Source of the DNA: an unicellular cyanobacterium SU3
GTDB taxonomy: Bacteria > Cyanobacteriota > Cyanobacteriia > Cyanobacteriales > Microcystaceae
Reading direction: 5' to 3'
Length of the DNA stretch: 64,000 nucleotides
Assembly: GCA_002172675.1 (NCBI GenBank)
Contig: NETF01000109.1
Span: 1-64,000 of the forward strand
Part shown: one piece after another, positions 1 to 64,000 of the stretch
Layout of the letters: each line of letters begins with the position of its first letter
How positions within the stretch are numbered: the stretch's first letter is position 1
Position numbers and translations under genes: made by a program
The notes under the pieces: model-generated
The model's database searches: none
What the model saw: only the letters and a program-made list of their open reading frames with translations
Told to the model about the DNA's origin: nothing

Positions 1-182
1 GTTTCGGAACGATTAGACGTTGGATAGGAGAAATCATTGCTTACTTTGATGAAGGAACTACTAGCGGTGTCGTGGAGGGAATTAATAATAAATTAAAGTT
101 GATTAAAAGAAGAGGTTATGGTTTCAGAAATTTTGATAATTTTAAACTAAGAAGTTTTTTAACTTGGCATTTTACTATTTGA
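1..182 (+). mobile_element. ISL3-type transposase, C-terminal fragment (cut by window edge)
   Basis: The frame starting at base 3 is open to a TGA at 180-182. It encodes a tail with TSGVVEGINNKLKLIKRRGYG followed by FRNFDNFKLR, which matches the C-terminal end of DDE transposases of the ISL3/IS204 group (the final conserved E lies in VVEGINNK). The 5' part is outside the window, so I cannot tell whether the element is intact. Just downstream, 194-208 (aagttcggtagaacc) is a plausible right terminal repeat, but the left end is not visible to confirm it. Confidence 0.8.
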
Positions 183-270
183 TTTTACATACTAAGTTCG
201 GTAGAACCTTTTTTCTTTTAGAGGTCGTCTAAAATAAATCTCTAATTTACCTACCCTACGGTCTAAATTT

Positions 271-1179
271 ATGAACTATATTGTATCTTTTTTTTTCTAT
301 TTAATAAGGTTCTTTCTCAAGCTTTTTAAACGATTTTTTGTTTGCTTGCGAAAAAATGCAGTTCCTATTATTCTTATTCTAATCTTCGTTGGCTATATAA
401 CTTTAGGGCTTTTGTTGGACGTAGATCCTTTTTTAAAAGTGTTGATAACTGGTAATTGTCCTAGATGTGAGTTATTTAAGGCCGAACTAGCTTTTAAAAA
501 TTTAAAAGGTGCTAATTTTGAACATTCTGAGATAGTCGATGGTGACTTGAGAGGTACCAATTTAGAAAATGCTAATTTATACAGTATCCGTTTAGATGGG
601 ACAAACTTAAGTGGTGCTAACTTAAAAAACGCTCTTATAATGGGGGATTCTTCATTAGATTCTACTAACTTAGAAGATAGTAGTTTCACACGAGCTTACC
701 TATGGTTTACTAACCTTAAAAACGCTAACTTAAAAAATACTGATTTTAGGCGAGCAAAAATTATGCTTAGCAATTTCAGTAACACTAACCTAGAAGGAGC
801 TTTCTTTAAAGAAACTTCCATTGATAAAACTAACTTTCAAAATGCCAACTTAAAAAATGCTGATCTGCGGGGAGCTTATTTTTTAGGTGGAAATAAGTTT
901 CAAAATGCCAACTTGGAGGGAACTAACCTCATAATTACTAAGCTCAAATACGCTGATCTTAGAGGCGTTAATTTAAGTGGTGCTAATTTGCAACATACTG
1001 ATTTAACTGGTGCTAATTTAAGTGGTGCTAATCTAACTGGTGCTAACCTAGATAATCCCATTCTGACAGACGCTAATTTTGAAAATACCAATTTACGAGG
1101 TGCTTCTTTAAAAGGAGTTAATTGGAAAGGAGTACAACTTAGAGGTGCTATTATGCCAGATGGTACTATTCATCAATAA
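271..1179 (+). CDS. Pentapeptide-repeat protein with N-terminal membrane anchor
   Basis: 302 residues. Residues 1-55 are strongly hydrophobic and basic, with two hydrophobic stretches (about 5-20 and 32-50) that should anchor the protein in a membrane. From about residue 70 to the end the sequence is a run of A(D/N)LXX pentapeptides (GANLKNA, GTNLENA, GANLSGANLTGANL), expected to fold as a right-handed quadrilateral beta helix. Cyanobacteria encode many such proteins and most have no known biochemical role. The gene follows a transposase tail and precedes an IS remnant, so it may stand in a rearranged patch. Start at ATG 271 by ORF extent. Confidence 0.9.
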   Translation: MNYIVSFFFYLIRFFLKLFKRFFVCLRKNAVPIILILIFVGYITLGLLLDVDPFLKVLITGNCPRCELFKAELAFKNLKGANFEHSEIVDGDLRGTNLENANLYSIRLDGTNLSGANLKNALIMGDSSLDSTNLEDSSFTRAYLWFTNLKNANLKNTDFRRAKIMLSNFSNTNLEGAFFKETSIDKTNFQNANLKNADLRGAYFLGGNKFQNANLEGTNLIITKLKYADLRGVNLSGANLQHTDLTGANLSGANLTGANLDNPILTDANFENTNLRGASLKGVNWKGVQLRGAIMPDGTIHQ

Positions 1180-1190
1180 ACTAAGTATGA

Positions 1191-1325
1191 TGTACCCCAG
1201 AAACTGGACAAAGAGTTAAGGAGGTAATTTGATTAAATTAACAAAAGTCTCAAATCTAGTCAAGTCAAAATCTAACAGCTTTCTATCTTAGTTTTATTAG
1301 TTATTTGTTTAGACAATTGGGTACA
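1191..1325. repeat. 135-bp MITE-like remnant with IS3-type terminal inverted repeats
   Basis: The left end tgtaccccagaaactggaca (1191 on) and the right end (1304-1325, ending gggtaca) are imperfect inverted repeats: about 15 of the outer 22 bases match, including TGTACCC at the tip and ACAAA inside. TGTACCCC ends are typical of IS3/IS150-like elements. The 90-bp interior has no coding capacity. I see no clear target duplication at the flanks, so this is probably an old internally deleted copy. Confidence 0.5.
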
Positions 1326-1372
1326 CTTCAGCCTTTAACTTATTTTGGGATATCTTAAAAATAGTATTTATT

Positions 1373-1618
1373 ATGAATAAAAAATTACTTTCAGTAGTTG
1401 CTACACTTTCTACATCTATTTTATTCAGTTGTGAGAATAATTTTGCTTTTTTAAAAAATAAAACTTTAAACATTGAAAGAATTTATGAGTCCAAACACGA
1501 TAGCAAATTAAATGAAACAAAGTGGAATATATATAAGTTTAATAAAAATCAAAGCATAAAAATTACAGACAAGTTTTTTGAAGTTTGTTATCCTAGAAAA
1601 AATATAGCATTTCCCTGA
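1373..1618 (+). CDS. Small putative lipoprotein, probably 3'-truncated
   Basis: 81 residues beginning MNKKLLSVVATLSTSILFSC. The basic n-region, hydrophobic core and LFSC lipobox predict a lipoprotein with Cys20 as the modified residue. The remainder is Lys/Asn-rich and matches no family I recognise. The ORF ends within a 13-base sequence (catttccctgact, 1608-1620) that recurs at 9159-9171 next to another broken ORF, so the 3' end may have been replaced. It may be a fragment of a longer lipoprotein gene. Confidence 0.45.
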   Translation: MNKKLLSVVATLSTSILFSCENNFAFLKNKTLNIERIYESKHDSKLNETKWNIYKFNKNQSIKITDKFFEVCYPRKNIAFP

Positions 1619-1800
1619 CTCATGAGGTACACTATAGATTGTAATATCTATTACTAATGTAGTCAAAACCGTCTTTTGTTTCTTTTCTTTCTCCATACAA
1701 AAATAATTCGATTGCTTCGGGGTATTTTAGACACAATAAAAGTTTTCTGTTTATGTTACCCCTCGCAATGACTAATTAAGTCTCCAGTTACTTTTATTAG

Positions 1801-2970
1801 TCACTGTTCACTGTTTCTAACTTCTTTCCATAAGCTAATATATTGTTCTTCAACTTCCTCTGATAAAGGTTCTAAAAATTCACATTTCTCTAAAATAGTT
1901 TCATCAATAAACAACAAAGGATTATTAATGATCTCTGGAGAAAGTTCTTTTGTGTCTATGGTATTCATCACTGGGGAAGCAGCATCAGCAAATAAAGAAA
2001 TGAGTCGGGCTGCTTGAGGTTGCCAACAAAAATCAAGCCATTCCTTAGCAGTATCTGATAACTTTCCTTGTTCTTCTTTTGCTTTTGGTTTTACCCAAAT
2101 ATCTGACCATAAAGAAGTCCCCGAAGTCGGAACGATCACTTTAACATTACGGTTTTTATTGACGAGAGGAATAATTTCATTTGACCATCCCACACTAACC
2201 CAAACATCTCCAACGACTAGCGGTTGTAAATAATGATCAGAACTATAATATTTGATCTGTTTATGTAATGCTAAAAGTTCTGTGTTTAACTCAGTAACTT
2301 GAGCTAAATTTTCTGTATTGTAAGAATATCCTAACTTTTTCAAAGTTAATCCGATCACTTCTCTGTATTGGTCTACCATAGAAATGCGATCGCTTAATCG
2401 TTGATCCCATAAATCTGACCAATCTTGAGGTTGCCAATCTAGTTTATCCGATCGATAAGCAATTAGGGTGGTTCCCCAACGATAAGGCGCACCCCAGATT
2501 AACCCATCTTTTTGTAATTTTCCTTGTTTATCCCGTGTAACTAATTTTTGCCACCGAGGAGGCAACTTATCCCAATTTTCCACCTCAGTTAAATTTAGGG
2601 GTTCAATTAACTCTTTTTTAATGGCATCAGCTAACCAAACATCCCCTATGGTAACAAAATCACTCAGAGAAGGAGGGGGAGGATTAACAACAGGAATTTT
2701 CGGAATATATTGCCCTACTCCCTTTGGTTTCTCATCTTTCCCTTGCCAAGTTTCCAATAGAGAAAATAACTCTTTTAATTGTCCTTGAGGTTTAAAATCA
2801 AGAGAAGGTTGTGAAGAGAGATGTTGACGAAAAGCCTTGAGTAACTGAGGAGGGATTGAACCTTGCAGCAATAAAACCCGTAAATCAACGTTAGAACTAG
2901 CACAGCTAGATAATAGATTCCCTAACGCTAACATTCCTACGGTGGTGATAAAAGAACGACGGGTAAGCAT
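1801..2970 (-). CDS. Extracellular solute-binding protein (polyamine/Fe-type family 1), lipoprotein
   Basis: 389 residues. The N-terminus MLTRRSFITTVGMLALGNLL carries a twin-arginine-like RRSF and is followed by LSSC, a lipobox (Cys23), so export by Tat and lipidation are likely. The body resembles PotD-like periplasmic binding proteins: an early DFVTIGDVWLADAIKK segment, then GLIWGAPYRWGTTLIAYRSD, which in relatives marks the hinge and ligand cleft, and a late PVVGDVWVSVGWSNE segment. The ligand cannot be read from sequence; spermidine/putrescine or another small organic solute is the usual guess. No permease or ATPase gene lies beside it, so it is an orphan or works with distant ABC components. 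Confidence 0.85.
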   Translation of the reverse strand: MLTRRSFITTVGMLALGNLLSSCASSNVDLRVLLLQGSIPPQLLKAFRQHLSSQPSLDFKPQGQLKELFSLLETWQGKDEKPKGVGQYIPKIPVVNPPPPSLSDFVTIGDVWLADAIKKELIEPLNLTEVENWDKLPPRWQKLVTRDKQGKLQKDGLIWGAPYRWGTTLIAYRSDKLDWQPQDWSDLWDQRLSDRISMVDQYREVIGLTLKKLGYSYNTENLAQVTELNTELLALHKQIKYYSSDHYLQPLVVGDVWVSVGWSNEIIPLVNKNRNVKVIVPTSGTSLWSDIWVKPKAKEEQGKLSDTAKEWLDFCWQPQAARLISLFADAASPVMNTIDTKELSPEIINNPLLFIDETILEKCEFLEPLSEEVEEQYISLWKEVRNSEQ

Positions 2971-3106
2971 AAAATGTATTGTATCGAAGGTTACGGTTAA
3001 ACTTATCGATTAATTAAGAGTAGTGAAGTAATCGTTAAATGAATCAGGAATCTGTAACTATCTTTCTCAGGTAATTCTAGGATTAACAGTAGCACAGTTT
3101 TTAGTG

Positions 3107-3511
3107 ATGGGCATTCTTATGGATGGGTTACAACAACAAATTAACGAACTTAATCAAAAAGTTACGCAACTCCATCATATTGTTGAAAAGCTTAGCGTAC
3201 AGATGGGGACATTTCACCTTCACAGTGAGGCGGTGGTTAACGAAAAATCCCATAACCAATCCCCCTCTATAGCCAATGTATCTGCTTCGGTTCCCCCGAA
3301 TACACAGAAAAGCAACCACTATCAATCCGTGATGGAGCATAAAGACATTTTACTTGATGATAGCGAAAGTCACACCTTAATCGCTCCTGAAGAAGAACCC
3401 TTATTAACCACCGATCTTCAGGTGAGACGATTAACAGCACAACTAACGGCCGCTTATAATCGCATTGCTGCCTTAGAAGAGCAATTATTAGCTTGTCGCA
3501 TGATGCCTTGA
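3107..3511 (+). CDS. Short coiled-coil protein of unknown function
   Basis: 134 residues from ATG 3107; an in-frame ATG at 3119 would remove four residues. The N-terminal 30 residues (LQQQINELNQKVTQLHHIVE) and the C-terminal 25 (VRRLTAQLTAAYNRIAALEE) have heptad-like patterns predicting two coiled coils, separated by a polar, probably disordered linker. There is no signal peptide or membrane segment. It lies divergent to the solute-binding protein and convergent with exbD. I do not recognise a family; a role as a scaffold or structural protein is only a guess. Confidence 0.7.
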   Translation: MGILMDGLQQQINELNQKVTQLHHIVEKLSVQMGTFHLHSEAVVNEKSHNQSPSIANVSASVPPNTQKSNHYQSVMEHKDILLDDSESHTLIAPEEEPLLTTDLQVRRLTAQLTAAYNRIAALEEQLLACRMMP

Positions 3512-3593
3512 GAAGGGCAACCGAGGAGACAGAAGGGGCGTAAAAGCCGTTACATAATCAGCCTCTGATGAGATTAAGTTTTTCTGTTAAGGG

Positions 3594-4274
3594 TTAATTA
3601 TTAGGCGTAGTGGTTTGAGGAATAGGTGAACCGTTGGGTTGAGACGGAAGTGTAGGATTAGTCGGATAATTACCTAACCCGTTAGCAGGATTATTAGGAT
3701 TGTTAGGCATAGTCGAAGGAAAATTATTAGGATAGCCTCCAGGTAAGCCATTTTGGGATGGTATTGGGCTTAGGCTCGGATCATTCCAGGTACTGCTGGC
3801 TTCATTTTCCCCAGGCAATGTGGCTAAGGCAACGCGATCGCCCCCTACTTCTCTTAACATATCTAGAAGTTCAATCACTTCATTATAAGTGGCATTTCTA
3901 GAAGCATGAAGTACCATTAAACCTTCGGGATTCAATTGATGATAGCTCTTAATCTGATTAAATAATTGATTACGAGTTACCAATTGTTTTTCGACATAAA
4001 CTTGGCCAAAATCATCCAGACTCACCACCAACATTTCTCGCATTTGGGGGGTGCCTGATGCTGCTCTGGGTAAATCTAAACTAATCGCTTGCTGACGAGA
4101 TAAACCCACAGCGCCGAGGATAAAGAAGGTCAAAATACAAAAGATCACATCGATCATCGGTAAGATTTCGATGCGAACTTCTTGCTGCCCTGAAGAATCT
4201 TGCCATAATTTAAGGGGACGGGAATGAATTGAAGCCTTACGGGATTTCTTCTTAGAGGTGTTACTAGCAGTCAT
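3594..4274 (-). CDS. exbD: ExbD/TolR-family biopolymer transport protein
   Basis: 226 residues. After a short basic cytoplasmic N-terminus, residues 36-58 form one transmembrane helix containing the conserved Asp42 (PMIDVIFC), the proton-path residue of ExbD/TolR/MotB proteins. A periplasmic domain follows (VVSLDDFGQVYVE, RVALATLPG). The last 60 or so residues are a Pro/Asn/Gly-rich tail that ordinary ExbD lacks. The gene is 34 bp downstream of exbB on the same strand, so the two are an operon encoding a PMF-driven motor complex. No TonB or receptor gene is seen here. Confidence 0.93.
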   Translation of the reverse strand: MTASNTSKKKSRKASIHSRPLKLWQDSSGQQEVRIEILPMIDVIFCILTFFILGAVGLSRQQAISLDLPRAASGTPQMREMLVVSLDDFGQVYVEKQLVTRNQLFNQIKSYHQLNPEGLMVLHASRNATYNEVIELLDMLREVGGDRVALATLPGENEASSTWNDPSLSPIPSQNGLPGGYPNNFPSTMPNNPNNPANGLGNYPTNPTLPSQPNGSPIPQTTTPNN

Positions 4275-4308
4275 AGGTCAATATTTAAGAAAATGAGTAT
4301 ATTGGTGC

Positions 4309-4998
4309 TTATTGCTCAAAAGTCTCTGTAAACTTTGAAGGAGTATTGCCAGAGAAAGCAGAGGGATTTCCTTCGCTGTCTGACCAGCGTTGACGATAAA
4401 TTACTTCTAACTCACTGCCGGCTTTACGAAACACCCTTACCTGATTAGACCAAAGGGACTGAAAAATCCGATAAAAGGTCAAACTAATAATGGCAACAAT
4501 CAATCCTGTCGCAGTTGAAATAAGGGCTTCTCCGATCCCCAGGGTAACACCTGTGGTTGAAGAAGTGCCGAGATCACTAATTTGGATGTTGCCTAAAGAG
4601 GTAATCAGTCCCAACACCGTCCCCAATAATCCCAATAAGGGAGATAAAGCAATCACTGCTTCTAATACCTTATCCCCTCGTCTCATCAAAGCCAGTTCAT
4701 CATCGGCCGATGATTCTAAGGCTAAATGGAAAACCTCCGGGTCAGGATTATCCAACCTCAGAGGCCCGTAGAGAAAATTCCCCATAGGATGTTTACTATA
4801 TTCTTTCGCTACCTTGGGGGCAGCATCCCAGTTACGAGCAGCGGTTTCTAGAATTCGATTTAAAATTTTTCCTTCTTTGAGCAGAAATCGTATCCAAAAT
4901 ATAGAACGTTCAATAATGGTACTTAAAGCTAATACCGACAAAATCAGAAGCGGCCACATAGCCACCCCACCTTTTGTCATAATTTCTTGGATATTCAC
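4309..4998 (-). CDS. exbB: ExbB/TolQ/MotA-family proton channel
   Basis: 229 residues with three transmembrane segments (about 14-35, 112-135, 155-180). The family core is visible: [19 protein letters not shown] in the second helix and [20 protein letters not shown] in the third, lining the proton channel. The product assembles as a multimer around an ExbD dimer in the inner membrane and couples proton flow to work on outer-membrane or periplasmic partners. It is the first gene of the exbB-exbD pair. Confidence 0.94.
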
Positions 4999-5302
4999 AG
5001 TTTTGATTAACCTCCGTTGCTGATCCCCATCGAGAGATAGATTACCAGTTGTAATGATTTATTTACAATTTATTAGATTCATGTTTAGCAATCAATTATA
5101 TCCTCAAAGAAGGAAACATTGTTTAGTCACAAAGATAAAACTCATACCAATTATGACATAAGTGTTTATGCTGAGACACATTCGAGTTTTAAAGCTAACC
5201 GCACTCAGAGATTACTCCGTCGTTGTAAGGCGGAGCCTGCTCTAACCGTTGATGAACATTGCCGTATTGTAAATAGGATGGATGCTGATGAGGACTCTAA
5301 AA

Positions 5303-6568
5303 ATGACGAAGGCTACGGTCGGCGTTCTCTCTATCTGTTGTTTGAGTGGTTTAATTGCTCTCTCAAAAACATACTTGTCTAGTATTTTTAGTGACGTGAG
5401 AGGGTTACAAGAAGTTTCCCCCCAAATGATTTTCCCTCAACCCACTCTCCAAGAAAAACAATTGGTTGATGCACAAGTGGAATTTGGCTTTAAGTTATTC
5501 TCTACTTTAACGAAAAACCAAAACCCCCAAAATATCTTTATCTCTCCTACTAGTATCGCCCTGACTTTATCTATGCTCTACAATGGGGCAACAGGAACCA
5601 CTCAAAAAGAAATAGCTAAGGGTCTGAGCTTTCATGATATTAGCGTTGATACCCTTAACCGTGGCAATCAAATGCTACAACATGACTTAAATAGTCATTC
5701 TTCCTATGGTTCTTTGGCCATTACTCATTCTCTCTGGGCCAGAGAAGGCTTTTCTTTTCGTTATCAATTTCTTAAAGATAGTCGTAGTTATTATCAAGCT
5801 CAAATAACCAATTTAGACTTTGGCAGTTCTGAAGCACAAGGCATTATGAACCGTTGGATAACAGAAGAGACTCAAGGAGAGATTCAGACCATAGTTGATT
5901 CTACTCAGGCCGATGATGTTCTTTTTCTCATTAATACTGCTTCTTTTCAGGGATTCTGGAAAACTGGTTTTGATAGAAATTTAATTAAGGATAAACCTTT
6001 TTATATAACGGATAAATCGGTTAAAATTTCTCCTTTTATGTCTCGTAAAGGAATTTATAATTTCTTGGAAACTTCTCAATTAAAAGCGGTAGAAATTCCC
6101 TACGACAATGATCGTTTTAGTTTATATTTATTTTTGCCAAAACCTGACTATAACTTATCTAAAATGGTGGAAGAGTTAACTTCTAAAAAGTTATCCAAGC
6201 TGTTGTCTAAATTTCGGAAAACTGAAACCTTATTAGAATTACCTCGCTTCAGGTTAGATTATGAGGTAGATTTAACTGAATCCTTAAAAAGCTTAGGATT
6301 TTCAACGATGTTTGATCCGACTAAAGCAGAATTTTCGGAGTTAAGTTCCCACCCCACTTATGTCAATAGTCTCAAACATCAAACTATTTTAGTTCTTGAT
6401 GAACAAGGAATTCAACCTGCTACCCCAAACAATTTAGTGGTGGAAACAGCATCAGTCGATACTCTAGTAGAAGAATCCTCTTTTATTGCTGATCGTCCTT
6501 TCTTCTCTATTATTCGAGATAATGAAACAGGGAATATTTTATTTATGGGAATGATTGTCGAACCTTAA
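5303..6568 (+). CDS. Serpin-family protein, exported
   Basis: About 421 residues. ATG codons occur at 5282, 5288 and 5303; I prefer 5303 because TGAGGA (5289-5294) sits 8 bases upstream and the protein then begins directly with a signal sequence (MTKATVGVLSICCLSGL). The serpin fold is clear: NIFISPTSIALTLSMLYNGA, NTASFQGFWKTGFD, and the C-terminal signature FIADRPFFSIIRDNETGNIL. Serpins inhibit serine or cysteine proteases by reactive-loop cleavage and insertion. Here the hinge reads DEQGIQPATPN rather than the usual EEGTEAAAAT, so P14 is Ile and P12 is Pro, which argues against efficient loop insertion. The 3' end overlaps the convergent selU by 30 bp. Confidence 0.92.
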   Translation: MTKATVGVLSICCLSGLIALSKTYLSSIFSDVRGLQEVSPQMIFPQPTLQEKQLVDAQVEFGFKLFSTLTKNQNPQNIFISPTSIALTLSMLYNGATGTTQKEIAKGLSFHDISVDTLNRGNQMLQHDLNSHSSYGSLAITHSLWAREGFSFRYQFLKDSRSYYQAQITNLDFGSSEAQGIMNRWITEETQGEIQTIVDSTQADDVLFLINTASFQGFWKTGFDRNLIKDKPFYITDKSVKISPFMSRKGIYNFLETSQLKAVEIPYDNDRFSLYLFLPKPDYNLSKMVEELTSKKLSKLLSKFRKTETLLELPRFRLDYEVDLTESLKSLGFSTMFDPTKAEFSELSSHPTYVNSLKHQTILVLDEQGIQPATPNNLVVETASVDTLVEESSFIADRPFFSIIRDNETGNILFMGMIVEP

Positions 6569-7600
6569 AGTTTCTATGAAATAATTAGAATTCAATTCCG
6601 ATAGTTGAATGGTTTGTATTATCTTTGAAGAGATTTTTTTTAAGGATCTCCCATAAGCGGGATCGTAATGAACAATTAATAAATCTTGAACCAGTTCTTG
6701 CCATTGTTTACTATCGATCCAATGATACCACTGAGTGAGTTTATGCCATCCGTAATAAGCTTTCAAATATTGTAGTTTATTTTTGAGAATGTTGGGATTT
6801 TCTGTTAAATAACGATATTCTTGTAATAGAAAATTGACTCTTTTTTCTAAAGGTAACTGAATTTCAAAACAAGAAGACTGTTTCATTTTTTTCCATAAAC
6901 TTCCTGGTAAATACACATTACCAATTTTATAACTTTCTGATTCTATCCAAATAGGCCGATTGAGATCAAATTTTTGAAATTGTTGTAATAATAAAGACTC
7001 AAAATATTTTTGTGATGGTTGATTTTTAAAAGTACCTTCCCATTGTTCACCTAATAGCGATCCCCGATGATTAGCAATTTTTTCTAAGTCTAGAACTTGA
7101 TAACCTTGTTGTTTTAAACCCTGTAAAAAATAGGTTTTTCCGGTTCCTGTTAAGCCACAAAGAATATTATAATTAAATTGTAATGGTAAAGTTTTTAATT
7201 CTTGACAAACATAAGATCGGTATGTTTTATATCCTCCTTCTAAAACAGTAACTTTCCAGCCAATTTGAGCTAAAATAACCCCTAAGCTTTGGGATCTTTG
7301 TCCCCCACGCCAACAATAAATTAAGGGTGAATAACAGGAATCTTTCTCTAAAAAATGTTGATTAATTTGATAAGCAATATTATCAAAAACTAAGGAAGCT
7401 CCTAATTTTTTGGCTTCAAATGGAGAAACTTGTTTATAAATGGTTCCAATTTTTTTTCTTTCTTCATTATGAAGTACAGGTAAATTAATGGCTCCTGGAA
7501 TATGATCCTCAGCAAACTCATTTTCTGACCTAACATCTATGATTTCACTAGGATATTCTGATAAAGGAAACTGAGTAAACTTTGGTATTTTTAAAGTCAT
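6539..7600 (-). CDS. mnmH: tRNA 2-selenouridine synthase (rhodanese + P-loop)
   Basis: 353 residues, near the usual length for SelU/MnmH. The N-terminal rhodanese domain has IIDVRSENEFAEDHIPGA and the active Cys96 in YCWRGGQRS. The C-terminal half is a P-loop domain with GLTGTGKT at 149-156 and WIESESYKIG. The enzyme converts 2-thiouridine at tRNA position 34 (Lys, Glu, Gln) to 2-selenouridine via a geranylated intermediate, using selenophosphate. Its 3' end overlaps the serpin gene by 30 bp on the opposite strand. No selD is in the window. Confidence 0.93.
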   Translation of the reverse strand: MTLKIPKFTQFPLSEYPSEIIDVRSENEFAEDHIPGAINLPVLHNEERKKIGTIYKQVSPFEAKKLGASLVFDNIAYQINQHFLEKDSCYSPLIYCWRGGQRSQSLGVILAQIGWKVTVLEGGYKTYRSYVCQELKTLPLQFNYNILCGLTGTGKTYFLQGLKQQGYQVLDLEKIANHRGSLLGEQWEGTFKNQPSQKYFESLLLQQFQKFDLNRPIWIESESYKIGNVYLPGSLWKKMKQSSCFEIQLPLEKRVNFLLQEYRYLTENPNILKNKLQYLKAYYGWHKLTQWYHWIDSKQWQELVQDLLIVHYDPAYGRSLKKISSKIIQTIQLSELNSNYFIETLRFDNHSHK

Positions 7601-7768
7601 TACTTATCTTATTGCTACCCTCATTTTACAATTCTATCATCAATTGTTCCCATAGGGTAATAGAACTTAATCTTTACACACTAGAAATTGACCCTTCTAA
7701 CCATGCTTTATTAGGTGCTATTTTATTATTAGGAATAACTTCAATATTTCGTTGCTATATAAATGTAG

Positions 7769-8941
7769 TTACACTGGGTTAATTAGCTGTTTTAATCCTT
7801 TTACTAATCTTTCAATTCCTAGGATTGCTGTTTCTTGTTGTAGCGCACCATAAGCAATACGTAAATAGCAACCTTTTTCTATTCCAAATGTTTCCCCTGG
7901 TAGTACAGCTATTTGATAATTTTCAATTAACTTTTTTACTAATTCAAAATCTTTCATATTAGTATGAATTTTTAAGAAAAAATAAAAGGCTCCTTCACTA
8001 GACACTAAGGTACAAATATCATCAAGGGTTTGAAGATGATTGATAAAAATATTTCTAACTTTCTCAATTTCTGTTATATATTTTTCACAGTAACTTTTAC
8101 CCACATTTAAAGCACCGACTGCTGCATATTGAGAGATAACAGGAGGACAAATTAAAATAGTATCTTGAATTTTTTTAACTGCTTCTAATAAATGGTTAGG
8201 AACGACCATATAACCAATTCTCCAACTGGCAAAACCATAGGCTTTAGATAAACTATACAAAGAAATAGTATAAGCATCACTATCTATAATTGAAGAAGGA
8301 GAAAAATGTTTAATTCCATCGTAAGTAAAATATTCATAAGCTTCATCAGAAATATGATAAATACCCTTTTCTCGACACAGTTGATTCACTTCTCTTAAAC
8401 TTGACTCAGAATAAACCACTCCTGTGGGGTTATTAGGAGAAATAGTAACAATAGCACGGGTTTTGGGAGTAATGGCTGCTTTTATTTTCTCACAAGAAAG
8501 TTGATAATTGTTGTCAGTATTAACTAAAATGGGGTGACAACTAGCCATAGTAATTGCCATTTCATGATTAAAATAATAAGGAGTATTTAGTATAATCTCA
8601 TCCTCGGGATGGGTAATGGCTAAAACAGCATTCATAAATGCCATATTTGACCCCGCTGTCACCACAATAGAACGGTTATTATTAATCTTTATATTATTAT
8701 CTTCTTGTAATTTTGTAACAATTTGGTTACGTAAGGAGTGAATGCCTTGAACTGATTTATACTGATGATTATGGGAATGATTTAAAAATTCACTAATCTT
8801 TTCAATTGCTTCTGGAGGAGGTGGATAAAAAACGACTCCTTGTCCTAAGGAAATAGTATCAGGGTTTTCTTTGATTAACTGTCCAACTATGGGAATTATG
8901 GGAGATTGTACCCTATTCATTCTTGAATTAAAATGGTTCAT
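7769..8941 (-). CDS. PLP-dependent class I/II aminotransferase
   Basis: 390 residues, fold type I. Visible motifs are SPNNPTGVVYS with the substrate-binding Asn-Pro-Thr-Gly, SDEAYEYFTYDG with the PLP-ring Asp199, and SLSKAYGFASWRIGY with the Schiff-base Lys233. The N-terminus (MNRVQSPIIPIVGQL, LGQGVVFYPPP) resembles cyanobacterial aspartate/aromatic-type aminotransferases. The amino-donor specificity cannot be determined from this alone. It is the upstream neighbour of mnmH on the same strand, with about 170 bp between them, so cotranscription is possible but not required. Confidence 0.92.
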   Translation of the reverse strand: MNHFNSRMNRVQSPIIPIVGQLIKENPDTISLGQGVVFYPPPPEAIEKISEFLNHSHNHQYKSVQGIHSLRNQIVTKLQEDNNIKINNNRSIVVTAGSNMAFMNAVLAITHPEDEIILNTPYYFNHEMAITMASCHPILVNTDNNYQLSCEKIKAAITPKTRAIVTISPNNPTGVVYSESSLREVNQLCREKGIYHISDEAYEYFTYDGIKHFSPSSIIDSDAYTISLYSLSKAYGFASWRIGYMVVPNHLLEAVKKIQDTILICPPVISQYAAVGALNVGKSYCEKYITEIEKVRNIFINHLQTLDDICTLVSSEGAFYFFLKIHTNMKDFELVKKLIENYQIAVLPGETFGIEKGCYLRIAYGALQQETAILGIERLVKGLKQLINPV

Positions 8942-9027
8942 TGATTGCCTTGATCGTTACTAACACCAGTGGTACTTGTAGGTCATATTAATCTTAATTA
9001 TCCTATAGCTATCATAGCTTAATTACA

Positions 9028-9153
9028 ATGGAAATTATCAAAGAAGTTAACCAAAAAGAAGTTAAAAAAATCATCAATGTATTAAGGGAGTAGGGACAAG
9101 ACTATCAAGTTACTGAATTATTAAATAATGATAAGAAAATTGTTCGTAATTGA
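9028..9153 (+). pseudogene. Small broken ORF with internal stop, upstream of the protease-NACHT operon
   Basis: ATG at 9028 opens MEIIKEVNQKEVKKIINVLRE, interrupted by TAG at 9091-9093. The same frame continues with GQDYQVTELLNNDKKIVRN to TGA 9151-9153. The continuity of codon style across the stop suggests a decayed small gene or the 5' piece of one. I do not recognise the family. The remaining bases between the aminotransferase and the promoter at 9206 show no other feature. Confidence 0.3.
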
Positions 9154-9205
9154 GCGCACATTTCCCTGACTTAAGAAAGAATTTATTAAATAAATACCAT
9201 TAATA

Positions 9206-9234
9206 TTGTTGATTTAGATAAAATTAAATATAAT
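9206..9234 (+). promoter_or_regulatory. Sigma-70-type promoter for the trypsin-NACHT operon
   Basis: TTGTTG at 9206-9211 and a perfect TATAAT at 9229-9234 are separated by 17 bp. Initiation near 9241 would give a leader of about 35 bases before ATG 9276, with GAAGAG just upstream as a possible ribosome-binding site. It is the only good promoter I see before the three-gene operon. Confidence 0.5.
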
Positions 9235-9275
9235 AAAAAATAGTAGAAATCAACTAAATATTGAAGAGTTAAATC

Positions 9276-9521
9276 ATGGATAAAGACACACAATTTGCTT
9301 TACTGGTGATAGGATTACCTTTAGTTGGCTTAGTATATTGTGGCTTAATTATCGCCTTTTTGATGAATAATCCGTTTGGTCGAGAACACCCCTTAATCAC
9401 AGGATTTGTGGTGATGGTTGTTCCTTTTTCCACCGCAGCTACAATCTGGATTAAAGCCTCAGCCAAAGCTTATAAAGAACATGAACTGAGAAACCACTCC
9501 ACAAGCCATCAACTAAAATAA
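9276..9521 (+). CDS. Two-transmembrane small protein, first gene of the conflict operon
   Basis: 81 residues. Two hydrophobic helices (about 8-30 and 41-61) are joined by a short loop, NNPFGREHPL, and followed by a charged, His-rich C-terminal tail. No family recognised. It is 27 bp upstream of the trypsin-co-occurring gene on the same strand and appears to be transcribed with it and with the trypsin-NACHT protein from the promoter at 9206. It could be a membrane partner of the multi-TM NACHT protein, or an immunity or effector peptide; this is inference from position only. Confidence 0.65.
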   Translation: MDKDTQFALLVIGLPLVGLVYCGLIIAFLMNNPFGREHPLITGFVVMVVPFSTAATIWIKASAKAYKEHELRNHSTSHQLK

Positions 9522-9548
9522 AGACAAATCAATTATGAATAACTAACA

Positions 9549-9857
9549 ATGGAATTTGGAGACTCTAAACACCAACAACTTCCGGTCAGCTTACCTGGCG
9601 GAACTTTGATCAAAGTAGAAGTCCAACAAACTGGAAGAGAAGATGTGGCATTTGACATTAAACCCTTTAGCCAAGTTACCAAAGCCCTAGAAGAAATTAC
9701 CACAGCTTTAGCAGAAACTTTACAAAAGACTAAACCCGATAAAGCTTCTATTAAATTTGGGTTAGAATTAGGCATAGAAAAAGGAGAACTCATTGCCATC
9801 ATTGTCAAAGGCTCAGGTAAAGCTAACTTAGAAGTCACCCTAGAATGGGGCCGATAA
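9549..9857 (+). CDS. Trypsin-co-occurring domain protein (Trypco1-like)
   Basis: 102 residues. The pattern LPVSLPGGTLIKVEVQ, then FDIKPFSQVTKALEEITTAL, then IKFGLELGIEKGELIAII and a final LEVTLEW matches the small alpha/beta domain known as trypsin-co-occurring domain 1. That domain is typically encoded next to trypsin-like proteases in predicted NTP-dependent conflict systems. Here the next gene, 66 bp downstream, begins with exactly such a protease. The domain's molecular role is not established; it is thought to regulate or present the protease. Confidence 0.85.
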   Translation: MEFGDSKHQQLPVSLPGGTLIKVEVQQTGREDVAFDIKPFSQVTKALEEITTALAETLQKTKPDKASIKFGLELGIEKGELIAIIVKGSGKANLEVTLEWGR

Positions 9858-9923
9858 CTCAATTTTTCTCAGTTCTACTCCGTTGTTGTCATCCCTAACA
9901 GAATCTTTTAATGATTAAATAAG

Positions 9924-12497
9924 ATGGGTCAATCACTCGAAAGACTCTTACAACGTTGTGCTGTGAAAATCATTGTCCCTGGCCAAAGGGGTTGGGGAAC
10001 AGGCTTTAGCGTCGCTCCCAGACAAATTTTAACTTGTTTCCACGTGATTAAAAATGCCCCAAACGGACGGGTAAGTGTCAGTTGGGAAACTCAGGAAAAG
10101 GTTGCTGAAGCTACCATAGACAAGTATGATGAAGGGTTAGACATTGCCCTCCTGACATTGACTCATTGGGGTGACGACCTTCCTTGTGTTGATCTCGATC
10201 GCACCTTTCAAGCAGACGATCGATTTTACATCTACGGTTATCCTGACGACTTTCCTGATGGGGCTTCGGTAACAGTCCAATGCGAAGGAACCGCTCAAGA
10301 TCAACAAACCCTAATTAAATTTAAAGCCGGACAAGTGCGGCCAGGATTAAGCGGTTCCCCAATTTTAAATCAACGCACTGGGAAAGTGTGCGGTATGGTC
10401 AAATTTACCCGTGATCGCAGTTTTGATCTAGGGGGTGGGGCGATTCCGGTTGAAACCATTTTAACCACCTTTACCCACCTCACCGAAGAACAACATCGTT
10501 ATCATCAAAATAACCCTCAATGGCGATCGCTACTCCCCCAGTCTTCTCGTTTCCCTCATCTCACCCGTCAAGAGTATCGTAACCGTCAGGCCCTAATCAA
10601 TAAAGTCAATCACTATTGGATAGAAGGGGTTCTCGAAACTTCCCTCCCTGATCATCAGTCCATTGCCTTAAATTTAGAAGAAAGACCCTTAGCCCTCAGT
10701 AGTCAGTCTAATCTAGTGGCTGAGTTTATTGATAACCCTGAGATTCCCCTATCGCCAGACACCACTGTTCTCGATATCTTCGATCAATTAGGGGCCGGAC
10801 GTACCCTTTTAATTTTAGGGCAACCTGGATCAGGAAAAACCATGACCCTTTTGCAGTTAGGAAAAGAATTGATTAGACGGGCCCAAGAAGATGCTCAACA
10901 GTTAATTCCCGTCGTCTTCAACCTCTCCTCTTGGGCCGATGAAAAACCACCCATCGATCAATGGATTGTCAAAGAATTACACAGCAACTATCAAGTCCCT
11001 GAAAAAATGGGACAAACTTGGGTACAACAAGAGCAACTGTTATTTTTATTAGATGGCCTCGATGAAATTCTCACCAAAGAGTCTCAAGAAGCTTGCATCA
11101 AAGCCATCAACCAATTTCATCAAGACTTTGGTTCTCCAGAAATAGTGGTTTGTTGTCGAGATAACGATTATTTTGCTTTATCTGAACGCTTAAACCTAGA
11201 AAGTGCTATTTATTTACGTTCCCTCAGTTTAGAACAAATTGACCACTATTTAAGCCGATTAGAGAGTGAACTGTCTGCTTTACGAACCATCATTAAACAG
11301 GATTCTGTTTTGCAAGAATTAGCCACATCTCCTTTAATGCTCAATATTATGGCGATCGCCTATCAAGGATTAGCCATTAAAGACGTATCAACTTCTGGTG
11401 TCATTGAAGAACAAAGGCAACAAATTTTTAATGCTTACATTCAACGAATGTTCAAGCGTCCTCGTAACAATCCCGGTCATTATTCTCAACCAGACACCAT
11501 TACTAAGTTAGCCTGGTTAGCACAACAAATGTCAAAATTTTCTCAAAGTATCTTTCTCATTGAAAGGATGCAACCTAGCTGGTTAGGTCAGAATAAAGAC
11601 CAATGTTTATATACAGTGGGAGTCCGTTTTGTCATCTTTTTTATCTGGAGTACAGTTCATATCAGTTTATTAGGATTTCATCATAGTTTACTAGAGAGAA
11701 TTCCCTATGATCCTACTCCCTTAGAAATGATAAGTTATGCTCTTATTGCCGCCCCCATAGGAGCCATCCTTTATGCGTTATTTGGTAGTTTAATTGATCA
11801 ATATGTCCATCAATTTACTGGCTTAATTAACGGTTTATTTTTAGGGATAATTTATGGATTAATTTTTGGCATTCTTTGGCAAACTCTTCCTATGGGAATT
11901 GCTTATGGGATCATCTATGGATTAGTGGGTTGTTTAATTGATCGATCCATCAGCCACACGATAGACCCAGTAGAAACCTTTAAATGGTCTTGGAAAAAAT
12001 CAGGACTTTATTTAGCTATCGGATTAATTATTGCCATTAGTCTTTTTTTAGGAGGCACGACTGGGGGTATTATTCAAAGTTTAATTTTTGGAATTATGGT
12101 CTGTTTTATTTTTGTTTTCACCAAAGCAGAAAATATCGATCAAACAACGATTGCTAATCAAGGAATTTGGAAATCAGCCACTAATGCAACTAAAGTATTT
12201 TTAACCATTGGATTATTAACAACAGTGCTTTTAACCCTTGTGGAGAATTTAACCTCTGGTTTAGTTAATGGTTTAATTTTAGGACTATTGGGGGCATTTT
12301 TAGGGGCGCAACTATCAGGAATAGTTTGTATTCAGCATTTTGTTTTACGACTGATTTTATGGAAAAAAGGAAAAATTACCTGGAACTATGCTCGCTTTTT
12401 AAACTATGCTACAGCCCGTATTTTTCTGCAAAAAGTAGGAGGAGGTTATATCTTTATCCATCGGAGATTACGAGATCATTTTGCTCAACTTTCTTGA
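9924..12497 (+). CDS. Trypsin-like protease - NACHT NTPase - multi-TM fusion (predicted conflict-system protein)
   Basis: 857 residues. Residues 10-190 are a trypsin-like domain with an intact apparent triad: His40 (ILTCFHVI), Asp73 (GLDIALLTL) and Ser143 (RPGLSGSPIL). Residues 285-520 are a NACHT STAND NTPase with Walker A LILGQPGSGKT (297-307) and Walker B LLFLLDGLDE (372-381). From about 565 to 800 there are roughly eight hydrophobic helices, then a basic C-terminus with FIHRRLRDHFAQL. The layout fits a sensor/switch that uses ATP-driven oligomerisation to activate proteolysis at a membrane. It is the last gene of a three-gene operon and converges on pyrD with 7 bp between the stops. Confidence 0.93.
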   Translation: MGQSLERLLQRCAVKIIVPGQRGWGTGFSVAPRQILTCFHVIKNAPNGRVSVSWETQEKVAEATIDKYDEGLDIALLTLTHWGDDLPCVDLDRTFQADDRFYIYGYPDDFPDGASVTVQCEGTAQDQQTLIKFKAGQVRPGLSGSPILNQRTGKVCGMVKFTRDRSFDLGGGAIPVETILTTFTHLTEEQHRYHQNNPQWRSLLPQSSRFPHLTRQEYRNRQALINKVNHYWIEGVLETSLPDHQSIALNLEERPLALSSQSNLVAEFIDNPEIPLSPDTTVLDIFDQLGAGRTLLILGQPGSGKTMTLLQLGKELIRRAQEDAQQLIPVVFNLSSWADEKPPIDQWIVKELHSNYQVPEKMGQTWVQQEQLLFLLDGLDEILTKESQEACIKAINQFHQDFGSPEIVVCCRDNDYFALSERLNLESAIYLRSLSLEQIDHYLSRLESELSALRTIIKQDSVLQELATSPLMLNIMAIAYQGLAIKDVSTSGVIEEQRQQIFNAYIQRMFKRPRNNPGHYSQPDTITKLAWLAQQMSKFSQSIFLIERMQPSWLGQNKDQCLYTVGVRFVIFFIWSTVHISLLGFHHSLLERIPYDPTPLEMISYALIAAPIGAILYALFGSLIDQYVHQFTGLINGLFLGIIYGLIFGILWQTLPMGIAYGIIYGLVGCLIDRSISHTIDPVETFKWSWKKSGLYLAIGLIIAISLFLGGTTGGIIQSLIFGIMVCFIFVFTKAENIDQTTIANQGIWKSATNATKVFLTIGLLTTVLLTLVENLTSGLVNGLILGLLGAFLGAQLSGIVCIQHFVLRLILWKKGKITWNYARFLNYATARIFLQKVGGGYIFIHRRLRDHFAQLS

Positions 12498-12504
12498 CTA
12501 TCTA

Positions 12505-13644
12505 TCAACTATTAAAATCCATCCCTACCGCTTCTGAAATATGGGACAATTTATACTTTTCTAATTTATTCATTAACCCTTGATTGATATTACTAATACA
12601 CCAAGGACCTTGATAAATCCAACCAGTATATAATTGTAATAAACTTGCCCCTGCGGTGATTTTTTCCCAAGCATCTTCCGCCGTAAAAATGCCACCCACC
12701 CCAATAATAGGCAAGGTTCCTTGAGTTTGTTCGTAAATAAAACGAATCACTTCCGTTGATCTTTTCCGAATCGGTTGGCCACTAATTCCCCCCGCTTCTT
12801 CTTGAATAGGATTACCTGTTTTTTGCAGAATATTCGTCTTTAACCCTTCCCGTTTAATGGTGGTATTGGTCGCAATAATTCCAGCTAATTCATAAGTTTT
12901 AGCTAACTTAATAATTAACTTGATAGACTCCCAATTTAAGTCTGGGGAAATTTTAACCAAAATCGGTTTTTTCCGTTGATTAACTGATTGTAATTCGTGT
13001 AAAATAACATTGAGTTGTTCCCCTTCCTGTAGCGATCGCAGTCCGGGCGTATTAGGAGAACTAACATTAACTACAAAATAATCCGCATCCTCCTCAAGAT
13101 AACGGAAACTGCCCACATAATCCATTGCTGCTTGCTCTAAAGGGGTACTCTTCGATTTACATAAATTAATGCCGATAGGGATTTGACGGGGTTGCCGTTG
13201 CCAAGTTTCTTTGAGGGTTTGGGCAACCTGCTGGGCCCCTTGATTATTTGCCCCTAAACGGTTTAAAGCAGCTTGATCCTGGGGTAAACGGAATAAACGC
13301 GGTTTTGGGTTCCCAGGTTGAGAATGAAGGGTTACGGCTCCAATTTCAGCGAATCCAAAGCCCATATGATCCCAGATACCAGCAGCTAAACCATCCTTAT
13401 CACACCCGGCAGCCAACCCCACAGGAGTTTTAAAGGTTAACCCCCATAAATTTTGCTGCAAACGGCTATCCTCAAAGGTGAAAGAATGATCTAAATTCCC
13501 TAATATCCACTTTCCCCATACAGTGTGGCGATTTTCATCCAGACGGTGAAGGGTTTTTAAGAGTTGCTGATGGGCATTTTCTGGGTTATTTTTTGCTACT
13601 GCTAGGACAAGGGGATAAAAAGGTTGGGCAAAATTAAACATCAT
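12505..13644 (-). CDS. pyrD: Dihydroorotate dehydrogenase (quinone), class 2
   Basis: 379 residues, the length of class 2 enzymes. Visible motifs include [18 protein letters not shown] at the FMN site, [19 protein letters not shown], and [14 protein letters not shown] with the catalytic-loop serines. [19 protein letters not shown] contacts the FMN phosphate. It oxidises dihydroorotate to orotate in pyrimidine synthesis and passes electrons to membrane quinone. The N-terminal [20 protein letters not shown] helix pair is the usual membrane-associating extension of this class. It appears monocistronic here. Starts at 13644 and 13641 (two adjacent Met codons) are equally possible. Confidence 0.96.
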
Positions 13645-14234
13645 ATCTAGAGGAGTTGGGAGTTCAGGATTATTCCTTTTCTTTAAAGTTAGGTTATATC
13701 TAGTTTAGGAAAATAAACCCAGAATCAGCATAACGCTATATTCTTAGAAAAACTATTAATTAGATATTAATTTCTGGGCGTGAGGAGTAAATATTTCAAA
13801 AAATAGTTTATATTTTTCTTTTCTTGGAATAATAATGAGTAGGCAAGAAAAATAAAAAAACAAGACATTAACAAGGAGATAATGGAAAGATTACGATAAT
13901 GCTCTGGTAACATTTTGATTTTTTATTTAATTCAAGTGTACTGTAAAATAGTATATTGTGTAAATTGGTATATTAATTAACAATTTAAGATTATTTTAGG
14001 AGTATTGAAGTAAGAATCTCACTGTAATGCGATCGCTTCTTTACATAAAAATTTAGTTTGATAACGGGAAAATATGGGAGAATTTTTCTAATTTCTCCAA
14101 TTTTCTAAACCATTCATATTTCTTTAACGTCAAAAAAGATTAAGCGTTCTTTAAATTTTTCTTGTTTATGATTCCATTTTCAAGTATTGTCGTTATCATT
14201 ACACACATATAACCTTACTCCATTAAAAACTATC
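13645..14234. other. 590-bp AT-rich intergenic stretch, no gene found
   Basis: Between the divergent pyrD and the small secreted protein I see only short, stop-riddled frames, one HIP1-like GCGATCGC near 14028, and A/T-rich runs. An open frame extends from TTG 14187 into the next gene, but its first 16 codons precede a better ATG at 14235 and look non-coding. No convincing terminator, repeat array or RNA fold was recognised. Confidence 0.5.
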
Positions 14235-14657
14235 ATGAATGTATCCATAAGAAAGCCATATAACTTATTGGCTTATGTAACAACTGCTACTTTTTTCTTA
14301 GGTATGACTCTAAGTTCCTCCGCATCAAATGCACCGTTGAAAAAATATGAGAATATTAATCTCAAACAATTCAACGAATGTATAAGACCCCCCAGTTCTA
14401 ACGGTTCAGAACAAGGTTGGGCTGATTACCAAGGCGAAAATCAAGGTAAAGTTGAGTTAAAAGTTAGGAATCAACCTATGATTTCTGATGGTACCGTTGC
14501 AGCCACCTTAGACTATAAATTTGAACCATCCGAAGAATTATTAACCTTAGAAATCAAGGAAAAAACCTCATTTATGTTCGGTATGATTCAAGCATCAAAC
14601 GAACAAATCTGGGAAGGATTTGATGGTTTAGTTAAAGAATGTCGTAGCTACGGCTAA
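14235..14657 (+). CDS. Small exported protein of unknown function
   Basis: 140 residues from ATG 14235. The N-terminus has a basic start followed by a hydrophobic run (LLAYVTTATFFLGMTL) and SSSASNA, a plausible signal peptidase I site. The mature part is acidic, with one Cys near its start and one at the end (FNECIRPP and VKECRSYG), compatible with a disulfide. No family recognised. The stop at 14655-14657 abuts the stop of the convergent gene with no spacer. Confidence 0.65.
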   Translation: MNVSIRKPYNLLAYVTTATFFLGMTLSSSASNAPLKKYENINLKQFNECIRPPSSNGSEQGWADYQGENQGKVELKVRNQPMISDGTVAATLDYKFEPSEELLTLEIKEKTSFMFGMIQASNEQIWEGFDGLVKECRSYG

Positions 14658-14975
14658 CTAAAAAGGAAAAGACACCCTTACTCTTTCTTCGGGGGCGGGT
14701 CGTTCTTGACGAATATCAAGAGAAGGAGAGCCATTTCTATCATTAATACGAATTCTGGTTTGAGGTCTTCTTTGTTCTTCAACCCCTACCGTCAAGCGAC
14801 CATTATCACCATAAACTCTCACATTCGTTCGGCTACGGCGACGACGTTCATTAGAAAAATCGACGCGAACATCATCACCCAGTTCGATAATTTGAGCGTT
14901 AACGGTTTTTGTCCCCATTGAAGAAGTGATTACGACACTAAGGGTCAACATTGCAAATATAGAAATCGATTTCAT
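14658..14975 (-). CDS. Small exported Arg-rich protein of unknown function
   Basis: 105 residues from the Met at 14975 (MKSISIFAMLTLSVV). The frame extends eight codons further upstream, but the signal peptide starts naturally at this Met. Cleavage near TVNAQ is likely. The mature protein is basic and repetitive: VRVDFSNERRRRSR, then several alternations of hydrophobic and Arg residues (RIRINDRNGS, ERVRVSF), suggesting a beta-strand-rich fold. Family unknown. It abuts the convergent exported-protein gene. Confidence 0.6.
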   Translation of the reverse strand: MKSISIFAMLTLSVVITSSMGTKTVNAQIIELGDDVRVDFSNERRRRSRTNVRVYGDNGRLTVGVEEQRRPQTRIRINDRNGSPSLDIRQERPAPEERVRVSFPF

Positions 14976-15111
14976 GGGGAATTCTCCAAAAACACTCAAC
15001 AGATACAGACAATTGCTACTATGCCCTAAGAGAATCTTACCCTTGATTTTTGTCAGGTTACTTCCCCCACTTGTATGATTTATCTTTCAGATTTTTTACG
15101 GTTAAAACTAG

Positions 15112-15140
15112 CCCACGGACTCTAACCCGTGGGTTTTCTT
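15112..15140 (+). terminator. GC-rich hairpin followed by T-rich tract
   Basis: CCCACGG (15112-15118) pairs with CCGTGGG (15127-15133) around an 8-base loop, followed by ttttctt. It resembles a rho-independent terminator reading rightwards, and also the hairpins at ends of IS200/IS605-type elements. It lies about 80 bp ahead of the kinase gene, where it could act as an attenuator, or be an IS footprint. Confidence 0.4.
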
Positions 15141-15162
15141 GATTTTAAGGGTACCCAAATAA

Positions 15163-15210
15163 AGATAGGATAAATAAAGAATATTAAATCAATTTAGATA
15201 GGATAAATAA
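15163..15210. promoter_or_regulatory. Two direct copies of AGATAGGATAAATAA upstream of the kinase gene
   Basis: Identical 15-mers at 15163-15177 and 15196-15210 start 33 bp apart (about three helical turns), and the second ends 9 bp before the start codon at 15220. The spacing suggests a protein-binding site, though a simple duplication is equally possible. Confidence 0.35.
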
Positions 15211-15219
15211 CGGATATAA

Positions 15220-18012
15220 ATGCGCTGTTTAAATTGCCACCTAGATAACCTTCCCGAAACTACCCAACTTTGTCCCCATTGTGGGGCGCAAGTCCTTTCT
15301 TTGTTACAAGAAGTGTTACCCCAAGGAACCCAACTGCGATCGCATACATACTGTTTAGACGATGCTATGGGAAAAGGCAGTTTTGGCATTACCTATCGCG
15401 CCCATCATACCGCATTAAAGAATCCTGTCGCCGTCAAAGAATTTTATCCCGTCGACTACGTCTCCCGAAATATTGAAACCAAACTATTAATTATCCCTGC
15501 TAAACATCAAGACGTATACAAAAGAAGTTTATATCGTTTTTTAGAAGAAGGACAAATACTAGCCAAGTTAAACCATCCCAACATCGTCAAAGTTAAAGAT
15601 TTATTTGAAGAAAGAGATACCGCTTACATTGTTATGGACCTGGTACAGGGGAGAACGTTATTACAAGAATTGGAAAATCAGCCTAATAAAAAATTATCCC
15701 CTGATAGGATAGAAAAGTTAATTGAACAATTAGTTAATGCTTTAACTACTATTCACGAAGCAGGAATTTATCATCTGGATCTTAAACCAGAAAATATGAT
15801 CTTGACCCCTAAAGATCAGTTAATTTTAATTGATTTTGGATCAGCCACATTAGCCAGTGATGCTAAACGAAAAAGGACTCGTTCTTTTACCGAATGTTAT
15901 GCAGCCCCAGAAATTATTTCAGGAGGAGAAGTCGGACCCCAAAGTGATCTATTTGAAGTAGGAATGATTCTCCATGAACTATTAACAGGACAATTACCAC
16001 CTCCAGCAATGACCCGTGTTTTAGAAACCGATACTTGGCAACCTCAAGGGTTAGACTATCCTTGGGATATGTTAATCGTTGATGCGTTAAGAATTCAACG
16101 AAGCGATCGCAGTTCCACCGTAGCTCAATGGTGGGAACAACGAAAGCAGAAACCAGAAAATACTATTAGAATTGATCAAAAAAGTGTTGAAAATTTACAA
16201 GGAAAATTTATATTACCTTTATTACAACAACAAGGAATGGTTCATAAATTGGGTCGAGGTTGTATTAAAAAAGCCATTCCCATTAATCAAAATCAAGTCT
16301 TAGTTTTAGAAGCAGGAGGCGCATCTTTATTAGACTTTAATACCCATATTGCTCATTGGCAAATTGACTGCCCGACTTCCTCGGGAGCCATCAGCGAAAA
16401 TAAAAAAATATTAGCCTTAGTTTGGCAACAAAACATCTATTTATGGGATTTAACTGAAGGAAAATTTTTAAGACAATTACAAGGTCATTCAAAAAAAATT
16501 ACTGATTTAGCATTTAATAAAGACGGATCATTATTACTTTCAGGTAGTCTGGATGAAACCTTAATTATCTGGGAAATTAAAACAGGAAGAAAACGTCATG
16601 AATTATCTGAACCCATGGGACGCATAACTGCTGTTGCGTTTAGCGAAGATAATCAATTTATTGCTTCAGGTTCCCATATCGGAATCGTGAGAATTTGGGG
16701 AGCCATATCTGGACAAGAATGGCGATGTTTAGAAGGTCATGAAATGGCAATAGAAAGCCTAATTTTTAGCTCAGATAGTAAACTTTTAGCATCAGGAGGA
16801 CGAGATAAAACCATTCGTTTATGGGATGTGACCTCAGGCAAATTTCAACAAGTATTAGAAGGTCATCAGGACTGGGTAACGGCATTAAGTGTTGACAAAA
16901 AAGCCGATTATTTAGCCTCTGCATCGACAATTAACGATAAAACCATTCGTATTTGGTCTATTGCACAACGGCAACAAATTCAACAATTACAAGGCCATTG
17001 TAACAGTATTCAAGCGATCGCCTTTTGTCCCGATGATCGTTATTTGATCTCAGCCGCATCGGACAATACCATTCGTCTCTGGGACCGAGAAACTGAAAAA
17101 GCGATCAAACAACTTAAACAACACACTAATTGGGTGTATAGTGTGGCCGGTAGTACAGATGGTCGTTGGGTAGCGATCGGATATAATGACTCGAATGTGC
17201 GCCTTTGGGATATCATTGAACAACGAGAAGTTAATTGTCTTAAAGGTCATGAAAGCGCGGTTTCTAGTGTCGTTTTTTGTCCTGATAGTCAATATCTTGT
17301 CTCCGGTAGTTGGGATGGAACCCTAAGAGTTTGGGATATTCATACAGGAAAATGTAAACGTATTTTACAAGGTCATCAAAACTGGGTCAGCAGTGTTGCA
17401 GTGAGTTCCAACGGTCAATGGGTTGCGTCGGGAAGTTGGGATAAAATTGTTTGTCTGTGGGAAATTACTAATAATTGGCATCATTTCAAAGGTAATAAAC
17501 CCACTCGTATTTTACAAGGCCATTTAGAAGATATCGAAGGGATTGCTTTTAGTCCCGATAGTCAATTAATTGCGAGTTCTAGTAACGATAAAACGATTAA
17601 AATATGGGAAGTTTCATCTGGTCAACAAGTTCAACAATTAGAAGGTCATAAATATAGCGTTGATGGTGTGGTTTTTAGTCCCGATGGTCAATTTATTGCT
17701 TCGGTGAGTCGGGATAAAACGGTTAGAGTTTGGCACGTTATTTCTGGTAAAGAAATTCATAAATTTCAAGGTCATACCAATTATGTGAAATGTGTAGCAT
17801 TTAGTTTAGACGGTCGTTATTTAGTCTCTGGGGGAAAAGATAAAATGATTGCTATTTGGGATCTTATGTCAGGAGAATTAACTCAATTAATTCAAGGTCA
17901 TACCCATGATATTAATAGTATTGCTTTTACTGGAGACGGTTCTTTTTTAGTCTCTGGGGATAATGATGGAGTGGTGAGGTTATGGACTTTACAGTTAGGA
18001 AATGAAACTTAG
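15220..18012 (+). CDS. Zinc-ribbon / Ser-Thr protein kinase / WD40-repeat protein
   Basis: 930 residues. The N-terminus is a zinc ribbon with Cys3, Cys6, Cys18 and Cys21. A Hanks-type kinase spans about 43-310: glycine loop AMGKGSFG (49-56), ATP-binding Lys73 in VAVKEF, catalytic loop YHLDLKPEN (184-192, with Leu in place of the Arg of HRD), and DFG (205-207). The remainder, about 335-930, is a run of some 12-14 WD40 repeats (LQGH...SPD...IASGS..KTI.IW), probably two beta propellers. Such kinases are common in cyanobacteria and phosphorylate Ser/Thr in response to unknown signals. No membrane segment. Confidence 0.95.
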   Translation: MRCLNCHLDNLPETTQLCPHCGAQVLSLLQEVLPQGTQLRSHTYCLDDAMGKGSFGITYRAHHTALKNPVAVKEFYPVDYVSRNIETKLLIIPAKHQDVYKRSLYRFLEEGQILAKLNHPNIVKVKDLFEERDTAYIVMDLVQGRTLLQELENQPNKKLSPDRIEKLIEQLVNALTTIHEAGIYHLDLKPENMILTPKDQLILIDFGSATLASDAKRKRTRSFTECYAAPEIISGGEVGPQSDLFEVGMILHELLTGQLPPPAMTRVLETDTWQPQGLDYPWDMLIVDALRIQRSDRSSTVAQWWEQRKQKPENTIRIDQKSVENLQGKFILPLLQQQGMVHKLGRGCIKKAIPINQNQVLVLEAGGASLLDFNTHIAHWQIDCPTSSGAISENKKILALVWQQNIYLWDLTEGKFLRQLQGHSKKITDLAFNKDGSLLLSGSLDETLIIWEIKTGRKRHELSEPMGRITAVAFSEDNQFIASGSHIGIVRIWGAISGQEWRCLEGHEMAIESLIFSSDSKLLASGGRDKTIRLWDVTSGKFQQVLEGHQDWVTALSVDKKADYLASASTINDKTIRIWSIAQRQQIQQLQGHCNSIQAIAFCPDDRYLISAASDNTIRLWDRETEKAIKQLKQHTNWVYSVAGSTDGRWVAIGYNDSNVRLWDIIEQREVNCLKGHESAVSSVVFCPDSQYLVSGSWDGTLRVWDIHTGKCKRILQGHQNWVSSVAVSSNGQWVASGSWDKIVCLWEITNNWHHFKGNKPTRILQGHLEDIEGIAFSPDSQLIASSSNDKTIKIWEVSSGQQVQQLEGHKYSVDGVVFSPDGQFIASVSRDKTVRVWHVISGKEIHKFQGHTNYVKCVAFSLDGRYLVSGGKDKMIAIWDLMSGELTQLIQGHTHDINSIAFTGDGSFLVSGDNDGVVRLWTLQLGNET

Positions 18013-18022
18013 CAGTCCGTAG

Positions 18023-18040
18023 TCAAGGCTTCAGCCTTGA
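18023..18040. repeat. Short perfect hairpin after the kinase gene
   Basis: TCAAGGCT (18023-18030) and AGCCTTGA (18033-18040) form an 8-bp inverted repeat 11 bp after the stop. There is no T-tract on either side, so it is more like a dispersed cyanobacterial palindrome or an RNA-stabilising 3' hairpin than an intrinsic terminator. Confidence 0.45.
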
Positions 18041-18133
18041 TAAAGTTATAATAGATTGGCTGGTAAATATCGAAAATAATGGAACCTTCTGGTTTATCAA
18101 TTGATTTATTATCTTAAATAATAACCGATAACT

Positions 18134-18781
18134 ATGAAACAATCTACTTTAAACTCTATATTAATGGATACTTGGATAAAAAAAACTTGGGAAGATTATC
18201 TTAAATTAACTCGACATTTCAACTATGAAAACGCAACCTTTTACTATGATCAAGGATGGATGAAAATCGAAATGTCACCCATTGGAATTGCACACGCTAA
18301 AGATAATAATATTATTCCTACTGTTATCATTCTCTATGCTGCTTTTAAAAATATTTCTTTAGAAGGATTAACTAATGTTAGTTTAAGAAAAACAGGTATT
18401 AGAGAAGTGCAACCCGACATCAGTTATTATATCGGAAAAAACCGTTCTAACCTTCCTCGTAATAACTCTCCGATTAATCTAGATGAAATTTCGCCTCCTA
18501 CCCTCATCATAGAAATTGGTTCATCTTCTTACCTAGATGATATAGGCAAAAAACGTCTATTATACGAACAATTAGGAATCAAAGAATATTGGGTTATTAA
18601 CGTTGCAGAAAGTCAAATTATTGCATTTACGATGGAAAATCAAGGAAGCTATCAAATTCGAGAATCTCAAGTGTTATCAGGGTTATCCATTGATTTAGTA
18701 GAAGAAGCTTTAAAGCGTTCTCAAACTGAGGATGACAGTAGCATCACTCGCTGGTTAATGTCTACTTTTCAATCCCAATAA
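18134..18781 (+). CDS. Uma2-family (DUF820) putative endonuclease
   Basis: 215 residues. The restriction-endonuclease-like fold is suggested by VQPDISYYIG, then PTLIIEIGSSS and KKRLLYEQLGIKEYWVIN, giving the D...E-x-K-like spacing of Uma2 proteins. The family is highly expanded in cyanobacteria; its role is unsettled, with links to mobile DNA and transposase-related nucleases. It stands alone here. Two more copies are in the window (38346-38966, 48146-48685), clearly divergent in sequence. Confidence 0.88.
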   Translation: MKQSTLNSILMDTWIKKTWEDYLKLTRHFNYENATFYYDQGWMKIEMSPIGIAHAKDNNIIPTVIILYAAFKNISLEGLTNVSLRKTGIREVQPDISYYIGKNRSNLPRNNSPINLDEISPPTLIIEIGSSSYLDDIGKKRLLYEQLGIKEYWVINVAESQIIAFTMENQGSYQIRESQVLSGLSIDLVEEALKRSQTEDDSSITRWLMSTFQSQ

Positions 18782-18879
18782 TCACACTATAAAAAAGGTA
18801 TTTAAGATACTAAATGATAGTTTAACTTTTATCTTAGGAATTATTATGAATTATAATTTAGAAAGACTAAAAATATTGA

Positions 18880-18913
18880 AAAAAAATAGCCACGCGCTTC
18901 AAGCAACGTGGCC
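18880..18913 (-). terminator. Rho-independent terminator of the acyl-ACP synthetase-ylqD unit
   Basis: Reading leftwards, GCCACG/CGTGGC (18908-18913 with 18890-18895) forms the stem and is followed by a run of eight T residues (complement of 18880-18887). It starts 8 bp after the ylqD stop, the expected place for an intrinsic terminator. Confidence 0.8.
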
Positions 18914-18920
18914 ATGTTAA

Positions 18921-19370
18921 TTAGATTTCTCCGCGTATTTCTTCAATTACGCCGTCACGAATGACAATTTCTACATTTAATTTTTTCACTAAATTGTCTC
19001 CTTTTTCGACGCGGAAAAAGCTTTCCATTTGTCCTTGCACTACTTCTTGTTCAAGTTCAACTACTTGCACTTGTTGCATTTGTTGTAAGAATTGATTTTT
19101 TCTTTCTAAAAATTCACTTTTTTTCTGATTAACCTGTAATTGAATATTATCAATTTGTTGGGTTGTTTGTTCACCCGGAGGAGAAACACTTTGTTTTTGG
19201 ATCTCAGAAATTGCTCTTTGTCCTTGCATTTCAATTTGTTGCATTTGGTTGTCAAGCTGGCTAATTTGTGCTTGCAGTTGTTGCTGCATTTCTTCTTTCC
19301 AGCGAGTGGTAACGATCACTTTTAAATTGACTGGCCGTTTCAATAACAAACTGGTGTTTGCGTCTTCCAT
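18921..19370 (-). CDS. YlqD-family coiled-coil protein
   Basis: 149 residues. It starts with the family hallmark LLLKRPVNLKVIVTTRWKEE, continues with a long Gln-rich coiled coil (about 28-110), and ends with a small beta domain, FFRVEKGDNLVKKLNVEIVI. YlqD proteins occur in Firmicutes and cyanobacteria and have no assigned function. The gene is 34 bp downstream of the acyl-ACP synthetase gene and followed by a terminator, so the two likely form an operon. Confidence 0.88.
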   Translation of the reverse strand: MEDANTSLLLKRPVNLKVIVTTRWKEEMQQQLQAQISQLDNQMQQIEMQGQRAISEIQKQSVSPPGEQTTQQIDNIQLQVNQKKSEFLERKNQFLQQMQQVQVVELEQEVVQGQMESFFRVEKGDNLVKKLNVEIVIRDGVIEEIRGEI

Positions 19371-19404
19371 GAATATTTTCTCCGTTGACTAATTTTTTCA
19401 ATGA

Positions 19405-21321
19405 TTAAGATTCAAACATCCCGTCGATCATACCCTGATATCGTTCTGTGACCACAGGCCGTTTTAATTTTAGGGTTTGGGTCATCATACCGTTGTCGAC
19501 GGAAAAAGGTTCTAGGATCAATTCAAAGGCTTTAATTTGGTCATCTGGGCGGTATCCGGGGCGGTTTTTGACTTCTCGGTTCAGTTCTTGTTTAAATAAA
19601 TCTTGAACGGGTTTCCCATAAAGATCGCTATTAACGATCGCTTCTCTGTTGGCATCTTCAGAGGGAAACGTCAGGTTAAGTTGTTGATTTTTGTTCCATG
19701 TTTGCAATGCGTCTAAGTTGGGTACAATTAAAGCGCCTAAAGCTTTTTGATCTTGTCCCACTAACATCATTTGGTCAATGTAAGGACTTCTGACACAAGC
19801 ATCTTCGATAGGTTGGGGTTCGATATTTTCGCCATTACTTAAAACGATGGTATCTTTGGCCCGTCCGCTAATCACCAGATCATTCATGGGGGTGATCCAT
19901 CCTAAGTCCCCACTATTAAACCATCCTTCGGAATTGATCGCTTTGGCCGTTGCTTCGGGTTTTTTATAATATCCTTGCATCACTTGGGGGCCGCGTATAA
20001 GAACAACCCCTTTTTTGCCCTGGGAAAGGGGTTCACCGGTATCAAGATCAACGATCTTGATCTCGGTTTTGGGAATAGGTTGACCAGAGGAACCCCGTAG
20101 GTTATGACTATGGGTGCGTGCATTGGTGACGGGCGCGGTTTCAGTGAGTCCGTAACCCACTAACACAGGAACGTTGATGATCTCGTAGAACTCGTCTAAA
20201 TGTTTAGCGAGAGAACCGCCACCACTGACTAGGGTTTCAAAATTACCCCCTAAACCCTCTCGAATTTTCTTGTATACTAATTTATCCCCTAAATTGTGTA
20301 AAGGAGCTAATAAGGAGGCTTTTAGTCGTGCTATGAGCCTTTCTGTTGCCGACGCATCGAAGTGTTCTAAGCTCATATTATTAGCAATGCGTCTTGAAAG
20401 GATAAAAGTTTGAGAAATATTGAAGAAAAACTGGACTATTTTTTGTTGGGTAGGACTTTGTTCTCTGAATTGTTTCTGTATTCCTTCATAAAGGGAGTCC
20501 CAAAGACGGGGAACCCCTACCATGTGATGGGGTTTAAACTTCTTGAGATCGGTCTTAAAGTTGCGGATATTAGTATAAATGAGGGTGCATCCTTGAGAGA
20601 GTAGGAAATATTCTCCACTCCGTTCGTAAGCGTGCCAAGAGGGTAAAATACTGAGAACTTTATCCCCTGGTTTGGGTTGGATGACTGCATCTAAATTCTT
20701 AACTTGGTGCAATAGATTACCATGAGATAACATTGCACCTTTAGGTTGTCCGGTGGTTCCTGATGTATAAATTAAGGTAGCTAAGTCATCATCCTCTTTG
20801 GTGATAGGGTTTAGGTTATGTTTTGCCCCTTCTTCCATCAGTTGACTATAGTTTAAGGTTTTGATGGAATCGTCTGTTTTGGGGATTTCATCACTGAGTA
20901 GGATGATGAGTTGTAAGGGGATTTCGTCACAAAAAGAGCGTATTTTATCTAAAGTTTTCTGATTTTCTACGATCAGGGTACTACTATCACTATCTCTTAG
21001 AATATAGGCTATTTCGTTTTTATCTGCTTGTGCCGATCGCACTGCATTAGCTGCACCAGCTAACATTGATCCTTGATCGGCTATGAACCAACGAGGACTG
21101 TTATCAGCAATCAAGCTAATTTTATCATCTGGGGTGACTCCTAACGCTTGCAATCCAGAGGCAAATTGTTTGATTTGTTGGTATAACTGAGCAAAAGTGA
21201 GTTTGACTTCTGGTTTGCTATGGGGGTCGTGAAGTGCGAGGATATCAGAGAATTTTTTAGCGGCGATCGCCCATACATCGGGTAAGGCGGTTAAGTTAGT
21301 ATATTCAGAAATGTTTGTCAT
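19405..21321 (-). CDS. aas: Long-chain acyl-ACP/acyl-CoA synthetase
   Basis: 638 residues. The adenylate-forming family motifs are present: TLIYTSGTTGQPKGAMLSHG (183-201) at the AMP site, VLVGYGLTETAPVTN, and GWFNSGDLGWITPM followed by GRAKDTIVLSNGEN. The N-terminus and length match the cyanobacterial acyl-ACP synthetase (Synechocystis slr1609 type), which reactivates free fatty acids released from membrane lipids. Whether ACP or CoA is the acceptor cannot be read here; ACP is the usual cyanobacterial partner. It is the first gene of a unit with ylqD. Confidence 0.93.
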   Translation of the reverse strand: MTNISEYTNLTALPDVWAIAAKKFSDILALHDPHSKPEVKLTFAQLYQQIKQFASGLQALGVTPDDKISLIADNSPRWFIADQGSMLAGAANAVRSAQADKNEIAYILRDSDSSTLIVENQKTLDKIRSFCDEIPLQLIILLSDEIPKTDDSIKTLNYSQLMEEGAKHNLNPITKEDDDLATLIYTSGTTGQPKGAMLSHGNLLHQVKNLDAVIQPKPGDKVLSILPSWHAYERSGEYFLLSQGCTLIYTNIRNFKTDLKKFKPHHMVGVPRLWDSLYEGIQKQFREQSPTQQKIVQFFFNISQTFILSRRIANNMSLEHFDASATERLIARLKASLLAPLHNLGDKLVYKKIREGLGGNFETLVSGGGSLAKHLDEFYEIINVPVLVGYGLTETAPVTNARTHSHNLRGSSGQPIPKTEIKIVDLDTGEPLSQGKKGVVLIRGPQVMQGYYKKPEATAKAINSEGWFNSGDLGWITPMNDLVISGRAKDTIVLSNGENIEPQPIEDACVRSPYIDQMMLVGQDQKALGALIVPNLDALQTWNKNQQLNLTFPSEDANREAIVNSDLYGKPVQDLFKQELNREVKNRPGYRPDDQIKAFELILEPFSVDNGMMTQTLKLKRPVVTERYQGMIDGMFES

Positions 21322-21571
21322 AGCATTAATATTAGTAATGGTTTTACCCTATAGACTAGCTAATAATGGGGTAATTGTTCCCATGTTAGGGGTTTAATGC
21401 TAAGTTTTGAAGGGGAATAGTGACAGTTTTTTTAGTGAACTGATTAATTAATTTGATATATTTGTAATGATTTTGGTAATATTTTTTTCTAATAATACTG
21501 TACCTTTTTAAGGTATCCCTCTGCATCAGATCCCTTGAATCCATAAAGAGCCTAATGTGTTAATGTACAAA

Positions 21572-21645
21572 TGGCTCGGGGCAGATTTGAACTGCCGACC
21601 TTGGGCTTATGAGTCCCCTGCTCTAACCAACTGAGCTACCGAGCC
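21572..21645 (-). tRNA. trnM: tRNA with CAU anticodon, elongator Met-like
   Basis: The reverse strand gives a 74-nt cloverleaf: acceptor GGCTCGG/CCGAGCC, D-arm GCTC...GAGC, anticodon loop CTCATAA, and T-arm with GTTCAAAT, ending in A without encoded CCA. The body (GTAGCTCAGTTGGTTAGAGCA) is like elongator tRNA-Met. The anticodon stem has apparent mismatches at its top (G27-A43) and bottom (A31-G39) positions. A tRNA-Ile2 with lysidine-modified CAU is the alternative. Confidence 0.85.
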
Positions 21646-21775
21646 GTTATTTTCGCACCTTTGCTATCATAACCAAAAAACGAGTAAATGTCCACATTAA
21701 TCACAAAAAAAATCAGAGAAGTTTGTTCTTCCCTGATCTAATTTATCCCATCGCTCGAATTCACAAAATTATCTT

Positions 21776-23827
21776 TTAGCGATTCTTAGGTAAAAAGGCC
21801 ATGGGGTTTTGTGCGCCTCTACCACTGGGATGGATTTCGTAGTGAAGGTGGGGACCAGTGCTGAAACCGGTGCTACCCATTTCGGCAATTTGCTGACCTT
21901 GTTCTACTTTTTGGCCACGACGCACTAAAATACGGCTATTGTGAGCGTATAAGGTAATACTGCCATCAGGATGACGAACTTTAACTAAATTACCATAGCC
22001 ACCAGAATTCCAGCCTGCGGTAATAACTTCACCAGGGGCTGAAGCCACAATAGGCGTTCCCACAGGGGCTGCAATATCAATCCCTTTGTGCATTCTTCCC
22101 CAACGACGACCAAACCCAGAAGTAAGAACACCTTTACTCGGCCAAATATGACCGGTAAACTTCATGGGAGCATCGGGAAGAAAATCATCGGGGTTGGAGA
22201 TACCGGGGAGTTCCGGGCCTACAGCGGTTCCGACAGGAATTTCAAATGCGTCGTTGTAACTAGCTGGGTTGCTAGGGGCAGCACTAATTAATTCAGGTTT
22301 TCTGCTGTTTAATCGTTCTTCGATCGCCTGTTGAGGGGAGGTAATTCCTTGGCGATCGCTTGCCCATTCAGAATTTAAGGCTTCTCCAACCACTGTTTTA
22401 TTAGATGAACGAGAACGGGGTTGATCAAGAGAAATGTCTGATTCTCGTTGTCCATAGTCTTGTTGCAAGGTGACGATATCCGCCTTTAACTTATCGGTAT
22501 GAGATTGTTGAGCCGATGAAATTTGGATATCAATGGTTTCAGTCTCACGGCTAGAAATTAAACTTCTAGAGGATTGACTATTTGACTGAAATTCATCAAA
22601 CACAGAGGGCAAGGTGCCTCTTTGAGTGGATTGAGCTTTAGCGACGGTATTGGTTTGAGGAATCATCAAGGTTTGATTGACCCGAATTAAATTGGCGTTG
22701 GTAATACCGTTAGCGCGGATTAATTGTTGGGTTGAAATGCCATGATTACGAGCAATACTATTGAGGGTATCCCCTGGACGAACCCGATAGCTTTTTTCTG
22801 TTGCTTTAATGGTTGGTTTCGGAACAGTTGGCCGTTTTGGTGGGATAAAAGAAGTTTGTTCGGGGCGGTTTAAATTAATCGATTGAGGACTTTCTGAAGT
22901 TTGCTTGTCCTCTTCTGCGGGAATAACATTGAGGGGAATGGGTTGATCGGATTCAATTCTAGCGGTGGTTTTTAGTTCGAGAGAGGGAACCACAGGAATC
23001 TCTGATTGCTCATCTTTCTCTAAAATTGACCCTGTAAGAGAGGCAAATTTTTCTTTTTCTTCTTTTTGAGCCACTGACTCCTGTTTATCTTCAGCATTAA
23101 ATACAGGAATTTCAATAGCTTGAGCCACTTTGACTTTTTCCACATCAACCATTGTTGATTGTTCGGATGGCTGGTTTAGGGGTTGACTAACATCAGCTAT
23201 AGCTTCTCCTTGTGCGCTAACTTTAGCTTCTTCGGTTTTCAGTTCGGCTAAACTATCTTGGAGACGCTGACGGGTTTCTCTGAGGTGATCGAGAGACGTA
23301 TTAACTGATTTTGTGCCAACGTTTTTACTGTTTGGTTTGCTATCTGTGGAGCTTTTTGGGGTAATTTTGTCAACTGAGTCTTTAGGGGAGGGAATTTTGA
23401 TGGTTTTCCCTGGCTCTAATTTGGCCGTGAGGGTCAGATTGTTAATAGAAGCGATCGCTTCTGGTCTCACTTGATAGTCTTGTGCCAGTTGAGCAATGGT
23501 TTCTCCGGCCTCTACCTTGTGTTTAAAGGCCAGAGGAGCGAGTTGACTATCTCTAGTGCCAGCATCAGAAATATTGGGAAGACTCGGAATAGCTGTATTC
23601 GCCGTCACAGCGTTAGCTGCCATTGCTGCTTTGTCTTGACTCAATAACATTCCGGTTGCGCCCATAGAGATGGCTAAGCCGATCATGGCCGCTGAACGAC
23701 GAACGCGATTTTTTTCACTTGAGGGCAGTTTGTTTTGAGAGTCTTCCGAAGAAGCTGCTCCCTTGGTTTGGGTATAGTCTGCCAGACAAGAAGACATTGC
23801 TGTTATTTCGTTGAATTTACCTTTCAA
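21776..23827 (-). CDS. LysM-domain M23 metallopeptidase (murein endopeptidase/NlpD-like)
   Basis: About 683 residues from TTG at 23825-23827, chosen because AGGAGG (complement of 23834-23839) lies 6 bases upstream; the frame stays open to an ATG at 23866, and an ATG at 23797 is also possible. A hydrophobic segment, AAMIGLAISMGATGMLL, acts as signal or anchor. Two LysM domains follow (YQVRPEAIASINNL and YRVRPGDTLNSIARNHG), separated by a long disordered linker. The C-terminus is a peptidase M23 domain with HKGID, LYAHNSRILV and HLHYEIH supplying the zinc ligands. It should cut or regulate cutting of peptidoglycan crosslinks during growth or division. Confidence 0.93.
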   Translation of the reverse strand: MKGKFNEITAMSSCLADYTQTKGAASSEDSQNKLPSSEKNRVRRSAAMIGLAISMGATGMLLSQDKAAMAANAVTANTAIPSLPNISDAGTRDSQLAPLAFKHKVEAGETIAQLAQDYQVRPEAIASINNLTLTAKLEPGKTIKIPSPKDSVDKITPKSSTDSKPNSKNVGTKSVNTSLDHLRETRQRLQDSLAELKTEEAKVSAQGEAIADVSQPLNQPSEQSTMVDVEKVKVAQAIEIPVFNAEDKQESVAQKEEKEKFASLTGSILEKDEQSEIPVVPSLELKTTARIESDQPIPLNVIPAEEDKQTSESPQSINLNRPEQTSFIPPKRPTVPKPTIKATEKSYRVRPGDTLNSIARNHGISTQQLIRANGITNANLIRVNQTLMIPQTNTVAKAQSTQRGTLPSVFDEFQSNSQSSRSLISSRETETIDIQISSAQQSHTDKLKADIVTLQQDYGQRESDISLDQPRSRSSNKTVVGEALNSEWASDRQGITSPQQAIEERLNSRKPELISAAPSNPASYNDAFEIPVGTAVGPELPGISNPDDFLPDAPMKFTGHIWPSKGVLTSGFGRRWGRMHKGIDIAAPVGTPIVASAPGEVITAGWNSGGYGNLVKVRHPDGSITLYAHNSRILVRRGQKVEQGQQIAEMGSTGFSTGPHLHYEIHPSGRGAQNPMAFLPKNR

Positions 23828-23866
23828 GGACAACCTCCTACTGTGTGAACGAGCGATTGAGACCAT

Positions 23867-24245
23867 AAAGAGTCTTTAGGGATGATTTTTGACTGAGTAA
23901 ACCTATCAAAGTTTAGTTTTAATTCAGATTGCCAATTAAGTCAATATACCTAGTCAGTATGTTATGAGAAATTAACTTGTTTTGCTTATTTTAAACAAGC
24001 GTGAATTGATTGTAATCTACTCAGCAATTCTTCATCTATGTTTAATGATTGTTGCAAGACGCGAGTTGGTTGACGCTCCAGATGTTAAAAAGGTTTCATT
24101 GGAGGTAATTGTTTCTGCTTAATGTCTTGATGTTAGGGCTTTTCGACTTTTTAACGATTATTGTTTGTTTTTATGTTTAATTGAAAAAAGGAATGATAGA
24201 AATTTCTTATTAAAAATATGATCAATTTATTTACTTCTGTATTGT
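23867..24245. other. Intergenic leader upstream of the M23 peptidase gene
   Basis: About 380 bp between the M23 gene and trmL on the same strand. I looked for a c-di-AMP (ydaO-type) riboswitch, which precedes some bacterial cell-wall hydrolase genes, and did not find its conserved core. There is no coding frame of note. The stretch is AT-rich and may hold the promoter and a long leader. Confidence 0.4.
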
Positions 24246-24707
24246 TTAATGTAATTGATCTAACTGTCTTAAGGCTTCAAACAAGCCAACGGCTACACTG
24301 ACAGATAGGTTTAGGCTTCTGACTTTCGGGTGAGGCATGGGAATATAAAGCATTTGATCGCATTGCTCTTGAAAAGTTAAGGGAAGTCCTTCACTTTCGC
24401 TGCCAAACACTAACCAGTCATCCTCTTGAAACTGACAATCTCCGTAACAGGATTTTCCTCTGACACTAAATCCTAATAACCGCCCTTGTTGTTGTTGATG
24501 ATAAGCTCGAAATTGGGCTAAATCTAAATGATAATGAAGGTTGACATGGGGCCAATAATCGAGTCCGGCTCGTTTGAGATAGCGATCGCTCAATTCAAAG
24601 CCTAACGGCCCCACCAGATGAAGTTCTGTATTGGTAGCGGCACAAGTTCTGGCGATATTCCCTGTATTTGGAGGAATTTGAGGATTAACTAAAACGACTC
24701 TGGGCAT
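24246..24707 (-). CDS. trmL: tRNA (cytidine/uridine-34-2'-O)-methyltransferase
   Basis: 153 residues from ATG 24707 (MPRVVLVNPQIPPNTGNIAR). The frame reaches 24749, but the added 14 residues are not family-like. SPOUT-class motifs are clear: IPPNTGNIARTC, WLVFGSESEGLP and the knot segment MPHPKVRSLNLSVSVAVGL. The enzyme methylates the ribose at the wobble position of tRNA-Leu isoacceptors using SAM. It is next to gshA but separated by about 80 bp. Confidence 0.94.
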   Translation of the reverse strand: MPRVVLVNPQIPPNTGNIARTCAATNTELHLVGPLGFELSDRYLKRAGLDYWPHVNLHYHLDLAQFRAYHQQQQGRLLGFSVRGKSCYGDCQFQEDDWLVFGSESEGLPLTFQEQCDQMLYIPMPHPKVRSLNLSVSVAVGLFEALRQLDQLH

Positions 24708-24828
24708 AATGATTGATAGCTTTTTTTTATAGATAAAATACTCTGTCAAAAGAATTAAATTTATTTAACAATCTTTCTATCTTGATTGAAAAGATTTATC
24801 GATATAATTGGCAAAATTGAATTTCTTT

Positions 24829-25974
24829 TTAAGCAACTAACAGAGCATCACAGAGTTTATCTTCTAACATTTTTTCTTGTTGGGCTACGGTTTGGATTTC
24901 TGCGGTTATAATTGAGGGAATATCTTGAGAAAGCTGATATTTCTTTAACCATTGTTGCGCTAAGTTCCCATTACGTAAAATCTTTTTCACTGGGGAGAGA
25001 AAACAACTAAATCCATTCTTTTTTGCTATGGGACTCACTGATTGATACATTTGTTCGATCCAAGTAGTTGCTTCAATTTTACGACCATCTCGCCAATGAT
25101 ACAGTTGTGCCTCTAAACTGTGTTTGGCTGCTTCGGTTTCATTGTGATGGGTAATATCGAGTAAAGCATCAGGGGAGAGTTGACTATCACTGAGGGGATC
25201 AAGAGTAGGATCGTCCATTAATTGTAAGATACGAGCTTCTAATAGGGCAATAACAGACAATAAAGAAATGGGGTCAACAATTAAATCACAAATTCGCAAT
25301 TCTAAGCGATTTAGATTATAAGGCCGATTATGACCATTAGGGCGGACTGATGTCCATAGATGGCGGACATTTTGCATGGTTTTGATTTGTAACTGTTCTT
25401 CTGTCCACTGAATGAAATGACGATGACTCTCGAAGAAAGGGACTTGTTGAGGGGTTTGAGGGAACATCTGCCAACGAGTGGAGTGAGAACCGGTTACTCG
25501 TCCATCTAAGAAAGGAGAAGAGGCACTTAAAGCTAGATAGAGAGGAGCTTCAACTCGGACTAAACGACAAGCTTGCATTAATAATTCTGGGTCATTAATG
25601 CCGATATTAATATGAATACTAGCGGTGACTACATCAGTTCCGTATGTGTCTTCAATGTAGCTATGATAAGGATTAATGGGATCAGAGCGATAAAACTGGC
25701 TACTATCCCCTAAAGAGAGGGTACTACCGGGAATGATGGTGTAATTGCCGATTTTTTGTAAATATTCTCTTAAACCCTGCCTAGGACGAACTAAGGCACA
25801 TAGGAGGCGATCATAACAGCATAAAGGGGCGGTAGTGTATTCAACATTACGACTATCCGGTTCTCTCACAAACCCATTAAGATCCTTAGTAATGCGATCG
25901 GATAATCCTATAATGTCACCTTGGGATGTCCCTGTGTACATTTCTACTTCAACGCCTTTGCATAGTCGTGTCAT
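24829..25974 (-). CDS. gshA: Glutamate-cysteine ligase, cyanobacterial type
   Basis: 381 residues, matching the cyanobacterial GshA family (GCS2-like). It begins CKGVEVEMYTG and has YTTAPLCCYDRLL, IIPGSTLSLGD, a GTDVVTASIHINIGI segment forming the active-site strand, and NRPYNLNRLELRICDLI, with the conserved Arg/Glu pair. It catalyses the ATP-dependent first step of glutathione synthesis. No gshB in the window. It is divergent from the secreted protein at 26040 across a 65-bp gap. Confidence 0.93.
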   Translation of the reverse strand: MTRLCKGVEVEMYTGTSQGDIIGLSDRITKDLNGFVREPDSRNVEYTTAPLCCYDRLLCALVRPRQGLREYLQKIGNYTIIPGSTLSLGDSSQFYRSDPINPYHSYIEDTYGTDVVTASIHINIGINDPELLMQACRLVRVEAPLYLALSASSPFLDGRVTGSHSTRWQMFPQTPQQVPFFESHRHFIQWTEEQLQIKTMQNVRHLWTSVRPNGHNRPYNLNRLELRICDLIVDPISLLSVIALLEARILQLMDDPTLDPLSDSQLSPDALLDITHHNETEAAKHSLEAQLYHWRDGRKIEATTWIEQMYQSVSPIAKKNGFSCFLSPVKKILRNGNLAQQWLKKYQLSQDIPSIITAEIQTVAQQEKMLEDKLCDALLVA

Positions 25975-26039
25975 AATTCCTCTGATAGCATGGCCTTTGT
26001 TGCCTTATAGTATCTATTATTAACGATATTGACTGACAA

Positions 26040-26606
26040 ATGATCAATTATTTTTATTTGTTTTGTTATTGTTGCTTGAATTTTTTGCTTTTTCCTGCGG
26101 ATATCACAAGTGAGTCTATCGATAAGAATAGGGAACAGGGAATAGGGAACACTAAACAAATAGAATATTTAAGTAGTAACCCGACAATACGCTTTGCTGA
26201 TTCACTGTTGGGGAGTCAACAAGCGGTCAAAAATAATATTGATTCTGATGATTCTTCTAATATTATTGATCACGGTAATTTTATTATTGGCCTTTGGCGT
26301 GGTTTTCATGAATCTGAGGAATTAACTGTTTATTATGGTTATCAGTTTCGTCCTGATGGTAGTTTTTTAGCAAGACATCGTATTTATCAAGATAAAAAGA
26401 GTATTGAGGATATTACTTGGCAAGGAGAATGGCAGTTTATAGATAACACTTTAAAACTAAAAGGGTTTGATTTAAAGGATAAAAATCAATTAGCTACCCT
26501 TGAATTTAAGTTAACTGACACTTTTAAATTGGCGTATGAAACAGGTTCTTTATCTGCTTCTTATCAACAGATGATTTTAAACAAGATTGGTTTTTTCTCA
26601 AATTAG
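26040..26606 (+). CDS. Small secreted protein of unknown function with an in-frame tandem repeat
   Basis: 188 residues. The N-terminal 20 residues are very hydrophobic (FYLFCYCCLNFLLFP) and should act as signal peptide. Residues about 30-38 are encoded by a purine-rich tandem repeat (26128-26151). The C-terminal 100 residues look like a small beta barrel: FIIGLWRGFHESEELTVYYG, YQFRPDGSFLARH, WQGEWQFIDNTLKL, a pattern of lipocalin-like domains. Function unknown. The last 83 bp overlap the 3' end of the convergent NB-ARC gene. Confidence 0.7.
   Translation: MINYFYLFCYCCLNFLLFPADITSESIDKNREQGIGNTKQIEYLSSNPTIRFADSLLGSQQAVKNNIDSDDSSNIIDHGNFIIGLWRGFHESEELTVYYGYQFRPDGSFLARHRIYQDKKSIEDITWQGEWQFIDNTLKLKGFDLKDKNQLATLEFKLTDTFKLAYETGSLSASYQQMILNKIGFFSN
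26128..26151. repeat. Purine-rich short tandem repeat inside a coding region
   Basis: Three consecutive units of ATAGGGAAC / CAGGGA type are read in frame within the secreted-protein gene. The same GGGAAC/GGGAGC type of repeat recurs in intergenic DNA at 37010-37049 and 37117-37135, so this is a family of short tandem repeats in the genome, here captured by a gene. Confidence 0.6.
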
Positions 26607-28827
26607 TAATTTTTTGTATTTGTTTAGGAGCTTTAATGGTTTTAAATAAATCAATTGATTGATCAAAATTATACCTACTTCTATCTTTATATTCTTGTTT
26701 GATCTTTTCCATATCTTGATAAGTTAAAGCAATTTGATAATAAGCTTCTGCAAGATCGCATTTAGCATCAATTTTAGATAAAATATCAATGGATCTTTGT
26801 TGCACTTGAATAGCTTTGTCATAATCTTCTTCTATTCTATAAATTTCACCTAATCCTATTAATGCCTTTGCTTCAACTTGGGGATAATTAGATTCCTTTG
26901 CAAAATCTAATGCCTCTTGATAGTAGTCTCTCGCCGATTTAATTTGTCCTAAATTTTTATAAGTTAAGGCGATGAAAATATAACTATATCCTTGAGTCCA
27001 ATAAATTTGAGAAAGTTTTTCTTGATTTCCATCAAATTTTTTTAAAAATTTTTTAGCATTTTCTGCATCATCAAAATAAGATTTAATAAATGCTAGACAA
27101 AAATATGATTCTACTAATAAATAATTATCCTCTTCATTGTTAGATGCTATTTCACAAACTTGGTTAAATTTGTACTCTGCTTGTTCTATCTCTCCTAAGT
27201 CTAATAAACATAAGCCAATGTTAAAATTAGCACGAGCCTCAAATATATTTTTTCCAATTTTACTTGATTTTTCATGTAATAAAATTGCTTCTCTTGGTTT
27301 ACCAACAGACCAGAAAAAATGGCCTTTAAGATTATAAAGTGTGGCTAGACAAATTGTATTTTTATTGTAATTTTCAATGATTTTATCAATTAACTTAATA
27401 ATTGGTTTAAAAACACCTAACCTATAAAAAGATGCCCCAAGAGGTTCGTTTTTTTCCCATTTATTGTTTCTTTCTTGTGCAATTACTTTACCTGCTTGTT
27501 CATAGTCCTCAATATTTAGATAATGATAACAAGCTTCTAAAGCATATAAAGCATCCTCTAAAGTTTCTACTGTCTCAACACTTTTTGTCCAAAATTTACC
27601 AGCTTCATAGTTAGCTTTTTCCCAATTTTCAGTATTTTCAAGTCTTTCTCTTGCCTCTTGTTTAATCACTGAGTGTAACCAATATTTTCCACTTTCATGT
27701 TCAAGTAAAGCGCGATTTTTTAATCGTTCAATAACTCGCCCTTGTTGTATTTTATCCACATCCCATAATAAACAGAATAATCCTTCTATCGGAACTTTTG
27801 AAATTTCTTGATAACGATAACATCCTAATCTACATAATAAGTTATAAGCATCAATATCTTCTTTTTTTAAGCCTTCAAACTCAGTTGTTACTAAATCTTT
27901 TAATTCTAATTTTATTAATAAATCTTTCTGATTTTCTTGCCAATATTTACTAAGATTATTATCATAGTCTTCTTTGATAGCTCCTAAAAGAATTCTCATT
28001 GCTTTAGCATTACCGCCATAAGCATCCCTCATTGCTTTTAAACTATTACATTCAATGTCAATTTGATGAGAAATAAAATAATTTTTCCAAGCATCTTCTG
28101 TTAATCCGTCTAAAGAATAATAACCTAAGTTAATTGCTGATTCGACTAACTTTTCTCGACTTGTGACTAATGTAAGCGATTGAAGATCAGGATTAGCCAA
28201 AACTCTTAGTAACTCAAGATAATTGCGATGCTCTTTAATGAATTTACCCTTTTCTAATGCCGGCTCTAAGTTATCAATCAAAATACCGATATAATGTTCT
28301 TTTAGCAGTCTTTTTAGTCGATCTAAATTAATAGAAAAGTCTTGGTTAGTTTCTTTGTTAAAGTATTGTTTAATCCATTCCTCCACCACTCCATCAATTG
28401 ATGAAATATTTTGTGTCTCTTTTGCCATCAATAATTCAATTATAAACTCAAACCCCTGGGTTTTTAAGTATTGTTTAGCCAATTCAGTTTTACCAATACC
28501 TCCTGCACCATGAATTAGAATTAATTTATGATTTTGCGTTAAAGTAGCTAGGTCAATTAATGCTTTTTCTCTGCCAACAAAATCTGCAGGATTGTCTATT
28601 TCTTTAGATTTATCTGTAATTTCTTGCCAGTTTAATCCTAAAATATCGCAAAAATCGATGAAATAATTACGATCAATATTATATCCATTTAAAAATTTTC
28701 TTACTGTATCACGAGAAACTCCTAATTCTGTCGCAAAAGCTTGTTGACTCTTGAAACTATTGCGTTTTAGAGCGCTTTTGACTCTTGGAATCTGTTGAAC
28801 GGATACTTTAAGGGATCTTGAAGACAT
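26524..28827 (-). CDS. XRE-type HTH - NB-ARC NTPase - TPR protein (STAND regulator)
   Basis: 767 residues. Residues 26-70 form a helix-turn-helix (SQQAFATELGVSRDTVRKFL). An NB-ARC STAND NTPase follows: Walker A HGAGGIGKTEL (106-116), Walker B GILIDNLEP (181-189) and VTSREKL (221-227). From about 430 to 745 there are tetratricopeptide-like repeats (LYNLKGHFFWSVGKPREAIL, ALIGLGEIYRIEEDYDKAI). This is the domain order of signal-sensing switches that bind DNA or partners after ATP-driven assembly. The last 20 or so residues overlap the convergent gene and may be an extension caused by loss of the original stop. It diverges from the protease operon at 29015. Confidence 0.93.
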   Translation of the reverse strand: MSSRSLKVSVQQIPRVKSALKRNSFKSQQAFATELGVSRDTVRKFLNGYNIDRNYFIDFCDILGLNWQEITDKSKEIDNPADFVGREKALIDLATLTQNHKLILIHGAGGIGKTELAKQYLKTQGFEFIIELLMAKETQNISSIDGVVEEWIKQYFNKETNQDFSINLDRLKRLLKEHYIGILIDNLEPALEKGKFIKEHRNYLELLRVLANPDLQSLTLVTSREKLVESAINLGYYSLDGLTEDAWKNYFISHQIDIECNSLKAMRDAYGGNAKAMRILLGAIKEDYDNNLSKYWQENQKDLLIKLELKDLVTTEFEGLKKEDIDAYNLLCRLGCYRYQEISKVPIEGLFCLLWDVDKIQQGRVIERLKNRALLEHESGKYWLHSVIKQEARERLENTENWEKANYEAGKFWTKSVETVETLEDALYALEACYHYLNIEDYEQAGKVIAQERNNKWEKNEPLGASFYRLGVFKPIIKLIDKIIENYNKNTICLATLYNLKGHFFWSVGKPREAILLHEKSSKIGKNIFEARANFNIGLCLLDLGEIEQAEYKFNQVCEIASNNEEDNYLLVESYFCLAFIKSYFDDAENAKKFLKKFDGNQEKLSQIYWTQGYSYIFIALTYKNLGQIKSARDYYQEALDFAKESNYPQVEAKALIGLGEIYRIEEDYDKAIQVQQRSIDILSKIDAKCDLAEAYYQIALTYQDMEKIKQEYKDRSRYNFDQSIDLFKTIKAPKQIQKITNLRKNQSCLKSSVDKKQIKNLFHTPI

Positions 28828-28876
28828 AGGAGCAAATTAACCCCCTCGGAAATAGGATCTCGACTCTATCTTACCC

Positions 28877-28943
28877 TAAGTCAGTCATCATTTTACTTAA
28901 GTCAGTCAGTAAATCAGTAAAAAATTCCCCACTAACTCAGTCA
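28877..28943. promoter_or_regulatory. Four TAANTCAGTMA direct repeats, candidate operator
   Basis: Copies lie at 28877-28887 (TAAGTCAGTCA), 28898-28908 (identical), 28910-28920 (TAAATCAGTAA) and 28933-28943 (TAACTCAGTCA). The start-to-start spacings are 21, 12 and 23 bp, close to whole helical turns. They fill the gap between the divergent HTH-NB-ARC gene and the protease operon, immediately upstream of the latter's -35 element, so they are the likely binding site of the HTH protein. Confidence 0.55.
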
Positions 28944-28950
28944 TGGAAGA

Positions 28951-28980
28951 TTGATCATAGACTCAGGGGTGGTGTATTAT
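28951..28980 (+). promoter_or_regulatory. Promoter for the small-protein/aspartyl-protease operon
   Basis: TTGATC (28951-28956) and TATTAT (28975-28980) are spaced 18 bp and would start transcription near 28987, about 28 bases before ATG 29015. The direct repeats end 7 bp upstream of the -35. Confidence 0.4.
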
Positions 28981-29014
28981 CGCCATTGAGTTCGTGTATT
29001 GTCAATAATTTGTA

Positions 29015-29281
29015 ATGGTGAAAACAATGACTGATTCTTACACCAAAGAAAAAATAATGGATATTGCAGAGGTATCAGCTGAATATCCTGATCAATGGGT
29101 GCTGATGGAAATTACTGGCAAGGATGATTCTGGTTTTCCAAAAGAAGGAGAAGTTATTGTTCACTCTGACAGTAAAAAAGAAGTATTGCAAGAAGCTAAA
29201 ACGTTAATTAAAAGAAGCAAAGGAGAAAATCGGGACGTATATTGGTTTCATACTGATCCTATTACTCATAACGCCGCATAG
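29015..29281 (+). CDS. Small DUF5678-like protein, first gene of protease operon
   Basis: 88 residues; a second in-frame ATG at 29027 is possible. The core YPDQWVLMEI, then GEVIVHSDSKKEVLQEAKTL, resembles the small alpha/beta domain of DUF5678-type proteins (Trp-Val..., gly-turn, then a helix after His-Ser). The C-terminus DVYWFHTDP is distinctive. No catalytic residues evident. It is followed 42 bp later by the retropepsin-like protease, and its promoter faces the HTH-NB-ARC gene, so it likely belongs to the same module. Confidence 0.65.
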   Translation: MVKTMTDSYTKEKIMDIAEVSAEYPDQWVLMEITGKDDSGFPKEGEVIVHSDSKKEVLQEAKTLIKRSKGENRDVYWFHTDPITHNAA

Positions 29282-29323
29282 ATTCAGAGAAACATAAAGT
29301 AGCAATCAATCTGTATATTTTTA

Positions 29324-29779
29324 ATGATTATCATTGCCGAAAAGAGCTTTGATGCAAATACTTTTAACTTTCCAGGGAAACGTATTTTTCAAGAGCGATC
29401 ATTATGGGTAATTCCTATAAAATTTAGTACCAATGGTATATCTATCAGCTATAATATGTTACTGGATACAGGCTCTGAAATTACCACTCTTGATTCTGAC
29501 GACGCAGAATTAATAACAATCAATAATCCTGAGAAATTCACTCAAGCTAGTGGTGCAGGTGGACAAACATCCTTAATACCAGGTGAAGTAGATGAACTAT
29601 GTATTGGAGACATCACTTTTGGACAATCAACCATACATATAGGACAATTAATACCTCAATTTCGTCAATATAATATATCAGGTATTTTAGGTGCTAATAT
29701 CCTCAACCAAATGAGAATCACCCTTGATTATCCAGAAAAACGTTTAGAAATGAAAAAAAGGTTTGTCCCCTTACAATAA
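29324..29779 (+). CDS. Retropepsin-like aspartyl protease
   Basis: 151 residues. The catalytic motif is YNMLLDTGSEITTLD, a clear Asp-Thr-Gly-Ser as in single-lobe retroviral-type proteases that act as dimers. A glycine-rich turn, ASGAGGQTS, and GILGANILNQMRITLDYPEKRL (ILG plus strand) form the rest of the lobe. No signal peptide, so it is cytoplasmic. In other bacteria such proteases are encoded with small peptidase-co-occurring proteins in predicted conflict systems, as is the case here. Confidence 0.88.
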   Translation: MIIIAEKSFDANTFNFPGKRIFQERSLWVIPIKFSTNGISISYNMLLDTGSEITTLDSDDAELITINNPEKFTQASGAGGQTSLIPGEVDELCIGDITFGQSTIHIGQLIPQFRQYNISGILGANILNQMRITLDYPEKRLEMKKRFVPLQ

Positions 29780-29799
29780 ATACAAAATAAACTAACAAA

Positions 29800-30120
29800 A
29801 TGACAGACTCTTCTCAATCTCAGAAAAAACTAAAAATTGTTTCCCTTGAACCTAAAGTTACTATTATTCAGCAGAATTCTAATGATTCTGAAAAACCACA
29901 AAGTGACAATAATGAAAACGCTGTAATCGTAGCTCCTATCTTCCTTAATAAGGAAAAAGTAATTGAAGATATTGGTGAATTAATTGATAAAGTATATGAA
30001 GAGTTTAATCAAGCTTGTACGAAAAAAAATCTTGATTGGACAGCAGAATTAGAATTAGGGATGGAATTCGGAGTGAAATTTACGGCAAGACTCTCCATTG
30101 CTCCAAAATCTTCTCAATAA
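29800..30120 (+). CDS. Peptidase-co-occurring domain protein (Pepco/Trypco-like)
   Basis: 106 residues. The first 45 residues are polar and probably disordered. Then a helix (KVIEDIGELIDKVYEEFNQA) is followed by DWTAELELGMEFGVKFTARL, the same helix plus FG-containing hairpin order as in the trypsin-co-occurring protein at 9549. I assign it to the peptidase-associated accessory group by this pattern and by its position 20 bp after the aspartyl protease. Function unproven; a protease regulator or substrate-presenter is plausible. Confidence 0.65.
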   Translation: MTDSSQSQKKLKIVSLEPKVTIIQQNSNDSEKPQSDNNENAVIVAPIFLNKEKVIEDIGELIDKVYEEFNQACTKKNLDWTAELELGMEFGVKFTARLSIAPKSSQ

Positions 30121-30163
30121 TGTTAAATATCTTGTTGATAATACATTCAATAAACTATTAACC

Positions 30164-30282
30164 TTATATTGGATCGCTCATTAATAATTTTGCTAAAGTG
30201 TCTAATAATGTTTGTTCGGTATAAGGTTTAGAAAAGTAAGCAGATGCTCCTAAATTCATGATATCTTTACTATTTAGTAAAT
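30164..30282 (-). pseudogene. Response-regulator receiver domain remnant
   Basis: Reading leftwards to the TAA at 30164-30166, the frame encodes DIMNLGASAYFSKPYTEQTL followed by LDTLAKLL. This is the last beta-strand/helix of a CheY-like domain, including the conserved Lys-Pro after the strand. The phosphoacceptor half is gone and no start codon or RBS is present. It lies directly downstream of the protease operon, on the other strand. Confidence 0.7.
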
Positions 30283-30368
30283 GCCTATATTATTTTTCAT
30301 TAATTATCTACAAATTTTTATTATTAAAAAACAGTATTCTTACGGTTTTTAACCTAACGTTAACTTCT

Positions 30369-31571
30369 CTAATTCCATATCCATTTAATATGTTCAGATA
30401 ATAACTTAGATAAATCATATTTATCTTGAATCGTTGCTCTCGCTTTAACTCTTAAATCAGCCATTTTATCAGGAGAATTTAACACTTCTTCTATTCTTTC
30501 TACTATCCTATCAATAGCAAAGAAATCCACCAATAAACCATTAACACCATCTTCTATAACTTCCTCGACTGGAGGCGTTTTTGACCCTAAAACTAAACCC
30601 CCGGTAGACATCACTTCTAACATCGACCAAGACAGAACAAAAGGACGAGTTAAATAAACATGAACCGATGACGCTTGTATCACTTGCAAATATTGAGAAT
30701 AGGGTAATGATCCCGTGAAATGTAAGCGAGATAAATCATAATCATAAGTTTCTAACATTAACTGTTTATAGGTTTTCCCATCCGATAGAGATCGCCCATA
30801 AGCTACCCTATCATCTCCTACAATAACCACATGACAATGAGGCCGTTTTTTAAGTAAAATTGAAACCGCTTCCATAAACTGAGGAAACCCCCGATAAGGT
30901 TCCATTCCCCTAGCGACATAAGTAACAATTTCATCCACTTCTGATAAGTCCAGTTTCTTATCTTCTAAGACCAATTTTGCCCCTGGTTTGGGTTGAAAAT
31001 AGTTAGTATCGACTCCATCGTGACGTACCGTAATCTTAGAGTGAAATTCTGAGGGAAATTGTTGCTTTTGCCACTGCGTAGGAGATAAACCGCGATCGCA
31101 ACTATACAAATCCGTTAGTATAGGTGTATTCTTGATACGAATACGGGCTTCATCATCGGCGGTTAAGGGTTCTTTGGGGTCAAAGTCTGCATCGGTTCCG
31201 TGGGCGTGATAAAACCATTCAAAGAAACATAATAATTCCGCTTTGGGAAAGATATCTTTAATAAAAAGGGTTGGACCCCATCCAGAATGACCATACACCA
31301 CATCAGGGATAAAATTTTCTCGTTTTAATTGATCGGCTAGACGATAAACCGCTTGTCCTTGTAGTACCGCATTTTCTAAGGTTCTCACATAATGATGGGT
31401 TTGGGGACGGGCTTGACGAGAAGGGGTATAGATAGCTTTAAAAACCCCTGGAATGTTGCCTTCTTTGCGTTTTGTGCCAAAGACAACCTTATTTTTGGGA
31501 TTTTTAGCCAAAGCGATCGCTAAATGGCGAAATTGTGCTGGAAAATTAGGGTGTAAAAACAGAATATTCAA
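30369..31571 (-). CDS. Glycosyltransferase family 4
   Basis: 400 residues, GT-B fold. The N-terminal acceptor domain starts MNILFLHPNFPAQFRHLA and contains DVVYGHSGWGPTLFIKD. The C-terminal domain carries the nucleotide-sugar site: VARGMEPYRGFPQFMEAV, HVVIVGDD, and PFVLSWSMLEVMSTGGLVLGS with the acidic contact residue. It transfers a sugar in cell-surface glycan or glycolipid synthesis; donor and acceptor cannot be deduced. The terminator at 31588-31618 separates it from the upstream gene on the same strand. Confidence 0.9.
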   Translation of the reverse strand: MNILFLHPNFPAQFRHLAIALAKNPKNKVVFGTKRKEGNIPGVFKAIYTPSRQARPQTHHYVRTLENAVLQGQAVYRLADQLKRENFIPDVVYGHSGWGPTLFIKDIFPKAELLCFFEWFYHAHGTDADFDPKEPLTADDEARIRIKNTPILTDLYSCDRGLSPTQWQKQQFPSEFHSKITVRHDGVDTNYFQPKPGAKLVLEDKKLDLSEVDEIVTYVARGMEPYRGFPQFMEAVSILLKKRPHCHVVIVGDDRVAYGRSLSDGKTYKQLMLETYDYDLSRLHFTGSLPYSQYLQVIQASSVHVYLTRPFVLSWSMLEVMSTGGLVLGSKTPPVEEVIEDGVNGLLVDFFAIDRIVERIEEVLNSPDKMADLRVKARATIQDKYDLSKLLSEHIKWIWN

Positions 31572-31587
31572 CTGTTACTTCTTTAAT

Positions 31588-31618
31588 AAAAAATAGTCTA
31601 GAACTTAGTTCTAGACTA
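31588..31618 (-). terminator. Rho-independent terminator of the 141-residue protein gene
   Basis: An 11-bp perfect stem, TAGTCTAGAAC / GTTCTAGACTA (31594-31604 with 31608-31618), loop of 3, followed leftwards by six T residues (complement of 31588-31593). It sits 28 bp after the stop of the gene at 31647. Confidence 0.85.
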
Positions 31619-31646
31619 CAACCAAAACGAAACTTAAATCAAGGAA

Positions 31647-32072
31647 TTAACCCCGTCGCATTTTAACTTGAGAGGCCATATTTTTGAAGTTGTTTAAACT
31701 GGGACCAGGACGACGGCGAGGGGTGGGCATCATATAGAATTTAGTAGCAAATTCTACTTCTGTTGGTTCTTCTTTTTTGGCTACTTGACTATTACTTAAA
31801 GCAGGAGAAGTGGGAACAATTTCAGTTTTAGGTTGTTCTTTTTTCGCTGCTTTTTTAACTGATGTTTTTTTAGATTTCTTTTTAGCTGATGCTGGTTTTT
31901 CAGTTGTTTCCGCCGCTTCAGGTTGAGACGCTTCTGCTTGAGGTTTAGGGGTTTCTACTGCTTCAGGGGCAGGAGTTTCTACTTTAGGTTCAGAGGCAGG
32001 AGCGTTATCCGTTTCGTCTAATTCTAAGAAGAATTCTTTTTTCTTGCCACCACCGAATAATTTTTTTAGCAT
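31647..32072 (-). CDS. Low-complexity cyanobacterial protein with conserved-looking ends
   Basis: 141 residues. A short basic start, MLKKLFGGGKKKEFFLELDE, precedes an Ala/Pro/Glu/Lys-rich region (about 22-95), certainly disordered. The end, FATKFYMMPTPRRRPGPSLN plus NFKNMASQVKMRRG, looks like a defined motif. I recall similar proteins annotated as hypothetical in other cyanobacteria. Lysine-rich central repeats suggest nucleic-acid or membrane-surface contact, but this is conjecture. It has its own terminator. Confidence 0.75.
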   Translation of the reverse strand: MLKKLFGGGKKKEFFLELDETDNAPASEPKVETPAPEAVETPKPQAEASQPEAAETTEKPASAKKKSKKTSVKKAAKKEQPKTEIVPTSPALSNSQVAKKEEPTEVEFATKFYMMPTPRRRPGPSLNNFKNMASQVKMRRG

Positions 32073-32360
32073 TGTTTCTAATCTCCTAAAAAGTTAGTTA
32101 AAGTCTAATTCAATTGATGAAAATTTTTGTCTAAGAAATTTTAGGTTTTTACACCCATTTTCTTAGTTTTTAGTTAACTGTTTACTTAAACTAATTAACA
32201 AGTCTGATTAAGGTTGCTTTTAGGTTCCTTATCTAACTATCAAGCCAGATTCTGAAACTTTTTGCAATGATTTTTAACAAAAGTTAATAAAAAAGCAGAT
32301 ATTTCTAAGTTTCAGTTGCGGTTGATCGGGTAAAGTGGAATTCTTTACTTCACAAGAAAA

Positions 32361-32819
32361 ATGACAAAAAAATATAGAATTTACATGGATGTGTGTTGTT
32401 TCAATCGTCCTTTTGATGATTGGTCACAATTAAGAATCCGTCTTGAAGCAGAAGCTATTTTAACAATGATTAATTATTTTCAGACAGAAAAGTGGCTATT
32501 AATTGGTAGTATAGCTCTTGATTCAGCAATTGAGCAAACTCCTGATCTGGAGAAAAAACAACAAGTTCAGGATTTATTAACCTTAGTAAAGACTAAAATT
32601 TCCCTCACTGAAGTAATTCAAGAAAGAACAAAAACCCTGCTAACATTAGGGTTTAAATCTTTTGATGCTTTGCATCTTGCTTATGCTGAATCAGCTATAG
32701 TCGATGTATTCTTAACAACAGACGATAGATTATTGAACAAAGCAATTCTTAATCAAGCTATATTAAAAGTACCTGTACAAAATCCTATTTCTTGGTTAAC
32801 GGAACAATCAAACGATTGA
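32361..32819 (+). CDS. PIN-domain ribonuclease, putative VapC-type toxin
   Basis: 152 residues. The acidic residues of the PIN nuclease are all visible: Asp10 in IYMDVCCFNRPFDD, a second Asp in SFDALHLAYAE, and TTDDRLLNKA near the C-terminus. VapC-like toxins cleave RNA (often tRNA) when not bound by antitoxin. A small gene 11 bp downstream is the probable antitoxin, an order reversed from the typical antitoxin-first arrangement. No lesion is seen. Confidence 0.85.
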   Translation: MTKKYRIYMDVCCFNRPFDDWSQLRIRLEAEAILTMINYFQTEKWLLIGSIALDSAIEQTPDLEKKQQVQDLLTLVKTKISLTEVIQERTKTLLTLGFKSFDALHLAYAESAIVDVFLTTDDRLLNKAILNQAILKVPVQNPISWLTEQSND

Positions 32820-32830
32820 GGAATATAATT

Positions 32831-33025
32831 ATGATGACTCCAATGGAATTAAATGAAAAGGGATTCAAAGCATTAGTTGATGCCCTGGGATATGCTGACG
32901 CTATTCGTTTCTTAAAGCTTTATTATCACGGTAAAGGAGATTATACTAAAGAGCGTGATAAGTGGTTAGACAAAATTAGTCTTGATGATATTTTTGCTGA
33001 TATTAAAGAACGGGAATCTAAATAA
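32831..33025 (+). CDS. Probable antitoxin partner of the PIN-domain protein
   Basis: 64 residues from ATG 32831; the longer open frame would overlap the toxin. It is a small acidic/basic helical protein (MELNEKGFKALVDALGYADA, KLYYHGKGDYTKER, ISLDDIFADI). It resembles small partners found next to PIN proteins in cyanobacteria, but I do not see a standard MazE/RHH/Phd DNA-binding motif. The role is inferred from position. Confidence 0.6.
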   Translation: MMTPMELNEKGFKALVDALGYADAIRFLKLYYHGKGDYTKERDKWLDKISLDDIFADIKERESK

Positions 33026-33042
33026 TTAATCATATTAAATAA

Positions 33043-33068
33043 GGTGCATTACACTTCATTAATGCACC
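33043..33068. repeat. Dispersed-type hairpin, GGTGCATTA stem
   Basis: GGTGCATTA (33043-33051) and TAATGCACC (33060-33068) form a 9-bp stem with an 8-base loop. It is followed by CTAC as in common cyanobacterial palindromic repeats. No T-tract. It stands 18 bp after the antitoxin stop. Confidence 0.5.
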
Positions 33069-33079
33069 CTACTGCACTA

Positions 33080-33400
33080 CTAAAAACCACCACAACCACC
33101 ACCACTAATTAAATGACGGATAAATTCTGGTGATGGAGAGTCAAAATAAATATCTTTTGCAAAAAATTTTTTAGTTGCACCTGTAACTAATTTTGGTGTA
33201 AAAGTAATAGTAATTTCTGAGCTTCCTCATACTTCTTTAAAATTCTCTAAGTCATAATTTGACACACCATTTAATGAAAAAGAAGAACTCTCGTTTCCTT
33301 CAATTAATTCTGATAAGATAGTTAGATAACTTCTAATGACATTACTAGCAATGATTTTGGCAACTTCTATCTGAAACTTTAGGGGAAAACATTCATAAAT
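33080..33400 (-). pseudogene. Broken gene with glycine-rich C-terminal tail
   Basis: Reading leftwards from 33400, an open frame without a start codon encodes AKIIASNVIRSYLTILSELI and a Ser-rich stretch, is interrupted by TGA (complement of 33227-33229), then continues GSSEITITFTPKLVTGATK, FFAKDIYFDSPSPEFIRHLI and ends SGGGCGGF before a TAG at 33080-33082. Coding style is continuous through the stop, so a 5'-truncated gene with a nonsense mutation is the best reading. Family not recognised; the Gly/Cys tail is unusual. Confidence 0.55.
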
Positions 33401-33687
33401 CTAATTTTCGTGCAACCATTGAAAGAATAAAAGCTAAAAATTCTCATTTTGTTGGTAATTTTAAAATTAATAAATTAAATTTTTGTTCTAACCCTTACCC
33501 TGATATTGAAGAGAATGAGGATATTATTAATGATGAGAAAATTAGAGAAGAAGCAATAGAAAAGAAAATAAAACGCAAGATGATTCCTAGATTAGTTAAG
33601 TTAGGATTAAGTGCAGAAGAGATTGCAGAAGAATTAGAGTTAAACATTCAAGAAGTTAATAAAATTATAGTGAGTTTAGACACATAA
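33355..33687 (+). pseudogene. 5'-truncated remnant with C-terminal HTH-like motif
   Basis: An open frame without a start codon encodes WQLLSETLGENIHKSNFRAT, KNSHFVGNFKINKL, a long charged helix (REEAIEKKIKRKMIPRLVKL), and LGLSAEEIAEELELNIQEVN before TAA at 33685-33687. The ending resembles the C-terminal region of Rpn/PD-(D/E)XK-type transposase-associated proteins, but this is tentative. It lies 3 bp upstream of higB and overlaps the antisense remnant by 46 bp. Confidence 0.45.
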
Positions 33688-33690
33688 ATT

Positions 33691-33977
33691 ATGCACGTTA
33701 TAACTCGTAAACGTTTAAACGAATTTGCTCAAAAATATCCTGAAACAAAAACTGCACTGTCTGGATGGTATGAAAACATCAAAAAAAAATTTTTTCATCC
33801 TTTGCCGAATTAAGGCAGATATTTTCTTCTGCTGATAAAGTTGGGAAATTGACTGTTTTTAATATTGGTGGCAATAAAGTTAGATTAATTGTCGCCATAC
33901 ACTATAATCGAAAAAAAGTTTATATTCGTGCCATTTTAAGCCATGAAGAATATAATAAAAATAAATGGAGAGAATAA
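33691..33977 (+). pseudogene. higB: higB-type toxin with frameshift in a poly-A tract
   Basis: The gene starts MHVITRKRLNEFAQKYPETK and runs to WYENIK in one frame, then reaches a TAA after HPLPN. The family ending (SSFAELRQIFSSADK, LTVFNIGGNKVRLIVAIHYN, KVYIRAILSHEEYNKNKW) continues in another frame. The switch is at nine A residues followed by six T (about 33778-33794); one more A would restore the frame. HigB toxins are ribosome-dependent mRNA interferases. The lesion is a one-base loss, an assembly error at the homopolymer, or a slippage site. Confidence 0.8.
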
Positions 33978-33979
33978 CT

Positions 33980-34207
33980 ATGATTACGAGAAAATTAAAT
34001 GAAACTGTCACCGCTTGGTCAAAACTATCTGATAATTTGTTTGTCCCTCATACTGAAACAGAATATCAAAAATTAGTGACAATTTTAGATGAATTAATTG
34101 ATATAGTTGGGGAAGATGAATCACATTCCTTAGCATCACTAATGGAAGTTATAGGAATCTTAATTGAAAATTATGAAGATCATTATATTCCTGAATTGTC
34201 TGCTTAA
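33980..34207 (+). CDS. higA: HigA-type antitoxin
   Basis: 75 residues from ATG 33980, 2 bp after the higB stop. LFVPHTETEYQKLVTILDEL, then GEDESHSLASLMEVIGILIE and NYEDHYIPEL, is the pattern of COG5499-type HigA antitoxins that neutralise HigB. It ends after the first domain and lacks the C-terminal XRE HTH that longer members carry, so autoregulation may be lost. The toxin next to it carries a frameshift. Confidence 0.8.
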   Translation: MITRKLNETVTAWSKLSDNLFVPHTETEYQKLVTILDELIDIVGEDESHSLASLMEVIGILIENYEDHYIPELSA

Positions 34208-34362
34208 AAACAGATTTCGGGAAAGCTAGACGGCTATTGTTTAAAATATGATTGGAATACAATAATCTATCCTAACCCACTATTTCAGTAAAGTCGTAGT
34301 TGCGATGAAGTTCTAAGATAAAATAATGAACGGACAATATAACGAGACACTTGGGAATACAT

Positions 34363-35838
34363 ATGGATATTCGTGGCACAAACACCCCATTATTAGACTG
34401 GAGTGGAGATGCGATCGCCCTAGGATTGTTTGAGAATGAAACAACCTTAACAGGGGATTTAAGCCAATTAGATGAGAAAATTGGGGGAACCCTAACAGAA
34501 TTAATCGAAGAAACAGAATTTGAAGGAAAATCAGGCAGTAGCGCAGTTACTCGTATCGGTGGTAACAGTCCCATTCGTAAACTGATGATAGTGGGTTTAG
34601 GGAAAAAAGACGAGTTAACCTTAGACACCCTGCGTTTAGGAACTGCTGGTGTGGCTAGATTAGGGAAAAAAGAGAAGGTCAAAACCCTAGGGATTCATTT
34701 TCCTGTGCTGAATGAAGATAAGAAAGCCAGTAGTACAGCGATCGCAGAAGGGATGATCCTATCCTTGCATGAAGATAACCGCTTCAAGTCCGAACCCGAA
34801 GACAAACCCCAGAAACTCGAAACCGTTGAGATTTTAGGTGTTGGAGATCAAACCGAAGCCATTAATCAGGCTCAAACGGTGTGTTCTGGGGTCATTTTAG
34901 CACGGGAATTAGTAGCCGCACCGGCTAATTCTATCGATCCTGTCACCTTTGCCCAAACTGCCCAAGACTTGGCAAAAGACTACGGTTTAGACATTGAAAT
35001 TTTAGAAAAAGACGAATGTGAAAAACGAGGAATGGGGGCATTTTTAGGAGTCGCCAAAGCCTCAGATTTACCGCCGAAATTTATCCATCTCACCTATAAA
35101 CCCAGTGGAAACCCGAAACGGAAACTAGCCATTGTGGGCAAAAGTTTAACCTTTGATTCTGGCGGTTTAAATATAAAAGGATCAGGCAGTGGTATCGAAA
35201 CCATGAAAATGGATATGGGAGGGGGTGCAGCAACCCTCGGCGCAGCCAAAGCCATTGGTCAATTGAAACCCGATGTAGAAGTTCATTTTGTTTGTGCAGC
35301 CACAGAAAATATGATCAGTGGTCATGCAATGCACCCCGGAGATATATTAACCGCATCCAATGGCAAAACCATTGAAGTGAATAATACCGATGCTGAGGGA
35401 CGTTTAACCTTAGCCGATGCGTTAGTGTTCGCTGAAGCATTAAAAGTTGATGCGATCGTTGATTTAGCTACCTTAACCGGCGCTTGTATTGTAGCGTTAG
35501 GGGATAATATTTCTGGGTTGTGGAGTACAGATGAAACCCTGGCAGGAGAAATTAAAACCGCCTCCGAAGTAGCAGGAGAAAAGTTTTGGGTGATGCCAAT
35601 GGAAGAGAAGTATTTTGAAGGGTTAAAGTCTCCCATTGCAGACATGAAAAATACAGGACCACGAGCCGGGGGTTCTATTACTGCAGCTTTATTCTTAAAA
35701 CAGTTTATTAAAGAAACCCCCTGGGCCCATTTAGATATTGCCGGCCCAGTTTGGGCAGACAAAGAAAATGGGGTTAATAATGCCGGCGCAACTGGTTTTC
35801 CGGTGAGAACTTTGGTTCATTGGGTATTAAATTCATAA
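34363..35838 (+). CDS. pepA: Leucyl aminopeptidase (M17)
   Basis: 491 residues from ATG 34363. The family features are intact: [20 protein letters not shown] with metal ligands, [13 protein letters not shown], and the signature [18 protein letters not shown]. It is a hexameric di-zinc enzyme removing N-terminal Leu and other residues from peptides in the cytoplasm. The frame extends four codons upstream to a TTG (34351), but the ATG is preferred. Monocistronic. Confidence 0.95.
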
Positions 35839-35877
35839 TTACTTTGCTTCGTCTTTCATTGAAGATTAATTGAAGCT

Positions 35878-35910
35878 CTAAGACCAAATGCTTGGGCATT
35901 ATGGTCTTAG
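35878..35910. repeat. 14-bp hairpin with a single bulge, between pepA and the response regulator
   Basis: CTAAGACCA-AATGC (35878-35891), loop TTGG, and GCATT-A-TGGTCTTAG (35896-35910) form a near-perfect palindrome with one bulged A. No T-tract on either side. It is probably a dispersed palindromic repeat or a 3'-end stabiliser of the pepA message. Confidence 0.55.
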
Positions 35911-36092
35911 ATTCTCAAGACAAGTTACCCTGTCTCCCACTCCTGAAAATCATTAACATCAAACAGCGATAACTGTTCTTACTTAATAACATCAAAATTC
36001 CCAGGCTCAATTTCTTATGGATAATGCTTCGCTACGACATTAAGAGAATAGAAAAAATGCTATCCTTAAAGTAGAGACAAAAATCCTCACTT

Positions 36093-36767
36093 ATGCCATT
36101 ACTGATTCTAGTCGCCGATGACGACCTTGGAATTCGTGTCGCCGTTAAAGACTACTTAGAAATGCACGGTTATGCAGCGATAACCGCCCAAAATGGAGAA
36201 GATGCCTTTTCCTTAGTTCAAACTTATCGTCCCCATTTGTTGGTATCAGATATCAAGATGCCATACAAAGACGGTTATACCTTAGTCAAAGAACTGCGAC
36301 AACTCCCTGAGTTTCGCTTACTTCCGGTGGTCTTCTTAACCGAGTGTGATACCACAGCAGAGCGTATTCAAGGGTATCAAGTTGGTTGTGATGTCTATTT
36401 ACCCAAACCCTTTGAAATGGAGGAATTAAAAGCAGTTATCCGTAATTTATTGGAGCGATCGCAAATCATTCAGTCAGAATGGCGGTTTTCTCAAGAACAG
36501 TCCCAGACTCAAAAAAATCTCCAACAACAACAAGAAGCGGCTAAAATCTCCATTCAAGCAGAAATGGAATTGTTAGACCTCACTCGAAGAGAAAGCGAAG
36601 TGCTTGATTTATTAACCACTGGACTATCTAACGGAGAAATTGGTCAGAGACTCCATTTAAGCCCTCGTACCATCGAAAAGTATGTTAGTAGTCTCCTGCG
36701 CAAAACTGACACTAGCAACCGTGCCGAATTAGTTCGTTTCGCCTTAGATCATCATTTAATTAGTTAA
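36093..36767 (+). CDS. NarL/LuxR-type response regulator (Ycf29-like)
   Basis: 224 residues. The receiver domain has the acidic pair in VADDDLGIR, the phosphoacceptor Asp in LLVSDIKMPYKDGY and the Lys-Pro in VYLPKPFEMEEL. A Gln-rich linker (SQEQSQTQKNLQQQQEAAK) leads to a LuxR HTH: LTRRESEVLDLLTTGLSNGE, IGQRLHLSPRTIEKYVSSLL. It resembles the Ycf29/TctD-like regulators of cyanobacteria and red-algal plastids. The sensor kinase and target genes are not identified. Confidence 0.92.
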   Translation: MPLLILVADDDLGIRVAVKDYLEMHGYAAITAQNGEDAFSLVQTYRPHLLVSDIKMPYKDGYTLVKELRQLPEFRLLPVVFLTECDTTAERIQGYQVGCDVYLPKPFEMEELKAVIRNLLERSQIIQSEWRFSQEQSQTQKNLQQQQEAAKISIQAEMELLDLTRRESEVLDLLTTGLSNGEIGQRLHLSPRTIEKYVSSLLRKTDTSNRAELVRFALDHHLIS

Positions 36768-36804
36768 ACCTTGGAACAAAACCTAATATAATGGGTCACT
36801 TAAG

Positions 36805-36832
36805 TTACAATAAATAACAGATTTAATATACT
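36805..36832 (+). promoter_or_regulatory. Promoter candidate for a structured small RNA
   Basis: TTACAA (36805-36810) and TATACT (36827-36832) are spaced 16 bp and would start RNA around 36839. No ORF of note follows; instead a folded region and a strong terminator do. Confidence 0.35.
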
Positions 36833-36838
36833 GTTAAC

Positions 36839-36947
36839 TATCCAAACTTTAAAGTGTCTCCGTAACAAGAGTTAGCCGTTTTTTTGATGTTTTACGCTTC
36901 ATCGGCAGCTCTTAACGACAGTCCAGGAATTTTCTGGACTGTTTTTT
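36839..36947 (+). ncRNA. Candidate two-hairpin small RNA
   Basis: The predicted transcript of about 110 nt contains AAGAG-TTA-GCCG (36867-36878) pairing with CGGC-AG-CTCTT (36903-36913), nine base pairs with a symmetric-like internal loop. It ends with the 8-bp intrinsic terminator at 36919-36947. A promoter-like element precedes it. Reading frames through it are short and not protein-like. It does not match the cyanobacterial RNAs I can recall (6S, Yfr1, Yfr2). Confidence 0.4.
36919..36947 (+). terminator. Rho-independent terminator
   Basis: CAGTCCAG (36919-36926) and CTGGACTG (36934-36941), loop of 7, followed by TTTTTT (36942-36947). It lies 150 bp after the response-regulator stop, so it may end either that transcript or the small RNA. 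Confidence 0.85.
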
Positions 36948-36970
36948 CTATGTACTCATATCTTGCGCCT

Positions 36971-37135
36971 CATACGAGATCCGCTTTAGATAGTATAGTA
37001 TCAAGCTTTGGAGCAGGGAGCGCCGGAGCAGGGAGTAGGGAGAAAGGAGAAAAAACGTTACTCTACTAAAATAAGCGGATTTGGTATCAGATCAAACTAG
37101 CTAGTTTAGAGAGAAAACAGGGAACGGGGAACAGA
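36971..37135. repeat. Purine-rich tandem repeats between imperfect inverted repeats
   Basis: GGAGCAGGGAG-type units repeat at 37010-37049 and GGGAACGGGGAAC-type units at 37117-37135. The first array is bounded by an imperfect inverted pair around 36971-36988 (ATACGAGATCCGCTTTA) and 37073-37090 (TAAGCGGATTTGGTATCA), giving a MITE-like look. The following bases to 37182 carry ACTCCGAACTCCTAACTCCG-like repeats before the ychF stop. Nothing coding. Confidence 0.5.
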
Positions 37136-37182
37136 ATTGTATGATTTAACTCCGAACTCCTAACTCCGACTTCGAACCCAAG

Positions 37183-38274
37183 TCAGACATTAAACCTAAA
37201 TAACATCACGTCCCCTTCCTTTACTACATAGTCTTTTCCTTCACTACGTACTAATCCCTTTTCTTTGGCCACCGTCATGGTTTTACAAGCCACTAAATCT
37301 TCATAGGAAATGGTCTCAGCGCGAATAAATCCCCGTTCAAAGTCCGTATGAATAACTCCGGCTGCTTGGGGTGCTTTCATTCCTGCAAAAATAGTCCAAG
37401 CGCGAGTCTCTTGAGGTCCGGTGGTTAAATAGGTTCTCAGACCCAATAATTCATAGGTGGCTTTAATGAGTGATTGTAAGCCCCCCTCTTTAACCCCTAA
37501 CGAGTCTAAATAGTCCGCTTTTTCCTCTTCAGAAATCTCGATTAATTCCGATTCGACTTGAGCAGAAACAATGACAACCTTTGCATTGTCAGTTTCAGCA
37601 ATCTTTCTCACCTCCTCAACCCAATCATTACCAGTGGCTAGGTCATCTTCTGATACATTAGCTGCATAAATAATCGGTTTGCGGGTCAACAGTCCCAAGG
37701 GTTTGATTAAGACTTCTTCTTCTTCGGTTAACTCTACATGACGCGCCCCTTTTCCTTCATTGAGCGCAGCGATAATCTTCTCTAAGGCAACAATTTCCTC
37801 TTGACCTTCTTTTTTCCCCTTAACTTGCTTTTGCACCCGTTCTAGACGTTTTTCCATCTGGCTGAGGTCAGCTAAAGCCAATTCTAAATTAATCACTTCG
37901 ATATCCCTAGCTGGGTCAACAGAACCCGAAACATGAATAATATCATCGTCATCAAAACAGCGCACCACGTGGACAATAGCATCAACTTCACGTATATTCG
38001 CTAAAAACTGATTACCGAGTCCTTCCCCTTGGGAAGCCCCTTTGACCAAGCCAGCGATATCCACAAATTCCATACGAGTCGGGACAACCTTATCGGACTG
38101 GGAAAGTTCAGCTAAAACCGTTAATCGTTCATCAGGAACCGAAACAACCCCTACATTCGGTTCTATAGTACAAAAGGGGAAATTAGCAGCGTCTGCCTTA
38201 GCATTAGCAACAAGCGCATTAAATAAAGTCGATTTACCGACGTTCGGTAGTCCAACAATTCCAGCTTTGAGCAT
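37183..38274 (-). CDS. ychF: YchF-type ribosome-associated ATPase/GTPase (Obg family)
   Basis: 363 residues, the standard YchF length. G1 is GLPNVGKSTLFNAL, followed by NFPFCTIEPNVG, FVDIAGLVKGASQGEGLGNQ at G3 and YAANVSEDD in place of the NKxD specificity motif, which explains the family's preference for ATP. A C-terminal TGS-like domain ends EGDVMLFRFNV. It associates with ribosomes and participates in stress and redox responses. Confidence 0.95.
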   Translation of the reverse strand: MLKAGIVGLPNVGKSTLFNALVANAKADAANFPFCTIEPNVGVVSVPDERLTVLAELSQSDKVVPTRMEFVDIAGLVKGASQGEGLGNQFLANIREVDAIVHVVRCFDDDDIIHVSGSVDPARDIEVINLELALADLSQMEKRLERVQKQVKGKKEGQEEIVALEKIIAALNEGKGARHVELTEEEEVLIKPLGLLTRKPIIYAANVSEDDLATGNDWVEEVRKIAETDNAKVVIVSAQVESELIEISEEEKADYLDSLGVKEGGLQSLIKATYELLGLRTYLTTGPQETRAWTIFAGMKAPQAAGVIHTDFERGFIRAETISYEDLVACKTMTVAKEKGLVRSEGKDYVVKEGDVMLFRFNV

Positions 38275-38345
38275 TAATTTCTTCTTTTGTGTTCAATCAT
38301 TCTTTACTTATTATCAATGATCTACCGAAAATGATCAATGTAGGG

Positions 38346-38966
38346 TTAATTGCGAATGGTTTGACGATAAGCGCGTACCATTTCAGGTTCTTCAGCAGGA
38401 TTGATATATTGAGCTAACTGCTTTAAATTTAGTTCAGGTAAGAATTGACTTTGCTCAATTTCTTGATACCCTTCTAATTCATCAATCAAACCGTATAGGG
38501 TAAATTTTTCTTCTTGCCAAAATAACACTTCAGGGATGTTTAAGCCTTGATAGATTTTTAATTTATCAATTCCACCACTGGTTATAATAACTTCTATAGC
38601 TAAATCTGGAATATCTTTGCGATTCCCGATACAATAACTTTCATCAGGTTCTAATCCTCTAAATTTTGCTTCTTTTTTATAGGTAGCTGATCCACATCCA
38701 TATAAATCAATTCCTTTTTCTAAGGCATAAATTTCGATTAATCTTCCAATTAAAGTTTTTATCATTTCATGTTCTGGAGAATTAGTCATAATTTCAAGAT
38801 CGCCTTCGAGATAACTTAAACGTAACAAGGGTTTATCTCTGAAAATCCTTAAAAGACTCTCATATTCATGCCAACTGATATCATTAAGAGTAATACGGTT
38901 TTCTTTGATTCTTGGATTTAATAGTTTCTCTAAGTCCGACGAAGCGATATCTAATGTAACTTTCAT
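38346..38966 (-). CDS. Uma2-family putative endonuclease
   Basis: 206 residues. LRLSYLEGDLEIMTNSPEHE, then EPDESYCIGNRKDIPDLAIE and VIITSGGIDKLKIYQGLNIP followed by EVLFWQEEKF, give the nuclease-like acidic residues of DUF820/Uma2. It begins 19 bp after the GGDEF-EAL gene stop on the same strand, so it could be carried on the same transcript, but a functional link is unlikely. Function of the family is unsettled. Confidence 0.88.
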   Translation of the reverse strand: MKVTLDIASSDLEKLLNPRIKENRITLNDISWHEYESLLRIFRDKPLLRLSYLEGDLEIMTNSPEHEMIKTLIGRLIEIYALEKGIDLYGCGSATYKKEAKFRGLEPDESYCIGNRKDIPDLAIEVIITSGGIDKLKIYQGLNIPEVLFWQEEKFTLYGLIDELEGYQEIEQSQFLPELNLKQLAQYINPAEEPEMVRAYRQTIRN

Positions 38967-38985
38967 AATTATCTATTATTAATTG

Positions 38986-40770
38986 TTAATTATTGTTTAA
39001 CAGTTTTTCTGCTTCTGTAGGTGGTAAAGGACGATTAAAAAAGTATCCTTGACCATAATCACACTTTAATTGTTGTAAATAAATGAGTTGTTCTTCTGTT
39101 TCAATCCCTTCTGCAACCACTTCCATACCTAAGTTATGAGCCAAAGTAATAATCGATTGAATAATTTCTGAATTTTCTTTCGGTTTACCGATGCTATCAA
39201 TAAAAGAACGATCAATTTTTAAAGTGTCAACTGGAAAACGATGTAAATAACTTAAAGAAGAATAACCGGTACCAAAATCATCAAGACAGATTTCTAAATT
39301 ACGTTTCTTTAGTTCATTAACCAATTTGGTGCTTTCTAAAGAATATTCAATTAAAGAGGTTTCTGTAATTTCTATTTTTAAATTTTTAGAACTCAAGCCC
39401 ATTTTTTCTAAAATTTCGTCGATGTTTTGCACAAGATTACTATCATTAAACTGTTGACTAGACAAATTTACAGCAACTTTCAAAGTCGTTGCATTAGGAT
39501 ATTTCTGGTTCCAGATTTGTATCTGATGACAGACCTTTTCTAAAACGATGGTACCGATGGGAATAATTAACCCTGTATTTTCAGCAACAGGAATAAATTC
39601 CCCAGGAGAAATAAAACCTTTGTGGGGATGTTGCCAACGAATTAAAGCTTCAAACCCCACTAATTTAATGGGGTTTAATTGCATAATCGGTTGATAATAA
39701 ACTTCAAATTCCCCTTGATCGATACCGTAACGTAAATCTGTTTCTAACGTTAATAACTTTAATGCTTGGGCGTGCATTTGTTTATTAAAAATTTCGTATC
39801 TTCCCCGTCCTTTTTCTTTGGCTTTTCCCATGGCAATATCAGCATCCCGTAAAATTTCGATCGCAGATTGATAGCTAGGCAAACTGATGGTTAAACCAAT
39901 ACTCGGACTGGTAAAAACTTCTTTTTCTTTGATAACAAATGAAGTGGTTAAGGCCTTTTGAACCTTTTGGGCGATTCTAAGAGCTTCGTTAACATCATCA
40001 ATGGGATCGAGTAAAATAGCAAATTCATCTCCTCCTACGCGAGCTACGGTATCAGCCGGACTAACCAAAGTTTCTAGGGTATGACTAACCTCAATTAAGA
40101 GATCATCCCCTACCATATGACCTTCACTATCGTTAATTCTTTTAAAGCGATCAAGATCAATGACAAAAACGGCAAAAATATAATTATTCTCTTCGTGAAC
40201 CCGTTTCAGGGCTAACTCAACCCGTTCTAGAAATAAGCGACGGTTGGCTAACTTCGTTAGACTATCGTGACGGGCGTTAAATAACAGTTCTCCTTGCGTT
40301 TCTAATAAAGCTGTGGTACGTTCTTCGACTCGTTTTTCTAGTTCTTGGTTTAATTGTCGGAGTTGATCACGGGTTTTTCTGAAGGCTAAATGAAGAGAGA
40401 CTCTAGCGCGGATTTCTTCAAACTGAAACGGTTTAATAACGTAATCAACACCCCCTGCTTCAAAGGCTTTGACCTTATCTTCTGCATCTTGCAAAGCACT
40501 GAGAAAAATGACAGGAATCTCTGCGGTTTCTGGGAACTGTTTAAGTTGTTGACAGACTTCATAACCATCCATATCGGGCATTTTGATATCCAAGAGAATG
40601 ATATCTGGTGGCATGGTTTTGGCGGCTGTTATTGCCATATTCCCACTGGTAACTGCCCGTACTTTATACCCTGCTTTGGCTAACATAGTTGATAAAATGC
40701 GAAGATTTGGGGGTTTGTCATCAACAATCAGAATATTTGCTGAGGGTTGCGAGGCATAGAGATTAATCAT
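38986..40770 (-). CDS. Response regulator with GGDEF and EAL domains (c-di-GMP turnover)
   Basis: 594 residues: receiver with phosphoacceptor Asp61 (IILLDIKMPDMDGY), a coiled linker, GGDEF at 246-250 (ARVGGDEFAIL) and EAL at 374-376 (GFEALIRWQHP), with DDFGTGYSSLSYL in the EAL domain. Both active-site motifs look intact, so it may make and break c-di-GMP or favour one activity on phosphorylation. The inhibitory I-site RxxD is absent (SPAD at 237-240), so product inhibition is not expected. It is 70 bp downstream of the hybrid kinase gene, suggesting a cognate pair. Confidence 0.95.
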   Translation of the reverse strand: MINLYASQPSANILIVDDKPPNLRILSTMLAKAGYKVRAVTSGNMAITAAKTMPPDIILLDIKMPDMDGYEVCQQLKQFPETAEIPVIFLSALQDAEDKVKAFEAGGVDYVIKPFQFEEIRARVSLHLAFRKTRDQLRQLNQELEKRVEERTTALLETQGELLFNARHDSLTKLANRRLFLERVELALKRVHEENNYIFAVFVIDLDRFKRINDSEGHMVGDDLLIEVSHTLETLVSPADTVARVGGDEFAILLDPIDDVNEALRIAQKVQKALTTSFVIKEKEVFTSPSIGLTISLPSYQSAIEILRDADIAMGKAKEKGRGRYEIFNKQMHAQALKLLTLETDLRYGIDQGEFEVYYQPIMQLNPIKLVGFEALIRWQHPHKGFISPGEFIPVAENTGLIIPIGTIVLEKVCHQIQIWNQKYPNATTLKVAVNLSSQQFNDSNLVQNIDEILEKMGLSSKNLKIEITETSLIEYSLESTKLVNELKKRNLEICLDDFGTGYSSLSYLHRFPVDTLKIDRSFIDSIGKPKENSEIIQSIITLAHNLGMEVVAEGIETEEQLIYLQQLKCDYGQGYFFNRPLPPTEAEKLLNNN

Positions 40771-40840
40771 GAATAAAAGTTATTTATATGATTACATTTT
40801 TGCAATAATGAATAATTTAAGTATAATTTGAAAACAATTA

Positions 40841-43800
40841 TTACTTGCTGATTTCCATTATCTGATCAAAACTGTAATTTTCCACTAAGTCTGCTATCCC
40901 TTGACATAAATCTGTATACTCTGATGGTAATTCATTAAGGAGTTGTAGTATAGAGTCTCTATCAGCTGCTGCTGCTTTTTGATAGAGTTGTTTACGCCAC
41001 GATTTAGATAGGGTGTCTAATTGGGTTTTGAGTTGTTTTAATTGTTCTGTTGTTGTCTTCTCTTGAGGAACGGTAGCGGTTAAGGAACTACTATAAATAT
41101 ATCGAACCCCTAGGTGTTCGGCAAGTTTTTCAAAAATTGTGGACTCATAAAAAGGTTTACTAACAAAATCATCGCAACCCATCTTCAAAACGGCTTCTCT
41201 ATTTTCGCTCAAAACACTGGCAGTTAAAGCGATAATTTTAGTAGTTTTGGTACATTCTAATTCTTTCATTTTAGTACGAATGATTTGAGTGGCTTGATAC
41301 CCATCCATAACTGGCATTTCTAAATCCATCCAAATCAAGTCCGGTTGCCATGTTTCCCAAAGTTTGACCCCTTCTTCTCCATTTGTAGCTTCTTTAACCA
41401 CCAATCCCAGGGATTTTAAAATATCAATTAAGATTTTACGATTGGCAAAATTATCTTCAACAATTAAAATACGGTATGAGGGCTGATTCGGAGCTAATCC
41501 GATTACTTTTTCTTGGCTAGAAATCTGAAAATCATTACTATCTTGGGAAGTTTCTACCCATAAAGTAAAGTAAAAGACAGTACCTTTATTGGGATGAGAA
41601 TCAACTTGCAATGTCCCACCCATTAAGTCAACAAATTCTTTGCTAATAGTTAATCCTAAGCCTGTTCCTTCTTGGCTTTGTTTTCCTAATTCAGTTTGAA
41701 AGAAGGGTTGAAATAAACGGGAAAAATCCTTAACTTCAATTCCTGAACCTGTGTCTTCGATCTCAAATTTTAAAGCGATTTTATTATCTTGTTTATTTGT
41801 CTGTTTTTGATTTGTTTTTATTCTTAAGATTACTTTTCCTTTTTCAGTAAATTTAATACTATTATTGAGCAAATTTATAAATATTTGTCGTAATTTTCCT
41901 TCATCACTAATAATTAGTGTAGGAACATTATCAGCAATATCTATAATTAAATCAATTCCTTTGGATTGGGCTTTCAATTTAAACATTTGGCTAAGATTTG
42001 TAACCAACTGATAAAGGTTTAAAGATTGATAGTGAACAGAAACTTCTCTGGCTTCTATTTTAGCCATGTCTAAAATACTATTAATAATGGTTAATAAATG
42101 TTCTCCACTTTGGTTAATAATTTCAATATATTCTTTTTGTTCATTATTCAAATCACTATCCTTATTAAGGAGTTGACTAAATCCTAAAATTGCATTTAAT
42201 GGGGTTCTTAGTTCGTGGCTCATGTGAGCCAAGAAATTGCTTTTAGCACGACTAGCAGCTTCAGCAGAATTTTTAGCAGTTTCTAATTGCTTTAATAATT
42301 CAGATTGTTGTACAGCTAATCCTAATTGATGACTAATTTGATTTAATAATTGTACTTCTGAAGATTTCCAATGACGGGGATGAGAATTTTGGTAACAAGC
42401 CAGTAAACCCCATAATTTTTTTTGGACAAATAGAGGAACAATTATATATGCTTTTGCTTGTAATTCTTCTAAAAATTCAATATAACATTGTTGATACTCA
42501 CTAGCATAAATATTATCAACCGTAAAGCTTTTATCATATTTGGACTTTTTTCCTTTTGCTCTTTGTATACAAGCATCTTCCCAGACTTTTTTGACCTCAC
42601 CATCGACTGATTTAACCCATTCTTCACCCACCGATTCAGCAATAAATTGTCCACTCCAATCAGCATTAAATTGATAAACCGCAACGCGATCGCTTTGTAA
42701 AATATTTCTAGTTTCCTTAGTGGCATTATTTAAAATGAGCTCAAGCTCAAGACTTTGATGAATTTGTTTAATAATGTCATTTAAAGTTTTAGATTGTTGT
42801 AAATTTTTAGCGAGTTCTTCTTGAATTTGTTTTTGTTCAGTGATATCTCTACCAACACCTTGAATCTCGACAATGTTACCCTGTTCATCAAAAAGTCCCC
42901 GATTAATCCAATATTGCCAACGTCTTTCCCCTTGAGCATTAATGATAGGATGTTCATGACTAATAACAGGATTTTGGACACTCATGCGACTGAAATTATC
43001 CTGTAAAGATTGCTGATACGCTTCAGGAATGAAAAGAATAAAACGATGATTAATGATCTCATGATAGGATTGTCCAAAATAACGACAATAGGCTTCATTA
43101 ACGAAGTTTATAGTTCCATCGGGTAAAAAACGACAGATTAATTCCGTTTGATCCTCAACAATGGCTCGATATCGGGCTTCACTTTCTTTTAAAGCAGTTT
43201 GTGTTTGTCTTAAACGATACATCGATCGCAAAAGATAGACTCGCCAGATGATAATAACAATAGCAATCAATAACATCAACAGCCCTAAACCCCTTAACAT
43301 CCAAGGAGACACAGTTATTACGGGAGTGGGTTCGTACCAACGTTGATAAATTTCTTGATAATCTGAAGAATTAAGAAACTCTTGAACAGCTGGATCTAAT
43401 CGTTGTAGTAGTTGAGTCTTATTTTTATGAACAGTGATCGCTCGTGGAATTTCTTTAAGTGCCGGTTTGATCATTTTGAGGCGATAATCAAGGGAAATGG
43501 ATTGGGCTAAATGCTTAGTGGGAGTTTCAGGATAAGCTAACCCGTCCACTTGTCTAGATAATAGATAGAATAAAGCCTGTTCGGGGAATTCTAGAGATTC
43601 AAGTTTGACGTTTGGGTACTTTTTTAATAGATTAATGGCTTCATTTGCCTCAACCACAGCAATGCTTGAGCCTGATACATCATTGAGGGTCTTAATTTTA
43701 TTATTATCCTGTAAAACAAACAGAGAAATGTTAATGGTTTGAATGGGAACGCTATAACTAAAGCTTTGAGAGCGAGTATGGGTTCTTCCCATACTAGGAA

Positions 43801-44107
43801 TAAGATCAACTTCTCTTGTTTCTAGGGCGTTGATCGTATCACCCCAGTTATCTTTGATTTCATACTTGACTTCGAGATTAGCCCGTTTTGCCACAGCTTC
43901 CATGACATCAATAGCGAACCCTTCGGGGTTTCCTTGGCTATCGACGGAATAGCTAGGGGGAAAGTAACGGGGAACTGCAGCCGTTACCGTTAGGGGAGGA
44001 ATCGAAGAAGGGGTGATGAGTTGAGAAAAAGTAGGTGTATTTCCCTTAAGTAAAACACAAGACCCGATAATTAGAGTTATTGCTATAGTAAAGCGATAAT
44101 ATTTCAC
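40841..44107 (-). CDS. Hybrid sensor histidine kinase (SBP3-PAS-GAF-HisKA-HATPase-REC)
   Basis: 1088 residues. After a signal sequence, residues 38-260 form a family-3 solute-binding domain (YSVDSQGNPEGFAIDVMEAV), followed by a transmembrane helix near 272-292. A PAS domain (306-430), a GAF domain (445-605), HisKA with His631 (HMSHELRTPLNAI), a HATPase with NLLNNSIKF and DTGSGI, and a receiver with Asp928 follow. The GAF domain has QCYIEF at 540, where bilin-binding cyanobacterial GAFs usually have Cys-His. It likely senses a periplasmic amino-acid-like ligand and signals to the GGDEF-EAL protein downstream. Confidence 0.95.
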   Translation of the reverse strand: MKYYRFTIAITLIIGSCVLLKGNTPTFSQLITPSSIPPLTVTAAVPRYFPPSYSVDSQGNPEGFAIDVMEAVAKRANLEVKYEIKDNWGDTINALETREVDLIPSMGRTHTRSQSFSYSVPIQTINISLFVLQDNNKIKTLNDVSGSSIAVVEANEAINLLKKYPNVKLESLEFPEQALFYLLSRQVDGLAYPETPTKHLAQSISLDYRLKMIKPALKEIPRAITVHKNKTQLLQRLDPAVQEFLNSSDYQEIYQRWYEPTPVITVSPWMLRGLGLLMLLIAIVIIIWRVYLLRSMYRLRQTQTALKESEARYRAIVEDQTELICRFLPDGTINFVNEAYCRYFGQSYHEIINHRFILFIPEAYQQSLQDNFSRMSVQNPVISHEHPIINAQGERRWQYWINRGLFDEQGNIVEIQGVGRDITEQKQIQEELAKNLQQSKTLNDIIKQIHQSLELELILNNATKETRNILQSDRVAVYQFNADWSGQFIAESVGEEWVKSVDGEVKKVWEDACIQRAKGKKSKYDKSFTVDNIYASEYQQCYIEFLEELQAKAYIIVPLFVQKKLWGLLACYQNSHPRHWKSSEVQLLNQISHQLGLAVQQSELLKQLETAKNSAEAASRAKSNFLAHMSHELRTPLNAILGFSQLLNKDSDLNNEQKEYIEIINQSGEHLLTIINSILDMAKIEAREVSVHYQSLNLYQLVTNLSQMFKLKAQSKGIDLIIDIADNVPTLIISDEGKLRQIFINLLNNSIKFTEKGKVILRIKTNQKQTNKQDNKIALKFEIEDTGSGIEVKDFSRLFQPFFQTELGKQSQEGTGLGLTISKEFVDLMGGTLQVDSHPNKGTVFYFTLWVETSQDSNDFQISSQEKVIGLAPNQPSYRILIVEDNFANRKILIDILKSLGLVVKEATNGEEGVKLWETWQPDLIWMDLEMPVMDGYQATQIIRTKMKELECTKTTKIIALTASVLSENREAVLKMGCDDFVSKPFYESTIFEKLAEHLGVRYIYSSSLTATVPQEKTTTEQLKQLKTQLDTLSKSWRKQLYQKAAAADRDSILQLLNELPSEYTDLCQGIADLVENYSFDQIMEISK

Positions 44108-44248
44108 GTTTTTTAATTGCGATCGCCCAATACTCTCATTCTTTCATAATCCAGACAATTTATCTGTGATTTAATTATTAAAACATAGACATTCTTCCTA
44201 AAATCCTAGGAAAAAGACTAAAATAAAGTAAGCTTATCTGACAAGATT

Positions 44249-45190
44249 ATGACTCAGAAAAAAGAGACTCTGATCACGGTTCTTTCTCTTATCATTACCC
44301 TGGGTATTTTAGGAGGAGGTTATTGGTTTTTTACTCGACACACTCAAGATAACCCTAATAATCTGATCTCTTCTCCTTCTTCTAATAATCAACCCCTAAG
44401 TTCTAATACTACTTTACCGTCTCCTCCCTCCCCCGCCTCAGTTACTGCCTTTAGTCCCCCGAAAACCGTTCCCCAAGGAACTATCGTTAGCATTAACGGT
44501 TCAACCAGTATGGTATTAATTAATGAAGCTCTAAAAAATCGCTTTGAACAGCAGTTTACTGGGGTTCAAGTCTCCACCAATGCTCAAGGCTCAACAAAGG
44601 GTATTCAGGGTTTGCTAGAAGATAGAATTGATATTGCAGCCATCTCTCGTCCTTTAACCGCCGAAGAACAGGAAAAAGGGTTAGTGGCGATTCCTGTTAC
44701 TCAAGATGCGATCGCTGTTATCGTCGGAGTTAACAACAGTTTTCGTAAAAGTCTCAGTTCAACGCAAGTTAAAAACATTTTTCAAGGCAAGATCCAAAAC
44801 TGGTCTGAAGTAGGGGGAGCGTCCGAAGCCATAAAAGTAATTAATCGTCCTTCGGTGAGTGGAACGAGGAAAATTTTTGCAGAATTAGCCCTAAACTCGG
44901 AAAATTTCGGCAATACGTCTAATATTATTACGCTAGATCGGGACGCAACCACACCGATTTTACAACAGTTAGGAAGCAACGGCATTAGTTACGCTACCTA
45001 TACACAAGTTGCTGATCAACAAACGGTAAGGACAGTTCCTATTGATGGTTTAACTCCCGAAGCTGCTAATTATCCTTATACAAGAACGTTATATTATGCT
45101 TATAAAAATCCTCCTTCTGAAGCGGTAAAAGCCTTTTTGGGTTATGCAACGTCTCCCACTGGCCAGCAAATAATACAAGATGCTCAATAA
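44249..45190 (+). CDS. PstS-like phosphate-binding protein, membrane-anchored
   Basis: 313 residues. An N-terminal hydrophobic helix (about 9-27) is followed by a Ser/Pro/Asn-rich linker, then a binding-protein fold: INGSTSMVLINEALKNRFEQ, IDIAAISRPLTAEEQ and RPSVSGTRKIFAEL, the latter matching the phosphate-contact SGT segment of PstS-like proteins. No pst permease genes are nearby. The long linker and uncleaved-looking anchor suggest a tethered rather than free periplasmic protein. Substrate assumed to be phosphate by family. Confidence 0.85.
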   Translation: MTQKKETLITVLSLIITLGILGGGYWFFTRHTQDNPNNLISSPSSNNQPLSSNTTLPSPPSPASVTAFSPPKTVPQGTIVSINGSTSMVLINEALKNRFEQQFTGVQVSTNAQGSTKGIQGLLEDRIDIAAISRPLTAEEQEKGLVAIPVTQDAIAVIVGVNNSFRKSLSSTQVKNIFQGKIQNWSEVGGASEAIKVINRPSVSGTRKIFAELALNSENFGNTSNIITLDRDATTPILQQLGSNGISYATYTQVADQQTVRTVPIDGLTPEAANYPYTRTLYYAYKNPPSEAVKAFLGYATSPTGQQIIQDAQ

Positions 45191-45218
45191 TTGATAATTA
45201 GTAATGAATAATGAATAA

Positions 45219-45629
45219 TTATTCTCTTAGTAAAGCTGTAAATCCTTCTTGTTGAAAATGCTTATCAAAGGTTAAGATTTCAACTATTTCTAATTGTCTC
45301 ATTATTTCCATTGAAGCACAATCCGTTAAACTATATCCTTTATCTAATCGCCTTTGATAAAAGTCAAATGCCTGTTCAAATTATTCGCTAGTTTGACAAA
45401 TAATGGTGTTACTATCATTGCGTAAATCACGGGTTAAGCGAATAGCTGATTGACGCAAAAATTGTCCTCGACTGCATAAAGCATTGAGTAATTCTGTCAA
45501 AACTATTTCGCTAGTAACACCTCTAAAGTTACCTAGTTTTGCTGTTATAGTGACAGCAAACTGATGAGCATTATCTTGGGGATCTGCTAAAGCTTGTAAG
45601 TAAAATGTATCTAAAAAAATCTGTTTCAT
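45219..45629 (-). pseudogene. PIN-domain toxin gene with in-frame stop
   Basis: MKQIFLDTFYLQALADPQDN starts a PIN domain (Asp7). TAA at codon 83 follows IICQTSE. The same frame then resumes FEQAFDFYQRRLDKGYSLTD, CASMEIMRQLEIVEI, LTFDKHFQQEGF to a TAA at 45219-45221, which supplies the remaining acidic residues. So a single nonsense codon divides an otherwise intact toxin. The antitoxin gene overlaps by four bases upstream. Confidence 0.8.
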
Positions 45630-45868
45630 TCTTCCTCATCTTCTCTGGGTGCGCCATACATATAATGTTCAAAATTACGGGCAAAATCTCTCGGAAGTTG
45701 TTTATCCCATTCTGATGCAGGAACAACTTTACCAATTTCTACAATTCGCTGCCAAAAAGGCTTTTTCTGAAATTCGGGATCATTTTCGAGAGCATCCCAT
45801 TTAGCATTGAGCTCTTCTAAGGATAGCTCATTATTATCAGTGTGAGAAGGATCATTTAAGCTAGTCAT
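45626..45868 (-). CDS. Antitoxin-like partner of the PIN-domain gene
   Basis: 80 residues, acidic. LSLEELNAKWDALENDPEFQ and FWQRIVEIGKVVPASEWDKQ, then LPRDFARNFEHYMYGAPRED, is a pattern seen in small cyanobacterial proteins next to PIN genes. It overlaps the start of the PIN gene (ATGA, translational coupling). The gene looks intact although the toxin carries a stop codon. Confidence 0.7.
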   Translation of the reverse strand: MTSLNDPSHTDNNELSLEELNAKWDALENDPEFQKKPFWQRIVEIGKVVPASEWDKQLPRDFARNFEHYMYGAPREDEEE

Positions 45869-45984
45869 AATTAGGTTTAGATTTTGTAATTAATATTATG
45901 AATAAATTCTAACAAAAATTATAGGAGCAAATTAGTTATAATTAAAGAAGATTCAAGCTAAATATGTAAAAATCATAACCTTTA

Positions 45985-47613
45985 TTGTCTATGGCTAATG
46001 AAATAGAAAGAGAAATACAAGAAGCAGTTCAAAAACGACGCAACTTTGCTATCATCTCTCACCCCGACGCAGGAAAAACAACCCTCACCGAAAAATTGTT
46101 ACTCTATGGAGGAGCGATCCATCAAGCCGGTGCTGTTAAAGCGAGACGAGATCAGCGTAAAGCAACGTCTGACTGGATGGAAATGGAAAAACAAAGGGGT
46201 ATTTCTATTACCTCTACCGTGCTTCAATTTGAGTATCGTGACTTCCAAATTAACCTATTAGATACTCCCGGACACCAAGACTTTAGTGAAGATACCTATC
46301 GCACCCTTGCAGCAGCCGATAACGCTGTTATGTTGATCGATGCAGCCAAAGGGTTAGAACCCCAAACCCGTAAACTGTTTGAAGTATGTCGTTTGCGCGG
46401 ACTTCCTATCTTTACCTTCGTCAATAAAATGGATCGCCCCGGACGCGAACCCTTAGAATTATTAGATGAGATTGAACAAGAGTTAGGACTGAAAACCTAC
46501 GCGGTTAACTGGCCCATTGGAATGGGCGATCGCTTTAAAGGGGTTTATAGTCGTCGTCAAAAGGCTATACATCTGTTTGAACGTCGCGCCCACGGCTCCC
46601 AACAGGCTCAAGAAAACGTGATTAAGCTCGGCGACCCCAAAATTGAGGAATATCTCGAACAAGAGCTTTATTATCAATTTAAAGAGGACTTAGAAATTCT
46701 TGAAGAGATCGGAGATGATCTTGACTTAGAAGAAGTCCACGCAGGGAAAATGACCCCGATCTTTTTCGGTTCAGCTATGACCAACTTCGGGGTGCAACTC
46801 TTCCTAGAAGCGTTCTTAGACTATGCGTTAAGACCCGAAGGACGCAACTCATCTGTTGGGGTAGTCGATCCCACTCATCCTGAGTTTAGTGGCTTTGTTT
46901 TCAAATTACAAGCCAATATGGACCCCAAACACCGCGATCGCGTGGCATTTGTTCGGGTATGTACGGGTAAGTTTGAGAAGGATATGATCGTCAGTCATGC
47001 AAGAACCGGCAAAACCGTCCGTTTATCCCGTCCTCAGAAGCTTTTTGCTCAAGATCGCGCTTCCATTGAAGAAGCGTATGGAGGAGATGTCATCGGGTTG
47101 AATAACCCTGGAGTATTTGCGATCGGTGACACCATTTATAACGGTAAAAAGATGGAATATGAAGGAATTCCTTGTTTTTCTCCTGAGATGTTTTCCTACA
47201 TTAAAAACCCTAACCCTTCTAAATTTAAGCAGTTTCAAAAAGGAATAAAAGAGTTAAGAGAAGAAGGTGCAATACAAATTATGTATTCTACCGATGACTT
47301 CAAACGGGACCCTATTTTAGCTGCGGTAGGACAATTACAATTTGAAGTGGTACAGTTTCGGATGTTAAGTGAATATGGAGTAGAAACGACCTTAGAACCT
47401 TTACCTTATAGTTTAGCTCGTTGGGTAAAAGGTGGCTGGGATGCTTTAGAAAAAGCAGGCCGTATTTTTAACACCATTACCGTAAAAGATAACTGGGGTC
47501 GTCCCGTTTTATTGTTTAAAAATGAATGGGGTTTGCAACAGGTGAAAGTGGATCATCCTGAGTTGAATTTAGATGCGATCGCTCCTGTTGGTGTAGGTAT
47601 TGAACCGGAATAA
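45985..47613 (+). CDS. prfC: Peptide chain release factor 3
   Basis: 542 residues. Translation-GTPase motifs are all present: [15 protein letters not shown] (G1), [16 protein letters not shown] (G2), [14 protein letters not shown] (G3) and [12 protein letters not shown] (G4). Domain 2 and the C-terminal domain ([14 protein letters not shown]) match RF3. It promotes release of RF1/RF2 from the ribosome after termination. The start at 45985 gives the usual short N-terminus; a Met three codons later is also possible. Confidence 0.96.
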
Positions 47614-47619
47614 TTCTAG

Positions 47620-47636
47620 GGTGGGCAATGCCCACC
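47620..47636. repeat. Perfect hairpin just after prfC
   Basis: GGTGGGC (47620-47626), AAT, GCCCACC (47630-47636) forms a tight 7-bp hairpin starting 7 bp after the prfC stop, with no T-tract. Its sequence is of the dispersed cyanobacterial palindrome type seen also at 51889-51950. Confidence 0.6.
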
Positions 47637-47663
47637 TAATTAGTTATTATTAGAGGTGATAAT

Positions 47664-48134
47664 ATGACAGTAGAAATCAATAAATCAGTAGAAACTTTAT
47701 ACGATAAAGATTATAGTTTATGGTTAGAAGAAACTATTAAACAGTTAAGACTAAAAGAGTTTTCTGAAGTTGATCTAGAAAACTTAATCGAGGAATTAGA
47801 AAGTATGGGAAGAAGTGATAAACGTACGCTTAAAAGTCTTCTTACCCGACTATTTGAACATTTACTGAAAATAGGTTATTTGGACTCGGAAAGAGAATAT
47901 AATACAAATAAATGGAAGGTTGAAATAAGAACATTTCGGCAACAAATTGCTGATTTATTAAATGATAGTCCTAATCTTAAAAACTATCTAGAATCTATTT
48001 TTGAAGAATGTTATAATCGAGCAAGAAAAAATATGATTGATCTCACTGGTTTATCATCTCAAGTCTTTCCTGATACTCCCATTAGTAATATACAGGAAAC
48101 TTTAGATGAAAATTGGTTGCCTACTCTTAAATAA
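47664..48134 (+). CDS. DUF29-family protein
   Basis: 156 residues. YDKDYSLWLEETIKQLRLKE, LENLIEELESMGRSDKRTLK and LLTRLFEHLLKIGYL are the hallmarks of DUF29, an all-helical family abundant in cyanobacteria with no proven function. It is followed 11 bp later by a Uma2 gene. A second DUF29 gene is at 53098-53571. Confidence 0.92.
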   Translation: MTVEINKSVETLYDKDYSLWLEETIKQLRLKEFSEVDLENLIEELESMGRSDKRTLKSLLTRLFEHLLKIGYLDSEREYNTNKWKVEIRTFRQQIADLLNDSPNLKNYLESIFEECYNRARKNMIDLTGLSSQVFPDTPISNIQETLDENWLPTLK

Positions 48135-48145
48135 TTAAGTTTATT

Positions 48146-48685
48146 ATGATTACAATTGCTAAATGGTCAGTAGAAGATTATCATAAAATTATTGAAACAG
48201 GTATTTTAAGCGATCGCCCTGTTGAATTATTAGAAGGAACCATCATAGAAATGTCTCCAGAAGGGCCATTACATCGTAAAAAATGTGATGCAGTTGCTGA
48301 CTATTTACGGGAAAAATTAAGGGGTTGTGCAAAAGTGTATGAAGCGCATCCTATTACCCTTTCAACATCAGAACCTGAACCGGATATTGCTATTGTGAGA
48401 TTACCTGTTTCTTTGTATGATAATCATCATCCTTATCCCGAAGATATTTACTGGTTAATCGAAATTTCTGATAAAACTTTAATAAAAGACTTACAACAAA
48501 AACGGTTGATTTATGCTGAAGCAGGAATTCAAGAATATTGGGTGATTGATGTGGAAAAAAGAGAGTTAAAGGTTTTTAAAAACCTGTTAAATGGAGATTA
48601 TCAGCAGGAAGAAACTTATACAAATGGGATAATATTAAGTCTTTCTTTTCCTGAGGTTCAATTATTAATCAATAAGTTGGTCTAA
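48146..48685 (+). CDS. Uma2-family putative endonuclease
   Basis: 179 residues. It starts ITIAKWSVEDYHKIIETGIL and has RPVELLEGTIIEMSPEGPLH, then EPEPDIAIVRLPVS, YWLIEISDKTLIKDLQQKRL and YAEAGIQEYWVIDV, the complete DUF820/Uma2 nuclease-like set. It is 11 bp after the DUF29 gene. Functional coupling of the pair is not established. Confidence 0.92.
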   Translation: MITIAKWSVEDYHKIIETGILSDRPVELLEGTIIEMSPEGPLHRKKCDAVADYLREKLRGCAKVYEAHPITLSTSEPEPDIAIVRLPVSLYDNHHPYPEDIYWLIEISDKTLIKDLQQKRLIYAEAGIQEYWVIDVEKRELKVFKNLLNGDYQQEETYTNGIILSLSFPEVQLLINKLV

Positions 48686-48834
48686 AATAAATTATATAAC
48701 TAAGTATTTACTATGTTATTAACAATCATTCTATTTTAAGCAATTGCAAGTGATTACTGAATCAAATTATTTAGTCCAATGATAAACTTATAGGGAATTA
48801 TTGAATTAAATTATTATTTTTGAGGATATTTTTG

Positions 48835-49803
48835 ATGATTTTGATTATTCCCATTATTCTTGGTGCTGCGGCTGTGATTACTGCTGGAGTTGGAGTTGTA
48901 GCTGGAATTGATGGTATGTCTAATATGGAAAAAGCTAAGAAAATTGGTAAAGATTCCGAGTCTAAATATAAAAAAATTTGTAGCTCAGTACAGAAAGATA
49001 ATAAAAGTACCCAAAATTTAGCAGAACAATACGGTAAACTAAAACTTCAAGTTCAGACTCAAACAATTAAACGTTGTATTACTTTGATTGAAAAAATAGG
49101 ACAAAAAGTAACGAACAATAATAGAATATCTTGGGAAACTTTAGAAGGATTTTCATTAGAAGAAATACAAGAATACAAAACAGCAGTATTAGAAGCAGAA
49201 AAATTAATTACAGGTGGTCTAAAATCCGCTAGTATGGGAGCAGCCGCAGGGCAAAGCGCAGTGGCACTTGTCGGACTTTTTGGAACAGCTAGTACAGGAA
49301 CAGCGATCGGTGGGTTGAGTGGTGCAGCCGCATGGAATGCTACCCTTGCTTGGTTGGGGGGAGGATCATTGGCTGCTGGAGGCGGTGGTATGGCTTTAGG
49401 GGCTTGGATATTAGGGGGGATCGCAGTTGGACCAGCCTTAATGGTTGGTGGTTTTGTTCTTGGAGGGGAGGGAGAAAAAGCTTTAACAAATGCTTATGAG
49501 TATGAGAAAAAAGTCAATATCGAGATAGAAAAACTTAAGGCTTATCAAGAGTTTCTCGGACAAGTACAAAGGCGCATTAAAGAGTTGACTGAACTTGTCA
49601 ATAACTTAAATAATAAAGCTATTGAAAGTTTAATAAAACTTGAATCACGACCTTTTATTCCTGAAAGAGATGCAACAGAGTTTCAAAGACTTTTACTTTT
49701 AATTAAAGCACTTCATGAAATTATGAAGACACCGATTTTAGATAATAGCGGTAATCTAAATCAAGCCAAAAACAACTTTAATCAAAAGTATGGAAATCTC
49801 TAG
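48835..49803 (+). CDS. Glycine-rich hydrophobic hairpin protein, possible membrane-active component
   Basis: 322 residues from ATG 48835, with GAGGAT 8-13 bases upstream; the frame reaches 48820. An N-terminal TM helix (MILIIPIILGAAAVITAGVG) is followed by a coiled-coil region, then a long Gly/Ala-rich hydrophobic stretch at about 132-212 (SMGAAAGQSAVALVGLFG, AWLGGGSLAAGGGGMALGAW, GPALMVGGFVLG) resembling a glycine-zipper membrane hairpin, then another coiled coil. Such layouts occur in pore-forming or dynamin-like effectors. No NTPase motif. Family not identified with certainty. Confidence 0.75.
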   Translation: MILIIPIILGAAAVITAGVGVVAGIDGMSNMEKAKKIGKDSESKYKKICSSVQKDNKSTQNLAEQYGKLKLQVQTQTIKRCITLIEKIGQKVTNNNRISWETLEGFSLEEIQEYKTAVLEAEKLITGGLKSASMGAAAGQSAVALVGLFGTASTGTAIGGLSGAAAWNATLAWLGGGSLAAGGGGMALGAWILGGIAVGPALMVGGFVLGGEGEKALTNAYEYEKKVNIEIEKLKAYQEFLGQVQRRIKELTELVNNLNNKAIESLIKLESRPFIPERDATEFQRLLLLIKALHEIMKTPILDNSGNLNQAKNNFNQKYGNL

Positions 49804-49809
49804 AAAAAA

Positions 49810-50214
49810 ATGACTAAAAATAAGCCATATTTGGATATGGAAGGATTTATAACCCCTCTTCAATGTTTAAATGATCTTGTTACTTCTTGTACGGAGTATT
49901 TAAAAGTTAAAGAACAAGAACAAACTAAACGCCAGGAAATTGAAACCTGGGAAAAAATAGCTATTGCAGAAATTCAGGCAAAACGTGATTTATTAATTAA
50001 CTATTGAGACTATTCGTTTGATGAACGTGCTAAAAACTTCAACTCACTTTTTCAACTGATTGATAAAGCAATTGATAATGAAGATGATCAACAACTCAGT
50101 TTAGCATTACAAGGCATTATAAAATTAGCTCAATCAAGTCCTTTTGAAAGTCTTACTGATTTGTCTAGGGTGAAAGCTGCACTTGATGATCCTAACCATG
50201 TATGGGAATTGTAA
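49810..50214 (+). pseudogene. Partner gene of the glycine-rich protein, interrupted by TGA
   Basis: Frame 49810 to TAA 50212-50214 (134 sense codons) is broken by TGA at 50005-50007. Before it: MTKNKPYLDMEGFITPLQCL, a helix with KEQEQTKRQEIETWEKIA, and AKRDLLINY. After it: DYSFDERAKNFNSLFQLIDK, ALQGIIKLAQSSPFESLTDL and ALDDPNHVWEL. Codon style is uniform across the stop, so this was one gene. It starts 6 bp after the upstream gene, implying an operon. A sequencing error is possible. Confidence 0.65.
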
Positions 50215-50260
50215 ACTATAATATTATTCATTGCTTATCTTTTAATTTAGTAAGATACAA

Positions 50261-50557
50261 ATGGTAAAAATTGAGCAAAAACTTCAAGAAAAACGAGAAC
50301 AAATTATTGCGATCGCTGCTAAACACGGTGCAACTAATCTTCGTATTTTTGGTTCAGTTGCAAGGGGAGAAGCGGACGAAAACAGTGATCTTGATTTATT
50401 AATTAATTATGATAGTAATAAAAGAAGTCCTTGGTTTCCCTTAAGATTAATCCGAGAATTAGAAACCTTATTAAACTGTAAAGTTGATATAGTTACAGAA
50501 CAAGGATTAAAAGATAGAATTAAAGAGCGTGTGCTAAAAGAAGCTATTCCCTTATGA
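50261..50557 (+). CDS. mntA: MNT-type minimal nucleotidyltransferase antitoxin
   Basis: 98 residues. The nucleotidyltransferase motif is complete: FGSVARGEADENSDLDLLIN (residues 30-49), with Gly31-Ser32 and metal ligands Asp43 and Asp45. MntA antitoxins neutralise HEPN toxins, in characterised cases by AMPylating the toxin. The stop overlaps the start of the HEPN gene by four bases (ATGA), typical of this pair. No lesion visible. Confidence 0.92.
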   Translation: MVKIEQKLQEKREQIIAIAAKHGATNLRIFGSVARGEADENSDLDLLINYDSNKRSPWFPLRLIRELETLLNCKVDIVTEQGLKDRIKERVLKEAIPL

Positions 50558-50898
50558 GAAGTGACACTGAACGTTTACAGGATATTTTAGAAGCAATTGA
50601 ACGTCTTGAAAAGTACGCTGTTAAAGGAAAAAGGGCATTTAAAGAACAGGAATTAATTCAAACTTGGATTATTCATCATTTACAAATTGTTGGAGAAGCA
50701 ACTAGATCAATATCTCAAGATTTAAAACAACAATATCCTAACATTGCTTGGAGAGATGCTGCTGATTTAAGAAATTTAGTTGTCCATGAATATTTTAGGA
50801 TCAATATAGATATTATTTGGGATATTGTTGAAAATGATCTACCCATGTTTAAACAACAAATTAAAACCCTGTTTAAACAGCAACTAGGAAATTATTAA
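50554..50898 (+). CDS. hepT: HEPN-domain toxin (HepT/DUF86)
   Basis: 114 residues, helical. The ribonuclease motif Rx4H is present: LRNLVVHEY with Arg73 and His78, followed by Tyr80. HepT toxins cleave RNA and are silenced by the cognate MNT protein. Overlaps mntA by four bases and, at its end, the convergent hydrolase gene by four bases. Both catalytic residues and the partner are intact. Confidence 0.92.
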   Translation: MRSDTERLQDILEAIERLEKYAVKGKRAFKEQELIQTWIIHHLQIVGEATRSISQDLKQQYPNIAWRDAADLRNLVVHEYFRINIDIIWDIVENDLPMFKQQIKTLFKQQLGNY

Positions 50899-51782
50899 TA
50901 ATCCAGAAACTCTCTCACTTTAGTTAAATAAGTTTCTTTATCCTCCAACATAGGAAAATGTGCTGTTTTTGCTATTTCTACATATTCAATCTTATCATTT
51001 AATTTGGCTGCTTCTCGTCCCATTTCAGCAGGAATAATAATATCTTTTTCCCCAGAAACTAATAATGTTGGCACAGAAATCTCTGCAAACTTTTTTGGCA
51101 TAATTTCCACTGCTTTTTTACTAACTGATGTATAGATGGTTCCTAATGCGGCCTCATAATCTGCTAAAATGAAATCCTCTAAAAAAGCAATCTTTTCTAA
51201 CTTATCAATCGGACGATGTAAAAATCTGGACATAAATAAACGAGGAGCAAATGGCACTTTCAAAAACCAGTTATAGCGGAACTTTACCACATAGCCACCA
51301 AACTTATGAAACGTATCAAACGCTAACTTATTATATTCAAAAATACCGTTACAAGTGAGAATAGAACGCTCCACTTTTTCAGGGTACATGGTGCTAAATA
51401 TAGCCCCAACAGAAGCCCCCATCGAATGGCTATTCATATAAACTTTGTCAAGTTTTAAACCATCTAATAAGGCCTTTAAATCTTCTGCATACTCTTCTAA
51501 TTCATAAGTTAAGGTTAAAGAATTTTCAGGTAATTTAGAACGACCGAACCCCCGTAAATCATATAATAAACAATCATAATTATCACTTAAAGCTTCTGCC
51601 GTACTTCTCCAATATCTCGCCGAGCCACCCCATCCATGAACAAACACCATAACCGGCTTTTTTATCACTCCTGGCTGTTTTATCCACTCATAATAATGAT
51701 CCACCCCACGAACCTTAATAATACCTGTTTCGTGCTGAATTTCTGGGGTTTTTGTCTGGGTAGTTGCTCGATTATTCTCCAT
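50895..51782 (-). CDS. Alpha/beta hydrolase
   Basis: 295 residues. VFVHGWGGSARYWRSTAEAL contains the oxyanion HGWGGS, and the nucleophile elbow is NSHSMGAS, with Ser in place of the first Gly. The acid and His are expected in KDIIIPAEM and HFPMLED. The substrate is unknown; similarity is to general esterase/lipase-type hydrolases of cyanobacteria. It has no signal peptide and converges on hepT with a 4-bp overlap. Confidence 0.9.
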   Translation of the reverse strand: MENNRATTQTKTPEIQHETGIIKVRGVDHYYEWIKQPGVIKKPVMVFVHGWGGSARYWRSTAEALSDNYDCLLYDLRGFGRSKLPENSLTLTYELEEYAEDLKALLDGLKLDKVYMNSHSMGASVGAIFSTMYPEKVERSILTCNGIFEYNKLAFDTFHKFGGYVVKFRYNWFLKVPFAPRLFMSRFLHRPIDKLEKIAFLEDFILADYEAALGTIYTSVSKKAVEIMPKKFAEISVPTLLVSGEKDIIIPAEMGREAAKLNDKIEYVEIAKTAHFPMLEDKETYLTKVREFLDY

Positions 51783-51888
51783 AATTTTTAATAATTAGAT
51801 TGATAAAATGTGTGTTGTTGTATATTAGCTGATTATCCTATGGAATGAAGTAAATAAAATATTAAGTATTTTTATAAACATTCTAGAT

Positions 51889-51998
51889 GGTGGGTTACGA
51901 TGGATTTTGATATACTCATTATTTCTTAAATTATAACCATCTAACCCACCCTACTATTTAATAACTGATGACTGATGACTGATGACTGATGACTGAAA
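51889..51998. repeat. Hairpin repeat and heptamer tandem repeat in intergenic DNA
   Basis: GGTGGGTTA(c)GATGG at 51889-51903 and CCATCTAACCCACC at 51937-51950 form a bulged inverted repeat of about 14 bp of the dispersed cyanobacterial type. Further on, at about 51964-51998, the heptamer ACTGATG is repeated four to five times. The whole 51783-52040 gap between the hydrolase genes holds nothing else of note. Confidence 0.6.
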
Positions 51999-52040
51999 AA
52001 GCTGATATAATAACTTAAATGACTTGATATTAATATTTTT

Positions 52041-53090
52041 ATGGACTCTATTTCCTATACACCTCCTTGGGGACTAAAAAACGGCTTATCAATGAGCGTT
52101 TATGCTGGTATCTTTGCAGGGAAAAACTGGGAAAAAAATATACAATTTCCCGAACCTAGTTATGAAGAAAAAATCTTTACTGGGGCGCAAGAAACCCCAA
52201 TTTTTGGACTGGTAGCCATCCCTGAAAACCCACGGGGTACGATTGTCGGAACTTATGGGATTGTAGGGGATCTTGATAATCAATGGTACTTAAGAGTATT
52301 AGCTAGAAAAGCCTATGCTGCTGGTTATGCAGTGGTAATTTTTGATTGGCGGGCCCACGGAAAAACGGCGCAACTATCCCCTACCTTAACCTCGGATGGT
52401 ATTTATGAGGGAGAAGATTTTGTGCGTATTGCAGCCCAAGCTAAGACTATGGGGTGTCCTGCGCCGTTTTGGTTGACGGGGTTTTCTTTGGGGGGACAGT
52501 TGGCGTTATGGGGGATAAAATCAGCACAAACTGTTTCTAGTTGGGGTCAAAATCTTTTTATAGAAGCATCAGATATTGCCGGCGGTGCAGTTATTTGTCC
52601 TAATTTAGATTCTAATCGATCGCTTTCTTATTTGGTTAGTAGTCCCTGGGGTCAATATATCGAAAAAAGAATCGCTAAACAGTTGAAAAAATTAGCTTGG
52701 AAAATTTATAAAGCCCATCCCGAAAACCTTGAACCAGAAGCCATTCGTCGGGCCAATAGTATTTGGGGATTTGATGATCAATTAGTGATTAAAAGACTGG
52801 GTTTTTCTTCAGTAGAAGAGTATTATCAGGCCAGTAGTCCTTTACCTTTATTACCTAATTTATCGAAACCGACTTTAATTTTCTATGCTGCTGATGATCC
52901 CTTATTTGATCCTTCTATTATCCCTGATTTAAAGAGTGCTTGCGCTGATAATTCTAACATTGATCTCAGGGTGACTCAATACGGGGGTCATGTGGGTTAT
53001 ATTAGTAATAAAAATTGTCAGCGTCAATACAAAGATAGCGATCGCTGGTGGGCATGGAATCGTATTTTAGATTGGTTTGAATCAAGATAA
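52041..53090 (+). CDS. Alpha/beta hydrolase, YheT-like
   Basis: 349 residues. The fold is indicated by PRGTIVGTYGIVGDLDNQWY, VIFDWRAHGKTAQLSP, nucleophile elbow WLTGFSLGGQLAL, and acid/His parts in YAADDPLFDPS and QYGGHVGYIS. This resembles YheT-type hydrolases acting on acyl or ester substrates of unknown identity. No signal peptide. It is 7 bp ahead of the convergent DUF29 gene stop. Confidence 0.92.
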   Translation: MDSISYTPPWGLKNGLSMSVYAGIFAGKNWEKNIQFPEPSYEEKIFTGAQETPIFGLVAIPENPRGTIVGTYGIVGDLDNQWYLRVLARKAYAAGYAVVIFDWRAHGKTAQLSPTLTSDGIYEGEDFVRIAAQAKTMGCPAPFWLTGFSLGGQLALWGIKSAQTVSSWGQNLFIEASDIAGGAVICPNLDSNRSLSYLVSSPWGQYIEKRIAKQLKKLAWKIYKAHPENLEPEAIRRANSIWGFDDQLVIKRLGFSSVEEYYQASSPLPLLPNLSKPTLIFYAADDPLFDPSIIPDLKSACADNSNIDLRVTQYGGHVGYISNKNCQRQYKDSDRWWAWNRILDWFESR

Positions 53091-53097
53091 AAAGGTT

Positions 53098-53571
53098 TTA
53101 TAAGTCATGATTAGGATACCAATTATCATCAAGAATTTGTGAAAGAGAAAAGGGGCAAGACGAGGGATATTCTGATTCTTCTCTTAATTTTACTTTGCGT
53201 CCATCAGCAAATTTACTTTCTTTAATAGCTAATTTTCGCGCATCGGGATAGGCACTTTCAACTGCCAAGGGCAGAAATTTATTAATTGATTTATACTTAC
53301 TTTTTGCTTTTAAAATGCGGTTTCTATGCTCATCAATTGAGCGATACCAGTTTAATGTCATCCAGTCAGGGGCATCGGTTTGGACATAAAGTTTTAGTAA
53401 ATGAGCAATTAATATGACCAAATTACTTTCAACGATATCTTTGGGATTCCCCATTTCTAATAGTTCAAGTAAATTATCCCAATCTAATAAATCGGGTTTC
53501 CTTTCTTTTAAAGCAATAGTCTGATTTTCTAACCATTGTTCATAGTCAGTTTCGTAAAGATTATGATTCAT
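53098..53571 (-). CDS. DUF29-family protein
   Basis: 157 residues. NLYETDYEQWLENQTIALKE, DWDNLLELLEMGNPKDIVES and ILIAHLLKLYVQTDAPDWMT carry the DUF29 pattern (YxxDYxxWL...L..L...). The C-terminal CPFSLSQILDDNWYP is also family-like. Function unknown. A distinct paralogue lies at 47664-48134. Confidence 0.9.
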   Translation of the reverse strand: MNHNLYETDYEQWLENQTIALKERKPDLLDWDNLLELLEMGNPKDIVESNLVILIAHLLKLYVQTDAPDWMTLNWYRSIDEHRNRILKAKSKYKSINKFLPLAVESAYPDARKLAIKESKFADGRKVKLREESEYPSSCPFSLSQILDDNWYPNHDL

Positions 53572-53597
53572 TTTATACTTTATTTTCTCTCTGTCCT

Positions 53598-53643
53598 CTA
53601 GTTTAGTAGAGACGCTTTTAAAAACATCTCTACTAAAAACTAG
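53598..53643. repeat. 15-bp inverted repeat between DUF29 and the M48 protease
   Basis: CTAGTTT-AGTAGAGA (53598-53612) pairs with TCTCTACT-aa-AAACTAG (53627-53643), with a two-base bulge. The GTAGAGA core is typical of the dispersed GTAGAGACG repeats of cyanobacteria. It lies directly after the M48 stop on the reverse strand and could stabilise its 3' end; no T-tract. Confidence 0.6.
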
Positions 53644-53645
53644 AT

Positions 53646-55598
53646 TTAGTTTTCTTCGGTCTTTTGGTTTAACTCAGTGTCTTCTTTTTTGGGGGTTTCT
53701 TCAATTTCTTCTCCGTTTTCTTTAGCTTCGTGTTGTTCTAAAAGTTGGACAACTTTTTTACGAATTGCTTGATGTCTTTGGACCCCTTCGTAGGCAAAAC
53801 GGTTAAAATTATTTCTGACAATTTCTGCCTCAATATATTTAACGCGATCGCTGGTGTCGGGGTGAGTAGATAACCAAGCGGGGGGACGGCTTTTATTTTG
53901 ATCCTCCATCACCACCATTAGGTTACGGAGTCCATCAGCAGCATACCCTGTAGCAGCCAGTAATCTTGTACCAAACAAGTCTGCTTGTTCTTCCATACCG
54001 CGACTATAACTTAAAATAGCGAGGTTACTGGCGATGCCTCCCACATAGGGAATATAATCGACAACACTGCTAGTTAAAGCCCCTTGGGTCATTTGTTGGA
54101 AGCCATGAGAAAGGACGGAATGGGCTAATTCATGGGCTAATAAACCCGCAATTTCTGCTTCTGAGGAACTTTTGGCGATCGCCCCCGCATTGATAAAGAT
54201 TTTACCTCCAGGTAAAGCAAAGGCGTTAAGATTTTCATCCATTACCACGATAAATTCATATTCAAATTCGTCTCTTCCGGCAACTTTTGCTAATTTATGG
54301 CCAATTTCATTGATATATCCTGTTACTTCGGGATCTTCAATTAGAGTGAGACGATTTTTAAATCCATCGGCATAACTTTCCCCGATCGCTGATTCTCCTT
54401 GTAGTAAAAGATAGCTGGTTTGTAAGGTAGAAAGGGGTGCAAAAACATTTCCCATTAAAGCAGCACCAACACCACCCATTACGGCATTTCCTACTACATT
54501 CCACGTCATTTGTTCTTGCAGATCCCCTTGATAACGCCCTAAATTTTTATCTGCTAATTCTTTAAATTCATCTCGTAAGAAATGATCTTGATTAAATACA
54601 GCAAATTGACGGGCAGTCAAAGAAGCAGCTAACCAATTTCCTGCTTGTTCATCTGCTTCGATTTTAGCTTTAACTAAGGGGGCTTCGTTTGGATACAAAC
54701 TTACCGCATTTTCTAACACTTTTAATGCTTCTTCGTGTTGCTCCTCTTTTTCCAAAATTTCGGCATATTTAATATGACCTGGAATGAACTCTGGATAGTC
54801 TTGGGATAATAATTGTAATGGCGCAATTCGCTTACTTTTGAAAACTTCGCTTTCGTTCAAACTTTCTTGATAGAGTCGCCAGTAAACGGCACCACCTGGC
54901 AATAAGTATTCGGGTTCGTAAACCGCCTGAGCTAAAATTTCTCGGTTTAACTCTCCTTCATTTCCAAAGGGTTCTTTTACCTCTCTGTAGAATCTTTCTG
55001 CTAATAAGGTTTCACCACAATTATAAAAATGATCGGCTTTAGCAAGGATCGGATATTCGGTAATTTCAGCTTGAGAAATATTTAAGATTTTGTCTTCTTC
55101 GTCTTCTTTCTTTTCTTGATTTTCTGTTGTTTGTTCTTCAATTTCAGGGGGCTTTTCTAAGGATAAAGCTTCTGAAGTATTAGTCGGCTTTTCTGTTTCG
55201 TTTTCAGCCACTTGTACGGGGGGAATTAAGGGATGTTGCACTTGCGGAGGGGCTGCCTCACAACTATCAATGGGTGCGGTTGTTGTTTCCTCAGTTTCTT
55301 CTAAAATTGGGCTTGGTGTTGTCTTAGAAGTGGTTGTTTCTACGGGTGAAGATTGGGGTTTTTCTTCTGTCGTATTAGAAACAGTTGATTCAGAAACAGG
55401 GTTGTTAGTTTCTTTAGGGTTATTATTAGATAAATCAGCAATTTCAAAAGATTTATCAGCTTTAGGAGTGGTTTCTAGGGTAATATTTCCTTTTAGAAAG
55501 GATGTTTGATTTTGCTCTATTTCTTGAGATAAAGCAAGATTAGGACAAAGAATCCCAACTAAAATGATCGATAAATACCAATTAAGCTTCATGGCCAC
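53646..55598 (-). CDS. M48-family metalloprotease with disordered and TPR-like regions
   Basis: 650 residues. A signal peptide (MKLNWYLSIILVGILCPNLA) is followed by a Thr/Pro/Glu-rich disordered region to about 170, then helical TPR-like repeats (about 185-340; YAEILEKEEQHEEALKVLEN). The C-terminal half is an M48 peptidase with HELAHSVLSHG (zinc ligands His489, His493), a downstream Glu in MEEQADLFGTRLL, and LSTHPDTSDRVKYIE. Related to BepA/Oma1-like periplasmic proteases that help outer-membrane protein assembly. The acidic tail may be flexible. Confidence 0.92.
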   Translation of the reverse strand: MAMKLNWYLSIILVGILCPNLALSQEIEQNQTSFLKGNITLETTPKADKSFEIADLSNNNPKETNNPVSESTVSNTTEEKPQSSPVETTTSKTTPSPILEETEETTTAPIDSCEAAPPQVQHPLIPPVQVAENETEKPTNTSEALSLEKPPEIEEQTTENQEKKEDEEDKILNISQAEITEYPILAKADHFYNCGETLLAERFYREVKEPFGNEGELNREILAQAVYEPEYLLPGGAVYWRLYQESLNESEVFKSKRIAPLQLLSQDYPEFIPGHIKYAEILEKEEQHEEALKVLENAVSLYPNEAPLVKAKIEADEQAGNWLAASLTARQFAVFNQDHFLRDEFKELADKNLGRYQGDLQEQMTWNVVGNAVMGGVGAALMGNVFAPLSTLQTSYLLLQGESAIGESYADGFKNRLTLIEDPEVTGYINEIGHKLAKVAGRDEFEYEFIVVMDENLNAFALPGGKIFINAGAIAKSSSEAEIAGLLAHELAHSVLSHGFQQMTQGALTSSVVDYIPYVGGIASNLAILSYSRGMEEQADLFGTRLLAATGYAADGLRNLMVVMEDQNKSRPPAWLSTHPDTSDRVKYIEAEIVRNNFNRFAYEGVQRHQAIRKKVVQLLEQHEAKENGEEIEETPKKEDTELNQKTEEN

Positions 55599-55900
55599 CT
55601 GATTTTTATATATTGATTGACGACAGATATTGCTTCTATGTTATAAACGATTTCCTCTATGGTAACGACTTTTATGATAATTTTAGGTTCTCAGAAGTCG
55701 ATTTTATGGGAAATTCAAGAAATTTATGACTGAATATTACATAAATCTTAATATTGTGAAAAACTTTCTTTTCGTAAAGGTTAAGCAATACTTTTCTCTG
55801 GTATCAACTAAAACAATTTAAGGTTTTATTTATGGACACCCTCCGAATATTTCTCTAGCAACTATAATGGATGCAGACAATGGTGGTGTGAATAAGTATT
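55599..55900. other. Divergent intergenic region between M48 and TamB-like genes
   Basis: About 300 bp between two divergently transcribed envelope genes, so it should contain both promoters. It is AT-rich; I found no clear palindrome, repeat array or open frame. No element is called. Confidence 0.4.
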
Positions 55901-58900
55901 ATGACGAGAAACCATTTTCCCAAGCAATGGGACAGTGACTTCAAGTGTCTTCACAAAGGGAACCCCCAAAGAAGACATCATTCTTTGATCGGTTGGAGTG
56001 TCAGTGTTATTTTGTTAGGATTAGCAGGGGGAACTCTCGGAGGGGGTTTCTTAGTACAACGAAACTTAACCCCTGTAGTAGAGAAGCAGTTAAGCACTTT
56101 TCTTAATCGTCCTATAGAATTAGGGGAATTAGAAGGATTTTCTTTCAATTATATTCGCTTCGGGGAAACGGAACTTTTAACTACACCGACTGACCCTGCT
56201 AATGTGTCGATGTCGGGGTTAAAAATTTCTTATAACCCTCTTAAATATATTATAAACGGAAAATTAGAAATTGAAGTCACAGCCATTCAACCTTCTGCTT
56301 ATTTAGAACAAGGAAAAGATGGTAAGTGGTTATTGACTGAGTTTAATACATTAAATCCTAATAGTCCCATTCGGTTAAAAAATTTAGGGATACACCAAGG
56401 TGAGGCTATCATTGTATCTCGTTCTAAAGATGGTGAAAAAGAAAGTCCCATCACCTTAGAAAATTTATCGGGAATTATTCAACCGATTAATAATAATAGT
56501 GAAATTAAGTTTCAAGTTCGGTCTAGCATTGTTAATAGTGGAAACTTGAACATTGCTGGAATATTTGACAGAGAAAATAAATCAACTAATTTATTAGTTA
56601 GAGGATATCAACTTAATGCTGAGATTATCAGTCAAGTTTTACCCCTTCCCATAGAATTAGAATCAGGAAAAGTTGATGCGAATTTAGAAGTCTCACACGC
56701 TAATAAGACATTAACTAATCTCCAAGGTTTAGCTAACTTAACCCAAGTTGAGACAAGAGTTAAAGGTTTACCTCAACTCTTAAAAACCCACGGAAAATTG
56801 CAGTTTAAAGGAAGACAAATAAATTTTGATGAGGTAATAACTCAGTTTGGAGAAATTGCAGGAGTTGTCAAGGGTAATATTGATTTAGATAAAGGATTTA
56901 ATTTGGCTGCGAAGACTCAAGTAACTCCAATTAAAAACGTTTTTAAAACTATTAAACAAGAGCCGAAGAATATACCCATAATAGGACAAGTTCAAGGGGA
57001 TTTAAAAATTATAGGTTCTCTCAATAATCCTCATGTTTTAATTGCTTTAAATAACAAAGACTCTATTAAAGTTGATCGAGTAAATTTCGAGAATATTAAA
57101 ACTCATCTAACATTAAATAAAAAACAACTAAAAATCAACGATTTTGAAGCGATTCCCACACTAGGGGGGAAATTTATAGGAAATGGAAATATAACTATTA
57201 ATCCATCTTCTCCTTTATATTCTATTAATCTTGAAGGAAAAAGTTTACCCACTGCTAGTTTAGCTAGTCTCTATGAAACTACTATTCCTAATTATATTAA
57301 ACAAGTTTCAACCCAAGTTAATTTATCAGGAAATTTCAAAGAAACTGAAAGTTTTAAAGCTAGAGGAAAAGCTAATTTTCAAGCAGCAGGAGGTACAGTA
57401 AAAGCTGAACATATTACTTATACTAATGGGAATTGGCAGGGTAATATTGTAGCTTATGGGATTAATTTAGATGGACTTAATTCACCGATTGATAAAGGTA
57501 CATTACAAGGAAATTTTCAATTCTCTGGTAATATCAAAGAGTCGATCAAAGACAGTATAAAAGCAACAGGAGAAGTTAAAATAAAAGTCGATGATGGATG
57601 GATTAATGCTCAAAATATTCGATTATCTCAAGGTAATTGGCAAGCTAAATTGCAAGTAAATGACACAAATATAAGTCAACTATTACCAAAAACAGATTTA
57701 AAAGGAAAATTACAAGGAAGTTTTGATATTGCAGGAGACTTAAATCCAAATCTTAATAAGATTCAAGCTAAAGGACAAGGAAGTTTAACCATAGGTGGTG
57801 GTCAAATTGTTGCCAATAATCTAGTTTTAAATCAAGGTAAATGGTCAAGTGAGATTATCAGCAATCATGTCAATATTAATAGTTTAACTGATAAAGTTCC
57901 TGAACAATTAGCAGGGAAATTAAATAGTAACTTAACCCTTATGGGAAGTGTTAATCCAGAAACTTTCTTAGAGAGTATCGAAGGAAAAGGTAACGCTAAA
58001 TTAATGTTATTCCAAGGGACGATCGCAGCCAAGGATCTCACCATTACCCAAGGTAACTTTACCACCACCCTGACACCAACGGCTGTCCCCTTACAGGCGA
58101 TCGCTTCTCAATCAACAGGAAATTTATCAGGAAACTTAGAAATTGCAGGAAAATTAAATAAAATATCTCCAGAATATCTACAAGCTAAAGGAAACTTACA
58201 ATTTAGTCAAGGATTACCTTACATTAATCGTTCTCTTAACACAGCTATCCAATGGAATGGACAACGGTTAACCTTAGATCAAGTTACTGCATCAGATTTA
58301 ACAGCAAAAGGATGGCTAGACGTAGATTTAACCAACAAGAAAAATAAATTAGAAGTAATTGAAGCATTTTCTTTAGATATTGATGGGAAAAACTTCAATT
58401 TAGCGAGTTTTCCTTTATCCTTACCCATCGAAGACTTAGGGTATTCAGGAAAATTAGACTTTAAAGGGGTGATTTCTGGTACACCCAAAACCCCTAGTAT
58501 TGAAGGAGAAATGGCCTTAATTAACCTAAAAGTCGGTGATATTAATTTTGAACCTGTTATTAGTGGAAATATCCTCAAAAACGAAGAAAAAGGACTAAAA
58601 TTAAACCTAGATGGAACCAACGATCAATTACAGTTAGAACTTGACCCTCAACTTAACCCCCTTACCCTAGCAGTTAAACAGGAAACCATAGATTTAACAG
58701 CTAATAAAAACAATAATCAATGGAAAGTTGCTGTAAATTCCCTTTCTTTACCAATGATTCAAAAAATTGCTCAAAAACAGTACAAAAATAATGCTTTACT
58801 CTTCCAACCCATGACAGGAAAATTATCTGGTCAATTTACCCTAGACTTAGATAATAAGGCGATCGCAGGTCAAAACGTTGCTATTCTCAACCCCATTGTA

Positions 58901-61267
58901 GGCACAGTTCAAGCAAAACAAGTTAAAGGAAACTTTCACTACGCTAACCAAAGCTTATCCGTTCAAAATACTAAAATATTCACCCATAATGGTCAATATG
59001 ACCTAAATGGACAATTTAGCCAAACTCCTGATGGTCCAGAAATAGCGGCTAATGTGAACGTTAATGAGGGTAAATTACAGGATATTCTAGAAACTCTACA
59101 AATTTTTGAAATTGAAGACTTAAAAAGGGGATTGAAACCGCCGAAATACGCGAAAGCAGCCGATTTGTACGAAAATAACAGTGATTCTCAGACTCCTTTG
59201 TTTAAAGTGGAAACCGCGAAACAGTCTCTCGGCGATCGCATGGAAACCTTAAATCAAATTACTGCTTGGTTAGAAAAAAATAAAGAGAAAAAAGAAGATA
59301 ATCAGAGTTTACCTGATTTGGATACTTTAAAAGGTGAATTTAACGGTAAAATTGCCCTAAATATGACCCCAAAAACAGGATTAAAACTTAACTTTGATCT
59401 GATCGGACAAGAATGGGAATGGGGACAATACCAACTCACCCAGTTTCAGGCTAAAGGTAACTGGAATGAAGAAAAATTGACCTTAGAACCCTTTAACCTA
59501 CAATTAGAAGATAGTGTCATTCAATTTGCCGGTCATATTGGACAAACTACCCAACAGGGACAGTTGCAAGTGGTCAATATTCCCTTAGATACTCTTTCCC
59601 AATGGGTTAACCTTCCTTCTGTCGTCACCCTGGGAGGACAGCTTAATGGACAAATGAACCTCGCAGGAACCCGTAACAACCCTCAAGCATCAGGAAAATT
59701 AGCCATTAATCAACCTAGCATTAATCAAACCCGTTTAGACTCAACTCAGGGACAGTTTATCTATGAAAGGGGTCAATTTAATTTTATCGCCAGTAGTATT
59801 CTGGATCGCGAAAGTGAACCTTTGACCATAGAAGGAACCTTACCCTATGTTTTACCCTTTGCTAAAGTCCAACCAAAAAGCGATCGCTTATCCTTAAAAT
59901 TCCAGGCCAAAAATGAAGGGTTAACCTTACTCAATATTCTGAGTCAAGGACAAGTTGCTTGGTTAGGAGGAACAGGAGAAGTACAATTAAACTTATCAGG
60001 AAAAGTTGACCCAAAACGGGGTATTCCCTATGAACTACAGGCTGATGGTATAGCCCAGATTAAAAATGCTACCATTGCTACGAAAATGCTACCTCAAAGC
60101 CCTTTCAAACAAGTTCAGGGCAAAATTTTCTTTGATTTAGATACCATTGCCTTTGAGAATTTTACGGGACAATTTAGCGGTGGTCAAGTTGCCGTTACCG
60201 GATCTTTACCCTTATTAAAACTAACAGAAAATGACCCATCTTTAACTATTCAATTAAATAATTTAGCCCTTAACCTTCCGCAAATTTATCAAGGAGGAAT
60301 TCAGGGCAATTTAAACATTGCAGGAAGTATCTTAAAGCCCGAAATTGGGGGAGAAGTTAATCTATTTAACGGTCAAATTTTCTTAAGGGAAAAAGCCAAG
60401 AAACCCAAGAGTAAAAATCCTCTTTTAGCCAGTACCCAATTAAACAATTTACAATTAAATTTAGGAGATAAAATTACTATCAGTCGTCTTCCTATTTTAA
60501 CCTTTTTAACTACAGGAAATTTAGCCTTAAATGGAACATTAGCAAAACCAGAACCAGAAGGATTAATTACCTTAGAAAATGGTTTAGTTAATCTCTTTGC
60601 CAGTCAATTAAGATTAGCGGGTGGAAAAAATAACACAGCCCAATTTTTACCGGAAAAAGGATTTGATCCCTATTTGAATATTCAACTATTTGCCTCTGCC
60701 ACTGAAACCGAACAGAATACCATCAATATTAACCCCAATTCCGCAGAAGTTCCCGAGACATTTCAGGCAAATAAAAATAGTTTAGAAACAGTCAGAATTA
60801 AAGCAAACGTAGAAGGATTTGCCAGTAATATTACTAAAAGCATTGACTTAAGCAGTCAACCGAAACGAAGTCAACAGCAAATCATCACCCTATTAGGGGG
60901 AACTTTTTTAAATACATTAGGAACAGGAGAAACCAGCCTAGGATTAGTAAATTTAGCAGGAACCGCCGTTTTGGGACCCGTTCAAGGGGCAATTGGAGAA
61001 GCATTAGGACTCAGCGAATTTCGTATTTTCCCTACTCCTTTAATTAACCAAGATGATGCCCTTGATACATCTAACATTGGCGTTGCAGCCGAAGCTGGAC
61101 TCGATTTAACCGAAGATTTTTCCCTATCCATTCAAACTATTGTTAATAGCGATCGCCCTCCCAGATTAGGATTACAATACCGAATTAATGATACTACAAC
61201 TATTCGAGGATCGAGTAACTTTTCTGATGATAATCGAGGTAGTATTCAGTTTGAACAGCGATTTTAA
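55901..61267 (+). CDS. tamB: TamB-like giant outer-membrane assembly/lipid-transport protein (DUF490)
   Basis: 1788 residues. An N-terminal transmembrane helix (about 28-52, VSVILLGLAGGTLGGGFLV) anchors a very long chain of repetitive beta segments (GNLEIAGKLNK, GKLQGSFDIAGDLN, GQLNGQMNLAGTRNNPQASG), expected to form an extended hydrophobic groove. The C-terminal 150 residues match the TamB/DUF490 domain: QQIITLLGGTFLNTLGTGE, GAIGEALGLSEFRIFPT and RDN-rich strands ending in Phe. In bacteria these proteins bridge inner and outer membranes for lipid transfer. Many cyanobacteria encode one such protein of 1500-2000 residues. The transporter gene at 61274 follows closely. Confidence 0.93.
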   Translation: MTRNHFPKQWDSDFKCLHKGNPQRRHHSLIGWSVSVILLGLAGGTLGGGFLVQRNLTPVVEKQLSTFLNRPIELGELEGFSFNYIRFGETELLTTPTDPANVSMSGLKISYNPLKYIINGKLEIEVTAIQPSAYLEQGKDGKWLLTEFNTLNPNSPIRLKNLGIHQGEAIIVSRSKDGEKESPITLENLSGIIQPINNNSEIKFQVRSSIVNSGNLNIAGIFDRENKSTNLLVRGYQLNAEIISQVLPLPIELESGKVDANLEVSHANKTLTNLQGLANLTQVETRVKGLPQLLKTHGKLQFKGRQINFDEVITQFGEIAGVVKGNIDLDKGFNLAAKTQVTPIKNVFKTIKQEPKNIPIIGQVQGDLKIIGSLNNPHVLIALNNKDSIKVDRVNFENIKTHLTLNKKQLKINDFEAIPTLGGKFIGNGNITINPSSPLYSINLEGKSLPTASLASLYETTIPNYIKQVSTQVNLSGNFKETESFKARGKANFQAAGGTVKAEHITYTNGNWQGNIVAYGINLDGLNSPIDKGTLQGNFQFSGNIKESIKDSIKATGEVKIKVDDGWINAQNIRLSQGNWQAKLQVNDTNISQLLPKTDLKGKLQGSFDIAGDLNPNLNKIQAKGQGSLTIGGGQIVANNLVLNQGKWSSEIISNHVNINSLTDKVPEQLAGKLNSNLTLMGSVNPETFLESIEGKGNAKLMLFQGTIAAKDLTITQGNFTTTLTPTAVPLQAIASQSTGNLSGNLEIAGKLNKISPEYLQAKGNLQFSQGLPYINRSLNTAIQWNGQRLTLDQVTASDLTAKGWLDVDLTNKKNKLEVIEAFSLDIDGKNFNLASFPLSLPIEDLGYSGKLDFKGVISGTPKTPSIEGEMALINLKVGDINFEPVISGNILKNEEKGLKLNLDGTNDQLQLELDPQLNPLTLAVKQETIDLTANKNNNQWKVAVNSLSLPMIQKIAQKQYKNNALLFQPMTGKLSGQFTLDLDNKAIAGQNVAILNPIVGTVQAKQVKGNFHYANQSLSVQNTKIFTHNGQYDLNGQFSQTPDGPEIAANVNVNEGKLQDILETLQIFEIEDLKRGLKPPKYAKAADLYENNSDSQTPLFKVETAKQSLGDRMETLNQITAWLEKNKEKKEDNQSLPDLDTLKGEFNGKIALNMTPKTGLKLNFDLIGQEWEWGQYQLTQFQAKGNWNEEKLTLEPFNLQLEDSVIQFAGHIGQTTQQGQLQVVNIPLDTLSQWVNLPSVVTLGGQLNGQMNLAGTRNNPQASGKLAINQPSINQTRLDSTQGQFIYERGQFNFIASSILDRESEPLTIEGTLPYVLPFAKVQPKSDRLSLKFQAKNEGLTLLNILSQGQVAWLGGTGEVQLNLSGKVDPKRGIPYELQADGIAQIKNATIATKMLPQSPFKQVQGKIFFDLDTIAFENFTGQFSGGQVAVTGSLPLLKLTENDPSLTIQLNNLALNLPQIYQGGIQGNLNIAGSILKPEIGGEVNLFNGQIFLREKAKKPKSKNPLLASTQLNNLQLNLGDKITISRLPILTFLTTGNLALNGTLAKPEPEGLITLENGLVNLFASQLRLAGGKNNTAQFLPEKGFDPYLNIQLFASATETEQNTININPNSAEVPETFQANKNSLETVRIKANVEGFASNITKSIDLSSQPKRSQQQIITLLGGTFLNTLGTGETSLGLVNLAGTAVLGPVQGAIGEALGLSEFRIFPTPLINQDDALDTSNIGVAAEAGLDLTEDFSLSIQTIVNSDRPPRLGLQYRINDTTTIRGSSNFSDDNRGSIQFEQRF

Positions 61268-61273
61268 TTGGTC

Positions 61274-62323
61274 ATGTTTCCTATGTTATCTTGGTTTAAT
61301 CAAATTTCAGGCCGTTTCTATCTATTAGTTGGAGTTACGATCTTTGGTGTTGCTAATGCGGTGACTCGTAAACTAACAGAAATAGGAGCGCAAAATCTCA
61401 TCGATGGCCGAAATCCGATTTCTTTCTGTAACGTTTTATTTGTCGGTAATTTATGTGCTTTGGCCGCTTTATTAGGGGTTTATTATCCTCAACTAAAAAA
61501 AACAGCCTTTAAAAATTTATCATCACGAAATTGGTGTTACTTATTCCTAGTTGCTTTATTATCTGGAGCTTTAGCACCTGCTTTATTTTTTGGTGCATTA
61601 GAAAGAACAGCAGTCAACAATGTGATTTTAATCAGTCGCATCGAACCCCCTCTAGTTTTAGGTTTATCGGTTATATTTTTGGGAGCGCGGGTTAATCGTT
61701 GGGTTGTCGGTGGTGCCATTGTATCAACGTTGGGAGTCATCCTTACCGTTGTTTTACAACCGCCACAAGGTGACATGGTTCAGATGTCAGGGTTTCAATT
61801 AGGAATTGGAGAATTGATGGCCGCTGGAGGCGCAGTCTCGTCAGCGATCGCTAATATTATTAGTAAAGTCAGCTTACAAAATATATCTCTAAGCTTGTTT
61901 AATGTGGTAAAAACCGCTCTTGGTACGGTTATTTTCTTTGTGATAGCACTATTTTTATATGGTAAAGAGCATTTTATGGACGTATCTTCCCCTTTACTGT
62001 GGAAATGGATGATAGTCTATGGAAGTATTATTGTGGTAGTGGGACAGTTATGTTGGTTTACTGGTTTAAAACGCACCAGTGCATCTGAAGTATCCTTAGC
62101 TAACGCTTTTAATCCTATCGCTGGCGTATTGGCTGCATTTTTGATTTTAGGAGAAACACCAACAACAGCCCAATATTTAGGAGGTTTAGTCATTTTAATA
62201 GGAATTATTCTTAATCAAATGGGTATCGTACAACAAAACAAGATATTATCGAAAACTATACCAGAACAAAAGATGTTCAAGAAAACTAATATTGACTCAT
62301 CAATAGGCTTTAAAGGACTTTAA
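61274..62323 (+). CDS. EamA-family (DMT) transporter
   Basis: 349 residues from ATG 61274; the frame begins at a TTG directly after the tamB stop, and ATG 61283 is another candidate. Ten hydrophobic helices in two EamA repeats are apparent, including LSGALAPALFFGALERTAVN and ILISRIEPPLVLGLSVIFLG in the first repeat and LKRTSASEVSLANAFNPIAG in the second. It exports or imports a small metabolite of unknown identity. Likely cotranscribed with tamB. Confidence 0.92.
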   Translation: MFPMLSWFNQISGRFYLLVGVTIFGVANAVTRKLTEIGAQNLIDGRNPISFCNVLFVGNLCALAALLGVYYPQLKKTAFKNLSSRNWCYLFLVALLSGALAPALFFGALERTAVNNVILISRIEPPLVLGLSVIFLGARVNRWVVGGAIVSTLGVILTVVLQPPQGDMVQMSGFQLGIGELMAAGGAVSSAIANIISKVSLQNISLSLFNVVKTALGTVIFFVIALFLYGKEHFMDVSSPLLWKWMIVYGSIIVVVGQLCWFTGLKRTSASEVSLANAFNPIAGVLAAFLILGETPTTAQYLGGLVILIGIILNQMGIVQQNKILSKTIPEQKMFKKTNIDSSIGFKGL

Positions 62324-62333
62324 AAAATTAATA

Positions 62334-63419
62334 TTAACTAGACTGAGAAAAAATCTTTTCTAACTCTTGCGTGTTTGATTGAGTCCAATGATTCAATAAA
62401 CTTTTAGTTGTTGCAGCAATGGGAACAGCAGTAATTAACCCCACAAAATCCCCTAACGTTGCCCCTACCATTACAGAAAAGAGAATAATAATAGGATTCA
62501 GTCCAGTGAGTTTTCCCAATAAACGAGGCGGTAAAATATTTTCAATAATCTGATCAATTATAATTAAAACTAATAACACCCTCAAGCCAATCCAAATATT
62601 ACCTAAAAATAAAATAATACTCACTGCCAAAATACTTAACGTTGCACCAAATGGCACTAAACCAAATGCACCAATCGTTAACCCAAACAATAGAGCAAAG
62701 GGAGCTTTTAGTAAATATAAAGTGGGGATCATGATAATAGTTAACACCGTAGATAAAACCACTTGATTGAGAAGATAACTATTAAAATTACGATAGAGAG
62801 TTTTGTGTATCATTTCCCCAACATCATGAGAAAACCAGGAATATAAGCAATTTTTTAAAAATGAATTACCATAAAATAAAAAGAAAACGGTTAAAACTGC
62901 TATTAAGAAAATGCTTAATAAGTTACCAATTGTCCCGAAAATAAAGTTAGGAAATCCTTGAATGAAATTTTGCAGTTGATCTTGAAAACTATCAGTTAAT
63001 CTAGTAATAATAGTCTGGCTATCAACAAGAGAATTATTACTATTGAACCAATAACTCACATTATTAATCTTAATGCTAGTCGATTGAATCCAATCGGGTA
63101 AAATGCTCAACAATGCAGAAAATTTAATAACAATAATGGGAACTAAGATAATTCCTATTACAGAAAAAACCAATGTAAAGCTTAAAAAGACTAATAAAAT
63201 TGCCAACAGCTTACTTAAACCTAACTTTTTTTCCAAGAAAACAATAGGATGATGTAATAATAAAGCCAAAAAACTTGCGATAGTAAAAGCATAAAAAACA
63301 CTTTTAAATTGTTGAAATACGAAGATAAAAACAATAATATTTAAAACAACAACAGGAAAAATTAAACCATAAAATAACAAAGAGGAATTTTTTATTTGAT
63401 TAGGATAATGACTAGACAT
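62334..63419 (-). CDS. AI-2E family (UPF0118) membrane transporter
   Basis: 361 residues with seven or eight predicted helices. PVVVLNIIVFIFVFQQFKSV and ASFLALLLHHPIVFLEKKLG near the N-terminus, then LLFGLTIGAFGLVPFGATLS and PRLLGKLTGLNPIIILFSVM with GATLGDFVGLITAVPIA, match the AI-2E/TqsA/PerM family, whose substrates range from AI-2 to Na+/H+ exchange. Substrate not deducible. Converges on the EamA gene 10 bp away. Confidence 0.92.
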   Translation of the reverse strand: MSSHYPNQIKNSSLLFYGLIFPVVVLNIIVFIFVFQQFKSVFYAFTIASFLALLLHHPIVFLEKKLGLSKLLAILLVFLSFTLVFSVIGIILVPIIVIKFSALLSILPDWIQSTSIKINNVSYWFNSNNSLVDSQTIITRLTDSFQDQLQNFIQGFPNFIFGTIGNLLSIFLIAVLTVFFLFYGNSFLKNCLYSWFSHDVGEMIHKTLYRNFNSYLLNQVVLSTVLTIIMIPTLYLLKAPFALLFGLTIGAFGLVPFGATLSILAVSIILFLGNIWIGLRVLLVLIIIDQIIENILPPRLLGKLTGLNPIIILFSVMVGATLGDFVGLITAVPIAATTKSLLNHWTQSNTQELEKIFSQSS

Positions 63420-63564
63420 AATTTTTTAAACTGTATTTGATCCCTTTGATCACTATCATATTAACATTTTATATAAAAGACTCCAAAAATGATAAAATTC
63501 TCCTTATGAATAACAAGGAGATTGATAAATTATTATTGAGTTAAGACAAGTTTATCTTCAGAAA

Positions 63565-64000
63565 TTAATGGGGAGAACCATTCACATAATAATCTCTCGT
63601 TCCTTTTGCATCCAATGCGTCCCCTAAACGATTTAAAGCATGAATATAAGCAGCCGTTCTCATGGAAACGCCATCTTCCTGCGCGATCGCCCAAACTTGT
63701 TCTGCTTCTGTCATCATTTTGTCTTTCATTCGTTCATTAACTTCTGTCCTTGTCCAATACAAACCACTGCGATTTTGTACCCATTCAAAATAACTAACCG
63801 TTACCCCTCCAGCATTAACTAAAATATCAGGAAAAACATAAATTCCCTTTTCATCTAAAATAGAATCAGCAGCAGACGTAATCGGACCATTGGCAACTTC
63901 AAAGATAAATTTTGCTTTGATATTGTTAGCATTATCTTTTGTTATTTGGTTTTCTAAAGCAGCCGGAATTAAAATATCTACATCTAACGCTAATAACTGT
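63565..64000 (-). CDS. gdhA: Glutamate dehydrogenase, C-terminal part (cut by window edge)
   Basis: The reading frame from the window edge encodes [56 protein letters not shown] and [14 protein letters not shown], ending [20 protein letters not shown] and [11 protein letters not shown]. This is the NAD(P)-binding and C-terminal region of Glu/Leu/Phe/Val dehydrogenases. The start lies beyond 64000; specificity is assumed to be glutamate from the tail pattern. It interconverts glutamate with 2-oxoglutarate and ammonia. Confidence 0.93.

Follow-up and report, generated by a model that had tools for sequence, protein, structure and literature searches.

The window, a 64,000-nucleotide stretch of contig NETF01000109.1 from the unicellular cyanobacterium SU3, carries a divergent group of four genes whose products of 767, 88, 151 and 106 amino acids (AA) lie at exactly the positions and on the strands that an earlier sequence-only reading had given. 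The genes and the features in and between them are as follows.

26592..30355, no strand: inserted four-gene cassette, delimited by sister genome G001 (L179)
26524..28827, minus strand: XRE-HTH/STAND NTPase (NB-ARC-like)/TPR protein, 767 AA (ORF call, domain profiles)
28579..28827, minus strand: N-terminal XRE-type HTH domain of that protein, AA 1-83 (profile match)
28877..28887, plus strand: operator-like repeat 1, TAAGTCAGTCA (repeat/motif search)
28898..28908, plus strand: operator-like repeat 2, TAAGTCAGTCA (repeat/motif search)
28933..28943, plus strand: operator-like repeat 3, TAACTCAGTCA, ending 7 bp upstream of the operon's candidate -35
28951..28980, plus strand: candidate sigma-70-type operon promoter, TTGATC-18-TATTAT (a consensus match only, not proof)
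29015..29281, plus strand: small partner protein, 88 AA, PDC-M08A-like (ORF call, profile match)
29324..29779, plus strand: retropepsin-type aspartic protease, 151 AA, single DTG (codon 48 at 29465), expected homodimer
29800..30120, plus strand: probable divergent Trypco1 relative, 106 AA, helix and C-terminal beta hairpin (ORF call, profiles, model)

Comparison with the sister genome G001 (L179) demonstrates that the four genes form one mobile, horizontally moving cassette of about 3.8 kb. The homologous flanks stop at window position 26591 and restart at 30356, and in G001 they lie 2 bp apart, with the two flanking genes almost end to end, as in a precise empty site. The left edge is accurate to a few bases, while the right edge may lie anywhere from 30121 to about 30355; the last ~23 codons of the 767-AA ORF (26524-26592) are flanking DNA outside the cassette. 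In other sister genomes the same insertion site holds different genes. The idea that the window is a phage or plasmid region was unsupported, the flanking genes being syntenic in sister species.

The cassette recurs in Crocosphaera watsonii, where the same four genes are found in the same divergent layout at an unrelated genomic site; the STAND homologue there is 47% identical, its BLASTP alignment ending at AA 744 of the window protein. For each ORF of the cassette, homologues occur in matching order in other genera, well beyond chance. The operon runs 88-AA gene, retropepsin gene, 106-AA gene in every one of the eight loci, from distant cyanobacterial families, whose 106-AA gene has not decayed; in one of them the partner is a fusion. 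Gene linkage and co-mobility are shown, and the outcome that would have spoken against the sequence-only reading, four genes unlinked in other genomes, did not arise. The four-gene unit proposed in the sequence-only reading holds insofar as it recurs in C. watsonii and moves as one, but the unit does not always include the STAND gene: two of the eight loci have it intact, two have it split or truncated, and in four it is absent or replaced. Prochloron and Kaiparowitsia lack it, Microcystis has a replacement, and others carry damaged copies. Where it is missing, replaced or damaged, as at most operon loci, the operon must be controlled otherwise.

Domain profiles bear out the XRE-HTH/NB-ARC/TPR identity of the 767-AA protein (HTH_3, E 5e-4; NB-ARC/AAA, 7e-5 / 4e-6; TPRs, 1e-18). 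Its HTH domain, P-loop STAND NTPase and TPR superstructure correspond to a MalT/AfsR-like architecture. Regulators of the MalT/AfsR type combine an HTH, a STAND NTPase and a TPR-type superstructure and have tandem repeats by the target promoter; the cassette protein shares this architecture, and tandem repeats lie by the candidate promoter of the operon, whereas its HTH is XRE-like and N-terminal and its neighbours are a small protease operon. In PADLOC, only generic TPR models match the STAND protein. The notion that all STANDs of the same NTPase type accompany the operon was ruled out, since the majority differ in N-terminus and in neighbouring genes.

The promoter region common to the STAND gene and the operon contains three newly identified TAASTCAGTCA repeats, a number reached in only 2 of 300 shuffles. 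The repeats are retained ahead of the closest HTH-STAND genes, and upstream of 33 related HTH-STAND starts the motif gave 17 matches in 9.9 kb, compared with 9 in 97 kb elsewhere; with the two motif-defining loci left out, 11 matches were found against 0.86 expected (P 2e-9). By pattern search, a close pair of sites occurs in the 5.6 Mb genome only at the cassette locus and one other place. This conservation supports the view that the STAND protein is a DNA-binding regulator. Since the repeats abut the candidate -35 of the operon, their position appears to be of the activator type, although activation rather than repression is a guess based on the repeat spacing. It should be noted that HTH-STAND genes with no such operon (L133, L136) also have the repeats upstream, and the repeats may therefore serve autoregulation first. 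The predicted operator array supports the proposal that the HTH-NB-ARC protein controls the operon; against it stands the absence, replacement or damage of the STAND gene at most operon loci.

The DTGS retropepsin predicted at 29324 was confirmed at the level of profiles: the 151-AA protein matches Asp_protease_2 (PF13650, E 1.5e-10), and the profile of its family matches retropepsin, Ddi1 and FIV protease in the PDB. It has the hallmarks of clan AA retropepsins, namely a single DTG with flanking hydrophobics and a hydrophobic-Gly motif in the second lobe (ILG), and would be expected to work as a homodimer. Conservation of the catalytic motif is complete in the operon clade, DTG and GxLG being invariant across all operon-linked proteases. 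A plasmid search with the protease returned large unrelated aspartyl proteases. Among bacterial retropepsins, RimB of the RimABK system has a known role, which is regulatory and exercised together with operon partners (PMC11957791). The cassette shares with it a small DTG retropepsin beside operon partners; in contrast to RimABK, it has no RimK-like or phosphodiesterase gene, and the partners are other small proteins.

The 88-AA protein had been labelled DUF5678-like, which proved softer than claimed, as the match to DUF5678 (PF18929; E 0.044, 14.0 bits) falls below the Pfam cut-off of 23.2 bits. The PADLOC profile PDC-M08A matches it marginally (7.2e-6; homologues 2e-4 or unmatched), and a genome-wide search with this profile gave nothing at 1e-4. 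The protease qualifies as the PDC-M08B component (4.1e-15; homologues 2e-10 to 7e-15). An AlphaFold model of the 88-AA protein is compact and alpha/beta (pLDDT 80), and searching the PDB by fold with this model turned up no match beyond background. Stand-alone pairs were found at seven further cyanobacterial loci, the small protein directly upstream of the protease each time; a second such pair lies in the SU3 genome itself (L094). Two of the seven adjoin BrnT/BrnA-like genes and one has an antitoxin-like N-terminal extension, likenesses that were judged by eye; in L097 and L098 the pair sits in a housekeeping neighbourhood, and the L098 protease reads NTG, its catalytic Asp being lost. The two genes in the cassette appear to be a derived offshoot of a more widespread two-gene module, which PADLOC lists as defence candidate PDC-M08. 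The earlier linking of protease and partner to conflict systems is matched by this existing candidate family, with which the cassette shares the small protein immediately upstream of a small retropepsin; only these two components are matched, the 106-AA gene having no PADLOC match. Most PDC systems, found by guilt by embedding, are unvalidated (PMC12988326), and PDC-M08 too is an unvalidated, computationally derived candidate. Our literature search on PDC-M08 and DUF5678 found no relevant paper. In Kaiparowitsia, represented by a single MAG, a phycobilisome domain (E 2.4e-54) is fused to the 88-AA partner.

The 106-AA protein had been likened to trypsin-co-occurring proteins for its helix and hairpin pattern. 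A low-confidence model (pLDDT 60) shows a helix at residues 51-75 and a hairpin at 78-102, and five of eight family members match Trypco1 (PF19493) below threshold (best E 0.012, short of the curated cut-off), but the link is weak and the protein itself has no Pfam match. Alignment of the family to Trypco1 with hhalign scored 22.5 (P 0.0018) against 10-17 for controls, again a weak relation, and no match to an unrelated family arose. A fold search of the PDB with this model stayed at background level, owing to the model's poor quality. Judged by these profiles, the protein is probably a divergent Trypco1 relative; Trypco2 fitted worse in profile-profile comparison. Its gene adjoins the retropepsin, rather than a trypsin-like peptidase, in all intact loci read, and no relatives were found in viral contigs or plasmids. 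Of note, the window also holds a canonical Trypco1 and trypsin-NACHT pair at 9549-12497.

The NTP-dependent conflict systems of Kaur et al. (2020; PMC7159879) share with the cassette a peptidase, a small co-occurring protein and a regulated NTPase. Their peptidase is a trypsin or caspase, whereas that of the cassette is aspartic, and its STAND protein is separate, predicted to bind DNA and encoded on a divergent transcript; neither MoxR nor vWA, as in the ternary system of that type, is among the cassette ORFs. That paper does not mention aspartyl, aspartic or pepsin, and the conflict-system literature searched yielded neither a retropepsin nor such a four-gene arrangement. Avs and other antiviral STAND NTPases likewise have a STAND sensor carrying a repeat superstructure. 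In Avs proteins the effectors are fused to the STAND; in the cassette, the STAND has a predicted N-terminal DNA-binding HTH and the candidate effector is a separate protein.

The combination looks like a yet-undescribed cellular alarm or antiviral system. We propose a mobile conflict-type cassette in which a STAND sensor that controls transcription drives a retropepsin effector, itself kept or guided by its partners, a reading with, in our judgement, an even chance of being right. The HTH-STAND-TPR protein would be a MalT/AfsR-like signal-transduction ATPase, its HTH binding the TAASTCAGTCA repeats between the two divergent transcripts and its TPR part sensing a trigger, and NTP-dependent assembly of the STAND would raise operon transcription and autoregulate its own gene. 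The operon would encode a retropepsin, working as a homodimer, and two small proteins dedicated to it, of which the 88-AA protein, a member of the broader module of small protein and small retropepsin, could be an inhibitor or substrate adaptor, while the 106-AA protein may link the protease to sensor or target, the role proposed for Trypco1 with trypsin. Once released or induced, the protease would cleave a host or invader protein and so halt growth or infection. The DNA binding, direction of regulation, partner roles, target and defence function in this scheme are what we infer. A bolder version, which is tentative and which we rather doubt, is a new class of immune cassette in which the STAND sensor and operator array control a retroviral-protease-like effector with a dedicated adaptor or inhibitor and a Trypco1-like linker, the partner being fusable to a host phycobilisome domain as bait or docking site.

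The pair could alternatively be the core of a toxin-antitoxin-like stabilisation module, with the 88-AA protein as antitoxin and the retropepsin as toxin, the third gene and the STAND gene being acquired accessories and the cassette mainly selfish. The stand-alone pairs with their constant gene order, the BrnT/BrnA-like neighbours and antitoxin-like extension among them, the second pair in the same genome and the mobility of the cassette all favour such a module; we consider it unlikely nonetheless, given that within the derived clade the 106-AA gene is kept as constantly as the pair itself, that the housekeeping neighbourhoods of L097 and L098 are unlike those of typical addiction modules and that the L098 protease lacks its catalytic Asp.

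Rarity and patchiness (3 of 386 genomes), co-mobility and a variable insertion site are more in keeping with accessory conflict genes than with core regulation, and make it quite unlikely that a specific retropepsin (cf. RimB) trims a cellular protein, for instance one of the phycobilisome or ribosome, when the STAND protein senses a metabolite. Such a housekeeping or stress role draws on the regulatory precedent of RimB, on STAND regulators with known function, such as MalT, being metabolic, and on the Kaiparowitsia fusion, albeit seen in one MAG only. That STAND gene and operon adjoin one another with no functional connection, the repeats serving STAND autoregulation only, we regard as very unlikely: the two share a promoter region, the repeats abut the candidate -35 of the operon, and both occur together at two unrelated sites, even though the STAND gene is absent, replaced or damaged at most operon loci and HTH-STAND genes of this type, repeats included, are also found where the operon is lacking.

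If the proposed sensor-driven protease cassette is real, retropepsins, which have the HIV protease fold, would become a further class of effector in bacterial conflict systems linked to STANDs; the peptidases described for these systems in the literature searched are of the trypsin, caspase and metallo type. We found no published mechanism for PDC-M08, and a candidate regulator and operator can now be placed beside this family. The cassette would also constitute a small, expressible test case of how DNA-binding STANDs of the MalT/AfsR-like kind relate to immune STANDs.

The four genes form a real, mobile unit that is a variation on a known theme. All four open reading frames claimed by the sequence-only reading are present where it placed them, as a divergent HTH-STAND gene and an operon of three small genes, and the Pfam search gave the following domains, with no match above its cut-off for the 88-aa and 106-aa proteins.

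767-aa protein: XRE-type HTH, NB-ARC/AAA-type P-loop domain and TPRs
151-aa protein: small aspartic protease with a single DTG motif

A profile of the 151-aa protease family retrieved retropepsins and Ddi1 from the PDB. Clan AA proteases with one catalytic motif work as homodimers, and the 151-aa protease should therefore do the same. In PADLOC the 88-aa protein marginally matched PDC-M08A (7e-6) and the protease clearly matched PDC-M08B (4e-15), the two parts of a candidate defence system; PDC candidates were nominated through guilt by embedding, and the majority have yet to be validated (PMC12988326).

Few genomes carry the 106-aa protein: it is present in 5 of 59 relatives, in 3 of 386 genomes of the phylum and at nine loci across 84,980 scanned species, a scan that is seeded by sequence and could overlook divergent members. 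The sequence-only reading had proposed looking for operon linkage in other genomes, and it holds there: each undecayed 106-aa gene has the protease directly upstream and the 88-aa partner before that (the window, Crocosphaera watsonii WH 8501 [G007, L010/L015], Prochloron, Microcystis novacekii, M. aeruginosa, UBA11371, Chroococcidiopsidaceae YX2bin18 and Kaiparowitsia). Decayed operon copies occur in Okeania and one Microcoleaceae MAG. In Kaiparowitsia implicata (L020:8660-9421) a phycobilisome domain (PF00502, 2.4e-54) is fused in frame to the 88-aa-type partner, possibly as a bait or target-docking fusion.

In the sister genome G001 the cassette flanks lie 2 bp apart, at window positions 26591 | 30356, which bracket the four genes; in further sister genomes other genes occupy the site, and the flanking glycosyltransferase gene is present in all seven compared. 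STAND homology to the C. watsonii relative ends at aa 744, the same edge as the left flank boundary, and the C. watsonii four-gene copy lies on a different contig in a different neighbourhood; in that genome the site corresponding to the window's is taken by a further, different gene. From the empty site, the shared edge and this second location it follows that the four genes travel together as a mobile unit. A decayed response-regulator receiver domain fragment (30175-30265, minus strand; ..IMNLGASAYFSKPYTEQTLLDTLAKLL..) lies in the stretch from the operon to the glycosyltransferase gene.

A PDC-M08B survey of 292 cyanobacterial genomes found seven more small-retropepsin loci (L094-L100), one of them (L094, contig 10) within the window's own genome. 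A related small protein is encoded directly upstream of the retropepsin in all seven, at L096 and L100 as the end of a longer protein; neither a 106-aa nor a STAND gene lies beside the retropepsin in any of them. Alignments A8 and A9 support homology of these pairs to the window's two genes, the proteases being distant across clades (11-16% identity, motifs in common), and the cassette is thus a pair of the stand-alone type to which two further parts have been added. BrnT/BrnA-like genes adjoin the pairs at L094 and L099, and the L098 protease has NTG in place of DTG.

The Trypco1-like label given to the 106-aa protein survives in weakened form. Matches to Trypco1 were sub-threshold (five of eight family members), and a profile-profile comparison against the Trypco1 sequences of 24 loci scored 22.5 (P 0.0018; other pairings 10-17). 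The structure model has a helix and C-terminal hairpin at moderate confidence, with the N-terminus not resolved. The protein is probably a divergent relative of Trypco1, not a member.

The 187-bp intergenic region, which separates the STAND gene from the operon, contains operator-like repeats.

28877 and 28898: repeat TAAGTCAGTCA
28933: repeat TAACTCAGTCA

Of 300 shuffles, 2 yielded a 10-mer in three copies when one mismatch was allowed, and the same kind of repeat occurs in the intergenic regions of C. watsonii and YX2bin18. Across 33 loci from an HTH-domain survey, 17 matches fell in the 300 bp preceding the HTH start vs 9 in 97 kb elsewhere, clustering about -60 to -120 (window -60, -81, -116; C. 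watsonii -62, -83, -95; G433 -62, -73, -115; G030 -62, -72, -96), also in genomes where the neighbour of the HTH-STAND gene is something other than this operon. With the two motif-defining loci left out, 11 matches were found vs 0.86 expected (P 2e-9); counted by locus, the motif is in 7 of 31 (P 2e-5), the loci not being fully independent. A pattern search of the own genome placed two such sites close together here and at one other place only. The closest repeat stops 7 bp short of the -35 in the best candidate operon promoter, a position that would be typical of activators. Where STAND genes differ in their N-terminal domain (L109, L110, L111, L115, L125), other GTC-containing arrays lie upstream, TGTCAGTCGG and AGTCGGAAAAAGTCGG; these suggest that autoregulatory operators are general for cyanobacterial HTH-STAND proteins and, as a pattern spotted post hoc, that operator and HTH may change together. 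NB-ARC-TPR STAND genes (L109, L110, L119, L120, L121, L126, L135) often have beside them a divergently encoded small protein whose motif resembles RVRFxGxWWxARC...GxxVRVVxIxxxTLIVEP and looks NfeD-like by eye.

The STAND gene is intact in the window and C. watsonii (47% identity, BLASTP), split into HTH-NB-ARC and WD40 in YX2bin18, truncated in UBA11371, reduced to a WD40 remnant at the right side of the decayed Okeania locus and absent beside the Prochloron and Kaiparowitsia operons; in Microcystis (L008:11333-12647, L009:5608-8180) the divergent pair is a 138-158-aa protein and a pentapeptide-repeat protein with a LeuA dimerisation domain. Part of the damage may be an assembly artefact, since WD40 repeats assemble badly. 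The sequence-only reading was sound on the structure of the four-gene arrangement, and the empty site and operator array are new evidence in its favour, but it made the STAND link more constant than it is. The Microcystis intergenic regions between divergent pair and operon hold CAACAATTATTG repeats.

Around the observed linkage, co-mobility, motif conservation and operator conservation of the cassette, a mechanism can be sketched in which the HTH-STAND protein would bind DNA and activate, by analogy with MalT and AfsR, the 88-aa protein would act as inhibitor or adaptor, the 106-aa protein would be a linker and the function would be defence. Rival explanations are an addiction-type pair, a regulatory protease and a STAND gene that would be no more than an accidental neighbour. 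Bacterial STANDs have been studied mainly as NTP-dependent transcription regulators (Kaur et al.), and Trypco1/2 were defined alongside trypsin-like peptidases (Kaur et al. 2020, PMC7159879). The peptidase domains of that study are trypsin, caspase and metallopeptidase, whereas the cassette has an aspartic protease, a class with no mention there, in the 2021 follow-up or in the DGR paper (open-licence literature, where absence is not proof). The window also carries, at 9549-12497, a textbook conflict pair in which a 102-aa canonical Trypco1 precedes an 857-aa membrane protein of trypsin-NACHT-like type.
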